A stretch of DNA of 46,010 bases from Erythrobacter sp. (GTDB taxonomy: Bacteria; Pseudomonadota; Alphaproteobacteria; Sphingomonadales; Sphingomonadaceae), in NCBI GenBank assembly GCA_024642335.1, contig JAHEBH010000002.1:70647-116656 (forward strand), in the 5' to 3' direction. The position numbers and the translations under genes were made by a program. The notes under the pieces were generated by a model, which searched no databases, was not told the origin of the DNA, and saw nothing but the letters and a program-made list of their open reading frames with translations. Below, one piece after another: positions 1 to 46,010 of this stretch (positions are counted from its first letter, which is position 1; the number at the start of each line of letters is the position of its first letter).

Positions 1-674
1 AGCAAAAGGGAGCGATTTCCGTGCTCGACAACACCTGGGCCACCGCCCTGGGTCTTCCCGCGCTGGAATGCGGATGCGACATCTCGGTGATGTCGCTGAC
101 CAAGCATGTCGGCGGCCATTCGGACCTGATGATGGGCAGTGCCTCTGCGGGCGGGGAGCTTTACGCCAAGCTGCGGCGTGCCTCGCAATATATGGGTCAG
201 GTCGTCTCGCCCGACGATGCCTCGCTCGCCCTTCGCGGCCTACGCACGATGGCAGTGAGGCTCGAAAGGAGTACTTCAAGTGCGCTTGAGGTTGCCAAGT
301 GGCTTTCCCAACGGCCTGAAGTTGCGCATGTTCTATGTCCCATGCTTCCCGGTTCGGACGGATACGAAATCTGGTCGCGCGATTTTACAGGTGGATGCGG
401 CCTGTTCTCCTTCGTCCTCAAGGGCGGAGGACCCGATGCCCGGGCCCGCTTCATCGATGCGCTGGAACTGTTCGGCATCGGCTATAGTTGGGGCGGATTT
501 GAAAGCCTGGTCATTCCATTCGATCCCGGTCGCGCCCGGAACATCAGACAATGGCCGCCACAGGGGTGGAACAGTGGCGACCGACTGGGTATCAGGTTGT
601 CGATAGGGTTGGAGGATCCAGCGGATCTGATCGCGGACCTCACCCGGGCATTTGAAGCGATGGGATCCAAATGA
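1..674 (+). CDS. metC: Cystathionine beta-lyase, C-terminal part (gene begins before the window)
   Basis: The reading frame is open from the first bases of the window, so the N-terminal part is missing. The visible 220 or so residues are the second half of a Cys/Met-metabolism PLP enzyme. The segment LDNTWAT is followed by SLTKHVGGHSDLMMG, where the lysine is the expected PLP Schiff-base residue. The end contains the family's GYSWGGFESL stretch. The enzyme splits cystathionine to homocysteine, pyruvate and ammonia in methionine synthesis. Other members of the fold (cystathionine gamma-synthase, gamma-lyase) are possible, but the SWGGFESL form favours the beta-lyase. The stop codon overlaps the start of the next gene (ATGA), suggesting co-transcription with the MscS gene. 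Confidence 0.88.
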   Translation, partial: QKGAISVLDNTWATALGLPALECGCDISVMSLTKHVGGHSDLMMGSASAGGELYAKLRRASQYMGQVVSPDDASLALRGLRTMAVRLERSTSSALEVAKWLSQRPEVAHVLCPMLPGSDGYEIWSRDFTGGCGLFSFVLKGGGPDARARFIDALELFGIGYSWGGFESLVIPFDPGRARNIRQWPPQGWNSGDRLGIRLSIGLEDPADLIADLTRAFEAMGSK

Positions 675-1750
675 GCGTAGCAAGCGAAGACATTCCTGCC
701 GAAGTTGAAAACGGAACCGATGGTGCTACGCCCGAAGTCGACCCGGCTGCAACGCTTCCAGTGTCCAAACCACCACCGGACCCTGCCGATACCTTGGCCG
801 GAGCAGACGTGTTGAAGGACAAGGTTTCAGAACAGAGCATGACGGTGGCCAAAATTATCGAGCAGCTCGATTCCTGGGGCTTCAGCATGGGCGATACAAG
901 GATCTCTGTCTGGAGCATTCTCGTGGTCGTGCTGGTGGTGCTCAGCGTCATCGCTTTTGCACGTATATTCAGCAGGGTAGCGCATTTCCTTCTCAAGAAG
1001 ATTGATAGCCTCGACGCTTCGCAGCGGCTGCTGGCTGAAAAGCTGCTCTCGATCTTCGTCTGGGCCTTTGCCATATTGATCGGCATCGATATGCTCGGGA
1101 TCGACCTGACCGCATTGGCCGTCTTTTCCGGCGCCTTCGGCCTCGCAATCGGTTTCGGTCTGCAGAAGACCTTCGGCAACCTGCTCGCCGGGATCATCCT
1201 GCTGATGGACAGATCGATCAAGCCAGGCGACGTCATTTCGGTTACCGATGCCAGCGGCGCGGAGGGGTTCGGGCAAATCCGCAAGATCGGCATCCGCGCC
1301 ATATCGGTGGTGACACGCGACAAGACCGAATATCTGATCCCGAACGAGAACCTGATGATCAACCAGGTGGTCAACTGGTCCTACAGTTCACGCGATGTGC
1401 GCGTAAAAGCACCGGTAGGCGTATCCTATGGCAGCGATCTGGAACTGGTGGAAAAGCTGCTGATGCAGGCCGCCATCGATACGCCGCGCATCCTCAACAA
1501 GCCCGAGCCCCGCATCCTGCTGATGGGATTTGGCGACAGTTCGGTGGATTTCGAGATACGATTCTGGATCGATGATCCGGAGGAAGGCCTCAGCAATATC
1601 CGCTCCGACGTTCTCAAACGCGTGTGGAAGTTGTTCAAGGAAAACAAGATCGAAATCCCTTTCCCGCAGCGAGATATCAACCTGCGGGACAGCACCCAGA
1701 TGGAACAGCTGATAGCAGCCATCGAACAGCGTTCAGCCAAAAAGACATAG
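671..1750 (+). CDS. MscS-family mechanosensitive ion channel
   Basis: This 359-residue inner-membrane protein opens under membrane tension to release solutes after hypo-osmotic shock. Residues 1-60 are acidic, proline-rich and probably disordered. Predicted helices lie near 78-100, 125-143 and 146-178. The last is the Gly/Ala-rich pore helix typical of MscS (VFSGAFGLAIGFGLQKTFGN), followed by the beta domain starting at SIKPGDVI and a soluble alpha/beta C-terminal domain. The short arrangement with about three helices matches small MscS proteins. The start ATG overlaps the upstream metC stop by four bases. A 69-bp gap follows before the sulfur operon, with only a weak 5-bp hairpin and no T-run. 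Confidence 0.9.
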   Translation: MSVASEDIPAEVENGTDGATPEVDPAATLPVSKPPPDPADTLAGADVLKDKVSEQSMTVAKIIEQLDSWGFSMGDTRISVWSILVVVLVVLSVIAFARIFSRVAHFLLKKIDSLDASQRLLAEKLLSIFVWAFAILIGIDMLGIDLTALAVFSGAFGLAIGFGLQKTFGNLLAGIILLMDRSIKPGDVISVTDASGAEGFGQIRKIGIRAISVVTRDKTEYLIPNENLMINQVVNWSYSSRDVRVKAPVGVSYGSDLELVEKLLMQAAIDTPRILNKPEPRILLMGFGDSSVDFEIRFWIDDPEEGLSNIRSDVLKRVWKLFKENKIEIPFPQRDINLRDSTQMEQLIAAIEQRSAKKT

Positions 1751-1819
1751 AGCGCCCTAAAGCTGACCTAGGGTACCACAAAACCATTCTCGCTGGCGGA
1801 CGCGACGCCACAGGACCAT

Positions 1820-2587
1820 GTGCCCTGCATGGAATCGGGCACGATCTATCTTGTTGGCGCCGGCCCAGGCTCGCCGGACCTGCTCACGCTGCGTGCGGCG
1901 CGGCTGATATCGTCTGCGCACCTGATCGTGCATGACGGGCTGGTCGATCCGGCCGTCCTCGACATGGCGCTTCCCGATGCAAAGCTCGTCTCCGTCGCCA
2001 AGACCCGCGCCCGGCACACTTTGCCGCAGGAAGAGATCAACGCCTTGCTTGTTCGCGAGGCACTGAAGGGGCATGACGTGGTCCGCCTCAAGGGCGGCGA
2101 TCCCTTTATTTTCGGGCGCGGCGGCGAAGAGGCCGAGACAGCCCGCGCCGCAGGCGTCAATGTAGAGGTCGTGCCCGGCATCAGCGCCGCCAATGGCGCG
2201 GCCGCCGCCGCACAGATCCCGCTTACCCATCGCGACCATGCCAGTGTCGTCAGTTTCGTTGCTGGCCAGTGCAAGGGCCTGTCCGAACAGGATTGGGCCG
2301 GGCTTGCCGGCAAGGGCCGCACGCTGGTGATCTACATGGGCGTGAAGACCGCGCCGCAGATTGCCGAAAAGCTGATGGCGGACGGGCTGGCGCCCGACAT
2401 GCCCCTGGCAGTCATAGAAAATGCCGCACGGCCGGAAATGCGCGTATTGCGCGGCCCGCTCGCGGCCCTGCCCGATCTGGTCGAAAGCGAGAAAGTCAAA
2501 AGCCCCGCCCTCATCGTCATTGGTGAGGTGACGGCAGATATTGTCGCGCAGGCTGCGACGCATGCAATCGGAGTGGAAGAACTGTGA
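1820..2587 (+). CDS. cobA: Uroporphyrinogen-III C-methyltransferase (siroheme branch)
   Basis: The protein methylates uroporphyrinogen III at C-2 and C-7 with S-adenosylmethionine to give precorrin-2, the precursor of siroheme. It has the N-terminal IYLVGAGPGSPDLLTL SAM-binding loop and the central VRLKGGDPFIFGRGGEE motif of the SUMT family. Its 250-255 residues match a stand-alone SUMT without the CysG dehydrogenase/ferrochelatase half. It heads the sulfite reductase operon, so its likely role is supplying siroheme to the reductase rather than making cobalamin. The start is uncertain: GTG at 1820 has AGGAC four bases upstream, while ATG at 1829 gives MESGTIYLV. The stop overlaps the next GTG. 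Confidence 0.93.
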   Translation: MPCMESGTIYLVGAGPGSPDLLTLRAARLISSAHLIVHDGLVDPAVLDMALPDAKLVSVAKTRARHTLPQEEINALLVREALKGHDVVRLKGGDPFIFGRGGEEAETARAAGVNVEVVPGISAANGAAAAAQIPLTHRDHASVVSFVAGQCKGLSEQDWAGLAGKGRTLVIYMGVKTAPQIAEKLMADGLAPDMPLAVIENAARPEMRVLRGPLAALPDLVESEKVKSPALIVIGEVTADIVAQAATHAIGVEEL

Positions 2588-2883
2588 AAATCCTGACCGG
2601 AAACGATCTGAGATCAGGCGCCGTCACGTGGTGGACTGGCCGGGACTGGTCGATCCATGTCGAGGACGCCGTGGATGTGGGTGAGAAGGCGGACGAGATC
2701 ATGGGCCGCGAAGAAGCTGCCCGCCGCGTCAACGTGCCCTATGCCATCGATGCAGAGCTTGATGCGAATGGCAAGGTTCGCCCCGCGCATATCAAGGATC
2801 GCGTGCGCGCCTTGGGGCCCACCGTACGACCTGACCTCACGCTCAAGCCCGCCGAACCCGAAGCGCTCAACTGGGTGATCTGA
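2584..2883 (+). CDS. DUF2849 family protein of the sulfite reductase operon
   Basis: This small soluble protein of 99 residues starts at a GTG overlapping the upstream stop (GTGA). The sequence MKILTGNDLRSGAVTWWTGRDWS is the pattern I recognise for the DUF2849 family, which accompanies siroheme sulfite reductase in alphaproteobacteria. There are no cysteines, no signal peptide and no membrane segment. It ends two bases before the reductase ATG, so the two are translationally linked. The function is not established. A role in reductase assembly or electron delivery is only an inference from position. Confidence 0.85.
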   Translation: MKILTGNDLRSGAVTWWTGRDWSIHVEDAVDVGEKADEIMGREEAARRVNVPYAIDAELDANGKVRPAHIKDRVRALGPTVRPDLTLKPAEPEALNWVI

Positions 2884-2884
2884 C

Positions 2885-4519
2885 ATGTACAAGTATGACC
2901 AATACGATCAGGCGATGGTCGATGCCCGCGTGGAGGAATTCCGCGACCAGACGCGTCGTCGCCTGGAAGGCTCGCTGCCCGAAGATCAGTTCCGCCCGCT
3001 GCGGCTGATGAACGGGCTCTATCTGCAATTGCACGCTTATATGCTGCGAGTTGCGGTGCCCTATGGTACGCTCAATTCGGAACAGATGCATGCACTGGGC
3101 GACATCGCGGACAAGTATGACCGCGGCTATGGCCACTTCACCACGCGCCAGAACATCCAGTACAACTGGATCAAGCTGGAAGAGGCGCCGGACCTGCTGG
3201 CCGATCTCGCCAAGGTGGAAATGCATGCCATCCAGACCAGCGGCAACTGCATCCGCAACATCAGCTCGGACCATTATGCCGGCGCTGCGGCCGACGAGCT
3301 GGTCGATCCGCGCCCCTATGCGGAAATCCTGCGCCAGTGGTCCAGCTTCCACCCGGAATTCAGCTACTTGCCGCGTAAGTTCAAGATTGCGGTGATCGCC
3401 AGCGATTCCGATCGCGCGGCCATGCGCCTGCACGATATCGGCATCCAGATCGTCAGGAACGATGCCGGCGAACTGGGCGCAGCCTTCTATGTCGGCGGCG
3501 GCATGGGCCGCACCCCGATGGTCGCCCCGTGCATCCGCGACTTTGTGCCGCTCGATCAACTTATAACCTATTCGGAAGCATGTTTACGCGTTTATAACCG
3601 ATATGGACGGCGCGACAACAAGTACAAGGCGCGTATCAAGATCCTGGTGCATGAGCTGGGCGCGGATGAATATGCCCGCCAGGTGGAAGAGGAATTCGCC
3701 CACCTGCTGGACCAGGGCATCGAGCCCCCGCTGGCCGAACTGGAGCGGATCAAGAGCTATTTCGCCGATCCCGCCTTCAAGACAGGTCTACCCAAAGAGA
3801 TCGACCGCAGCGATCCCGAATTCGCCCTGTGGGTGGACCGCAATACGCATGCGCACAAGGTGCCGGGTTATATTTCGGCCACCATCAGCCTCAAGCCCAC
3901 CGGCGGCATCCCCGGCGATGCATCTGCAGACCAGATCCGCCTGATGGCCGCGGTGGCCAGGGAATACAGTTTCGACGAATGCCGCGTCACCCATGCGCAG
4001 AATATCGTGCTGCCGCATGTCGAGATCGGCCGCCTGCACGAGCTGTGGAGCAAGCTTGACGCGGCCGGACTTGGCGCCGCCAATCTGGACAGGATCGACG
4101 ACATCATCGCCTGCCCCGGCCTCGATTACTGCAGTCTCGCCAATGCCCGCTCGATCCCTGTCGCGCAGAGGATTTCCGAGCGTTTTGCCGCCAATGGCAA
4201 GGCAGAGGAACTGGGCCAGCTCAAGCTGAAGATCTCGGGCTGCATCAACGCCTGCGGGCATCACCACGCCGGCCACATCGGCATCCTTGGCGTCGACCGC
4301 AAGGGCAAGGAGAACTACCAGCTCCTGCTCGGCGGATCGGAGGCGGAGGATACCTCGCTCGGCAAGATCACCGGCCCCGGCTTTGACGAGGACGGCATCG
4401 TTGATGCGGTTGAAAAAGCAACCGATGTCTATCTTGCCAATCGCGAGGATGGCGAGCGCTTCCTCGATACCTATCGCCGCATCGGAATGGATCCCTTCAA
4501 GGAGGCGCTATATGGCTGA
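2885..4519 (+). CDS. cysI: Siroheme- and [4Fe-4S]-dependent nitrite/sulfite reductase
   Basis: The 544-residue protein catalyses the six-electron reduction of sulfite to sulfide. It contains two ferredoxin-like half domains and the cofactor cysteines: Cys410 and Cys416 (CPGLDYC) and Cys453 and Cys457 (CINAC). These form the C-x5-C ... C-x3-C set that ligates the 4Fe-4S cluster bridged to siroheme. GHFTTRQNIQYNW near residue 80 and QTSGNCIRNI near 120 are family siroheme/substrate segments. The operon (cobA upstream, cysH downstream) supports sulfite rather than nitrite as substrate. No flavoprotein (CysJ) gene is adjacent, so the electron donor is probably a ferredoxin or a distantly encoded partner. 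Confidence 0.93.
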   Translation: MYKYDQYDQAMVDARVEEFRDQTRRRLEGSLPEDQFRPLRLMNGLYLQLHAYMLRVAVPYGTLNSEQMHALGDIADKYDRGYGHFTTRQNIQYNWIKLEEAPDLLADLAKVEMHAIQTSGNCIRNISSDHYAGAAADELVDPRPYAEILRQWSSFHPEFSYLPRKFKIAVIASDSDRAAMRLHDIGIQIVRNDAGELGAAFYVGGGMGRTPMVAPCIRDFVPLDQLITYSEACLRVYNRYGRRDNKYKARIKILVHELGADEYARQVEEEFAHLLDQGIEPPLAELERIKSYFADPAFKTGLPKEIDRSDPEFALWVDRNTHAHKVPGYISATISLKPTGGIPGDASADQIRLMAAVAREYSFDECRVTHAQNIVLPHVEIGRLHELWSKLDAAGLGAANLDRIDDIIACPGLDYCSLANARSIPVAQRISERFAANGKAEELGQLKLKISGCINACGHHHAGHIGILGVDRKGKENYQLLLGGSEAEDTSLGKITGPGFDEDGIVDAVEKATDVYLANREDGERFLDTYRRIGMDPFKEALYG

Positions 4520-4976
4520 CCAAGACAACACCGGGGACTGGACAAGCCCTGACGAGGTACAGTTCCGCTTCCGCGACGACGAGGCAATCTCTGTCCCCGC
4601 AGTGACGGTCGATTCCTTCAGGGACCAGACAAACGCTTCTGCCGTGCGCATCGAACCTGGCGATGATGCGCGCGACCTGTTGCCCTACCTCGACCGCCTC
4701 TCGCTGGTCGAAGTGAACTTCCCGGTCTTCGGCGATGGTCGCGGCTATTCCGCTGCCCGCATCCTGCGCGAGGCGGGCTTCACGGGCGAGTTGCGCGCGG
4801 TGGGCGAGGTTCTGGTGGACCAGATCGCCTATATGCGGCGCTGCGGCTTCGATGGCTTCGCTCCCGACAAGAAGCTGAACGAGGCTGACGTTGAAGCGGC
4901 GCTGTCTCGCTGGCCGCAAGTCTACCAGCCGACAGTCGACGGGCGAGCGCCGATCTGGAAGTTGCGGCATGGCTGA
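4512..4976 (+). CDS. DUF934 family protein of the sulfate reduction operon
   Basis: The 154-residue protein begins at ATG 4512 inside the last codons of cysI (8-bp overlap). It shows the DUF934 pattern: RIEPGDDARDLLPYLDRLSLVEVNFPVFGDGRG, then ARILREAGFTGELRAVGEVL and the MRRCGFDGF stretch. It has no signal peptide, membrane helix or cofactor motif. DUF934 proteins are a conserved companion of CysI and CysH in proteobacteria. Their biochemical role is not settled, and help to the reductase is inference from linkage. Its end overlaps the cysH start by eight bases, so the two are tightly coupled. Confidence 0.88.
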   Translation: MADQDNTGDWTSPDEVQFRFRDDEAISVPAVTVDSFRDQTNASAVRIEPGDDARDLLPYLDRLSLVEVNFPVFGDGRGYSAARILREAGFTGELRAVGEVLVDQIAYMRRCGFDGFAPDKKLNEADVEAALSRWPQVYQPTVDGRAPIWKLRHG

Positions 4977-5766
4977 AGCCGACCCCCTTCCCCGCCAGCG
5001 CGATGTGATCGATTCCTCACCTGCATTTACGCAGGCCGATGCCGATCGCCTCAACGCGCGCTTTACAGGCGTGGATGCAGCAACAATGCTGGCCGAGCTG
5101 TTTGCCGAGGGCTCACTCGGGCGCGTCGCAGTTGTCTCCAGCTTTGGCACCGAGAGTGCCGTGCTATTGCATCTGGTGGCGCAGGCTGATTCCACCACGC
5201 CTGTGGTCTTCGTCGATACGCTGAAGATGTTCCCGGAGACGCTGGAATATCGCGAGACCCTGATTAGCCGACTGGGCCTGCAGAATTCCTCGGTCGTCCA
5301 GCCCGATCCCGAACTTCTCAAGGCCAAGGACGACAACGGATTGCGCTGGAGCTGGGACCCCGATGGATGCTGCGAGATCCGCAAGGTGCAGCCACTCGCC
5401 CGCGCCAAGCAGGGGCTCGACGCCTGGATTTCGGGCCGCAAGGCCTTCCAGTCCGTCACGCGCGAGAACCTGCCGCGTTTCGAGATCGAGGAAGGTCGCC
5501 TCAAGATCAACCCGCTGGGCGATTGGGGCAAGGAAGATCTGGAGGCCCATTTCGAGGAGCACGACCTGCCGCGCCACCCGCTGGAGGCGCAGGGCTATCT
5601 CTCGGTTGGCTGCGCGCCCTGCACCAGCACTGTCAAGCCGGGCGAAGACCCGCGCGCGGGCCGCTGGCGTGGTTGGGACAAGACCGAATGCGGCATCCAT
5701 TCTCCCAACGACCCGCAAAGCGGTGATGATGGCGATCTACCGCCCGGCTACGAACCGGTTTTCTGA
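4969..5766 (+). CDS. cysH: Phosphoadenylyl-sulfate / adenylyl-sulfate reductase
   Basis: The 265-residue enzyme reduces activated sulfate (APS or PAPS) to sulfite. The PP-loop of the adenine nucleotide hydrolase fold is SSFGTES (residues 57-63). Cys134-Cys135 (GCCEIRK) and Cys215-x2-Cys218 (CAPC) are the four cysteines of the [4Fe-4S]-type reductases, which usually prefer APS. Cys241 in ECGIH is the catalytic cysteine. The [4Fe-4S] signature favours APS reductase; substrate choice needs an assay. The start ATG at 4969 lies inside the DUF934 gene. It is the last gene of the operon and is followed by a strong terminator at 5905-5937. Confidence 0.93.
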   Translation: MAEADPLPRQRDVIDSSPAFTQADADRLNARFTGVDAATMLAELFAEGSLGRVAVVSSFGTESAVLLHLVAQADSTTPVVFVDTLKMFPETLEYRETLISRLGLQNSSVVQPDPELLKAKDDNGLRWSWDPDGCCEIRKVQPLARAKQGLDAWISGRKAFQSVTRENLPRFEIEEGRLKINPLGDWGKEDLEAHFEEHDLPRHPLEAQGYLSVGCAPCTSTVKPGEDPRAGRWRGWDKTECGIHSPNDPQSGDDGDLPPGYEPVF

Positions 5767-5832
5767 CGCTCGGGACCCGCTGTTCAACACTCCCTTACGT
5801 TTGTTGCACAAAGCGCAACGGCTGATGCAATT

Positions 5833-5855
5833 ATTGCGTTTGAGTAGAACGCAAT
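5833..5855. repeat. 8-bp inverted repeat ATTGCGTT-N7-AACGCAAT
   Basis: A perfect inverted repeat has arms at 5833-5840 and 5848-5855. It lies in the 188-bp gap between cysH and the convergent JmjC gene. A second related pair, GTTGC and GCAAC, lies just upstream near 5802-5820. There is no T-run behind it, so it is not itself a terminator. It may be an RNA hairpin in the cysH 3' untranslated region or an operator. Confidence 0.5.
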
Positions 5856-5904
5856 CCCACCGCATATGGAAGGGGCCTTTCAGGCATCCTCTCCCAAACT
5901 TTCC

Positions 5905-5937
5905 AGCCCGGCCGTTCATTCGGCCGGGCTTTTTCTT
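5905..5937 (+). terminator. Rho-independent terminator of the sulfate reduction operon
   Basis: A perfect 10-bp GC-rich stem (AGCCCGGCCG at 5905-5914, CGGCCGGGCT at 5921-5930) closes a 6-base loop. It is followed by TTTTCTTT on the plus strand. There is no matching T-run on the minus strand, so it acts mainly on the cysH transcript. Confidence 0.9.
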
Positions 5938-5954
5938 TGGGTGAATGGTTGGAC

Positions 5955-7151
5955 TCAGGCGCGCTGCAGAAGGCCATAGGCGACCAGCGTCTCCACCGTA
6001 TCGCGCAAATCCTCTGCATCCTCGACATCGAAGTCGGAAATTGCGAGTTCGCCAGCCAACAGGCGATCGCGCAATTGCGGTGCCAGATCGACCGCCAATG
6101 GCATGGCGGACCCGGCGATGGTCAGCTGCGGTTCCTCGCCCTCCCTCTCGATCGCATAGAGGATGTTGTCACGGACTTTCAGCCGCTCGTCATCGTCAAT
6201 CCCGTCGATCAGGGCATTCAGCGCCCCGCGCAGCCGCGGTCCCTGACCGATCACGAAATTGCTGCCGAATGCGCTCAACGTAGCAGCGAAGCTCGCATTC
6301 TTCTGCACTTCATCCATCAACCGGCGGAAGATCGCTTCATTCTCGTCCCGTTTGGCTGGATCGAAGAACAGCGTACGCGGCAGCGAATGGCGCATTTCGG
6401 GAAGGCGCAGGCTGACCTCGGCTACTGCCTCTAGCATGAATTCGGCCCAGCTCTGCACCAGAATGCCCACAGTGATATGCAGGCTCGCCTCATCCCCTTC
6501 GGTCAGCGCGCGATGCGCCAGACCGCGGGGAACATAGAGGCAATCGCCAGACCCGAGCACAAATGTCTCGCGCAGCTCACCCGGATCGTCATGGTCCTTG
6601 CGGAAATTCTCGCCGCGATAGGGCAGGCCGTCACGCTGGCCATAGATCTCCCATTTCTTGCGGCCCGACACCTGCAGAACGAAGACGTCGTGGTCGTCAT
6701 AATGCACGCCAAACCCGTGCGCATTGCTGGGCGTGAGGTAGATATTGGTCTGGATGCGCGCGCCAAATTCGCGTTCCAGCGCCAGGCAGAAACTGTACAG
6801 CCTGCCATCGGCATAATGCAGCTGCGGCAACACGATGGTGGCACCATCGCGAAAATTGTCGAGCACCGCGCCGCGATCGATCACGCCATTGCCATGAAGA
6901 TAGGCATCGGGCGACAAGGACGAACCCGATTTCGCCATGGTCAGCGAAGATGGCGGCAGTTCGGAGTCCGAGAGAATCTCATCAATCCGGTCGATGCTCA
7001 ACAGGTCGCGCACCGCAGCCACCGGCGCGGGTGTGCGGTAGAAGGCTCTTTCGTAATAGCTCTCGAAGAAATCCTCTACCGAGAGCGGAGCAATCAGTTC
7101 GGCCAGCGGGCCGACTTTCGCACCGCCATCTGCGCCGGTAGGCCTTGCCAT
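5955..7151 (-). CDS. JmjC/cupin-fold 2-oxoglutarate oxygenase of ribosomal-oxygenase type
   Basis: This 398-residue protein resembles the MINA53/NO66/YcfD group of Fe(II) and 2-oxoglutarate dependent protein hydroxylases. The iron triad is visible as H150-x-D152 in GVHYDDHDVFVLQV and a distal His213 in PRGLAHRALT. The GRKKWEIYG segment (163-171) carries lysines suited to 2-oxoglutarate binding. A helical C-terminal part (about 235-398) follows, as in ribosomal oxygenases. Such enzymes hydroxylate side chains of proteins, classically ribosomal proteins; the target here is unknown. It lies 47 bp downstream of, and on the same strand as, a repetitive Tat-exported protein. The SD is AGGGA, 5-9 bases before ATG 7151. 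Confidence 0.85.
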   Translation of the reverse strand: MARPTGADGGAKVGPLAELIAPLSVEDFFESYYERAFYRTPAPVAAVRDLLSIDRIDEILSDSELPPSSLTMAKSGSSLSPDAYLHGNGVIDRGAVLDNFRDGATIVLPQLHYADGRLYSFCLALEREFGARIQTNIYLTPSNAHGFGVHYDDHDVFVLQVSGRKKWEIYGQRDGLPYRGENFRKDHDDPGELRETFVLGSGDCLYVPRGLAHRALTEGDEASLHITVGILVQSWAEFMLEAVAEVSLRLPEMRHSLPRTLFFDPAKRDENEAIFRRLMDEVQKNASFAATLSAFGSNFVIGQGPRLRGALNALIDGIDDDERLKVRDNILYAIEREGEEPQLTIAGSAMPLAVDLAPQLRDRLLAGELAISDFDVEDAEDLRDTVETLVAYGLLQRA

Positions 7152-7175
7152 GGAATCCCTCGCAAATCAGGGCGG

Positions 7176-7191
7176 GCGGCCAGCAGGCCGC
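7176..7191 (-). promoter_or_regulatory. Intercistronic hairpin between the repeat protein and oxygenase genes
   Basis: A perfect 6-bp stem (GCGGCC 7176-7181, GGCCGC 7186-7191) with loop AGCA lies in the 47-bp gap. There is no T-run, so it looks more like an mRNA stability or processing element than a full terminator. Confidence 0.45.
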
Positions 7192-7198
7192 GACGCAA

Positions 7199-7681
7199 TC
7201 AGGCCGTGCCGCGACCGCGACCATAGCTCGCCTTGTCGGCATCGTCGGAATCGGTGAGGCCCGAACGGCCATAGCCTGCACGATCATTGGAATCGCTGTC
7301 GGTCGTGCCGGTGCCTTCCCCGCGGCCGCGCCCGGAAGCGTCCCGATTGCTGCCCGTATCCGAATCCGTCACACCGGAACCGCCCCGTCCGCGGCCCACA
7401 CCATCATTGGGATCGCTGTCGGTACGGCCGGAGCCGCGACCATAACCCGAACGATCGTTCGAATCGGAATCGGTCGTTCCGGTACGGCCCTTGCCCGAGC
7501 TGTCATTGGGGTCAGAATCGGTCTGGCTCGTGCGGCCATAGCCGGAGGAATCATTCGGATCGCTGTCGGTTCGCCCGGTTTGCTGGGCTTTGGCTGGTGA
7601 TGCCATCACGGATGTGGCCGCGGCCCCCGTGACCAGTGCAACAAACGAACGGCGCGAAACCCGACTGGCTTTTCTCGACAT
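7199..7681 (-). CDS. Tat-exported protein made of seven TDSD repeats (unknown function)
   Basis: A 160-residue protein begins at ATG 7681 behind a strong GGAGGGGG SD. Residues 9-14 (SRRSFV) form a twin-arginine motif, followed by a hydrophobic stretch (ALVTGAAATSVMA) and a cleavage site near SPAKA (about residue 32). The mature part is almost entirely repeats of about 16 residues, of the form R-T-D-S-D-P-N-D-S-S-G-Y-G-R. The TDSD blocks begin at residues 38, 54, 70, 87, 105, 127 and 143. The D-x-D-x-N-D spacing is loosely like calcium-binding acidic repeats such as thrombospondin type 3, but this is only resemblance. There are no cysteines or aromatics other than repeat tyrosines. I do not recognise a characterised family. 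Confidence 0.82.
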   Translation of the reverse strand: MSRKASRVSRRSFVALVTGAAATSVMASPAKAQQTGRTDSDPNDSSGYGRTSQTDSDPNDSSGKGRTGTTDSDSNDRSGYGRGSGRTDSDPNDGVGRGRGGSGVTDSDTGSNRDASGRGRGEGTGTTDSDSNDRAGYGRSGLTDSDDADKASYGRGRGTA

Positions 7682-7698
7682 AGTACCCCCTCCAATTG

Positions 7699-7733
7699 GT
7701 GCCGCCGGACCATTTCCATGTCCTCTCCGGCAC
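7699..7733 (-). promoter_or_regulatory. Two-part hairpin in the 5' leader of the TDSD-repeat gene
   Basis: The outer stem is GTGCCG/CGGCAC (7728-7733 with 7699-7704) and the inner stem is GGAC/GTCC, around a 9-base loop. It sits directly upstream of the strong SD of the repeat protein. It could stabilise the mRNA or control access to the SD. Confidence 0.4.
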
Positions 7734-7804
7734 AACCCGATTGCCAAACATAGCAGCATAATTGCCGACCAAAAAGAATCCGTAAAGCTTTCCGACAGCT
7801 CTTT

Positions 7805-8731
7805 TCACCGATTGGCCTGCAACCAGCCCTTCGCAGCATACCAGCGCGCGGTATCGGCCAACCCCTCGATCGTATCGATCTGAGGCTTCCAGAGTTCCGA
7901 AGGAACTCTTCTCTCGCTACTCGCAACCCAATCAGGATGAACCATGTAACTGGCGCGATCGGGGGTCAGCTTGGCGCGGTCTCCCCGAAACAGCCTGTCG
8001 AGCTGCGCTGCGGACTTGAGCAGGAGCGCGGGCATAGCGGGCGCCCAGACCTGCCTGCCCATTGCCATGCCGATGGCTTTGGCGATCTCATGATGCGGCC
8101 AGCCGCCTTCGCGCGCATCATCGGGCTCGAAAATCCTGCCAGACCACGCGCTCCCCTCTGCAGCACTCGCACAATCGAGCAGCAGGCGCGCCAGGTCATC
8201 GACATGGATCATCGACGCAGAACCGGCGGGAGGAACAGGGACAATGCCCCATCTCGCCGCGCGGAACAGTTCGAAGATCTCGGTATCGCGCGGGCCATAG
8301 ATCGCCGGAGGACGGATGGTGGTCCAGTCCAGACCGCTCGCATGGACTTCTTCCTCGCCTTCAAGCTTGGACCGCCCATAGTCGGATAGTTGCGGCTCAC
8401 GGGCAGAGAGCGAGGATACGCAGACCAAACGGCTAACGTCTTCCGTCACCGCCGCGCCGACGACATTGCGCGTTCCCTCCACATTGCCGTGTTTAAAGCC
8501 GGCCGCATCGGGCGCATTGATGACGCCGGCGATATGCAGGATGGTGCCAGCTCCCTTGGCGAGTTCCCGCAAGGCACCGGCATCATGCAGATCGCCGCGA
8601 ACCCATTCCACGCCCTCGCGCTGTGCCTGGTCGCGGCGGGTCAGGGCCTTGATGGCAAGCCCGCGTCGACCTGCCTCGTCGAGTACCGCCTGCCCGACAA
8701 AGCCTGTACCGCCGGTAACCGCAATAGTCAC
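7805..8731 (-). CDS. NAD(P)-dependent epimerase/dehydratase (extended SDR)
   Basis: A 308-residue extended short-chain dehydrogenase/reductase. The N-terminus MTIAVTGGTGFVGQAV holds the TGGTGFVG dinucleotide loop. The catalytic Tyr and Lys are in YGRSKLEGE, and VCVSSLSA carries the active-site serine. IRPPAIYGPRD is the usual extended-SDR substrate-side motif. It resembles the NDUFA9-like/sugar-epimerase branch, and the exact substrate cannot be read from sequence. Its start overlaps the proB stop by four bases, so it is the distal gene of an obgE-proB-SDR unit. Confidence 0.85.
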   Translation of the reverse strand: MTIAVTGGTGFVGQAVLDEAGRRGLAIKALTRRDQAQREGVEWVRGDLHDAGALRELAKGAGTILHIAGVINAPDAAGFKHGNVEGTRNVVGAAVTEDVSRLVCVSSLSAREPQLSDYGRSKLEGEEEVHASGLDWTTIRPPAIYGPRDTEIFELFRAARWGIVPVPPAGSASMIHVDDLARLLLDCASAAEGSAWSGRIFEPDDAREGGWPHHEIAKAIGMAMGRQVWAPAMPALLLKSAAQLDRLFRGDRAKLTPDRASYMVHPDWVASSERRVPSELWKPQIDTIEGLADTARWYAAKGWLQANR

Positions 8732-9861
8732 AGCAGCACCAACTGGTCGCGATGGATCACCGCCGAACGCGGAGCATAGCCGAGCAGGCCCTCCAGCTCT
8801 TCACTGCGGCGTCCCTTGATGCGGGTAATCTCCGCAGAGCCATACTCGACCAGCCCCTGCGCCAGCGGCTTGCCCTGTGCATCGCGCACACCCACTGCCG
8901 CACCACGGGCGAACTCGCCCTCGACATCGATAATTCCGGTCGCCAGCAGGCTGCCTCCCTTGGCCAGCGCCTTGGCACAGCCGGCATCGACCACGATAAC
9001 GCCCGCCATGCGTTGGCGGCCACCGAGCCAGGACTTGAGCGCACCATCGTTGCGGCGCGGGAGGAACAGTGTTCCTGTCTCCCGTTCCATCGCCCGCGCA
9101 AGCGGCCGCTCATGCTTGCCGTTGAGGATGGCGAGTGCAATACCCGCCCTTTCCGCAATTTCCGCCGCCTGCAGCTTGGAGGTCATGCCGCCCGAGCCCA
9201 TACCCGAGGATGAGCTGCCGCTGGCCATCTCGTGGATTTCAGCCGTCACGCCCTCTACCCGGCTCAGCAGGCTGGCCCCTTCCTCTGAAGGATCGCGATC
9301 GTAGAGCCCGTCGACATCGGACAGCAGCGCGATTGCATCGGCCCGCGCGGCCTGCGCGCAACGGGCGGCGAGCCGGTCATTGTCGCCAAAGCGGATTTCC
9401 TCTGTTGCGACCGAGTCATTTTCATTGATCACGGGAACCGCGCCTGCCTTGAGCAACTTGCCGATCGTGGCGGAAGCATTGAGATAGCGGCGGCGATCAT
9501 CGAGATCCTCCAGCGTCACCAGCAATTGCGCGGCGGTGATGCCCAGCGTGCCAAGCAGTTCGGACCACAGTCCGCCCAGCGCGATCTGCCCTACGGCTGC
9601 AGCGGCCTGCGCTTCGGACAGGCTGCCGCGTCCGCCCTTGGCCAGCCCCAGCTTTGCCGCGCCCAGTGCAATCGCGCCGGAGCTGACCACCACGACCTGC
9701 TGCCCACGCGCGCGCGCCTCGGCGATTTCCTCGCACAGCCCAGCCAGCCATTCGCGGCGTGGCTTGCCATCCTTGCCCACCAACAAGGACGAGCCCACCT
9801 TCACCACAAGGCGCGGCGTCTTGGCAGGATCGATCAGGTCTGTGAGGCGCTCTATTGTCAT
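8728..9861 (-). CDS. proB: Glutamate 5-kinase with C-terminal PUA domain
   Basis: A 377-residue enzyme that phosphorylates glutamate to glutamyl-5-phosphate, the first step of proline synthesis. The amino-acid-kinase fold is shown by VVKVGSSLLVGKDG near residue 20, VVVVSSGAIALG near 57 and INENDSVATEE near 145. GTGGMTSKLQAAEIA-like GSGGMTSKLQAAEIA is near 220. The C-terminal 100 residues (about 275-365) form the PUA domain normal for long ProB. It lies 50 bp downstream of obgE, the order usual in alphaproteobacteria. proC lies elsewhere in this window at 13256-14053; proA is not present. Confidence 0.95.
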   Translation of the reverse strand: MTIERLTDLIDPAKTPRLVVKVGSSLLVGKDGKPRREWLAGLCEEIAEARARGQQVVVVSSGAIALGAAKLGLAKGGRGSLSEAQAAAAVGQIALGGLWSELLGTLGITAAQLLVTLEDLDDRRRYLNASATIGKLLKAGAVPVINENDSVATEEIRFGDNDRLAARCAQAARADAIALLSDVDGLYDRDPSEEGASLLSRVEGVTAEIHEMASGSSSSGMGSGGMTSKLQAAEIAERAGIALAILNGKHERPLARAMERETGTLFLPRRNDGALKSWLGGRQRMAGVIVVDAGCAKALAKGGSLLATGIIDVEGEFARGAAVGVRDAQGKPLAQGLVEYGSAEITRIKGRRSEELEGLLGYAPRSAVIHRDQLVLL

Positions 9862-9911
9862 GGAAAACCGCTTAGCCGAAGGCGTGCGTCAGGCAAACGG
9901 TTGTGTGCAAG

Positions 9912-10979
9912 TCAGATCGGAGACCATTCGGAGGATTCATCGTCTTCATTGCCATCCTCGGCGGGAACGTGGCCGGGGTTCTCGGTTGCGGTCTTCTGCG
10001 GCAGGTAGCCAAGTACGGCATCGAGCAGTTCCTCAATACCCTTGCCGGTCGCACCGGAAATGGCGAATACGTCGTCTGCACCCGCCTCCTTCAGCTCCTC
10101 GGCAAAGCCTGCCACCAGTTCCGCGTCGGCCAGGTCGACCTTGTTGAGCGCGATCAGGCGCGGCTTGTCTTCCAGCCCGGCGCCATAGGCCTCGAGTTCC
10201 TTTTCCACGATGCGCATCGCGGAAGCAGGGTCCTCCCCCGATATGTCAATCAAATGGATCAGCACGCGGCAGCGCTCGATATGGCCCAGGAAACGGTCAC
10301 CGATCCCGGCCCCCTCTGCCGCGCCTTCGATCAGGCCCGGTATGTCCGCCACCACGAATTCACGGCCCTTGTGGTAGACGACGCCCAGCTTGGGGACCAG
10401 CGTGGTGAAGGCGTAGGCCCCGACCTTTGCACGGGCGTTGGAAACGGCGTTGATGAAAGTGCTCTTGCCGGCATTGGGCAGGCCGAGCAGGCCCACATCG
10501 GCGAGCAGTTTCAGCCGCAGCCAGACCCACATTTCCTGCGCCGGTATGCCCTGCTGGTGCTGGCGCGGCGCGCGGTTGGTGGACGTCTTGTAGCTGGCAT
10601 TGCCGCGACCACCAATCCCGCCTTCGAGCAGGACTACACGCTGCCCCTCCTCGGTAAAGTCGGCGAGCACCTCTTCCTTGTCCTCGGACAGGATTTGCGT
10701 GCCTACGGGAACCTCGATCACCAGGTCTTCGGCGCCCTTGCCAGTGCGGTCCTTGCCCATGCCGTGGCCGCCGCGCTTGGCCTTGAAGTGCTGCGTGTAA
10801 CGGAAGTCGATCAGCGTATTGAGTCCGGGAACCGCGACAAAGACGATATCGCCGCCCTTGCCACCATCGCCACCGTCGGGGCCGCCATATTCGACATACT
10901 TCTCGCGCCGGAAGCTCACCGCACCCGGCCCGCCCGCGCCCGACCTTATGTAAATTTTCGCCTGATCAAGAAAATGCAT
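9912..10979 (-). CDS. obgE: Obg-family GTPase (CgtA)
   Basis: A 355-residue GTPase for late 50S subunit assembly and stress/growth control. The N-terminal glycine-rich Obg fold covers residues 1-158 ([33 protein letters not shown]). The G domain follows with G1 GLPNAGKST at about 166-174, G3 [10 protein letters not shown]4 NKVD and G5 ISGATGKG. The protein ends in a short acidic tail rather than a folded OCT domain, as in many Gram-negative Obg proteins. It is the first gene of the obgE-proB-SDR unit. Confidence 0.96.
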
Positions 10980-11017
10980 TGTGGCTCGTTAGCGACTTAT
11001 AGTTCGAATGTCGCGCA

Positions 11018-11040
11018 CGTCCTTCGACAAGCTCGGGACG
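11018..11040. repeat. Short dispersed repeat of the CCTTCGACAAGCTC type, copy 1
   Basis: The core CGTCC-TTCGACAAGCTCG-GGACG has 5-bp inverted ends (11018-11022 and 11036-11040) and inner TCGA and AGCT palindromes. It lies in the 217-bp non-coding gap between obgE and the tRNA gene. The same core recurs at 34461-34483. I recognise this as a very frequent intergenic element of sphingomonad genomes. Confidence 0.7.
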
Positions 11041-11196
11041 AATGCGAAAGGAAAAGGCAGTGTACCGGGAATTGGCTCATGGCGAGCCGAGAATGGTGGT
11101 TTTCGAGAACCGGCGGGCAGCGACCATTCGGGCCGGAGCACCGCAAGCGCGGAAAGCCGCCTTTCGCAGGCCGTCATGGGACGGTTTTCGGTGCAC

Positions 11197-11272
<76 letters not shown>

Positions 11273-11359
11273 GTTCCAGTCTCGGCAGGGCGTATCCCTG
11301 CGAAGAGCGCGCTCTTAGCGAATGGCTGTTTGGCTTGGAAGGGAAAAAACGCGCGCCGC

Positions 11360-12193
11360 CTAGTTGCCCTGGACGGCGCTGTTGGGCAGCGGCTGGACGA
11401 CCGGTGTGGAAACCGAGCCGTCCGTTCTCTGCTGCTGCCCCGCCAGCAGGCTCGCCGCCACACCGGAACCCCTGGACCCATAGACAGCCACATACCCCGG
11501 CTGCGATGCGCCATATTGCGCACCATATTCACTGTCCCATGCGGCCGACAACTGCTCATAACGCTCATATTCGTTGAAGAAGCGTTCGAATGCGCTTTCC
11601 AGCAACGGAAGATTGGCGAGCGCAAAGGCCTTCACGTCATCGCCGGTATAATTCGCAAACTGGCTGGCGATCTGCCGCGCCGCATTGCAGAAATCGGTTC
11701 TTGCTCCGGGAATGGCGAAATAGTTGTAGACCCTCGTCGATTGGGACTCGCGCAATCGGATGGCGGCATTGTTGGAGGACGCCTGCTGGCGGTAGCGCCG
11801 GTCGAGCTCGCGATTGGCCGATGCCAGGCCATTGGGAAAGCGGTTGAGGAACTGCCCGTAGGCAGTGTTGATCTGCTCGTCATCCGGCCCCAGGCAATTG
11901 AGCGCTGCGACATTCCATCCGGACCGGAGATGCCAGACGGTCTCCTGCTCATCGAGACCATAATTCACCGTCACGCGTACGCCGTCAGCATTGCGCCGCG
12001 GAATTTCCATGACATAGGGCGCGCCGGCGGGCGGAATGGGGCGGTAGGGAATGGGCTCAACCTCTACCACCGGCGCGGGAGGCGGTGGAGGAGGCGGCGG
12101 TGGCGGCGCAGGCGGGGGTGGAGGGGGCGTACAGCCAGCCAGGACGGCAAGTCCGACAGCGACCACGGCGGGTTTCCAGCCAATCTTGAGCAT
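11360..12193 (-). CDS. Proline-rich lipoprotein of unknown function
   Basis: A 277-residue protein with a type-II signal peptide: LAVLAGC places the lipidated cysteine at residue 21. The cysteine is followed at once by about 20 residues of almost pure proline (22-41), a stiff spacer. This could hold the rest of the domain away from the membrane. The remainder (about 60-240) is soluble and probably helical, with two cysteines (in LNCLGP and DFCNAA) that could form a disulfide in the periplasm. The C-terminus is Gln/Ser-rich. I do not recognise a characterised family for the folded part. The gene is monocistronic between the tRNA and the BI-1 terminator. Confidence 0.8.
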   Translation of the reverse strand: MLKIGWKPAVVAVGLAVLAGCTPPPPPPAPPPPPPPPPPAPVVEVEPIPYRPIPPAGAPYVMEIPRRNADGVRVTVNYGLDEQETVWHLRSGWNVAALNCLGPDDEQINTAYGQFLNRFPNGLASANRELDRRYRQQASSNNAAIRLRESQSTRVYNYFAIPGARTDFCNAARQIASQFANYTGDDVKAFALANLPLLESAFERFFNEYERYEQLSAAWDSEYGAQYGASQPGYVAVYGSRGSGVAASLLAGQQQRTDGSVSTPVVQPLPNSAVQGN

Positions 12194-12288
12194 TATCCTG
12201 CGGGTTCCTTTTCCCGGTACGTCGAGCCTATTGCTGGCCGATCGCGCCTTAATATATCATGGCTCGGATACCTAGACCGCCCATTTAC

Positions 12289-12327
12289 CAAAGAAAATGC
12301 CCGGAGTGCCACATGGCACCCCGGGCA
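12289..12327 (-). terminator. Rho-independent terminator of the BI-1 family gene
   Basis: On the minus strand, TGCCCGG and GTGCC pair with GGCAC and CCGGGCA across 12298-12327 around a 4-base loop. This is followed by TTTTCTTT (12297-12289). It lies about 40 bp after the stop at 12364. Confidence 0.85.
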
Positions 12328-12363
12328 CGATGAAGTGAATCGCAAATGCGACCAGATGAGGAC

Positions 12364-13137
12364 CTATTCGCGGTTGCCCATGAAGCGCAGCAGGAACAGG
12401 AACATGTTGATGAAGTCGAGATAGAGGCTGAGCGCCCCCAGCACGACCATCTTGCCCATCGGGAAGCTCGCCGCGATCGCCGGATTGGTCAGCTTGGCGT
12501 TCTGGACATAGAGGTACTCGTCCTTCAGCCGCTGCGTGTCATATGCGGTGAGGCCGGCAAAGATCAGCACACCGAGGAAGCTGATCGCCCACATCAGGCC
12601 GGGCGACTGCAACCACAGGTTGAGCAGGCTTGACACGATCAGTCCGACCACACCCATGATCAGGAAACTGCCGAAGCCCGACAGGTCCTTCTGCGTCGTA
12701 TAGCCAAACAGGCTCAGGCCGGCGAAGGCCGCAGAAGTCGCGAAGAATGTCAGCGCGATCGATGCGCCCGTGTAGACGAGGAAGATCGTCGAAAGCGACA
12801 GGCCCATCAATACCGTGAAGCCCCAGAACATTGCCTGCAGCGTGGGGGTCGAAAACTTGTTGCGGCCGAAGCTCATCGCAAAAACGATGGCCAGCGGCGA
12901 AAGCGCCACGATCCACATCAGCGGGCCGGAAGCGAATTGGATTGCCAGGCCTGAGCGCGCAGTCAGCAGCGCCACGATACCTGTCAGCAATACGCCAGAG
13001 GCCATGTAGTTGTAGATCGAAAGCATGTGCTTGCGCAGGCCGGCATCGAAAGTCGTGCGGCCAGCGACATCACCCGCCTGGCTCGGCGACACACCGAAGC
13101 CCTGCCGGGTTGCGTTGTCGTCGTTCCAATTTGCCAT
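12364..13137 (-). CDS. Bax inhibitor-1 / YccA family membrane protein
   Basis: A 257-residue inner-membrane protein with seven predicted hydrophobic segments between about residues 35 and 250. It shows the BI-1 family pattern: LRKHMLSIYNYMASGV in the first helix, then GLSLSTIFLVYTGASIALTF, and a C-terminal YDTQRLKDEY and ALSLYLDFINMFLFLLR. Bacterial members such as YbhL/YccA include a calcium-leak channel and FtsH-interacting proteins. A specific role is not readable here. The start at ATG 13137 (MANWND) is preferred because AGGAG stands 11 bases before it, while the in-frame TTG at 13146 would leave only 2 bases. Confidence 0.92.
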   Translation of the reverse strand: MANWNDDNATRQGFGVSPSQAGDVAGRTTFDAGLRKHMLSIYNYMASGVLLTGIVALLTARSGLAIQFASGPLMWIVALSPLAIVFAMSFGRNKFSTPTLQAMFWGFTVLMGLSLSTIFLVYTGASIALTFFATSAAFAGLSLFGYTTQKDLSGFGSFLIMGVVGLIVSSLLNLWLQSPGLMWAISFLGVLIFAGLTAYDTQRLKDEYLYVQNAKLTNPAIAASFPMGKMVVLGALSLYLDFINMFLFLLRFMGNRE

Positions 13138-13221
13138 GTGATCCAATTCTCCTTTGCCCAGCCTCCCAAATCGGGCCGGGTTAGCCGCAATATCGGCATT
13201 TGTGGCCCAATTTTCAAGCGA

Positions 13222-13240
13222 AACCGGACGGAATCCGGTT
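13222..13240 (-). terminator. Weak hairpin behind proC
   Basis: Arms AACCGGA (13222-13228) and TCCGGTT (13234-13240) form a 7-bp stem 16 bases after the proC stop. On the minus strand only TTTCGCTTG follows, so termination would be partial. Confidence 0.35.
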
Positions 13241-13255
13241 AACCCTGAAAAGGCG

Positions 13256-14053
13256 CTATTTCCGCGCCTCTCGTGCCATTTCCGCGCTGCGGTCGCGTGC
13301 GGCGCGCAAGCATTCGGTCACCACGCGGCCCAATGCTTCGCCATTATCGAGCGCATCCAGCCCGGCGCGCGTGGTCCCGCCCTTGCTGGCGACCATGTCC
13401 GCGAGTTTCCCCGGATCATGCTCCGATTGTGCGGCCAGCGCCGAGGCCCCCTCCACCATGGCAAGTGCAAGGCGTCGCGCCTGCTCTTCGGGAAGGCCAA
13501 GCCGGGTCGCAGCGGCACCCAACGCGTCGATAAAGCGATAGACGAAGGCCGGACCGCTTCCCGCGAGCGCGGTGACGAGGTCGAAACGATCCTCGTCGAT
13601 CCATTCGGGCGTGCCGAGCGGTGCCATCAGCGCAAGCACCGCATCGCGATCTGCCGTGCCAAGTCCGATCTCCGCCAGTGCCACAGGCGCCTTGCCCATC
13701 GACACGGCGAGATTGGGCATCACGCGTACCTGCCCCTTCGATCGGGGGAAATATTGCTGCAGCACCTCCAGCTCCACACCGGCGAGAAGCGAGAGGATTA
13801 CCGTACGCTCACCAGCCAAGGGCACCACTTGCGGAGCTACTTCTGCAAGGCCTTGCGGTTTTACGCCCAGCAGAATCGCATCGAATGCGCCGTCTTGGGG
13901 CAGTTCACGCAGTACCGGGATATCGCCCGGCGCATCCTGCCTGAGAGGGTCGACGATGGTGAAACGCGATGCGGGCATGCCAGCGGCCAGCCAACCTTCG
14001 AGCATGGCACCCGCCATGTTTCCGCAACCGACAAGGAGAATGGATTCGAACAT
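13256..14053 (-). CDS. proC: Pyrroline-5-carboxylate reductase
   Basis: A 265-residue enzyme that reduces pyrroline-5-carboxylate to proline with NAD(P)H. ATG 14053 gives MFESILLVGCGNMAGAMLEG, the Rossmann GxGxMA motif of ProC. GVKPQ near residue 70 and the C-terminal AGSGPAFVY...VASKGGTTRAGL segment are the family signature of the dimer-forming helical domain. The length is as expected. It follows the YbjN-like gene by 14 bp and probably shares its transcript. Confidence 0.95.
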   Translation of the reverse strand: MFESILLVGCGNMAGAMLEGWLAAGMPASRFTIVDPLRQDAPGDIPVLRELPQDGAFDAILLGVKPQGLAEVAPQVVPLAGERTVILSLLAGVELEVLQQYFPRSKGQVRVMPNLAVSMGKAPVALAEIGLGTADRDAVLALMAPLGTPEWIDEDRFDLVTALAGSGPAFVYRFIDALGAAATRLGLPEEQARRLALAMVEGASALAAQSEHDPGKLADMVASKGGTTRAGLDALDNGEALGRVVTECLRAARDRSAEMAREARK

Positions 14054-14067
14054 GGCCTTGCCGATTA

Positions 14068-14574
14068 TCAGGCTTCGCCCATCGCATCCACCAAAGCCGC
14101 ATCCAGCGCCTCGCGCGGGGACTTGTCGCCCCACAGCACGAACTGGAAGGCGGGATAGAAGCGATCGCATTCGGACACGGCATTATCCACCGCCATCTGC
14201 GCCACCGAGAGGCTGAGCATGCCGTCATCGCCCAGCATCAGGCCGTGGCGATAGAGCAGCACACCGCCCTGCGACCAGACATCGAAATGACCGATCCAGA
14301 GCTGTTCGTTGACCAGCGCGATCAGTTCGTAGGCCGTGGCCTTCTTGGCGGCGGGAACGCGCACTTCGGGCAGACACAGCAATTGCAGCACACGATCTTC
14401 CCGGCGCCAGATTCCGCGCAACTGGTAGGTCGTCCAACTCCCTGGAATCTCGCCACAAATCTCGTCATCATTGACGAATTCGCATGGCCAGCCATGAGCA
14501 TCGAACAGCGCGGCCAGCATATCCACCGGCGCTGCATCCTCCGTCTCGTCCATCGGCTCACGGCCCAGTTTCAT
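14068..14574 (-). CDS. YbjN domain-containing protein
   Basis: A 168-residue soluble acidic protein matching the YbjN family pattern: LAALFDAHGWPCEFVNDDEI, then LLCLPEVRVP, LIALVNEQLWIGHFDVW and a C-terminal CDRFYPAFQFVLWG. This is the type-III-chaperone-like fold seen in YbjN proteins. E. coli YbjN has been linked to stress and motility phenotypes, but a biochemical role is not established. No signal peptide is seen. The 172-bp region upstream holds no gene and only modest repeats (two GTGCAT copies near 14590-14610). Confidence 0.82.
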   Translation of the reverse strand: MKLGREPMDETEDAAPVDMLAALFDAHGWPCEFVNDDEICGEIPGSWTTYQLRGIWRREDRVLQLLCLPEVRVPAAKKATAYELIALVNEQLWIGHFDVWSQGGVLLYRHGLMLGDDGMLSLSVAQMAVDNAVSECDRFYPAFQFVLWGDKSPREALDAALVDAMGEA

Positions 14575-14746
14575 GAAGCATTAACCCTGTGCATTGGTAC
14601 GGGTTGTGCATGCTCCGACTGCCACGCAAAACGCAATGCGACACCGGTGCAACTTCGGGGAGAACTGCCACAAGCCTGTTGGCAAGGTGTGCAAAAATAG
14701 CTGGGTAAACCGGGCAAACGTCTGGGGATAAGGCCTTGCTCCCGCC

Positions 14747-16123
14747 TCAATCGAGGGGGACCACCTCTTCTCCCACGCTGCTGCTGAAGCGGAAGGCGCT
14801 GATCCCTGCTGCCGACAATTGCCGGACGAATTGCTGCGCCTCATCGCGCGAATCGAACGGCCCGGTCAGCAGGCGATTGGTCTGGTTCCAGCGCGCGCGA
14901 TAGGCCTCGCGCCCTTCCAGCAGGCCCTGCGAATTGCGCACTAGGCGCCGCCAGTCGAATCGGAATGCGGCAATGTCCCGCCCGGTCGCCACCTGCACCC
15001 ATTCGCGGGCAGGGTGTGCGGGTGGTGGAGGCTCGCGCACCTCCCTTTCCGGCTCGAAAGTCGTCATATCGACAGCTCCGGGCCTGGAACCAGACGCGCT
15101 GTCCTCGTCATCAAAGTCAAAACCGGCGAAGGCGTCATCCAGGCTTTGCTGTTCGACTTCCTCGACAGGTTCGGCGGTTTCCTGCGGGACTTGCTGTTGC
15201 CGCAGGACCCTGCTCAACGCGCTTTCATCATTCCTTTGGGTAGTTGACGGCCCCAGAGGCTCACCTTCAGGCACAAGCCGCGAACCCATATCCACCGCAG
15301 GTTGCGAGACGCCAGACCGGGCAACAACGCGTGCCGGTCTTGGCTCGTCCCTGCCGATATTCTCGACAGGAGGGAAACTGCCAAGATTGGCTGCCGCGGC
15401 CTGCTGTGAAGGCGTCAATTGCGGCATGTAGCGCATGTAGGGCGTGAGCCTGCTTGCCAGGCGGGCGGGCAGCATGGTCTCGACAATCGTGATCGCCTCA
15501 TCTTCCCGATTGAGGATTGCGAGTGCAAACGCCCGCGTGCGATAGGCGGCAAGATCACGCCGCTGGAGCAACGGCAATAGCACCGTCTCCGAAGCATTCT
15601 GGTTTCCCGAAATCGCATAGCTCAAGGCGAGACGACGCGAGGTTTCGGCATTTTCCTCTCGCGATAGTGCCGCCTGGTAGCGCTCCTGCGCGCGCAGGTT
15701 CTCCCCCACAAGGTCGTAGGCCAGCCCGTGATCCGTTGCATAAGGATCGAGGCTCTCGCCCGCTTGTGCAGCCAGATCAAACAGTTCCAGTGCCAGCGCC
15801 GCATCTTCGCGGCGCAGCGCAACCACTGCCAAGCCGGCCATTACGGCCCCGCTTTCCGGAGAAACGGCCTGCGCACGCGCAAAGAAACCTTCCGCCGCGT
15901 CGGCATCGTCGAGCTCAATCGACGCCCTTCCTGCCTCGATCAATGCGGGCAGCGATTGCGGATTTGAGGACAGGCGCCGCAGCGCTTCGTTCAGCCGTTC
16001 CGATGCCGGATCGGGAAGCTGCTGCACAACCGGCTGTGCCTGCAAGGGTGCGGGCACAGCAACGGCCGCACTCATGAGCATGCCCATGCAGGCCAGCCAG
16101 CGATCTGATTTTCGAACCATCAT
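14747..16123 (-). CDS. Exported TPR and SPOR domain protein downstream of ftsZ
   Basis: A 458-residue protein with an N-terminal signal peptide (MLMSAAVAVPAPLQAQP, cleavage near residue 29). Helical TPR-like repeats run from about 40 to 240 (for example LIEAGRASIELDDADAAEGFFARAQA). A Pro/Glu-rich low-complexity linker covers about 250-370. A C-terminal SPOR-like domain (about 370-450) begins at EWVQVATGRD and contains LLTGPFDSRDEAQQFVRQL. SPOR domains bind glycan strands lacking stem peptides at the septum. Its position 44 bp behind ftsZ suggests a periplasmic division or peptidoglycan role, but this is inference. Confidence 0.83.
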   Translation of the reverse strand: MMVRKSDRWLACMGMLMSAAVAVPAPLQAQPVVQQLPDPASERLNEALRRLSSNPQSLPALIEAGRASIELDDADAAEGFFARAQAVSPESGAVMAGLAVVALRREDAALALELFDLAAQAGESLDPYATDHGLAYDLVGENLRAQERYQAALSREENAETSRRLALSYAISGNQNASETVLLPLLQRRDLAAYRTRAFALAILNREDEAITIVETMLPARLASRLTPYMRYMPQLTPSQQAAAANLGSFPPVENIGRDEPRPARVVARSGVSQPAVDMGSRLVPEGEPLGPSTTQRNDESALSRVLRQQQVPQETAEPVEEVEQQSLDDAFAGFDFDDEDSASGSRPGAVDMTTFEPEREVREPPPPAHPAREWVQVATGRDIAAFRFDWRRLVRNSQGLLEGREAYRARWNQTNRLLTGPFDSRDEAQQFVRQLSAAGISAFRFSSSVGEEVVPLD

Positions 16124-16167
16124 GCGAGCGCTATGCCCGCATGCCTGAATGGCAAGCGAATTTCGGC

Positions 16168-17766
16168 CTACTGGTTGTTCTGCCGGCCAAGAAACCGCGG
16201 AATGCGCATGGCAGAACCGCCATCGTCATCCCCGTCATCTTCCGCATCCTCTTCCTCTACTTCATCGACGGGCGCAGTGCGCGAGAGATTGGCCATGCGT
16301 TCGAACAGGGTGCTGCCTGCACCGGGCGCGGCGCTCTCCGGTGCCGAAGATTGCGCTGGGCCCTGTCCCAGGCCGCCAGCGCCAGGCGCGGCAGGTTGGG
16401 CCACGTTATTGTCGCCAAGCAGAAGCTCGTCCTGCGGCTGTGCCCCTCCGGTCCCGACAGCGGCTTCCTCGGTCAGTTCGAACATGTCGCCCGAACCTTC
16501 GCCATCAGCGGGCCCTTCCGTATCGTCCGATCCGCCACCGAACGCATCATCGCTTCCATAATCGCCGAATTCGCCGGACTCGTCATCCCCGGCGTCCTCG
16601 TCACCGAAACCCTGCGGAACGGGGGCGGAACCAGCTCCTGAAGCGCCCTGGGCAAAGGGATCGGAAGCAGCTGACGCGAGATCATCGTCCAGCGCGTCCT
16701 CTTCCTGCTCATCCTCGGCAGGCAAGGGAAGGACCGGCTTCTTCGGTCCGCGCGATGCGCCGAGATTGAGCGGCTGGCTCGCCGTATGCGCCTGCTCCGC
16801 GCTTTGTTCGATACCAGTCGCCACGACAGACACGCGAATGCGGCCTTCCAGGTCGGGGTTGAATGCCGAACCCCAGATGATGTTGGCTTCCGGATCCACC
16901 AGTTCGCGAATGTGGTTGGCAGCCTCGTCCACTTCGAGCAGCCTCATGTCCTCGCCGCCGATGATCGAGATGATCACGCCCTTGGCACCCTGCATGGATA
17001 CGCCATCGAGCAGCGGATTGGCGATGGCACGTTCGGCCGCTTCGAGAGCGCGATTGTCCCCTTCGCCTTCGCCTGTACCCATCATGGCCTTGCCCATCTC
17101 GTTCATCACCGAACGGATATCGGCAAAGTCGAGATTGATCAGCCCCGGCATCACCATCAGGTCGGTGATCGAGCGGACGCCCTGCTGCAGCACTTCGTCT
17201 GCCAGCATGAACGCTTCCTTGAAGGTCGTATCCGCCTTGGCGACCAGGAACAGGTTCTGGTTGGGGATGACGATCAGCGTATCGACATGCTTCTGCAGCT
17301 CATCGATTCCGGCATCGGCCGCACGCATCCGGCGCGTACCTTCGAACAGGAACGGCTTGGTGACCACGCCCACGGTCAGGATACCCTTGCGGCGCGCAAT
17401 CTCGGCGATCACCGGTGCAGCACCCGTACCCGTGCCGCCGCCCATGCCGGCGGCGATAAACACCATATTCACGCCATCGAGTGCGCGTTCGATATCTTCG
17501 ACGGTCTCTTCCGCCGCGGCACGACCTACTTCAGGCCGCGAGCCTGCACCGAGGCCCTGCGTAATATCGGGACCAAGCTGGATGCGATGTTCGGCCACGG
17601 CGTTGTTCAACGCCTGCGCATCGGTATTGGCGACGATAAAGTCGACGCCCTCGATCTCGGCCTCGATCATATTGGCAATCGCGTTGCCGCCCGCACCACC
17701 CACACCGATCACGGTGATCCGCGGGCGCAATTCTTCCACAGAGGGCGGTCCGATATTGATGCTCAT
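16168..17766 (-). CDS. ftsZ: Cell division GTPase FtsZ
   Basis: A 532-residue tubulin homologue forming the Z ring. The N-terminal GTPase core (about 14-320) has [10 protein letters not shown], the tubulin signature GGGTGTG at 109-115 and the T7 loop NLDFADIR. About 190 residues of acidic, Asp/Glu/Gly-rich linker follow. The C-terminal peptide [10 protein letters not shown] is the conserved anchor for FtsA and other partners. The long linker is usual in alphaproteobacteria. It has its own AGGAGA SD and is separated from ftsA by 119 bp with DnaA-like and GANTC sites, so it probably has an extra promoter. Confidence 0.97.
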
Positions 17767-17797
17767 GTCAATGCTCTCCTACGGAGCTGAAAGTCAT

Positions 17798-17807
17798 ACC
17801 ACGTGGT
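17798..17807. promoter_or_regulatory. Palindrome ACCACGTGGT upstream of ftsZ
   Basis: A perfect 10-bp palindrome stands 32 bp before the ftsZ ATG, in the leader between the ftsA stop and the ftsZ SD. It is a candidate operator; no binding protein is identified. Confidence 0.35.
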
Positions 17808-17825
17808 CATCTTCTGCCACAAAGG

Positions 17826-17830
17826 GATTC
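17826..17830. promoter_or_regulatory. GANTC site in the ftsA-ftsZ gap
   Basis: The sequence GATTC is the recognition site of the cell-cycle DNA methylase CcrM of alphaproteobacteria, which together with GcrA controls cell-division promoters in Caulobacter. The site is short and could be chance. Confidence 0.35.
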
Positions 17831-17854
17831 GATGCGGTAACTGGGCAAGCCAAT

Positions 17855-17863
17855 GTATCCACA
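17855..17863 (+). promoter_or_regulatory. DnaA-box-like sequence upstream of ftsZ
   Basis: GTATCCACA differs at one position from the consensus TTATCCACA. It lies in the 119-bp ftsA-ftsZ gap, 89 bp before the ftsZ ATG. In Caulobacter, DnaA activates ftsZ transcription, which makes the position suggestive. Confidence 0.4.
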
Positions 17864-17885
17864 GCAATGCTACTGCACTTGCAGC

Positions 17886-19175
17886 TCAGAAATAGTCACG
17901 CATGGCCCTCCACACGTGGCGCGCCACAGAGAACCCGCTCATCCGCGTTGTCTCGGTAAAACGCGAGCCTACAGAACGGATATCCACCGGGTCCTCGGCG
18001 GCATAAAGGATAAGGCCCGCAAGTGTGGCAAATCCGGGCACGCCATGCGCCTCGGGAAGGCCGCGCAGGGCAGGCGGTCTGCCGATCCGCACCGGCGTTC
18101 CAAGCACGCTTTGCGCATAGTCCGCCAGCCCCGACAGTTCCGCCCCGCCGCCGGTCAGCACGACCTGCCGCGCAGTGCCCTTGCCGCCCGAAAAGCCCAT
18201 GCTTTCCAGTGCCCTGCCGACATCGCGCATCAGCGTGTCGAGTTCGCCGGTGATGACCGAGATCAACTCCGCACGCGGAATGCGCCCGCGATCATCCGCG
18301 CCGCGCGCCACGCTGCTGGTTCCCTCATCGTCGGGACCGGCCACGCCTATCATCTCGCGGTGGTCATGCGGGCTGGCGATAGCCGAGCCGTTGACGCATT
18401 TGAGCCGCTCTGCCTGGAACCGCCTGATCCCGAAAGCGGAGGCCACCGCATCGGTGATATCGCCGGAACCGCGGGGGATGGAAGTGAGGCCCACCAGCAT
18501 CCCGCCAGCATAGACAGCGACATTGGTCACCTCTCCGCCAAACTCCACCAGCGCCACACCCAGGTCGCGCTCCTCGGCGGTCAGGCAGGCATAGCCGGCA
18601 GCAAGTGGCGAAGCGATGATCCCTTCCACCTCCAGATGCGCGTTCTGCACCGCTTCGGTGACGTTGCGCATGGGCGCGCCATCTGCCTGCATGACATGGA
18701 CATCAACGCCCAGCCGGTCTGCATGCAATCCCTTGGGGTTGGCGACGCCGTCCGCCCCGTCGAGAAAATAGCAGGCTGGCTGCGCATGCAGGACCATGCG
18801 GCCATCGGGCTCCAGCCCTTCGCGCGCGGAAACGAGCAGGTGCTCGATATCCTCTTCCTCGATCCGCCTGCCGCCGATTTCGATTTCGACCGGAGTAATC
18901 GTGCTGGTCAGTCCGGCGCCCGAACAACCGATCCACACGCTGGTTACATTCGTTCCCGCCAATCGTTCGGCGCGTTCGATGGCATCGCGCACGGCATAGG
19001 TGGCAGCGGCCATATCGGTAACATAGCCCCGCTTGATGCCTTGGGCCGCCCGGTGGCCGCTCCCCAGAACCCGCATCTCCCCGCTCTCGGTCAGGCCGGC
19101 AATCATGGCAGAGATGCGGAAGGAACCGATATTCACAGCACCGATGACATTGGTGATGCGCGGCTGCGACGCCAT
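17886..19175 (-). CDS. ftsA: Cell division protein FtsA
   Basis: A 429-residue actin-like ATPase that tethers FtsZ to the membrane and recruits later division proteins. The first beta strands and phosphate loop read NVIGAVNIGSFRISAMIAG. The inserted 1C domain lies near residues 85-165, and QVVLTGGGAELSGL (about 335) is the phosphate 2/adenosine region. The C-terminal helix VARHVWRAMRDYF is amphipathic, as needed for membrane binding. Its ATG shares one base with the ftsQ stop. Confidence 0.95.
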   Translation of the reverse strand: MASQPRITNVIGAVNIGSFRISAMIAGLTESGEMRVLGSGHRAAQGIKRGYVTDMAAATYAVRDAIERAERLAGTNVTSVWIGCSGAGLTSTITPVEIEIGGRRIEEEDIEHLLVSAREGLEPDGRMVLHAQPACYFLDGADGVANPKGLHADRLGVDVHVMQADGAPMRNVTEAVQNAHLEVEGIIASPLAAGYACLTAEERDLGVALVEFGGEVTNVAVYAGGMLVGLTSIPRGSGDITDAVASAFGIRRFQAERLKCVNGSAIASPHDHREMIGVAGPDDEGTSSVARGADDRGRIPRAELISVITGELDTLMRDVGRALESMGFSGGKGTARQVVLTGGGAELSGLADYAQSVLGTPVRIGRPPALRGLPEAHGVPGFATLAGLILYAAEDPVDIRSVGSRFTETTRMSGFSVARHVWRAMRDYF

Positions 19176-20095
19176 CAGTTTTCCTCCCCGGCGTTGGCTT
19201 GCATTTCGAGTTCTTCATCCGCCCGTCCGGGCTTGCGCATGTACATGCGCGGCGCATTGCGCATGTCGAAGCGCACCACATCCCCGCCGATCAGGCGATG
19301 GACGCCATCGGCGCGGGCAAAGCTGATCAGCGCGGCGGCGGCGCGGTCCTCACCTTCAGGAAGAGCGAGGCGCTGGTCTGTCACGAAGGTCAGGTCCCAG
19401 CGGCGATTGCCGATCCATTCCGCAGCCTTTACCTGCGGCTGCAAGGCGGGCGCGGCATCGAGCAGGTCGGCCAGATCCTCGACCCTGCCCTGTGCACCCT
19501 CGCCCGAAATCATCAGCATGCCGCCGGCCGCCGCTGCAGAGATTGGTTCCAGTTCGGCGCCCGTGGAATCGATCAGCATCAGGCGATCGGCGCGGCGCAG
19601 CACTGCATGCGGCTGGCGCTCGACGATATCGATCACCAGCGTATCGGGCAGTTGCCGCGACACGCGCGCATCCTGCACCCAGCTGAGCGTCAGGAGCTCT
19701 GCGCGCAATTCATCGAGATCAACCAGCGGCATGGACAGCTCCGCCCGGCCGATGGCCCGCTCATAGACGCGCATTTCGTTGAGCCGCTCGGTCCCGCGCA
19801 CCTCGACATTGCGGACCTTGTACCCGGCATTGGCTGCAGCGTGGGCAAAGCGCTGGCTGGCCAGTTCGGACATACCCGACACTCGCGCCACCACCACGAT
19901 GATCGCCAGCACCACGGCCAGGATGAGGACGGTGAAGAAGCGGTGCCACTGGTCCTCGGTAAAGGGCAGAGCATTCATCATCCGGTCGAACAGCGAATTG
20001 GTCCTGGCCCGAGCGTTGCGCATCTGGCCGGCCCGGCCCTGCGCCTTGGCCTGGCGGCGTACGCCTGTGCTCTTGCGCGAGATCGTCTGCGCCAT
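19175..20095 (-). CDS. ftsQ: Cell division protein FtsQ
   Basis: A 306-residue bitopic protein linking FtsL/FtsB and FtsW/FtsI in the divisome. From ATG 20095 there is a basic cytoplasmic tail (1-62) and one membrane helix (FFTVLILAVVLAIIVVVARV). A POTRA-like domain follows (YKVRNVEVRGTERLNEMRVY) and then the FtsQ beta domain (VSRQLPDTLVIDIVERQPHA). The start is chosen because it overlaps the ddl stop by one base. The C-terminus past the beta domain is longer than in E. coli. Confidence 0.93.
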   Translation of the reverse strand: MAQTISRKSTGVRRQAKAQGRAGQMRNARARTNSLFDRMMNALPFTEDQWHRFFTVLILAVVLAIIVVVARVSGMSELASQRFAHAAANAGYKVRNVEVRGTERLNEMRVYERAIGRAELSMPLVDLDELRAELLTLSWVQDARVSRQLPDTLVIDIVERQPHAVLRRADRLMLIDSTGAELEPISAAAAGGMLMISGEGAQGRVEDLADLLDAAPALQPQVKAAEWIGNRRWDLTFVTDQRLALPEGEDRAAAALISFARADGVHRLIGGDVVRFDMRNAPRMYMRKPGRADEELEMQANAGEEN

Positions 20096-21060
20096 CAGGC
20101 TGCCCCTCCGTTTGCGGGGAGCTTGCCATAGAAGCGCAGCGCATCCTCGATGATGATTTCCACCAGTTCGGGATAGTCGATGCCGCAATGCTTGGCCTGT
20201 TCGGGTACCAGGCTGAGCGGTGTCATGCCCGGCTGGGTATTGGTTTCCAGCAGGAACAGGCCATCCTCGCCCCGCTCGTCATCCCAGCGGTAATCAGACC
20301 GGCTGACGCCCCGGCACCCCAGCAATTTGTGCGCCTTGAGCGCATATTCGAGGCACAGCCGCGCAATATTGTCCGGGATTTCGGCAGGGCAGACATGCTC
20401 CGTCATGCCATCGGTGTATTTGGCGGTGAAATCGTAGAAGCCGCTCTTTGGCACAAGCTCGGTCACCATCAGTGGCTTTTCGCCCAGAACAGCCGTGGTC
20501 AGTTCTCGCCCGCGAATATAGGGCTCCGCCATCAACGTTTCGAATTGCTGCCACGGCCCTTCGACATCGCGGCGGATGGGATTGCCGCAATTGCTCTCGT
20601 CGGTGACGATGGCGACGCCGACCGAGGACCCTTCATTGACCGGCTTCAGCACATAAGGCCGCGCGATGGGGTCACTGTCATAAAGGTCGGCGCTCTTGAC
20701 GATCCGCCCGCCGGGCATGGGGATGCCATGCGGCACCAGCGCCTGCTTGGTCAGCTCCTTGTCGATAGCGACAACGGATGTGGCGAGGCCCGAGTGGGTA
20801 TAGGCAATGCCCATCAAATCCATCATGCCCTGCACCGTCCCGTCTTCACCGGGCACACCATGCAGAGCGTTGAACACTACATCGGGCTTGGTCTCGGCCA
20901 AGCGCGCGGCAATATCGCGGCCCATGTCGATCCGCGTCACCTTGTGACCCAGACTCTCCAGCGCATCGGCCACGCCCTTGCCCGACATGAGCGAGACCTC
21001 CCGTTCATTGGCCCAGCCGCCCATCAGGACGGCGACGTGGAGTTTAGGCAGGCGGCTCAC
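20095..21060 (-). CDS. ddlB: D-alanine--D-alanine ligase
   Basis: A 321-residue ATP-grasp enzyme forming the D-Ala-D-Ala dipeptide. HVAVLMGGWANEREVSL at the N-terminus and NALHGVPGEDGTVQGMMDLMGIAYTHS around residue 80 bind ATP and the first D-Ala. KPVNEGSSVGVAIV lies centrally, and the metal-binding end reads LLETNTQPGMTPLSLVPEQA. The GTG at 21060 overlaps the murB stop as GTGA, matching the pattern of the cluster. An in-frame ATG at 21087 would add nine residues. Confidence 0.95.
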   Translation of the reverse strand: MSRLPKLHVAVLMGGWANEREVSLMSGKGVADALESLGHKVTRIDMGRDIAARLAETKPDVVFNALHGVPGEDGTVQGMMDLMGIAYTHSGLATSVVAIDKELTKQALVPHGIPMPGGRIVKSADLYDSDPIARPYVLKPVNEGSSVGVAIVTDESNCGNPIRRDVEGPWQQFETLMAEPYIRGRELTTAVLGEKPLMVTELVPKSGFYDFTAKYTDGMTEHVCPAEIPDNIARLCLEYALKAHKLLGCRGVSRSDYRWDDERGEDGLFLLETNTQPGMTPLSLVPEQAKHCGIDYPELVEIIIEDALRFYGKLPANGGAA

Positions 21061-22022
21061 GGTCTTCCCACTCGCTTGATTTCCCATTCCAGTGCCACGC
21101 CGGTCTTTTCCGAGACGCGGCGGCGCACTTCTTCACCCAATCCTTCGATATCGCTGCTGGTCGCATCGCCGGTGTTGATGAGGAAATTTGCATGCTTCTC
21201 GCTCACCTGTGCACCGCCCATTGTGAGGCCTCGACAGCCCGCTTCATCGACCAATTGCCACGCCTTCTTGTTTTCGGGATTCTTGAAGGTCGATCCCCCC
21301 GTACGTGTCCGCAAGGGCTGCGACGCCTCTCGCTCCGCCGCGATCCGGTCCATTTCCGCACCGATCTTGGCCGGATCGCCCGGTTCCCCCTGGAAACGCG
21401 CCGACACGACGATGGCACCTTCGGGCAGGTTGGAATGGCGATAGGTATAGCCAAGGTCGCTCGCCGGAATGCACACGCAATCGCCATTGGGAAATACGAC
21501 ATCGCAATCGATCAGGATATCGGCCACTTCGCGGCCATAGGCGCCGCCATTCATACACACAAAACCGCCCACCGTGCCGGGAATGCCGCGCAGGAATTCC
21601 ATTCCCGCAATGCCCGCGTCGCGCGCGGTGGAAGCCACCAGAATGCCCGGCGCACCGCCCCCGCATTCGAGGATATTGTCACGCCGGACCTCGACACTGG
21701 AGAAGGCCTTGCCCAGCCGCACCACCACTCCCGGCACGCCGCCATCACGGATAATGAGGTTGGAGCCAAGCCCGATGGGCATGACCGGAGTGCCTTCGGG
21801 CTGCTGCAACAGGAAGTTTGTGAGGTCTTCCAGATCGGCAGGCTCGAACAGATAATCTGCCGGACCGCCACTCTTGAACCAGACGAGCTTGTCCAACGGA
21901 GCGTTTTTGGTGAGCTTGCCACGCACCTGAATGGCATTGGCTGCGGTCTGGCCAATGTCATCCTCGGAACCCGGAGCGTTGGCGGTGACCGGGTTGACGC
22001 CCGGCTGCATCAGCCAGTTCAT
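21057..22022 (-). CDS. murB: UDP-N-acetylenolpyruvoylglucosamine reductase
   Basis: A 321-residue FAD enzyme reducing enolpyruvyl-UDP-GlcNAc to UDP-MurNAc. [16 protein letters not shown] and [20 protein letters not shown] form the FAD-binding domain. [18 protein letters not shown] and [16 protein letters not shown] contain the substrate-side motifs, the latter with the proton-donating serine. [20 protein letters not shown] follows near the C-terminus. ATG 22022 overlaps the murC stop by four bases and gives [12 protein letters not shown]. Confidence 0.95.
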
Positions 22023-23434
22023 GCCGCATGCTCCCGCATCCTGTCGATCGCAGGGGCAAGACCCGCAGCCCATTTGGTGATATCGCCCGCTCCCAGGCAG
22101 ACCACCATATCGTCCGGCTGCAATATCTGCGCAAGTTCGCCCGCCAGTGCGTCCGGTCCGGAAATTTCGGCGGCGCACCTGTGGCCACGCGCCTTGATGC
22201 CCGCTACCAGTGCGGCGCTGTTCACGCCCGCAATCGGCTCCTCACCGGCAGTATAGACGGGCGCCGCATAGACGATATCGGCCAGATCGAAGCAGGACTG
22301 GAATTCCTCCATCAGGTCGCGCAGCCGGGTGAAGCGATGCGGTTGCACTACGGCGATCACGCGGCCCTTTGCCGCATCGCGCGCGGCCGAAAGCACGGCG
22401 CGGATTTCCACCGGGTGATGCGCGTAATCGTCGATCACCTGCACGCCATCGGTCTTGCCCACGAGGGTGAAACGACGGCGCACACCGCCAAAGCGCGCAA
22501 AGCCGGACCGGATGGTGTCGTCCGAACAGCCCATTTCCACCGCCACGGCTATGGCCGCGAGCGCGTTCTGGACATTGTGCCTGCCGGGCATGGGCAGGAC
22601 GATATTGGCGATACGGTGATCCTTGCCGTCACGATCGCGGTGCACGGCATCGAAACGCGATGAACCGCCTTCCCGCACGATATTCTCCGCACGCATGTCG
22701 GCATGGGGCGAGAAGCCATAGGTGATCACGCGCCTGTCGCGCACGCGGGCGATCACCTTCTGCACTTCGGGGTGGTCCAGGCACAGCACCGCCGCGCCAT
22801 AGAAGGGTACATTCTCGATGAATTGCAGGAAGGCATCCTTCACTGCGTCGAAACTGCCGTAATGATCCATGTGTTCGGGATCGATGTTGGTGACGACGGC
22901 GATCTCGCCATCGAGGCGCAGGAAACTGCCGTCGCTCTCGTCCGCTTCCACCACCATCCATTCGCTGTCACCCAGCCGCGCGTTGGAGCCGTAGCTTTCG
23001 ATGATGCCGCCATTGATCACGGTCGGATCGATTCCGCCAGCGTCGAGCAGCGTGGCGACCATGCTGGTGGTAGTGGTCTTGCCGTGCGTTCCCGCCACCG
23101 CAACGGTGCGCTTCAGTCGCATCAGCTCGGCCAGCATTTCCGCGCGGCGCACAACGGGTATGCGCGCTTCGAGAGCTGCTGCCACTTCGGGATTGTCGCG
23201 CTTCACGGCGGTGGAGGTCACCACCACAGCGGCATCGCCCAGATTGGCGGCATCATGCCCGATTGCCACCTTGATACCACGCGCGCGCAGGCGTTCGACG
23301 CTCGCGCTATCGGCGATATCGCTGCCCTGCACTGTGTAGCCGAGATTGTTCATCACCTCGGCAATGCCCGACATGCCTATCCCGCCAATGCCGACGAAAT
23401 GGATGGTGCCGATTTCCGTGCCCACACCCTTCAT
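22019..23434 (-). CDS. murC: UDP-N-acetylmuramate--L-alanine ligase
   Basis: A 471-residue Mur ligase adding L-Ala to UDP-MurNAc. [18 protein letters not shown] is the N-terminal Rossmann motif, and [20 protein letters not shown] is the ATP P-loop. [10 protein letters not shown] and [16 protein letters not shown] are the central-domain signatures of Mur[11 protein letters not shown] marks the start of the C-terminal domain. ATG 23434 shares one base with the murG stop. Confidence 0.96.
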
Positions 23435-24612
23435 CAGCCAGCGCCCGCCGTGCTGGTGACACCGGCTTCCTTGCGCGATCCTTCGCCGGCCAGGCGGATC
23501 ACATCCTGTATAGGCGTGGCCCCAAAGCCTTCGACCAGATCGGCGAGTTTCCTCGCCGCCTCGGGACGACCGCAATTCCACGCCGCATGGGCCGCATTGG
23601 CGAGAGTGTCGGGATGCTGAGCCATCGCCTGAATCTGCTTGGCCAGTTCGCTCGCCGTGAACTTGTGCTGGCGGATCGAGCGCGCACCACCGGCCTTGAC
23701 CATTTCGCGCACGTTGGCGGCCTGATGGTCGTCCGTAGCAATCGGCAGCGGCACAAGGATCGCAGGACGTCCCACTGCCGTCAGCTCGGCAATCGTCGAC
23801 GCACCCGCACGCCCGATGAACAGGTGTGCATCGGCGAGCCTTGTCTGCATATCCTCGAAATAAGTGCCCAGTTCGGCGGGAATACCGTGGCTGGCATAGC
23901 GCTCACGCACCGCCTCCAGGTCTTCGGCGCGGCATTGCTGCGTTACTTGCAGGCGCGAGCACAGCGCAGGCGGCAGCATGGCCAGGCCATCGGGAACCAC
24001 TTCGGACAAGATCCGCGCGCCCTGGCTGCCGCCCGTCACCAGCACGCGGAACAGGCCGTCAGCGGTGAAGGCAGGAAACTCCTGGTCGCGCAAGGCGAGC
24101 ACCTCGGGCCGCACCGGATTGCCGACAAGATAGGTCTTTTCCCAATGCTTGGGTTTCAGCCGTTCGACATCGGGGTAAGCGGTGGCAATCACGTCCACCC
24201 GCCCGGCGAGCAGACGGTTGACGCGGCCGAGCACTGCATTCTGTTCATGGACCACGGTGGGAATATCGGCTGATGTGGCGGCCAGCAGCGCGGGCAATGC
24301 GGGATAACCGCCAAATCCGATCACGGCGGTGGGGCCAAAGCTTTCATACAGCCGCATGGCCATGCGCCGCCCTTCCATCACTGCGGCGATCCCTGCAGGC
24401 CAGCGCAGCGGATTCTTGCCGAAGCGCCCCGCGGGCAGGACGTGAGCGGGCAGGTAGTCAGGCTTGCCGGGGATCTCGCTGCCGCGGGCATCAGTGATGA
24501 GCGCGACGTGATGGCCGCGCTTGTCGAGCTCCGCCGCCAGCGCGAAAGCCGGGGTCAGATGCCCGCCCGTGCCGCCTGCGGCGAGGACATAATGGCGCGA
24601 AACCGAACTCAT
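23434..24612 (-). CDS. murG: Undecaprenyl-PP-MurNAc-pentapeptide GlcNAc transferase
   Basis: A 392-residue GT28 glycosyltransferase that makes lipid II on the inner face of the membrane. [19 protein letters not shown] is the N-terminal G loop, and [18 protein letters not shown] and [16 protein letters not shown] follow. [13 protein letters not shown] and [14 protein letters not shown] are the donor-binding motifs. The C-terminal tail is Thr/Ala/Gly-rich and somewhat longer than usual. The start at ATG 24612 shares one base with the ftsW stop. Confidence 0.96.
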
Positions 24613-25847
24613 CAACGCTTGCCCCTTACCTGCAACATCTTGGCCTGCCTGCCGCCAAGGTCAAATGCCTCGCGGCTGAGGTACGGATTGCGCCGCGTTA
24701 TCGCCAGCAACAACCCGATGGTGAAACACTGGGCGATTGTAGACGATCCGCCATAGCTCACCAATGGCAGCGTCATGCCTTTGGAGGGGAAAAGCTGCAG
24801 GTTCATGAGAATGTTGATGAACGCCTGTCCACCGAACAGGGCAATAAGCCCGCTTGCTGCCAGGATGATGAACAAACGGTCTTCATCCACCAGCCTGATC
24901 AGCACGCGCAGGATGATGGCAAGATAAAGCACCACCAGCACGCCGCAGGCGAGCAGGCCGAACTCTTCCCCGATGACGGAAAAGATATAGTCCGTGTGCG
25001 CTTCGGGCAGGCGCATTTTGTTGTTGCCCAGCCCAAGGCCGGCCCCGGTCCATCCACCACCCATCAGCGTGCGACTGGCAAGGTCCACCTGGTCATAGGC
25101 AGTGCCGCCGCCGAAGAAGGCATCGATCCGGTTGCGGGCGTTGCCGTAGAAGGCATAGGCCAGCACCAGACCGCCAAGGCCCACGCCGGTCAAAACCCCG
25201 ATCCGCTGCAGCGGCAGGCCCGCGAGCATCACCACTACGAACCAGCAGCCGACGAACAGGATGGCCTCACCCATGTTCGGCTGTGCCATCAGCATCACCA
25301 CGATAAATCCCAGCAAGGCACCCGAAACCCCTATCACAGGCAGTTCGGTATCGCGTATTTTCCACGAAAGCACCCAGGCCAGGATGACCGCGAAGGCCGG
25401 TTTGAGGAACTCGGAAGGCTGGAAGGTCATGCCCAGGTTGAGCCAGCGCACAGCCCCGTTCCGTTCCACGCCGAAGAACGGGACGAGGACGAGAAAGAAC
25501 AGCATGGCCCCGCCAAACATTATGGCCCCGCGCCGCGCCATCTCCGTGGGAAACAGCGAAGTGGCAACCAGAACCGCAATGCCGAGAATTTGCCAGCGGA
25601 TATGCAGCCAGAAGAAATAGAGATCGTCCAGCCGGACGTCGGAGGTTGAAAGGCGCCGTGCACTTGCAGGGGAGGCAGCCAGCACTGCCACCGTGCCGAG
25701 CAGCATTAGCAACATGACAAGGAACAGCAGGCCACGGTCGATTTCGCGCCACCATACCTGCAATTGCCGCTTGCGGTCCTGCGGGAAGGCGGGAGGCTTG
25801 CTGCTCTGTTGCCCTGGTTGGGGGATATAGGGGCGCGCGGCGCTCAT
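24612..25847 (-). CDS. ftsW: SEDS-family glycosyltransferase FtsW
   Basis: A 411-residue polytopic protein that polymerises septal glycan together with FtsI. Residues 1-37 are a proline-rich cytoplasmic tail, followed by about ten hydrophobic segments. Family motifs include RWLNLGMTFQPSEFLKPAF, MRLPEAHTDYIFSVIGEEFG and GMTLPLVSYGGSS. ATG 25847 overlaps the murD stop by four bases. The downstream gene murG overlaps by one base. Confidence 0.95.
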   Translation of the reverse strand: MSAARPYIPQPGQQSSKPPAFPQDRKRQLQVWWREIDRGLLFLVMLLMLLGTVAVLAASPASARRLSTSDVRLDDLYFFWLHIRWQILGIAVLVATSLFPTEMARRGAIMFGGAMLFFLVLVPFFGVERNGAVRWLNLGMTFQPSEFLKPAFAVILAWVLSWKIRDTELPVIGVSGALLGFIVVMLMAQPNMGEAILFVGCWFVVVMLAGLPLQRIGVLTGVGLGGLVLAYAFYGNARNRIDAFFGGGTAYDQVDLASRTLMGGGWTGAGLGLGNNKMRLPEAHTDYIFSVIGEEFGLLACGVLVVLYLAIILRVLIRLVDEDRLFIILAASGLIALFGGQAFINILMNLQLFPSKGMTLPLVSYGGSSTIAQCFTIGLLLAITRRNPYLSREAFDLGGRQAKMLQVRGKR

Positions 25848-27199
25848 GCGGCAGAGCTCGCGCTGGAACCTTCGCGCAGATGTTCGCTGCCCGTCAGATT
25901 GCCAATCAGTTCGCGGAAGGTGTCGCCGCGATGCTCGTAATCGCGGAACTGATCGAAACTGGCGCATGCCGGTGAGAACAGCACGACATCGCCGGACCTT
26001 GCCGCCTTGAGCGCCTGCGCCACGGCTTCGCACAACATCTCGCATTCGTGCACCGGCATGTGCTTGCGCAGCAGCCTGGCGAAGAGCGGCCCCGCCTCGC
26101 CAATCGTATAGGCAGCAGCGATATTGCCGAAGGAAGGCGCGCATTCGTCCAGATTGTCGGTCTTGGGCAAGCCGCCACAAATCCAGTGGATGCGCGGCTC
26201 AGGGTTGGCGGGCCATGCCGCCAATGCTGGCGCGGTGGAAGCAGAATTGGTTGCCTTGGAATCGTTGATCACCAGCACGCCATCGAACGTGCCCAGCACT
26301 TCCATCCTGTGGGGGAGGCCGCAGAAGCTGGATAGGCCTTGCAGCACCTGGCTGCGTGTCAGGCCAAGCTCCTCTGCCAGGGCCGCTGCAATCATCGCAT
26401 TTTGCAGGTTGTGCGGACCCTGCAGGCTGGGCCATTCACCTTGATGCTCCACCAGTCCTTCGGCGGAAACGCAAAGCGCCCGGTCCTTGCCCTGCCGCGC
26501 GGCCTGCACCTCATGCACCGCGCAGGTCTCCGGATCGTCGCAACCGAATACCGCAAACTGCCCCGCGTCCTGCATCGCAAAGAGCCGTGCCTTGGAGGCG
26601 GCATAGGATGCAAAGCTGTCATAACGGTCAAGGTGATCGGGCGTGATATTGGTCAGGGCCGCAGCGTCGCAGGCCAGCGAATAGGTCAGGTCGATCTGGT
26701 AGCTGGAGAGTTCGAGCACATAGACGCCGCCTTCGGGGAGCGGGTCCTGCGCAAGGATCGGCAACCCGATGTTTCCTCCCATGCGCGCATCCATGCCCAC
26801 GCTCGTGAAGAGATGATGCACCAATGCGGTGGTGGTGCTCTTGCCATTGGTGCCGGTAATGCCGACGACCTTGTGCGGTGGGAGTTCCTTCCTCGCCTGC
26901 GCAAACAGTTCGATATCGCCGATCAATGGCACACCCGCCGCGCGCGCCTTTGCCGCCAGCGGATGAGTGTTGAGCGGCACGCCCGGGGATACAACCACGC
27001 CATCGAAACCGGTCAGCTCGATCTCCATCGGATCGGCGATCACGCAGCGACCCTCCAGCTTCTTGCGCGGGGTCGCCTGCCTGTCCCAGGCTGTGACTTC
27101 TGCGCCGCTCGCCAGCAGGCTTTCGACCACGGCCATTCCCGAGCGAGCAAGACCGAGAACGGCAAAATTCCTCTGGGCGAAGGCGCGTGCTGTGATCAC
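25844..27199 (-). CDS. murD: UDP-N-acetylmuramoyl-L-alanine--D-glutamate ligase
   Basis: A 451-residue Mur ligase adding D-glutamate. The start is GTG 27199, overlapping the mraY stop as [23 protein letters not shown] is the N-terminal Rossmann motif, and [20 protein letters not shown] is the P-loop. [10 protein letters not shown] and [16 protein letters not shown] are central motifs, INDSKATN opens the C-terminal domain and [11 protein letters not shown] is near the end. Confidence 0.95.
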
Positions 27200-28266
27200 C
27201 TGAGCTTCAACGTGGCAAGCCCGATAACCGCAAGGACGATGGCGATGATCCAGAAGCGGATCACAACGGTCGATTCCTTCCAGCCGAGCTGTTCGAAATG
27301 ATGGTGGATCGGGGCCATTCGGAAAATCCGCCTGCCCGTGCGCTTGAACCAGAAGACCTGGATGATGACCGATGCGGTCTCCATCACGAACAGTCCGCCA
27401 ATGATCAGCAGGACGACCTCGTGATGGCTCGCCACGGCAATGGCGCCCAAAGCTCCGCCGAGGGCCAGGCTGCCCGTATCGCCCATGAAGACTGCTGCTG
27501 GCGGCGCGTTGAACCACAGGAAGGCCAGCCCCGCACCCATGATGCCTGCGCAAAAGAGCGTCAGTTCACCTGCACCTGCCACATAGGGAATGCCGAGATA
27601 TTCCGAATAGTCAACGCGTCCGACGAGGTAGCAGATGATCGCGAAAGCGCCCGCCGCTATCACCACCGGCATGGTGGCCAGACCGTCCAGCCCGTCCGTC
27701 AAATTCACCGCATTGCCGAAGCCGACGATGACGACGGCGGCAAAGACATAATAGAAAGGGCCAAGCGGAATTGATCGCCCGCTGAGGAAAGGGACATAGA
27801 GATTGGTGTTGATCTCTCCCACGATCAGCCATGCAGCAATGCCTGCCACGGCAAATTCCGCCAGCAGGCGGACCCGTGCCGACACACCCTTGTGGCTGCG
27901 CTTGGAGACTTTGTCGTAATCATCCATGAAACCGATCACGCCGAAGCCGACACAAACGGCAAGGCAGGCCCAGACGAAGGGGCTGGACAGGTCCATCCAC
28001 AGCAGCATGGAGACCACCAGCGAGGTCAGGATCATCAAGCCGCCCATGGTCGGCGTTCCGACCTTGGCCTGGTGCGAGGCGGGCCCATCCGAACGGATCG
28101 GCTGCCCCTTGCCCTGGCGCACGCGCAGCATGGCGATGAATCTGGGGCCGATCAGCAGGCCGATGAGCAGCGCCGTCATCATCGTCGCGCCCGCGCGGAA
28201 GGACTGATACCGGATCAGGTTCAGCAGGCCTTCAAACTCGAGCAACTGGGCAATAAAATAGAACAT
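27196..28266 (-). CDS. mraY: Phospho-MurNAc-pentapeptide translocase
   Basis: A 356-residue membrane enzyme with about ten helices that transfers phospho-MurNAc-pentapeptide to undecaprenyl phosphate, making lipid I. Diagnostic motifs are [38 protein letters not shown] and the [13 protein letters not shown] loop carrying the HHH residues. The length is standard. It follows murF by 13 bp, the only non-overlapping junction between mraZ and ftsA. Confidence 0.96.
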
Positions 28267-28279
28267 TGTTTTGCTTCGA

Positions 28280-29737
28280 TCAGCCTTCCCTGGCGCCGAA
28301 ATGCGCCACCAGGCGTGACAGTCCCACGGAGTTGGAACCCTTCACCAGCACGGCATCTCCGCCTGCCAACCCGTATTCCTCCAGCGCAGCAATTGCCTCA
28401 CCCGCATTTTCGCAATGCGCAAAGTGCAAGGGCTTGCCAAGCGTGCTGGCAAGCCCTTTCCCCAATTCGCGCGCAAGATCGACCATCTCCGGCCCAACCA
28501 GAACCGCATAATCGACATCGGCAGCAAGCAGCGGTTCGCTCAGCTGGGCGTGAAAGGCGGGAGCAAAATCGCCCAGTTCCTTCATCGCGCCCAGCACGGC
28601 GATGCGCCGCGTGGCGGGCGTGTGACCGAGTTGCGCCAGCGTTGCCCGCATGGATGCGGGGTTGGCATTATAGCTTTCGTCGATCATCAGCGCATGTCCG
28701 CCGGGGACCGGCACCCTCTGCCGGGCACCACGGCCCTTCAACCCGCCCATTTCGGCAAGGGCAAGGCCAGCCGCACCCATGTCTCCACCCGCCGCATGTA
28801 CCGCGGCCATGACGCAGAGCGAATTAGCTACCCAGTGTTCACCCGGTTCCGCCACATTGTAACACAGGCGATGGCCGCCCATCGCCGCCGTTACGAGCGA
28901 TCCGCCATTGGCGTCGGGAATGGCATCGAGCAGGCGCATGTCGGCATGGCCCGCCGTGCCGAAAGAAACCACTTTCGCTCCGGCTGCAATCGCCGCGGCG
29001 CGCAAGCGTTTGAAGTGGGGGCTGTCCGCAGGAATTACGGCCGTGCCGCCCTGCTCCAGGCCCTGGAAGATTTCCGCCTTGGCATCGGCAATTGCCTCTT
29101 CACTGCCCAGGTTTTCAATATGTGCAGGCGCGATGGTGGTGATCACCGCCACATGCGGCCGAACCTGTGCCGTCAAACTAGCGATTTCGCCAGCATGGTT
29201 CATGCCCATTTCAAACACGCCGAACTTGCTGCGAGAAGGCATGCGCGAAACGCTCAGCGGAACGCCCACATGGTTGTTGTAGGAGCGGATGGAGCGATGC
29301 GCCGAACCCCTGCTGGAGCGTTCGAGAGCTGTAAAGATGGCCTCCTTCACCCCTGTCTTCCCGACCGAGCCTGTTACACCGATGATGGTCGCAGAAGCAC
29401 GCATTCGAGCCACTTTTGCCAGGAGCTCAAGTGCTATTGAGGTATCGTTAACCAAGATATGCGGCTGCGAAATCGCCCTGTCGACCAGTGCAGCCCCCGC
29501 GCCATTGGCGAAGGCCTTGTCGATGAACCGGTGTCCGTCCATCGCCTCACCCTTGAGGGCCACGAACAGGTCCCCGCAGCGCACGTCGCGCGAGTCCATT
29601 TCCACGCCCGAGACCTGGAATGTACCCGCAGCAACGCCACCGGTAGCAGCGGCAATTTCGTCCGACGTCCAAAGCGCCAGACGCAGCCTGTCGGTCGCGG
29701 CTTTCGGCCAGCGCAAAATCTGTGCAACTGCATTCAT
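28280..29737 (-). CDS. murF: UDP-MurNAc-tripeptide--D-Ala-D-Ala ligase
   Basis: A 485-residue Mur ligase that adds the D-Ala-D-Ala dipeptide. [20 protein letters not shown] is the N-terminal MurE/F-type nucleotide-sugar domain. [20 protein letters not shown] is the P-loop and [14 protein letters not shown] a central motif. [17 protein letters not shown] marks the C-terminal domain. ATG 29737 (MNAVAQ) overlaps the murE stop by four bases, so the longer in-frame extension is rejected. Confidence 0.95.
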
Positions 29738-31206
29738 TGCGGAACCGCTCCTGCAATTTCGGCGGCGCATTCGCGCGCAACCGTGACGTCATCGAATGGC
29801 AACACGCGCATGTCCGCGCCGCTGCCGATGATCTGCCCCTGTTCGTGCCCCTTGCCGGCGATAAGGACGATGTCCTGCGCACCTGCCTCTGCGATGGCGG
29901 CCGCGATGGCTGCTCGCCTGTCACCCATTTCGCGGGCACCTTTCGCGCCTCGCATCACCTCCGCACGGATGGCGGCAGGATCCTCCCCGCGCGGGTTGTC
30001 ATCGGTAACGATCGCCAGATCCGATCCTTCGACCGCGACCTGCCCCATCGGAACGCGCTTTCCCGTGTCGCGATCGCCGCCAGCGCCGAACACGGTAATG
30101 AGCCTGCCCGATACATGCGGGCGCAAGGCAGCGATGGCGGCTTCCAGCGCGTCGGGCGTGTGGGCGTAATCGACGTAGACCGGCGCTCCGCTGCGCGCGA
30201 TCACAGCGCGCTCCAGCCTTCCGCGCACCGGCTGCAGTCGTGCCACAGCGTCGAATACCTGCTGCGGCGCATCGCCCGAAACTAGCGCCAGACCCGCTGC
30301 CACAAGGGCATTGTTCACCTGATAGGCCCCGATCAGCGGCAAGCGAATGGCATAGGCCCGGCCATCGTGGATAAACTTGAGTTCCTGCCCCAATGCGCCG
30401 GGCTTGCGCGATATCAGGCGAATGCTCTCGCCCACCTCACCCACCGTGAACAGCTTCAATCCGCGCGATCTGGCGACCTCGATCGCCCGCGCGGACCAGG
30501 GATCGTCCGCCCAGATCACTGCCGTGCCATCCGCATCCACCACCTCGGTGAAGAGGCGCATCTTGGCAGCGAAATAGTCCTCCATATCGGCATGATAATC
30601 GAGGTGGTCGCGGCTGAGATTGGCGAAGGCGCCGGCCTTCACCGGCAGGCCTTCGTTGCGATATTGCGACAGGCCGTGGCTCGACGCCTCATAGGCGACA
30701 TGGGTCACGCCCTCACGCGCGAGGCCTGTCACGTTGGAAAGGAAGGTGACGATATCAGGCGTGGTCAGACCGGTGGAAATACTCTCGTCGGGCGTAGTGA
30801 CACCCAGAGTACCGATGGAAGCCGCCGAATGCCCGCACATGCGCCAGATCTGGCGCGTCATTTCGACCGTGGAGGTCTTGCCGTTGGTGCCGGTAACAGC
30901 GACCACGCATTCCGGAACTGGCTGGAAGAAGCGCGCGGCGAGGCGGGCAAAGGCCCGCCGAGGCAGGGCGTCCGCCAGGTGAACGGCGCCATCAACTTTG
31001 GCTTCGGGACGGGCGACCACGCCAATCGCGCCTGAGGCGACAGCAGCAGCGATAAAGTCCTCACCGTTGACCGCCGCACCCTGAAAGGCGCCGAAGATAT
31101 TGCCTGGAGCCACCTTGCGATGGTCGATGGCAAAGCCGGTCACGCGCTCATCGCCCGTCACTCCGGCATCGACACCCGCCAGCTCTGCCAGGTCGCGAAG
31201 CAGCAT
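29734..31206 (-). CDS. murE: UDP-MurNAc-L-alanyl-D-glutamate--2,6-diaminopimelate ligase
   Basis: A 490-residue Mur ligase that adds the third residue of the stem peptide. VVAVTGTNGKTSTVEMTRQI is the P-loop, AYEASSHGLSQYRN a central motif and VYVDYAHTPDALE the C-terminal opening. The DNPR motif in VTDDNPRGEDP is the meso-diaminopimelate-specific signature, so the organism should have meso-DAP peptidoglycan. The start ATG shares one base with the ftsI stop. Confidence 0.96.
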   Translation of the reverse strand: MLLRDLAELAGVDAGVTGDERVTGFAIDHRKVAPGNIFGAFQGAAVNGEDFIAAAVASGAIGVVARPEAKVDGAVHLADALPRRAFARLAARFFQPVPECVVAVTGTNGKTSTVEMTRQIWRMCGHSAASIGTLGVTTPDESISTGLTTPDIVTFLSNVTGLAREGVTHVAYEASSHGLSQYRNEGLPVKAGAFANLSRDHLDYHADMEDYFAAKMRLFTEVVDADGTAVIWADDPWSARAIEVARSRGLKLFTVGEVGESIRLISRKPGALGQELKFIHDGRAYAIRLPLIGAYQVNNALVAAGLALVSGDAPQQVFDAVARLQPVRGRLERAVIARSGAPVYVDYAHTPDALEAAIAALRPHVSGRLITVFGAGGDRDTGKRVPMGQVAVEGSDLAIVTDDNPRGEDPAAIRAEVMRGAKGAREMGDRRAAIAAAIAEAGAQDIVLIAGKGHEQGQIIGSGADMRVLPFDDVTVARECAAEIAGAVPQ

Positions 31207-32972
31207 CAGTGTTCCGCCTCCCCGCCGCCGCCGACGAGATACTGCAGCTCGGTCAGGTCGATGTCGCGGCTTTCGTCCGGCAATATACCCAGTTGCGGGC
31301 CGATGCGCGGGATCAGGCGCCCGACTATCGGCGCTGCATTCCAGGCAGCGGTGCGCTGGTATGAACTGGCGACCGTGCCCTGCGGTTCATCGAGCATGGC
31401 GATCACCACATAGCGCGGCCGGTCCATCGGAAAAGCAGCGGCAAAGGTGGAGACCACTGTCGACCGGCGATAACCACCCCGCCCCGGCTTTTCGGCAGAC
31501 CCGGTCTTGCCGCCTATACGGAATCCGGGAGCATTGGCGTTTCGGCCCGTGCCATAGACGGCAATCATGCGCAGCAGCTGGTTCATGCGCGCGCTGGTGC
31601 TGGCCTTGAACACGCGGCGGCCGCGAGGCGCATCGCCTGGCTCAAGCTTCTGCAATGTCGCCGGGCGCCATGTCCCGCCATTGACCATCGCGGCATAGGC
31701 GCTGGCAAGGTGCAGCGGCGTTACCGCGAGGCTGTGACCGAAGCCAACCGTCATTCCCGTGACGCGCGCCCACTTGTCGCCAGGCCAGATCGGCATGCCG
31801 CGGCCCGGCAGTTCGATATAGGGGCGCTCGTTCATTCCGAGTTCGACCATGTACTGGCGCAGTCTCTGGGGACCGAGTTCATCGGCAATCTGCGCTGTCA
31901 CGATGTTGGAGGAATGGATCAGCGATTGCGGAGCATTCAGGGTTGCACCGATTACGTGGCTGTCACGTATCTGGTGTCCGCCAATCTGCACCGGCCTGCT
32001 GGCCTGATAGCGCCGGGAAAGGTCGGTGATCGAACCGGCATCGATCGCCGCAGCAACCGTCAAGGGCTTGAAGACCGAACCGAGCTCGAAAACCTGGTTG
32101 GTAGCCCGGTTGAAAGCGGCAGGCATGACACCCTGCACAGCCCGCTCCTCCGAAACGGTCAGGTCGGAAGCAACAACCTGGTTGGGATCGAACTCGGGCA
32201 AGGACGCCATGGCGAGCACTTCGCCGGTGTCGACATCCAGCACGATCCCGGCGGCACCGACGGCATCGACCGAAAGCATTCCGGCGCGCAGCTCATCCTC
32301 CAGCGCGCCCTGCACACGCACATCGATGGAAAGTGCGGCAGGTTTACCACGATTGGCAGGATCGCGCAGACGATCGTCGAGCACCTGTTCCATGCCGAGC
32401 GATCCGTGCCCGTCCTTGACGAAGCCCAGCACATGCGCAGCAAGCGATCCTTGCGGATAGTGGCGGTCGGTCTCGCGCGGCAGCTCCAATGCCAGCTCGC
32501 CGATTTCCATCACGCGGTTGGCATCTTCCGGCAGTACCCGACGGCGAAGATAGATCGCACGTCCGGAGCGCAGCTTTTCAGCGGTCTCCGTCACATCGAG
32601 GTCGGAGAAGATCGCATGTAGTGCGCGCGCAACCTCTTCGGGCGATTTCACCAGGGGTGAGCCACCATCATCCATGGCATCGGGATTGAACCAGAGAGCA
32701 TAGGCAGGAAACGCCCGCGCCAGGGGAACGCCGTTTCGATCCGTAATTTCACCGCGCGGCGGCAGGAGCGCATCGGCCATGCTCGTTTCGCTATGTGCAG
32801 GCTGGATCACACCCAGCCAGCTGATACGCATGAGCGCTGCGAGAGCCACGAGAAGGAAGCCAAGACCGATCAGCAGCACACGGAAACGCGCCATCAGCAG
32901 CGACCGCCGGCGGTAATCGACAAGACGTATACGCCCGGTGCCGATCGGCCTCGGTGCGGCCAGGGTTGTCAC
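31206..32972 (-). CDS. ftsI: Septal peptidoglycan transpeptidase FtsI (PBP3)
   Basis: A 588-residue class B penicillin-binding protein that cross-links septal peptidoglycan. A short basic tail precedes one membrane helix (about 30-50). A pedestal domain with DRNGVPLARAFPAY follows. The transpeptidase domain has the three catalytic motifs: SVFK (ELGSVFKPLT), SSN (IHSSNIVTAQ) and KTGSAEKP. The start is GTG 32972, overlapping the ftsL-like stop by four bases. Confidence 0.95.
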   Translation of the reverse strand: MTTLAAPRPIGTGRIRLVDYRRRSLLMARFRVLLIGLGFLLVALAALMRISWLGVIQPAHSETSMADALLPPRGEITDRNGVPLARAFPAYALWFNPDAMDDGGSPLVKSPEEVARALHAIFSDLDVTETAEKLRSGRAIYLRRRVLPEDANRVMEIGELALELPRETDRHYPQGSLAAHVLGFVKDGHGSLGMEQVLDDRLRDPANRGKPAALSIDVRVQGALEDELRAGMLSVDAVGAAGIVLDVDTGEVLAMASLPEFDPNQVVASDLTVSEERAVQGVMPAAFNRATNQVFELGSVFKPLTVAAAIDAGSITDLSRRYQASRPVQIGGHQIRDSHVIGATLNAPQSLIHSSNIVTAQIADELGPQRLRQYMVELGMNERPYIELPGRGMPIWPGDKWARVTGMTVGFGHSLAVTPLHLASAYAAMVNGGTWRPATLQKLEPGDAPRGRRVFKASTSARMNQLLRMIAVYGTGRNANAPGFRIGGKTGSAEKPGRGGYRRSTVVSTFAAAFPMDRPRYVVIAMLDEPQGTVASSYQRTAAWNAAPIVGRLIPRIGPQLGILPDESRDIDLTELQYLVGGGGEAEH

Positions 32973-33523
32973 TGCCCGGAGCCTCCCAGCGCAACACGCA
33001 CCATCGATGACCCGCCGGAGGATGCCGATGCATTCAGCGGCACACGCGCAGATGCGGCCAACCCAAGGACAAGGCCGGAAGCGCTGGCCCGCTCCTCACG
33101 TACCGGCTCGAGCAGCGCAACGTCGATCGGTTCACCGGTAATCGGGGATACCAGCCGGGGAAGCTGTTCGACCCCATCCTCTGAATCGAGGGACGCAAAT
33201 TGCAGCTCCTCCGGCGCAGCCACATGGCGCGGACTGCCGAACTGCGCCAGCTGGCGCTCGTTGCCGATGAATTGCGATGCCTCGGGCGCCTTGTACCCGA
33301 AGTCCACCCTGTTCCAAGCAGCAAGCTGGACCTGGTTGGAGCGGGTAAGGAACTCTGTCTCCAGCAGCATGTTCTGTTCTTCAAGGCTCACGATCACGCG
33401 CTCTGCCTTGGTCACTTCGCTCGAGAGCGACCACACCTGGAAATGCAGCACGCCATAAAGCGCTGTGCAGATCGTCATCAGGGCGAACCAGCCGATACGG
33501 TGGATGCGTGCTTGCGGGGTCAT
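32969..33523 (-). CDS. ftsL: FtsL-like division protein with long C-terminal extension
   Basis: A 184-residue bitopic protein in the ftsL position between rsmH and ftsI. It has a short cytoplasmic N-terminus, a membrane helix (about 11-33) and a coiled-coil-like stretch ([20 protein letters not shown], about 32-52). The [11 protein letters not shown] segment resembles the conserved end of FtsL proteins. About 110 further residues, low-complexity and Ala/Ser/Gly-rich, follow, whereas ordinary FtsL is near 90-120 residues. Identification rests on position and topology more than on sequence motifs. It overlaps both neighbours by four bases. Confidence 0.75.
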
Positions 33524-34485
33524 GCAGCCTCCCTTGCAGGTGCGGATGTGCGAATGGCCGCGCGCAGGGTGGCGGAACGCGCGCGGGGGTTGCGCTCGGT
33601 CTCTTCGCGCGAGGGGCGGATCGCCTTGGAAAGCGATGCGAAGCGGGCCGGTTCGGCATTGGCGGCCAGGGGAAGATGGCGCGATGCACGCGGATTGGCA
33701 TTGGCCGCATCGCGCAGGAATTGCTTGACGATCCTGTCCTCCAGGCTGTGGAAGCTGACCACCGCCAGCCGACCGCCATCGCGAAGGAGCTGTTCGGATG
33801 CGGCGAGGGCCTGCGCCAATTCGTCCAGCTCGCCGTTCACATGGATACGGATAGCCTGAAAGCTGCGTGTGGCGGGATCCTTGGGCGCGCCGGCACGATA
33901 GCCCAGCGCCTTGCGCACGACTTCTGCCAGTTCGCCAGTGGTGGTGAGCGGGCGGGCAGCGACGATGGCGCGGGCCACGCGGCGCGACTGGCGTTCCTCG
34001 CCGTAATTGTAGAGTACATCGGCGATCTCGCGCTCGTCCGCCTCGTTGACGAAGTCAGCGGCATTGGGGCGCTGGCGATCCATGCGCATGTCGAGCGGGC
34101 CATCGGCGGAAAATGCAAAGCCGCGCTCGGCCTGGTCAAGCTGCATGGAGGAAACGCCGATATCCATGGCGATACCGTCAACCTGCGCGATGCCTGCTTC
34201 GGCCATTGCCTCGACCATTTCGGAAAAGCGGCGAGGATGGAGCACGAGCCGCGGCGGCTCTTCGCGCGTTTCGGGCCAGCTGCTGCCTGCCGCAATCGCA
34301 TCGGGATCGCGATCGAAGGCATGAACCGTTGCACCGGCATCGAGGAAAGCACGCGTATATCCGCCCGCGCCGAAAGTGGCGTCGATGATCACATCGCCGG
34401 GCTGGATGGTCAGTGCATCGAGCACTTCATGGAGGAGGACGGGAATATGCGGGGCCCGATCATCCTGAGCTTGTCGAAGGGTCAC
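33520..34485 (-). CDS. rsmH: 16S rRNA (cytosine(1402)-N4)-methyltransferase
   Basis: A 321-residue SAM-dependent methyltransferase (MraW) acting on C1402 of 16S r[18 protein letters not shown] at the start, [17 protein letters not shown] (SAM motif I) and [20 protein letters not shown] are diagnostic. Further family motifs are FNYGEER-like [17 protein letters not shown] and [15 protein letters not shown]. The GTG at 34485 overlaps the mraZ stop (GTGA). The first residues [10 protein letters not shown] are encoded by a dispersed repeat (34461-34483), so the N-terminal extension is a repeat-derived addition. Confidence 0.95.
34461..34483. repeat. Short dispersed repeat of the CCTTCGACAAGCTC type, copy 2, inside rsmH
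   Basis: Read on the minus strand, GACCCTTCGACAAGCTCAGG shares its core with copy 1 at 11018-11040. It spans the mraZ-rsmH junction, encoding the N-terminal TLRQAQDD of RsmH and part of the mraZ stop overlap. Confidence 0.7.
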
Positions 34486-34979
34486 TTGCCCTTCCCCTTG
34501 GCGGTGGCTGTCGCCATCTCCTGCTTGCAATAGGCCTGGAGCTGGGAAAACTCCGGCCCCTGCTTGAGCAGGACCAGGGGGTTCCAGATCGTGATGATCT
34601 GGCCGACACCGTGAAAATAGAGCGCGTTATCGATTCCCCCCAGCTCGGACAGGGTGGAAGGAAGGACAAAACGCCCGCTGGCATCGAAGCTGATCGGGGT
34701 GAAGGTCCAGAGCGTGGCGGACTTCATGTCGCGGTCGAAAGCCTCGCCGCGACGAATGGCCTTTTCTTCCAGATCGTCCAGCTGGTCTTCGAAAGTATCG
34801 ACGCGGTCCGTGCCGAAGCCCGTCAGGCAGGGCCAGCGGTCATGCTGGCCCACACAGAGCACACGCTCGCCACTGGCGTCGGCCAGAGGATTGCGGAGTT
34901 TGGGAGGCAGGACGAAGCGATCCTTTTCGCCGCGAAGCGAAAAGCCCTGACCGCTATATCCTGTTGCCCTCTGCGCCAC
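34482..34979 (-). CDS. mraZ: Transcriptional regulator MraZ (start uncertain)
   Basis: MraZ is a SpoVT/AbrB-fold DNA-binding protein that represses the dcw cluster by binding repeats in its own promoter. Two MraZ half domains are visible: [19 protein letters not shown] and [18 protein letters not shown], each with the DxxGR/KDRF-like DNA-binding loop. The second is followed by [16 protein letters not shown]. The start is unclear. GTG 34979 gives 165 residues beginning [15 protein letters not shown]. In-frame GTG 35051 would add 24 residues and has no good SD. The best SD-ATG pair (35023-35027 and ATG 35014) is out of frame. Confidence 0.85.
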
Positions 34980-35069
34980 GTCCCCTGTTCCCGCATGTAA
35001 TTCCCGAACCCCATCGGGCAAACCTCCGGCTATCGCACCGCGCAGGAGCACGGCCCGTCCATCCGTCGA

Positions 35070-35074
35070 GAATC
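35070..35074. promoter_or_regulatory. GANTC site in the mraZ leader
   Basis: GAATC is a CcrM recognition site, between the GGG boxes and mraZ. The match is short; it is noted because the ftsZ gap also holds one. Confidence 0.3.
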
Positions 35075-35116
35075 AGGATGCAACGCGGGAAACTTGTCCG
35101 ATGAGGATGGTGTAAC

Positions 35117-35166
35117 GCGGGTTAGAGCGGGATGGAAGGGGAAATTACGGGAATTTTGGGGAATGG
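35117..35166. promoter_or_regulatory. mraZ: MraZ operator: five GGG boxes at exact 10-bp spacing
   Basis: On the plus strand GGG stands at 35119, 35129, 35139, 35149 and 35159, each as (C/G)GGG(A/T) with seven variable bases between. MraZ proteins bind direct TGGGN-type repeats with 10-bp period upstream of mraZ. The repeats are on the strand opposite to mraZ transcription, about 70-190 bp ahead of its possible starts. Confidence 0.75.
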
Positions 35167-35178
35167 CCCGCAAATCCC

Positions 35179-35187
35179 TGTGAATAA
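35179..35187 (-). promoter_or_regulatory. DnaA-box consensus upstream of mraZ
   Basis: On the minus strand TTATTCACA fits the DnaA consensus TTWTNCACA exactly. It lies between the upstream gene's stop (35195) and the MraZ boxes. Confidence 0.45.
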
Positions 35188-35194
35188 GTGCAAT

Positions 35195-36043
35195 TTATGG
35201 AGAGCCATGTTGGTGGTCGCCCATCGCCTGCAATGAGGAATCTGGAGGATTTCCGTGGGTTTGAGAGGTATGGTCCTGGCTTGCGGCCGGATTTCCCGCA
35301 TTTTCCCCGAAATCGGTGAAGATATGCGCAGTCAGCACGTGAAGAGCTTCTGTCGCTTGCGGATGGGGGCCGTCGATATCCAATATTGCGGCATCGGCGA
35401 TAATCAGCACCTCGCCAACACCCAGGACGCAATGGGCTATGATGCCGCTTGCAGAAACCGTGCATTCGAACCGGCCATCAGCGGGAACGAGGTTCCCGGG
35501 CAGATTGACGGGCATTGGCACGGCGAAGTGATCGACCAGGACAAGGCCGGGCTGTTGGCTGTCATCGACTTGCAGTTCCAGCCCCCAATGCGACAAAATC
35601 GGTGAAAGCAGCGCAACATCCTGCGGCCGCCGCCGGTCGCCTACCGAAAAACGTGAGTGACCCGTCATCGCAGGGTCAGCAAAAAGAAGCAGCTTCCCGC
35701 CGGCTCGCACCCAATTGTCCAGTGCCATATTCTCTTCCGCCGCCAGGCCGCGTGGCTGCGCCATCAGCAGGAGAGACTGCGCTTCGAGCCGCTCCGCGCT
35801 AAGGAAGTCGATCGGCACTAGCTCGAAGCTGTGCTCCAGCTCGGCACGCGCCCAATGCGCGTGCGCTCCGCCATTGATGTGGTCGCCCATTGCATCACCC
35901 TCCCCCCAATAGATCGGGATGGTACCCATCAAGGCGAGCGACGCACGCGCCGGAACATCCTCCGCGTATGTCGCGCCGGATTGCAGGGCTGCAATTGCCG
36001 CCAGGCAGGCGAGGCTAGTTCGCACCTTCGGGCGTTTGGACAT
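35195..36043 (-). CDS. Exported GldG/DUF4350-like protein
   Basis: A 282-residue protein with an N-terminal Sec signal peptide (SLACLAAIAALQSGATYA, cleavage near 27). The body resembles the GldG/DUF4350 fold, a class-I glutamine-amidotransferase-like domain without catalytic residues. Recognisable parts are HSFELVPIDFLSAERLEAQSLLL, ENMALDNWVRAGGKLLLFADP and a late GEVLIIADAAILD. The C-terminal 35 residues are His/Ser/Asn-rich and unstructured. ATG 36043 lies inside the upstream gene (29-bp overlap). Its role is unknown. It is the last gene before the mraZ promoter. Confidence 0.7.
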   Translation of the reverse strand: MSKRPKVRTSLACLAAIAALQSGATYAEDVPARASLALMGTIPIYWGEGDAMGDHINGGAHAHWARAELEHSFELVPIDFLSAERLEAQSLLLMAQPRGLAAEENMALDNWVRAGGKLLLFADPAMTGHSRFSVGDRRRPQDVALLSPILSHWGLELQVDDSQQPGLVLVDHFAVPMPVNLPGNLVPADGRFECTVSASGIIAHCVLGVGEVLIIADAAILDIDGPHPQATEALHVLTAHIFTDFGENAGNPAASQDHTSQTHGNPPDSSLQAMGDHQHGSP

Positions 36044-36389
36044 TGCTGTTTCCGGACTGGGCAGACGGTTGCGGCTGTGCGGGAGCAGCAGCCCCATCAA
36101 CCGGCAGGTTGGGAACCACGCCCGCCTCTACCAATGGATCGCGCGGCGGCGGGGGTGGCAGGTCCTCGTTAGTGACCGGCGGCATATCCTCTGCCACGCC
36201 TGTCCGGTTCTCTTCTGCACTCGATATGATGATATCCGCCAGGGCCACCAGCACTACCATGGTGGCAAGCCCGAATATGCCAATCTGAAGCCTTTGCACG
36301 CGCTGGCGGCGCGTCCCCAGCAGCGGAAAGCTTTCCGCTTCGCTGTCGCTTCGCGCCACGTGCAGGAGTTCTCTGGGATCAAGAGCCAT
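36015..36389 (-). CDS. Small single-pass membrane protein, unknown function
   Basis: A 124-residue protein with an Arg-rich cytoplasmic N-terminus (1-34), one membrane helix at about 36-57 (IGIFGLATMVVLVALADIII) and a periplasmic tail. The tail is proline-rich (DLPPPPPRDPLVEAG) and ends in a Pro/Gln/Ser/Asn-rich stretch. I do not recognise a family. It overlaps the GldG-like gene by 29 bp, so the two are probably one transcript and may act together at the membrane. Confidence 0.7.
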   Translation of the reverse strand: MALDPRELLHVARSDSEAESFPLLGTRRQRVQRLQIGIFGLATMVVLVALADIIISSAEENRTGVAEDMPPVTNEDLPPPPPRDPLVEAGVVPNLPVDGAAAPAQPQPSAQSGNSNVQTPEGAN

Positions 36390-36413
36390 GACTGTGATCC
36401 TAGCTTGCCAAGA

Positions 36414-37409
36414 TTAACGCAGCCAGTCGAAAACCGGCAGCTTCTTCGATTCCAGCCATTCTGCGTTGTACAGGCTGGAAAGATAGCGGAAGCCGGTGTC
36501 GCACAGGATCGTGGCGATCCGGCTGCCTGCACCCAGCTGCTTGCCCAGCGCCACCGCGCCAGCCACATTGATCCCGCTCGACAGGCCAAGGCACAGGCCC
36601 TCCTCACGCAGCAGGCGGGCGACCCATTCCAGGCCTTCCTCGTCGGACATGCGGAATTGCGTGTCGATCGGCGCGCCTTCGAGGTTGGCGGTAATGCGCC
36701 CCTGCCCGATGCCTTCGGCAACCGACGTACCTTCCGCCTTGAGCTCGCCATGAGCGTAATAATTGTAAAGCGCCGCGCCATAGGGATCGGTCAGCGCGAT
36801 AGTGACCTTCTCATCGAAAGCCTTGAGCCCCATCGCGACGCCCGCCAGCGTGCCGCCGGTACCCACCGCGCAAGTGAAACCGTCCACCTTTCCTTCCATC
36901 TGGTCCCAGATTTCCGGGGCCGTGCCTTCGATATGTGCGCGGCGGTTGGCGACATTGTCGAACTGGTTGGCCCAGACCGCGCCTTCCGTCTCCTCCGCAA
37001 TGCGGCGCGAGGTGTGGACGAAATGGTTGGGATCGGCGAATTTGGTCGGCGGCACCAGCACCAGTTCCGCGCCCAATGCGCGCAGCGTGTCCATCTTTTC
37101 CTTGGACTGGTTGTCGGGCATGACGATGATCGTCTTGTAACCAAGCGCATTGGCGACCAGCGCAATGCCGATGCCGGTGTTGCCCGCCGTACCTTCCACC
37201 ACCGTGCCGCCAGGGCCAAGCTCACCTCGCTTTTCGGCATCGCGGATGATCCATAGAGCCGCGCGATCCTTCACGCTGGCACCCGGGTTGGCAAATTCGC
37301 ACTTGCCCCAGATCTCGCAACCGGCTGCTTCGCTCGGTCCCTTGAGCAGGACCAGCGGCGTGTTGCCAATCAGGTCCAGAGCGTCCCTATATACAGGCAG
37401 ATTTGTCAT
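36414..37409 (-). CDS. cysK: Cysteine synthase (O-acetylserine sulfhydrylase family)
   Basis: A 331-residue PLP enzyme joining O-acetylserine and sulfide to make cysteine. The PLP lysine is Lys47 in NPGASVKDRAA; EGTAGNTGIGIAL is the substrate loop and GTGGTLAGVA the phosphate loop. ATG 37409 (MTNLPVYRDALDLIGNTPLV) is the family-like start; an in-frame TTG at 37445 is less likely. It is slightly longer than E. coli CysK and could be the cystathionine beta-synthase-like branch. It completes the pathway from the sulfide-forming operon at 1820-5766. A hairpin lies just before its start. Confidence 0.9.
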   Translation of the reverse strand: MTNLPVYRDALDLIGNTPLVLLKGPSEAAGCEIWGKCEFANPGASVKDRAALWIIRDAEKRGELGPGGTVVEGTAGNTGIGIALVANALGYKTIIVMPDNQSKEKMDTLRALGAELVLVPPTKFADPNHFVHTSRRIAEETEGAVWANQFDNVANRRAHIEGTAPEIWDQMEGKVDGFTCAVGTGGTLAGVAMGLKAFDEKVTIALTDPYGAALYNYYAHGELKAEGTSVAEGIGQGRITANLEGAPIDTQFRMSDEEGLEWVARLLREEGLCLGLSSGINVAGAVALGKQLGAGSRIATILCDTGFRYLSSLYNAEWLESKKLPVFDWLR

Positions 37410-37413
37410 GCTG

Positions 37414-37432
37414 CAGGAGTTAGGCACTCCTG
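37414..37432 (-). promoter_or_regulatory. Hairpin immediately upstream of the cysteine synthase start
   Basis: Arms CAGGAGT (37414-37420) and ACTCCTG (37426-37432) form a perfect 7-bp stem with a 5-base loop, four bases before the ATG. One arm contains an SD-like AGGAG, so the fold could limit translation. Confidence 0.4.
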
Positions 37433-37472
37433 GCGCGTGACGCAATGCACCTTGCGCATGGGCGCGGCCAAC

Positions 37473-37790
37473 TCAGTCTTCTTTGGCAATGGTGACCTTG
37501 AGCCCGTCCAGATCGTCGGTGAAGGGAATCTGGCAGGACAGGCGCGAGGTCTCGTTACGGTCATCGCTGGAATCGAGCAGGTCGTCCTCATCCTCGCTCA
37601 TGCCCGGAAGCTTGGCGAGAAATGCGGGATCAACGTGGACATGGCAGGTGGCGCAGGAACAGCACCCGCCGCACAGTGCCAGCAATTCGTCAAAACCGTT
37701 ATCGCGGATGGCTTCCATGACGGTCAGGCCGCTAGCGGCCTCCACAGTCGTTTCCTCACCGGCACGATTGACAACGATCAGCTTTGGCAT
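37473..37790 (-). CDS. [2Fe-2S] ferredoxin, adrenodoxin type
   Basis: A 105-residue electron carrier. The cluster cysteines are C40-x5-C46-x2-C49 and C86, in [11 protein letters not shown] and SRLSCQIP, the spacing of the adrenodoxin/putidaredoxin/Isc-Fdx class. An acidic patch [14 protein letters not shown] (64-77) is the usual partner-binding face. The start ATG 37790 has the family N-terminus [11 protein letters not shown]. It is divergent from alkA and 63 bp upstream of the cysteine synthase gene. A partner cannot be told, but the missing sulfite reductase flavoprotein makes a ferredoxin of interest. Confidence 0.92.
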
Positions 37791-37863
37791 GGCGATAAAT
37801 GTCCCTATTCCAATTCTGCGGGGCTGCTAGGCAATCGCGAGGAAATTGGCAAGCGGAGCGGAC

Positions 37864-38481
37864 ATGGGGCTGAGCGCAGAACAGATCAAATCCGGTATCG
37901 ATGCGATCGCGGCGCAGGAGAAAGGCATCGCCCGCGCGCTGGAACTGGCGGGCTATCCCGAGCCGCGCATTCGCGAGCGCGGGTACAAGACCTTGCTGCG
38001 CACGATCGTGGGCCAGCAGGTTTCTGTAGCCGCTGCCAGCAGCGTGTGGCGGAAGCTAGAGGCGGAGCTGGGCGAGGATATCCACCCGCATGAATTGCTT
38101 GCGCGCGATTTCGACACTCTGCGCGCCTGCGGCCTGTCACGCCAGAAGCAGGGCTATGCCCGGTCCTTGTGTGAACTCGTGAGCGCCGGATCGCTCGACC
38201 TGCACAATCTGCCCGCGAGCGACCAGGAAGCCATCGCCGAACTCACCCGCATCAAGGGGATCGGGCGCTGGTCGGCGGAGATCTACCTGCTCTTCGCCGA
38301 AGGCCGCCCGGACATCTGGCCCGCAGGCGATCTCGCCGTAATGGCCGGGATCGGCAAGATCCTCGGCTTGGAGGAGCGCCCCGACGAGAAGGCCACCCGC
38401 GCCATGGCCGAACCCTGGCGCCCGCATCGCGGCGCGCTGGCGATCTTCACCTGGCATTGTTACGACAATCCGGCGCTGTAG
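37864..38481 (+). CDS. DNA-3-methyladenine glycosylase II (AlkA type)
   Basis: A 205-residue helix-hairpin-helix base-excision glycosylase removing alkylated purines. LTRIKGIGRWSAEIYLLFAEG (about 127-147) is the HhH and following helix. Asp156 in WPAGDLAVMAG is the catalytic aspartate. The protein has only the catalytic domain, like short bacterial AlkA/MAG forms. ATG 37864 has GCGGAG upstream; an earlier TTG at 37846 is less likely. A diverged copy of its last 17 codons lies at 41239-41289 beyond the neighbouring gene. Confidence 0.9.
   Translation: MGLSAEQIKSGIDAIAAQEKGIARALELAGYPEPRIRERGYKTLLRTIVGQQVSVAAASSVWRKLEAELGEDIHPHELLARDFDTLRACGLSRQKQGYARSLCELVSAGSLDLHNLPASDQEAIAELTRIKGIGRWSAEIYLLFAEGRPDIWPAGDLAVMAGIGKILGLEERPDEKATRAMAEPWRPHRGALAIFTWHCYDNPAL
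38431..38481. repeat. 51-bp direct repeat, copy A (3' end of the glycosylase gene)
   Basis: The last 51 bases of the glycosylase gene (GALAIFTWHCYDNPAL and stop) match 41239-41289 with about 7 differences, all transitions. The two copies are in the same orientation and bracket the G8-domain gene. Confidence 0.85.
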
Positions 38482-38491
38482 GGCCGCAGAT

Positions 38492-38519
38492 AACAAAAAC
38501 CCCCGACTTTCGCCGGGGG
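38492..38519 (-). terminator. Rho-independent terminator of the G8-domain gene
   Basis: On the minus strand CCCCCGGC-GAAA-GTCGGGGG (38519-38500) forms an 8-bp stem with a GAAA tetraloop. It is followed by TTTTTGTTA. It lies 26 bp behind the stop at 38545 and may also weakly stop alkA transcripts. Confidence 0.88.
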
Positions 38520-38544
38520 CTTCGTTCAGTTCGCGAAACCGAAT

Positions 38545-41151
38545 TTATCTGCTGACCGCTATACTGGCCTGAATAACCAATGGACGGATTGGCATGACCG
38601 GAGCATCGGCCACCAGTTTGACCCAGAGGGTGCCCCCGTCCCTGAAATAGGATGTCTCGCGCGCCCCGCGCAATGCGTTCATGCTGGCCTGCTGCGCTCC
38701 GGAGGCTGCCGTGGTAAAACCCGGCAGTTCGAAAATAACCCACGAGCCCTCGTCCATTTCAGCCATGCTGAGAGAGACTTCCGATCTTTCGGTTTTCACC
38801 TGGATCTCGGTGCCGGCACGCACAGTGCTCTGGTTGCCCGTTATGTGAAATTCCTTGCCGTTGCGAACCAGCGCGATGGGCTCCTGCGGAGCGGCCGGAG
38901 CCGCCGGAGCGAGCGGAGCGGCTGGAGCGGCCGGAGCGGATCCAGCGCCGAACGTGAGTCCGCGTCCGCCAAGTCCTGCTGGCCTTGGCGAGAGATACAG
39001 GCGTCCGACATCACCCGTGCACACAGAGGCGTTCCAGGTCGGATGAATCTCACAGCTGTCGTCGGTGACGACGCTGTCGAACTCGCCGTCATGGAGCATG
39101 ATGTGGGAATCGGCGATGCCGGTCACCGAACCGTCCAGGTCGTGAATCGACAGGGTCCGAAAAGCCACGCCGCCACGGTTGTCGTTATCGAACCTCAGAT
39201 CGTAGTTCGGGAAATAGACCGGCTTGGCATTGACGAATTCCGCACCCTCGATGGTGCTTGCAGTTGTGACGCCCGAGCTGGTGAACAGCAGCCAGGAAAG
39301 CGCGCCGGTCTTGCGCCGATCGTTGTCCTGATAATTCACGAATGTCGTGTTCACCACCTCATTGCGGTAATCATAGTATTCGTAGGCGCGGATCGGAAAG
39401 TCAGGCACCGCAATCTTTGGCAGGCTGCGGCCATAGGCCACTTCCTCGACCGTGGTGGGGTTGCCGATATTATCGGTTTCACCCACGACCAGCGAATCCT
39501 GCAAGCGCGAGGTAAAGGCCTGGCTGCCGAAGTCGCCCGATGAAATCGTCATGCCGATGGCGTTGTCAGCGAACTTCATGTTGCGGAATATCAAAAGCTC
39601 ACCGCGACCCCACAAACCGCCGTTGCGGTTCTTGTAGCTGGTCAGATCCGAAATGTGCGTTTCCACGAAGGGGCTGTTCGGGTCGGCAGGATTTTCCCGG
39701 GGCATGAACGCGTTTCCAGCCAGCCCGAAAGTGTTGTCCTCGTTGATGTTCCGGTCAAACATGAACCCGTCGAAGTTGGAATGCGCGGTGTTGCCTCTGA
39801 ATTCACCCAGCGGCATTCGGCGCGGCCAGGTGTTGAGGCTGGTCTCGGTACCCAGGTGGGCACCATTGGGGTGTTCCGGCAGAGACAGCCAGAAACCGTT
39901 CTGGTCGGAACCGGCCGCCACATTGTCGATGTAGTGGTTGTTCGGATTGGTGATCCAGTAGGATGCCACCGTATTGTCCGAAGGCAGCAATGTGCCTCCG
40001 CCGTGGAAGCTGTGTTCCCGCACGGTCATTCGATTTGCATAGGTGTAGTTGTTCTCTCCGTTGGCGGCGAGATTGGTGGGTACGCAATCGAGCGTCGGAT
40101 GACACTTGGTCTGGATCGCCAGGTTCTTGACGAAGCGGTTGCCCTGCTCGATCCCGTCCTCGAGGAAGAAGCAGTGGCCGACCGTGTTGTAGGTGACGTT
40201 GTTTTCCACCTGCAGATTGTTGGTGCCGTGGACCGTCACGCAGCGGTTGAAGGTGTCATAGATGGCATTGTTGCGGACATACATGCCCTGCCCTTCACCC
40301 AGCACGTGGAAGTGGATCGGATAGCGCGCCAGCGTCAAATGCTGGCCCATGCGCGAGAGCTCTACGCTTTCGATATACATTTCGGAGCCGCTCATCGCCA
40401 TGATGTGCCCGCCGAAATGGTTCGTCGCCGCATCTTCGGAGGCCTGGACGCGGATATTGCGCGAAAGGTTCGCAACCTCGCCGCGCTCGTCCACGCCGAA
40501 GGTGATCTCGCCGAAATGCATGTATTGCAGCGGTGCATCGATGGTGACGGTGTTGCCGTTGACGGCGGTGATCGTGCGGCGCTCTGCCTGGCGCGGATTG
40601 AAGTCGGTCGAGGCAAGCACGATCTCGTCGCCAGCGCGCCAGCCGCTCGCATCCAGCACTGTGAAGGAGGTGCTGCCTGCCTCAGCCGTGGCCGAAAGCT
40701 TCGACCACGTATGCTCGCGATTGCCATGCATGGTGAGCGTACCGCGCATCAGCATGATGCCGCGATCGCCCATGGTGTTGATGTCCTCGCCCTTCACATT
40801 GTCGGTGAGAGTGATGGAGGCATTGTGCTGATAGGGATTGTCAGCTGTGCCGATGGTAAGCGAGCCGCCCGGGACATAGATCCACTCTGACTCAAGGCTA
40901 ATGTCGCGCTCATCGGAAAAGGTCAGGCTGCCCTGGATAGTCAGGCTGCGCAGGCCCGGTGCGTCAACGTCCAGCACCACGTCCATATCGCGGGTGATTT
41001 CCACCGCGTCACCTTCGCCCGGCACTTGTCCATTGGGCCAGGTGGACGCATCAGACCACAGCGACTGGGCATTTGCGGCAGACCCCGCACCCAGCATGGC
41101 GGTGGCTGGCAGCAACATGGAACTCAGGAACAAGCGAGATTGTAAGCGCAT
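38545..41151 (-). CDS. Secreted G8-domain protein resembling CEMIP/TMEM2 hyaluronan-degrading proteins
   Basis: An 868-residue exported protein with a Sec signal peptide (cleavage after ANA, about residue 28) and a strong GGGAGGGG SD before ATG 41151. A G8 domain occupies about 32-150 (WSDASTWPNGQVPGEGDAV, IYVPGGSLTIG). A right-handed parallel beta-helix follows (about 225-650). It contains stretches that look strikingly like animal CEMIP/TMEM2: YPIHFHVLGEGQG (277-289), FNRCVTVHGTNNLQVENNV (301-319), GHCFFLEDG and GGTLLPSD. An Ala-Pro linker near 740-760 leads to a small C-terminal beta domain. The inferred role is a hyaluronan or other glycan depolymerase. It forms its own transcription unit with its own terminator. 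Confidence 0.85.
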   Translation of the reverse strand: MRLQSRLFLSSMLLPATAMLGAGSAANAQSLWSDASTWPNGQVPGEGDAVEITRDMDVVLDVDAPGLRSLTIQGSLTFSDERDISLESEWIYVPGGSLTIGTADNPYQHNASITLTDNVKGEDINTMGDRGIMLMRGTLTMHGNREHTWSKLSATAEAGSTSFTVLDASGWRAGDEIVLASTDFNPRQAERRTITAVNGNTVTIDAPLQYMHFGEITFGVDERGEVANLSRNIRVQASEDAATNHFGGHIMAMSGSEMYIESVELSRMGQHLTLARYPIHFHVLGEGQGMYVRNNAIYDTFNRCVTVHGTNNLQVENNVTYNTVGHCFFLEDGIEQGNRFVKNLAIQTKCHPTLDCVPTNLAANGENNYTYANRMTVREHSFHGGGTLLPSDNTVASYWITNPNNHYIDNVAAGSDQNGFWLSLPEHPNGAHLGTETSLNTWPRRMPLGEFRGNTAHSNFDGFMFDRNINEDNTFGLAGNAFMPRENPADPNSPFVETHISDLTSYKNRNGGLWGRGELLIFRNMKFADNAIGMTISSGDFGSQAFTSRLQDSLVVGETDNIGNPTTVEEVAYGRSLPKIAVPDFPIRAYEYYDYRNEVVNTTFVNYQDNDRRKTGALSWLLFTSSGVTTASTIEGAEFVNAKPVYFPNYDLRFDNDNRGGVAFRTLSIHDLDGSVTGIADSHIMLHDGEFDSVVTDDSCEIHPTWNASVCTGDVGRLYLSPRPAGLGGRGLTFGAGSAPAAPAAPLAPAAPAAPQEPIALVRNGKEFHITGNQSTVRAGTEIQVKTERSEVSLSMAEMDEGSWVIFELPGFTTAASGAQQASMNALRGARETSYFRDGGTLWVKLVADAPVMPIRPLVIQASIAVSR

Positions 41152-41238
41152 GGTTTGATCCCCTCCCTGGGATGCTCGTTTATCCCTGACGATTTGCAGG
41201 AAATCCTCCAGCTTGCCAAGTTTGGAATAGACGCGAGC

Positions 41239-41289
41239 GGCGCGTTGGCGATCTTCACCCGGCATTGCCACGACGATCCGGCGTTATAG
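41239..41289 (+). pseudogene. Remnant of an AlkA-type glycosylase gene (last 17 codons)
   Basis: The plus-strand frame reads GALAIFTRHCHDDPAL and stop, matching the last residues of the intact glycosylase (GALAIFTWHCYDNPAL). Identity is about 86 percent at nucleotide level. The preceding in-frame codons (LQEILQLAKFGIDAS) do not match the glycosylase. It marks the outer border of the segment holding the G8-domain gene. Confidence 0.8.
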
Positions 41290-41355
41290 CGCGCTCCATT
41301 TGCATTTCTCGTGCTGCTCCCTACCTGACACCGGGACCTGAATGCGGGAGAAATC

Positions 41356-43320
41356 ATGACCAGTGACACCAATGCCGCCGATCGCGTCGCAGCGATCGAC
41401 CTGATTTCGCGCGACGACCTGTTCGGCAACCCGCTCCGTTCCGGCGGGCAGCTCAGCCCCGATGGCAGATGGATGGGCTGGATGGCCCCGCACGAAGACG
41501 TAATGAATGTCTGGCTCGCGCCCTTCGACGATCCCGACAATGCGCGGCTGATGACCCATGCGAAGGATCGCCCGATCCCGCAGTACTTCTTTTCTCCCGA
41601 CAGCAAGTCCATGCTCTATGTCCGCGACAAGGACGGGGATGAGAATTTCCTGCTCTACAAGGTGGATATTGAGAGCGGCGAGGATGTCTGCCTCACCCCG
41701 TTCGAGAAAACGCGCATCAGGGTTGTCGGCGGTTCGGAAACGATCCGCGACAAGATCCTCATCGGCCTCAACAATCGCAATGAACAGTTCCACGATGTCT
41801 ATCTGCTCGACCTGACAACGGGTGCGATGGAGCTGGTGCTCGAAAACGATGCCTGGGCTGGCTTCGTCTCCGATGACAGCCTGACGCTGCGCTGGGCGCA
41901 AAAGCAGAATGCCGCCGGCGGCACGGACCTCCACAAGTTTATCGATGGCGTGATTTCGCCCAAGCCTGACGAAGTCATCCCGATGGATGACAGCCTGACC
42001 TCTGGCACGGGCGGCTATACCACTGACGGCAAGACGCTCTATTGGCGGGACAGCCGCGGGCGCAATACCGGCGCGCTTTATGCGCAAGACACCACAACGG
42101 GCGAGCGGATCCTGCTGGCCGAGGATGATCGCGCCGATATCGGCGGGACGTTGAGCCACCCGAAGACGGGCGAGGTGCAGGCCTATGCCACCACCTATCT
42201 GCGCACCACATGGCATTGCTTCGACCACGGCGTCAAAGCCTCGCTCGACTGGCTGCGCGAACAGCTGGAGGGTGATTTCGGAGTTCAGTCGCGCACCGAT
42301 GACGACACGAAGTGGCTCGTCTGGAACGATCCACTGACAGCCCCGGTGCGCTGTTTCATCTATGACCGCGAAGCCGAAGAGCTGCGCCTCTTCTATGTCA
42401 CCAAGCCCGCTCTGGAAGGCGCGCCATTGCAGCCAATGCATCCGCGCGAAATCCCTGCCCGCGACGGTTTGACGCTGCCCTCTTATCTCACTCTTCCCGG
42501 TGGTTCCGATGAGGATGGCGACGGCGTGCCCAATGCCCCGCTGCCCATGGTGCTGCTGGTGCACGGGGGACCCTGGGCGCGCGACGGATACGGCTTCAAC
42601 CGCGCGCACCAGTGGCTCGCCAATCGCGGCTATGCGGTGCTCTCGGTCAACTATCGTGGTTCGACCGGTTTCGGCAAGAACTTCATCAATGCCGGCAACC
42701 TGCAATGGTCCAAGGCCATGCATGACGATCTGATCGACGCGGTGAACTGGGCCGTCGAACAGGGTGTGGCCGACAAGGACAAGGTCGCCATCATGGGCGG
42801 GTCATATGGCGGCTATGCCACGCTGGTGGGCCTGACCTACACTCCGCAAGTCTTCGCCTGCGGTATCGATATCGTCGGCCCGTCGAACCTCGAAACCCTG
42901 CTGGAAACCATCCCGCCCTATTGGGCACCGATGGTGAAGCAATTCCATGAACGGATGGGCAATCCGACCACGGCAGAAGGCAAGCAATTGCTTAAGGATT
43001 GCAGCCCCATCCACCGCTGCGACCAGATCGTGAAGCCGCTGCTGATCGGCCAGGGCGCCAATGATCCGCGCGTCAAGCAGGCGGAAAGCGACCAGATCGT
43101 CTCCGCGATGGAAGGCCACGACATCCCCGTCACCTATGTGATCTTCCCCGACGAGGGCCACGGCTTCCACCGTCCCGAAAACAACATCGCCTTCAACGCA
43201 ATCGTCGAGGGCTTCCTGGCCGGATGCCTCGGCGGCCGTGCAGAACCTGTGGGCGATGTGTTAGGCAAGTCTACCGCCGAAATCCGCACGGGCGTGGAGT
43301 TTGTGAAGGGCTTGGGATAA
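41356..43320 (+). CDS. S9 family (prolyl oligopeptidase-type) peptidase
   Basis: A 654-residue serine peptidase without a signal peptide. Residues 25-360 form a beta-propeller with repeated short blades (SPDGRWMGWMAP, SPDSKSMLYVRD, TTDGKTLYWRD). The alpha/beta hydrolase domain covers about 385-650. The triad is Ser483 (GGSYGGYA), Asp570 (GANDPRVKQ) and His602 (DEGHGFH). The nearest class is acylaminoacyl/dipeptidyl peptidase. An Asp-rich loop DEDGDGVPNAP (about 384-394) between the two domains is an insertion resembling a calcium-binding site. It begins 67 bp after the glycosylase remnant, with GGGAG 7 bases before ATG. Confidence 0.93.
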   Translation: MTSDTNAADRVAAIDLISRDDLFGNPLRSGGQLSPDGRWMGWMAPHEDVMNVWLAPFDDPDNARLMTHAKDRPIPQYFFSPDSKSMLYVRDKDGDENFLLYKVDIESGEDVCLTPFEKTRIRVVGGSETIRDKILIGLNNRNEQFHDVYLLDLTTGAMELVLENDAWAGFVSDDSLTLRWAQKQNAAGGTDLHKFIDGVISPKPDEVIPMDDSLTSGTGGYTTDGKTLYWRDSRGRNTGALYAQDTTTGERILLAEDDRADIGGTLSHPKTGEVQAYATTYLRTTWHCFDHGVKASLDWLREQLEGDFGVQSRTDDDTKWLVWNDPLTAPVRCFIYDREAEELRLFYVTKPALEGAPLQPMHPREIPARDGLTLPSYLTLPGGSDEDGDGVPNAPLPMVLLVHGGPWARDGYGFNRAHQWLANRGYAVLSVNYRGSTGFGKNFINAGNLQWSKAMHDDLIDAVNWAVEQGVADKDKVAIMGGSYGGYATLVGLTYTPQVFACGIDIVGPSNLETLLETIPPYWAPMVKQFHERMGNPTTAEGKQLLKDCSPIHRCDQIVKPLLIGQGANDPRVKQAESDQIVSAMEGHDIPVTYVIFPDEGHGFHRPENNIAFNAIVEGFLAGCLGGRAEPVGDVLGKSTAEIRTGVEFVKGLG

Positions 43321-43343
43321 GCCAGCCCTGATCGGGAGGGACC

Positions 43344-44162
43344 ATGGAAACCGGCAAGGCGATCTTCATCACCGGCGGCGCATCGGGCATCGGCCGCGCC
43401 ATCGCCGTGCGCTTTGCGGCCGAGGGCTGGTTCGTCGGTCTGGCTGACCTGAACAGCCAGGGCATGGACGAAACGCAGGCCTTGCTGCCCGAAGGGAGAT
43501 CGCAAGCCTTTCACCTCGACGTTAGCGATGCTTCCCGGTGGCAGAGCGTGCTCGCCGCATTTGCCGACAGGACCGGCGGCCGGATCGATGTCCTCGCCAA
43601 CAATGCGGGCCTGCCTTCGGGCGGACCGCTGACCGAGGTCTCGCTGGAGGAGCTGGACAGGCTGCTCGACGTCAATCTGCGCGGCGTATTCTACGGCGCG
43701 AAGACCGCCTATCCCTATCTCAAGGCCGCCGCTCCGGGTTCCTGCCTGCTCAACACGGCGAGCGCGGCGGCGCTCTACGGCATGGCCAACCAGAGCATCT
43801 ATGGCGCGACCAAGGCTGGCGTGAAATCGATGACGGAATCGCTCGAAGCCGAATGGGCGGACGAGGGGATCAGGGTCCGCTCGCTCATGCCCAGCTTCAT
43901 CGATACGCCGCTGTTGCAGAACCCGCCCAACCGCAGCCGCAACACGCCCATCCGCGATGCGGTGGTGGAGGCAGGCCTCGAGTTCACGCCGGTGGAGACG
44001 GTCGCCGAGGAGGCATGGCGCGCCGTCCACGAAAGCCGCATTCACCGCGTCATCGGCAAGACCGCACGGAAGATGCAACTCGCCGCCAAATGGGCCCCGA
44101 ACTACCTGCGCAGCCGCGCAAGATTGCTGGCCGAGGCGCATAACCGGGCGGAAGACAGCTAA
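43344..44162 (+). CDS. Classical SDR family oxidoreductase
   Basis: A 272-residue NAD(P)-dependent dehydrogenase. The cofactor loop [10 protein letters not shown] is at 10-19, with ADLN at 34-37 suggesting NAD preference, and NNAG at 86-89. The catalytic tetrad is Asn111, Ser140, Tyr153 and Lys157 (YGATK). The C-terminal third has a helical, basic extension. The substrate is unknown. It lies 23 bp behind the peptidase gene and is probably co-transcribed with it. Its stop overlaps the convergent pterin dehydratase gene by four bases. Confidence 0.9.
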
Positions 44163-44452
44163 CCGGACAGCGCGTCTATCGCCCTCGCCATGTTCACGTC
44201 CCTTGCGCTCAACCCGCCGGCATCGTGGGTGGTGAGCGTGATCTCCACCCGGTTGTAGACGTTGGACCATTCGGGGTGATGGTCCTGCTTCTCCGCGATC
44301 AGTGCCACGCGCGCCATAAAGCCCCATGCCTCGCTGAAATTGCGGAACCTGAACGCGCGCGTGATGGCGAGGCCGTCTGCGCGCAAGCTCCACTCAGGCA
44401 GCTCGCCCAGCGCCGCCTGAACTTCCTCCGCCGACAATCGTTCCACAGCCAT
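44159..44452 (-). CDS. phhB: 4a-hydroxytetrahydrobiopterin dehydratase
   Basis: A 97-residue pterin-4a-carbinolamine dehydratase (PCD/DCoH). The active-site histidines are in [18 protein letters not shown], followed by [13 protein letters not shown], the usual family end. It regenerates the pterin cofactor of aromatic amino acid hydroxylases. No hydroxylase gene is adjacent. It is convergent with the SDR gene and 53 bp from ccmA, which is divergent to it. Confidence 0.93.
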
Positions 44453-44505
44453 CGCATATCTCCTCCGCTTGTCGCGCCGCGCAGTCTGCCCTAACGCAGC
44501 TTCCC

Positions 44506-45081
44506 ATGGAAGCGTGCCGCCTTACAGCGACGGATCTGGCCTGCCGCCGCGGCGAGCGGCTGCTCTTCAGCAGCCTCGCGCTGGAGCTCACCTCCGGCCA
44601 GGCGCTGCAGGTGACCGGCCCCAACGGCACGGGCAAGTCGAGCCTGATCCGCATCCTCGCCGGCCTGCTGCGCCCCTTCGCAGGCACCGTCACCCGCGAA
44701 GGCATGGTCGGCCTGCTCGACGAGCGCCCCGCCCTCGACGAACACCAGCCGCTCGGCACGGCGCTCGCCTTCTGGAACGCGCTCGACGAACACTCCGCCC
44801 CGCTCGACCGCCTCGGCCTCGCCGACCTCACCGACGTACCCGTCCGCTACCTCTCCACCGGCCAGCGAAAGCGCGCCGCGCTCGCCCGGCTGATCGGGCA
44901 GCAGGCGCCGATCTGGCTGCTCGACGAACCATTGAACGGCCTCGATACCGACGCCGTGCGCATGTGCGAGGCGCTGGTGGCCGAGCATTGCGCCGCTGGC
45001 GGCATCGCGCTGATCGCCAGCCACCAGAGCTTTGCGCTGCCGGACATGCAGACCATGGCGCTGGCGGAGTTCACACCGTGA
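44506..45081 (+). CDS. ccmA: Heme exporter ATP-binding protein CcmA
   Basis: A 191-residue ABC ATPase of the cytochrome c maturation system I. Walker A is GPNGTGKS (38-45), the signature is [14 protein letters not shown] and Walker B is [12 protein letters not shown]. The last His-switch segment [10 protein letters not shown] is present. With CcmB and CcmC it releases heme-loaded CcmE. The length is normal. The stop overlaps the ccmB start as GTGA. Confidence 0.93.
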
Positions 45082-45740
45082 AGCTCCTCGCCGCCCTGCT
45101 CTGGCGCGATCTGGCGCGCTTCCTGCCCGGCACGAAGGGCGGCGGCACCATGCTGCCGCTGCTGTTCTTCCTGGCGGTGGCGATGCTCTATCCCTTTGCC
45201 GTGGGCCCCAACCCCACGCTGCTGGCCGGAACCGGCGGCGGAGTGATCTGGGTCGCCGCCCTGCTCGCCGCGATCCTGCCGCTCGACCGGCTGCTGGCGC
45301 CCGACCTGGAACAAGGCTTCTTCGACCAATGGGCGCTGCGCGGCGTGGCGGAGGAGATGGTGGTCGCCATCCGCATGGTCGCGCACTGGCTCAGCTTCGG
45401 GCCCTTCCTCATGCTCGCCGCCATTCCCGCCAGCGCGCTGGTGGGGATAGACGGGGCGACATTGCAGACGGTGGAGATGGGCCTGCTGGCGGGCACGCCG
45501 GGCCTTGCCGCCATCGGCATGATCATCGCCGCGGTTACCGTGGGCCTGCGCGGCGGAGGCGCAGCGCTTTCCGGCCTGCTGGTGATCCCGCTGGCCGTGC
45601 CGCTGCTGATCTTCGGCGCAGGCTCGCTCTCGACCGGCGGCGAAGGCGGCCTCGCCCTCACTGCCGCGATCAGCCTGCTGCTGGTGGCCCTCGCCCCTTT
45701 TGCTGGCGGAGCCGCAATAAGAGCTGCGCGCGAGGGGTGA
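45078..45740 (+). CDS. ccmB: Heme exporter membrane protein CcmB
   Basis: A 220-residue membrane protein with about six hydrophobic segments and the CcmB pattern: LLWRDLARFLPGTKGGGTMLPLLFFL, PLDRLLAPDLEQGFFDQW and LIFGAGSL. It is the membrane partner of CcmA. The start is GTG 45078, overlapping ccmA. The usual next gene, ccmC, does not appear in the remaining 270 bases of the window. Confidence 0.92.
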   Translation: MKLLAALLWRDLARFLPGTKGGGTMLPLLFFLAVAMLYPFAVGPNPTLLAGTGGGVIWVAALLAAILPLDRLLAPDLEQGFFDQWALRGVAEEMVVAIRMVAHWLSFGPFLMLAAIPASALVGIDGATLQTVEMGLLAGTPGLAAIGMIIAAVTVGLRGGGAALSGLLVIPLAVPLLIFGAGSLSTGGEGGLALTAAISLLLVALAPFAGGAAIRAAREG

Positions 45741-46010
45741 AATGGCCCGCGAGACTTTACACATTTAACACGGTCTAAAAGCAAAAAAGCCTTCCTCCCT
45801 TCGAAGAGGATTCAAACACGTCGACGTGGCCCCGCATCAGGCGCGGCACGGCTGGCTATGCGGCAGTGTCTGGACTGTAGGAAAGGCCACTTTGACGAGC
45901 CTGCGAAACGCGCCTAACCCTCTGCGGGGACACGGTATTCCGTGTCCCCGCTAGCACAGTGAGGCGGAAGAAGATGTTCCTATTTGGGGGTTAAGTAAAG
46001 TGTCACCGTA
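45741..46010. other. 270-bp non-coding end of the window rich in palindromes
   Basis: No gene is seen. The segment holds a 12-bp palindrome CACGTCGACGTG (45817-45828), the long hairpin at 45924-45951, and the terminal motif at 45991-46010. A minus-strand T-run at about 45773-45788 follows a weak stem and might end a transcript entering from the right. Confidence 0.6.
45924..45951. repeat. Perfect 12-bp inverted repeat GCGGGGACACGG-TATT-CCGTGTCCCCGC
   Basis: Two perfect 12-base arms (45924-45935 and 45940-45951) with loop TATT. There is no T-run, so it is more like a REP/extragenic palindrome than a terminator. It is followed 40 bases later by AAGTAAAGTGTCACCGTA, which resembles sequence flanking REP-associated (Y1) transposase genes. 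Confidence 0.65.

Follow-up and report, generated by a model that had tools for sequence, protein, structure and literature searches.

The nearest described relatives of the protein considered here are animal, namely TMEM2 (CEMIP2; PDB 8c6i) and CEMIP (KIAA1199, HYBID), for which the literature disputes both whether they have any enzymatic activity and where the cutting takes place. The point substitutions reported to reduce or abolish activity (R187 in CEMIP; R265, D273, D286 and H248 with A303 in TMEM2) all fall within the GG domain according to the available parts of two papers (PMC10206443, PMC10276149), the second of which gives this domain in TMEM2 as 220-387, has the C-terminal tail as also needed in a section heading, and cites work in which G8 was needed. 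As reported in the accessible text of each source, the human TMEM2 ectodomain was inactive (PMC10206443), in cells human TMEM2 was inactive and mouse TMEM2 active (PMC10276149), and purified ectodomains of both were active (PMC10474455). The crystal study of TMEM2 could not, in the portion available, assign an active site (PMC10206443), and a literature search found no later assignment. In the section available of a 2026 review, the way CEMIP catalyses cutting is described as incompletely defined (PMC13113925). In the available text of two reviews of microbial hyaluronidases, one names CEMIP solely as a protein of mammals (PMC13113925) and the other has it just in a reference (PMC11669647). 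The literature search found no report on the activity of any bacterial member.

A G8/CEMIP-type protein and its single-gene unit

The window, meaning the whole stretch of 46,010 nucleotides of an Erythrobacter sp. contig (JAHEBH010000002.1) that was analysed, from a bacterium with kinship to Altererythrobacter, includes a gene for such a bacterial relative, with the following features.

38545-41151, minus strand: gene for the G8/CEMIP beta-helix protein, 868 aa (open reading frame, ATG at 41151, stop at 38545; Pfam; TMEM2 match)
41068-41151, minus strand: signal peptide, residues 1-28, MRLQSRLFLSSMLLPATAMLGAGSAANA followed by Q (by eye; low model confidence at 1-27)
40693-41043, minus strand: G8 domain, residues 37-153, first beta-helix coils (PF10162, E 9.9e-30)
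39769-40416, minus strand: CEMIP beta-helix core, residues 246-461 (PF24606, E 6.2e-78)
40147-40323, minus strand: candidate active-site coils, residues 277-335 (invariant in 95/95 rows and human TMEM2)
38881-38979, minus strand: Ala/Pro-rich linker, residues 725-757 (sequence; 725-753 of low confidence in the model)
38548-38880, minus strand: C-terminal beta domain, residues 758-868 (strands in the model)
38496-38523, minus strand: terminator-like hairpin 3' of the G8 gene (3 sites in the region, 2.2 expected)
41193-41219, minus strand: family-specific promoter-like element TTGGCA-N15-TGCAAA (motif searches)
38429-38484, plus strand: 3' end of the alkA-like glycosylase gene, right copy of the flanking repeat (56 bp, 85.7%)
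41237-41292, plus strand: stranded second copy of the alkA 3' end, on the opposite side of the G8 gene (56 bp, 85.7%)
37846-38481, plus strand: alkA-like DNA glycosylase, convergent neighbour (open reading frame; homologues in 35 of 37 genomes searched; name by eye)
41356-43320, plus strand: S9-type peptidase, divergent neighbour (open reading frame; name by eye)

A preliminary description had proposed a G8 domain followed by a beta-helix, and homology to CEMIP/TMEM2 that takes in the helix. Both are borne out. The two Pfam matches lie far above their cut-offs (G8 103.4 bits vs 22.9, PF24606 261.8 bits vs 27.3), three Pfam families in all matching up to E 1, and phmmer against PDB sequences aligns human TMEM2 in two stretches (E 1e-88), well past G8, the sole other match up to E 1 being an acylphosphatase at E 0.41. 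Identity amounts to 214 of 583 aligned residues in the main stretch and to 69 of 136 between residues 209 and 345, and a profile of 35 bacterial relatives reaches TMEM2 at E 1.3e-141. The predicted model has a continuous helix fold in common with TMEM2, G8 included; whole-model alignment extends to residue 868 (TMEM2 1156), and the C-terminal domain at 758-868 probably corresponds to the ‘domain X’ region of TMEM2. The CEMIP-type phrases picked out earlier are all present, GHCFFLEDG being identical in TMEM2, CVTVHG reading CITVHG there and HFHVLGEG being partly common to it (HFHLCGD), but GTLLPSD is absent from TMEM2. The expected signal peptide can be seen by eye (ending in SAANA before Q). 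Since the TMEM2 match covers the helix and a His/Asp/Asn/Glu cluster is kept in TMEM2, the proposal came through both of the tests set for it, i.e. a match outside G8 and conservation of the polar cluster. Full equivalence with the animal proteins is another matter: TMEM2 chain positions 171-339 (~residues 253-421), which cover most of the GG domain, are unaligned by phmmer to any part of the window protein, and the 35 bacterial members scanned have no Pfam domain of the lectin-like GG/ILEI type.

The gene is under purifying selection, with dN/dS of 0.142, 0.185 and 0.135 in comparison with the relatives L031, L030 and L028, respectively. Its own promoter and terminator, also proposed earlier, fared less evenly. 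The hairpin at 38523-38496 is present but tells little for a terminator because the scan gives 3 such sites and shuffles 2.2; a generic sigma-70 scan found no promoter for the G8 gene, and it is the family-specific promoter-like element, at 41219-41193, that stands in its place. In the 1.94 Mb of loci scanned on both strands, this element, as TTGGCA-N15-TGCA[AC]A, was found 10 times, always near a family gene start (41193-41219, L029, L031, L062, L065, L075, L108, L109, L111, L112); it was defined from six copies, and 4 of the 10 occurrences are independent of the definition. Genome-wide it is found 7 times vs 0 for a reversed control, with five sites preceding copies already known, one preceding a further family gene start at the contig C10 edge, and the seventh (C42) in apparently unrelated coding sequence. 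One tandem copy on contig C23 has no exact match. From these occurrences before family genes, most dispersed copies carry a common promoter-like element. Several copies also have, by eye, upstream boxes of TTACAA type, and ahead of the start codon an inverted repeat resembling GGGAC...GTCCC. The C10 site (L153/L161), near the contig start, was how a further family gene start, cut by the contig edge, came to light; contig C6 opens inside a family gene, at almost that residue, so that the C10 and C6 pieces could belong to a single gene or to two closely similar copies.

The flanks are also distinctive. An alkA match is present in 22 same-genus relatives, and in 7 of the nine viewed at base level the S9 peptidase start lies within ~200 bp past the alkA-like gene (by eye). 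In the window the G8 gene sits between these two, and the diverged copy of the alkA 3' end lies beyond it. The same arrangement is seen in L031 (81 bp, 71.6%), while in L082, L103 and L105, and more weakly in L102, the 3' end of the convergent right-hand neighbour is repeated upstream of the G8 gene. By the same test, a flanking repeat accompanies 6 of 43 non-tandem family genes vs 1 of 273 other genes (Fisher p 2.9e-5, or p 0.001 when counted as about four independent events); the other testable own copies outside tandem arrays have none. Elsewhere in the window, 35195-36100 (minus strand) encodes a ~300-residue protein, probably exported, a similar gene being near cysK in L031 too.

Distribution, neighbourhoods and likely substrate

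The evidence does not bear out a single oddity, as PF24606 matches occur at 8 places in the window's genome and the family is present in several phyla. Within the genus, 15 of 37 genomes have it, counting the window's own, and each of the 15 gives between 1 and 12 matches, some being contig-edge pieces. Outside the genus, none of the 24 genomes searched from the same order has it. A phylum sample of 299 genomes gave three positives, all from the taxonomic family of the window's bacterium, and among 14 control genomes there was one (Deinobacterium chartae). A scan of genome contigs yielded 108 relatives, and the best 80 of the 108, which were kept, are by record title from Erythrobacteraceae, other Sphingomonadales, and caulobacterial and gammaproteobacterial MAGs, together with Acidobacteriota, Bacteroidota, Verrucomicrobiota and one Ktedonobacteraceae MAG. 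The other seven own copies are 54-73% identical to the window copy. In a quick tree of 92 rows, whose deep part is unsure (long branches), the eight own copies occupy eight separate places, each beside copies from other genomes, and Gammaproteobacteria and Acidobacteriota are interleaved; because of this scatter and interleaving, repeated horizontal transfer would fit better than within-genome duplication. Among individual cases, a Saprospiraceae MAG (L148-L150, G065:C76) has 11 family matches, several being tandem giant proteins with frames of ~2,000-2,800 residues; in Altererythrobacter sp. KTW20L a family gene lies between transposase-like genes (L096:4817-5512 and 9386-10063; IS6-like by eye) in a composite-transposon-like arrangement; and in Erythrobacter cryptus (L037:5884-8718) it is split in two adjacent reading frames, possibly broken.

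Hyaluronan, the substrate first suggested, is not where the neighbourhoods point. In Algibacter lectus three family members stand in tandem in a sugar-uptake locus, where the 16 neighbours scanned comprise two SusCD pairs, four sulfatases, three GH78-type and two GH43 proteins, one GH3, one esterase and one protein with a sorting tag only. In A. pacificus, with one family member, the 17 scanned include GH106, two GH78-type proteins, five sulfatases, a hybrid two-component sensor, a SusCD pair and a further TonB-type receptor, with GH88 ~20 kb off. These 33 neighbours, part of each locus, include no Pfam polysaccharide-lyase family, which makes the G8/CEMIP proteins depolymerase candidates there; one 313-aa Algibacter neighbour is without a Pfam match. 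The two loci suggest a sulfated, rhamnose-containing polysaccharide, e.g. ulvan-type polymers, rather than hyaluronan. Sulfatases are near family members in L087, L100 and L105 also. Since the Polaribacter and Saprospiraceae members viewed are among other genes, only the two Algibacter genomes show the sugar-locus context. The copies examined in the window's genome adjoin housekeeping or unrelated genes and not a sugar-uptake locus, with two or more in tandem on contig C23. Our best guess for what the protein acts on in this bacterium is a polysaccharide that contains rhamnose and/or uronic acid rather than hyaluronan. GMC-type oxidoreductases, aldehyde dehydrogenases and SnoaL-like proteins recur by eye around family members in L028, L044, L085, L096 and L113, the last with a tannase neighbour (Pfam), a context more suggestive of small-molecule catabolism than of a sugar locus.

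A polar cluster and what the helix may do

Ten residues on three coils, Y277 H280 H282, R303 T306 H308 and H326 E331 D332 E335, are invariant in 95 of 95 rows and the same in human TMEM2. Also unchanged in all rows are H249, Q270, N338, N343, T401, N405, N410, H457, S458, Y593 and D671, and all the invariant residues but T401 have the same letter in human TMEM2; N402 is kept in 94 and D392 in 83 of the 95 rows. The alignment is of reading frames of >=780 residues, the window protein included, with shorter pieces left out and L001-L008 and L114 omitted as repeats of own copies; at least one identical pair (L018/L087) is in it. Three coils in succession have 277-282, 303-308 and 326-331 as their first strands in the model, and the cluster side chains would appear to face a cleft. 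Invariant residues can be structural, and the cluster is a candidate active site.

From the homology, predicted fold, conservation, selection and sugar-locus context of two distant relatives, with a signal peptide by eye, we infer that the window protein is an enzyme, a secreted right-handed beta-helix polysaccharide depolymerase, a reading to which we give a probability of roughly 60%. The protein would be the bare core (G8, helix and C-terminal sandwich) of the animal TMEM2/CEMIP fold. A polysaccharide chain may lie along the concave face of the helix, where three adjacent coils would present Tyr277/His280/His282, Arg303/Thr306/His308 and His326/Glu331/Asp332/Glu335 beneath two long loops, about 350-395 and 466-500, that cover them. 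An acid/base pair of the His/Glu cluster could then cut the chain internally, with other proteins taking up and finishing the products.

Such an enzyme might be, as a special case, a uronate lyase or epimerase of AlgE/AlgG type that acts by beta-elimination, with Tyr277 as acid, His282 as base and Arg276 as helper. This is doubtful, given that AlgE4 has no profile-profile match (probability 0.6%), that fragment alignment sets its catalytic coil nearer 326-331, though in an ambiguous register, and that GH88 is present in 2 of the 5 family-bearing Erythrobacteraceae genomes searched (the window's own among the five). It is unlikely, as a quite different possibility, that the helix only holds a glycan for other enzymes, as a non-catalytic carbohydrate-binding or surface protein: the reported inactivity of the TMEM2 ectodomain and unassignable active site (available part of PMC10206443), the beta-helix non-enzymes PfbA and NosD among the structural matches and the lack of a sugar locus around the own copies examined are in accord with it, but ten polar residues invariant from bacteria to human exceed, in our judgement, the usual demand of binding, mouse and human TMEM2 were reported active (PMC10474455, in its available text), and the scanned Algibacter neighbours include no Pfam polysaccharide-lyase family.

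Homology over 583 aligned residues, 214 of them identical, could be taken to mean a true bacterial hyaluronidase with the substrate of CEMIP/TMEM2. Rhamnosidases, sulfatases and GH43, which the Algibacter loci hold, are however not what hyaluronan breakdown needs, the GG domain is missing, and the other seven own copies are divergent enough from the window copy to suggest several glycans, all of which renders it most improbable. That the gene is a passenger of mobile DNA, kept by spreading rather than use, is also highly unlikely; the variation within the genus from 0 to 12 matches in a genome, the eight tree positions of the own copies, the flanking duplications and the own promoter-like element would suit it, but purifying selection, the invariant cluster and the absence of a transposase inside the unit in the window speak against it.

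Comparison with known systems

With the classical hyaluronidases GH56, PL8 and PL16 nothing is shared beyond the substrate first proposed, and none of their Pfam domains is found in the window protein up to E 1. To PL6 and other beta-helix lyases the likeness seen is one of fold, the PL6 site being calcium-binding acids and a Lys/Arg pair, and structural matches of the model include non-enzymes, i.e. NosD, the adhesin PfbA and phi29 gp12. The alginate C5-epimerases/lyases AlgE4, AlgE6, AlgE7 and AlgG share the right-handed beta-helix and an R-Y-x-x-[D/H]-x-H spacing (YPIHFH here, YGFDPH in AlgE/AlgG), but hhalign, with AlgE4 alone, gives no profile-profile relation and the coil register of the motif is ambiguous in structural alignment. 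Fragment alignments start at residue 270/AlgE4 79 (2pyg), likewise at 79 in AlgE6, and at 269/47 in the AlgE4 complex 2pyh; by eye the AlgE4 catalytic coil falls two to three coils past 277-282, the register being ambiguous as whole-model and fragment alignment ends differ by about one coil. Fibrocystin/PKHD1, according to the available part of PMC13424714, likewise has G8 and then PbH1 repeats, but is an animal membrane protein of very large size that also has IPT and PA14 domains. The Bacteroidota and Verrucomicrobiota proteins (L095, L097-L106) have both domains in those scanned and the same cluster in long rows; they differ in being 30-39% identical to the window protein (blastp), longer, in some cases with type IX secretion tags, and, in the two Algibacter cases, within sugar loci.

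Likeness is greatest to TMEM2/CEMIP, compared here through TMEM2, in G8, CEMIP beta-helix and following sandwich, polar cluster and fold, whereas the bacterial protein lacks the lectin-like GG domain and transmembrane anchor, is multi-copy in its bacterium, and has D392, T401 and N402 where human TMEM2 has T, A and H. Taken jointly, with chances a little below even, there may be a large bacterial family of secreted beta-helix depolymerases from which TMEM2/CEMIP descend, or with which they have a common ancestor. The helix would then be the enzyme, with a His280-Glu335 centre (His280/His282/Arg303/His308/His326/Glu331/Asp332/Glu335; by inferred offset about H550, H552, R580, H585, H603, E608, D609 and E612 in TMEM2), the GG domain an animal addition for holding hyaluronan, and the bacterial members a new carbohydrate-active enzyme family cutting rhamnose/uronate polysaccharides. 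The described activity-killing substitutions sit in the lectin-like domain, and the bacterial protein, without that domain and with the helix cluster intact, separates the GG-domain question from the helix question: cutting of any polymer by it would mark the helix as the enzyme. With eight to ten named residues that can be changed both in it and in TMEM2, this minimal, smaller relative, whose own polymer is probably not hyaluronan, makes the active-site question of TMEM2/CEMIP testable.
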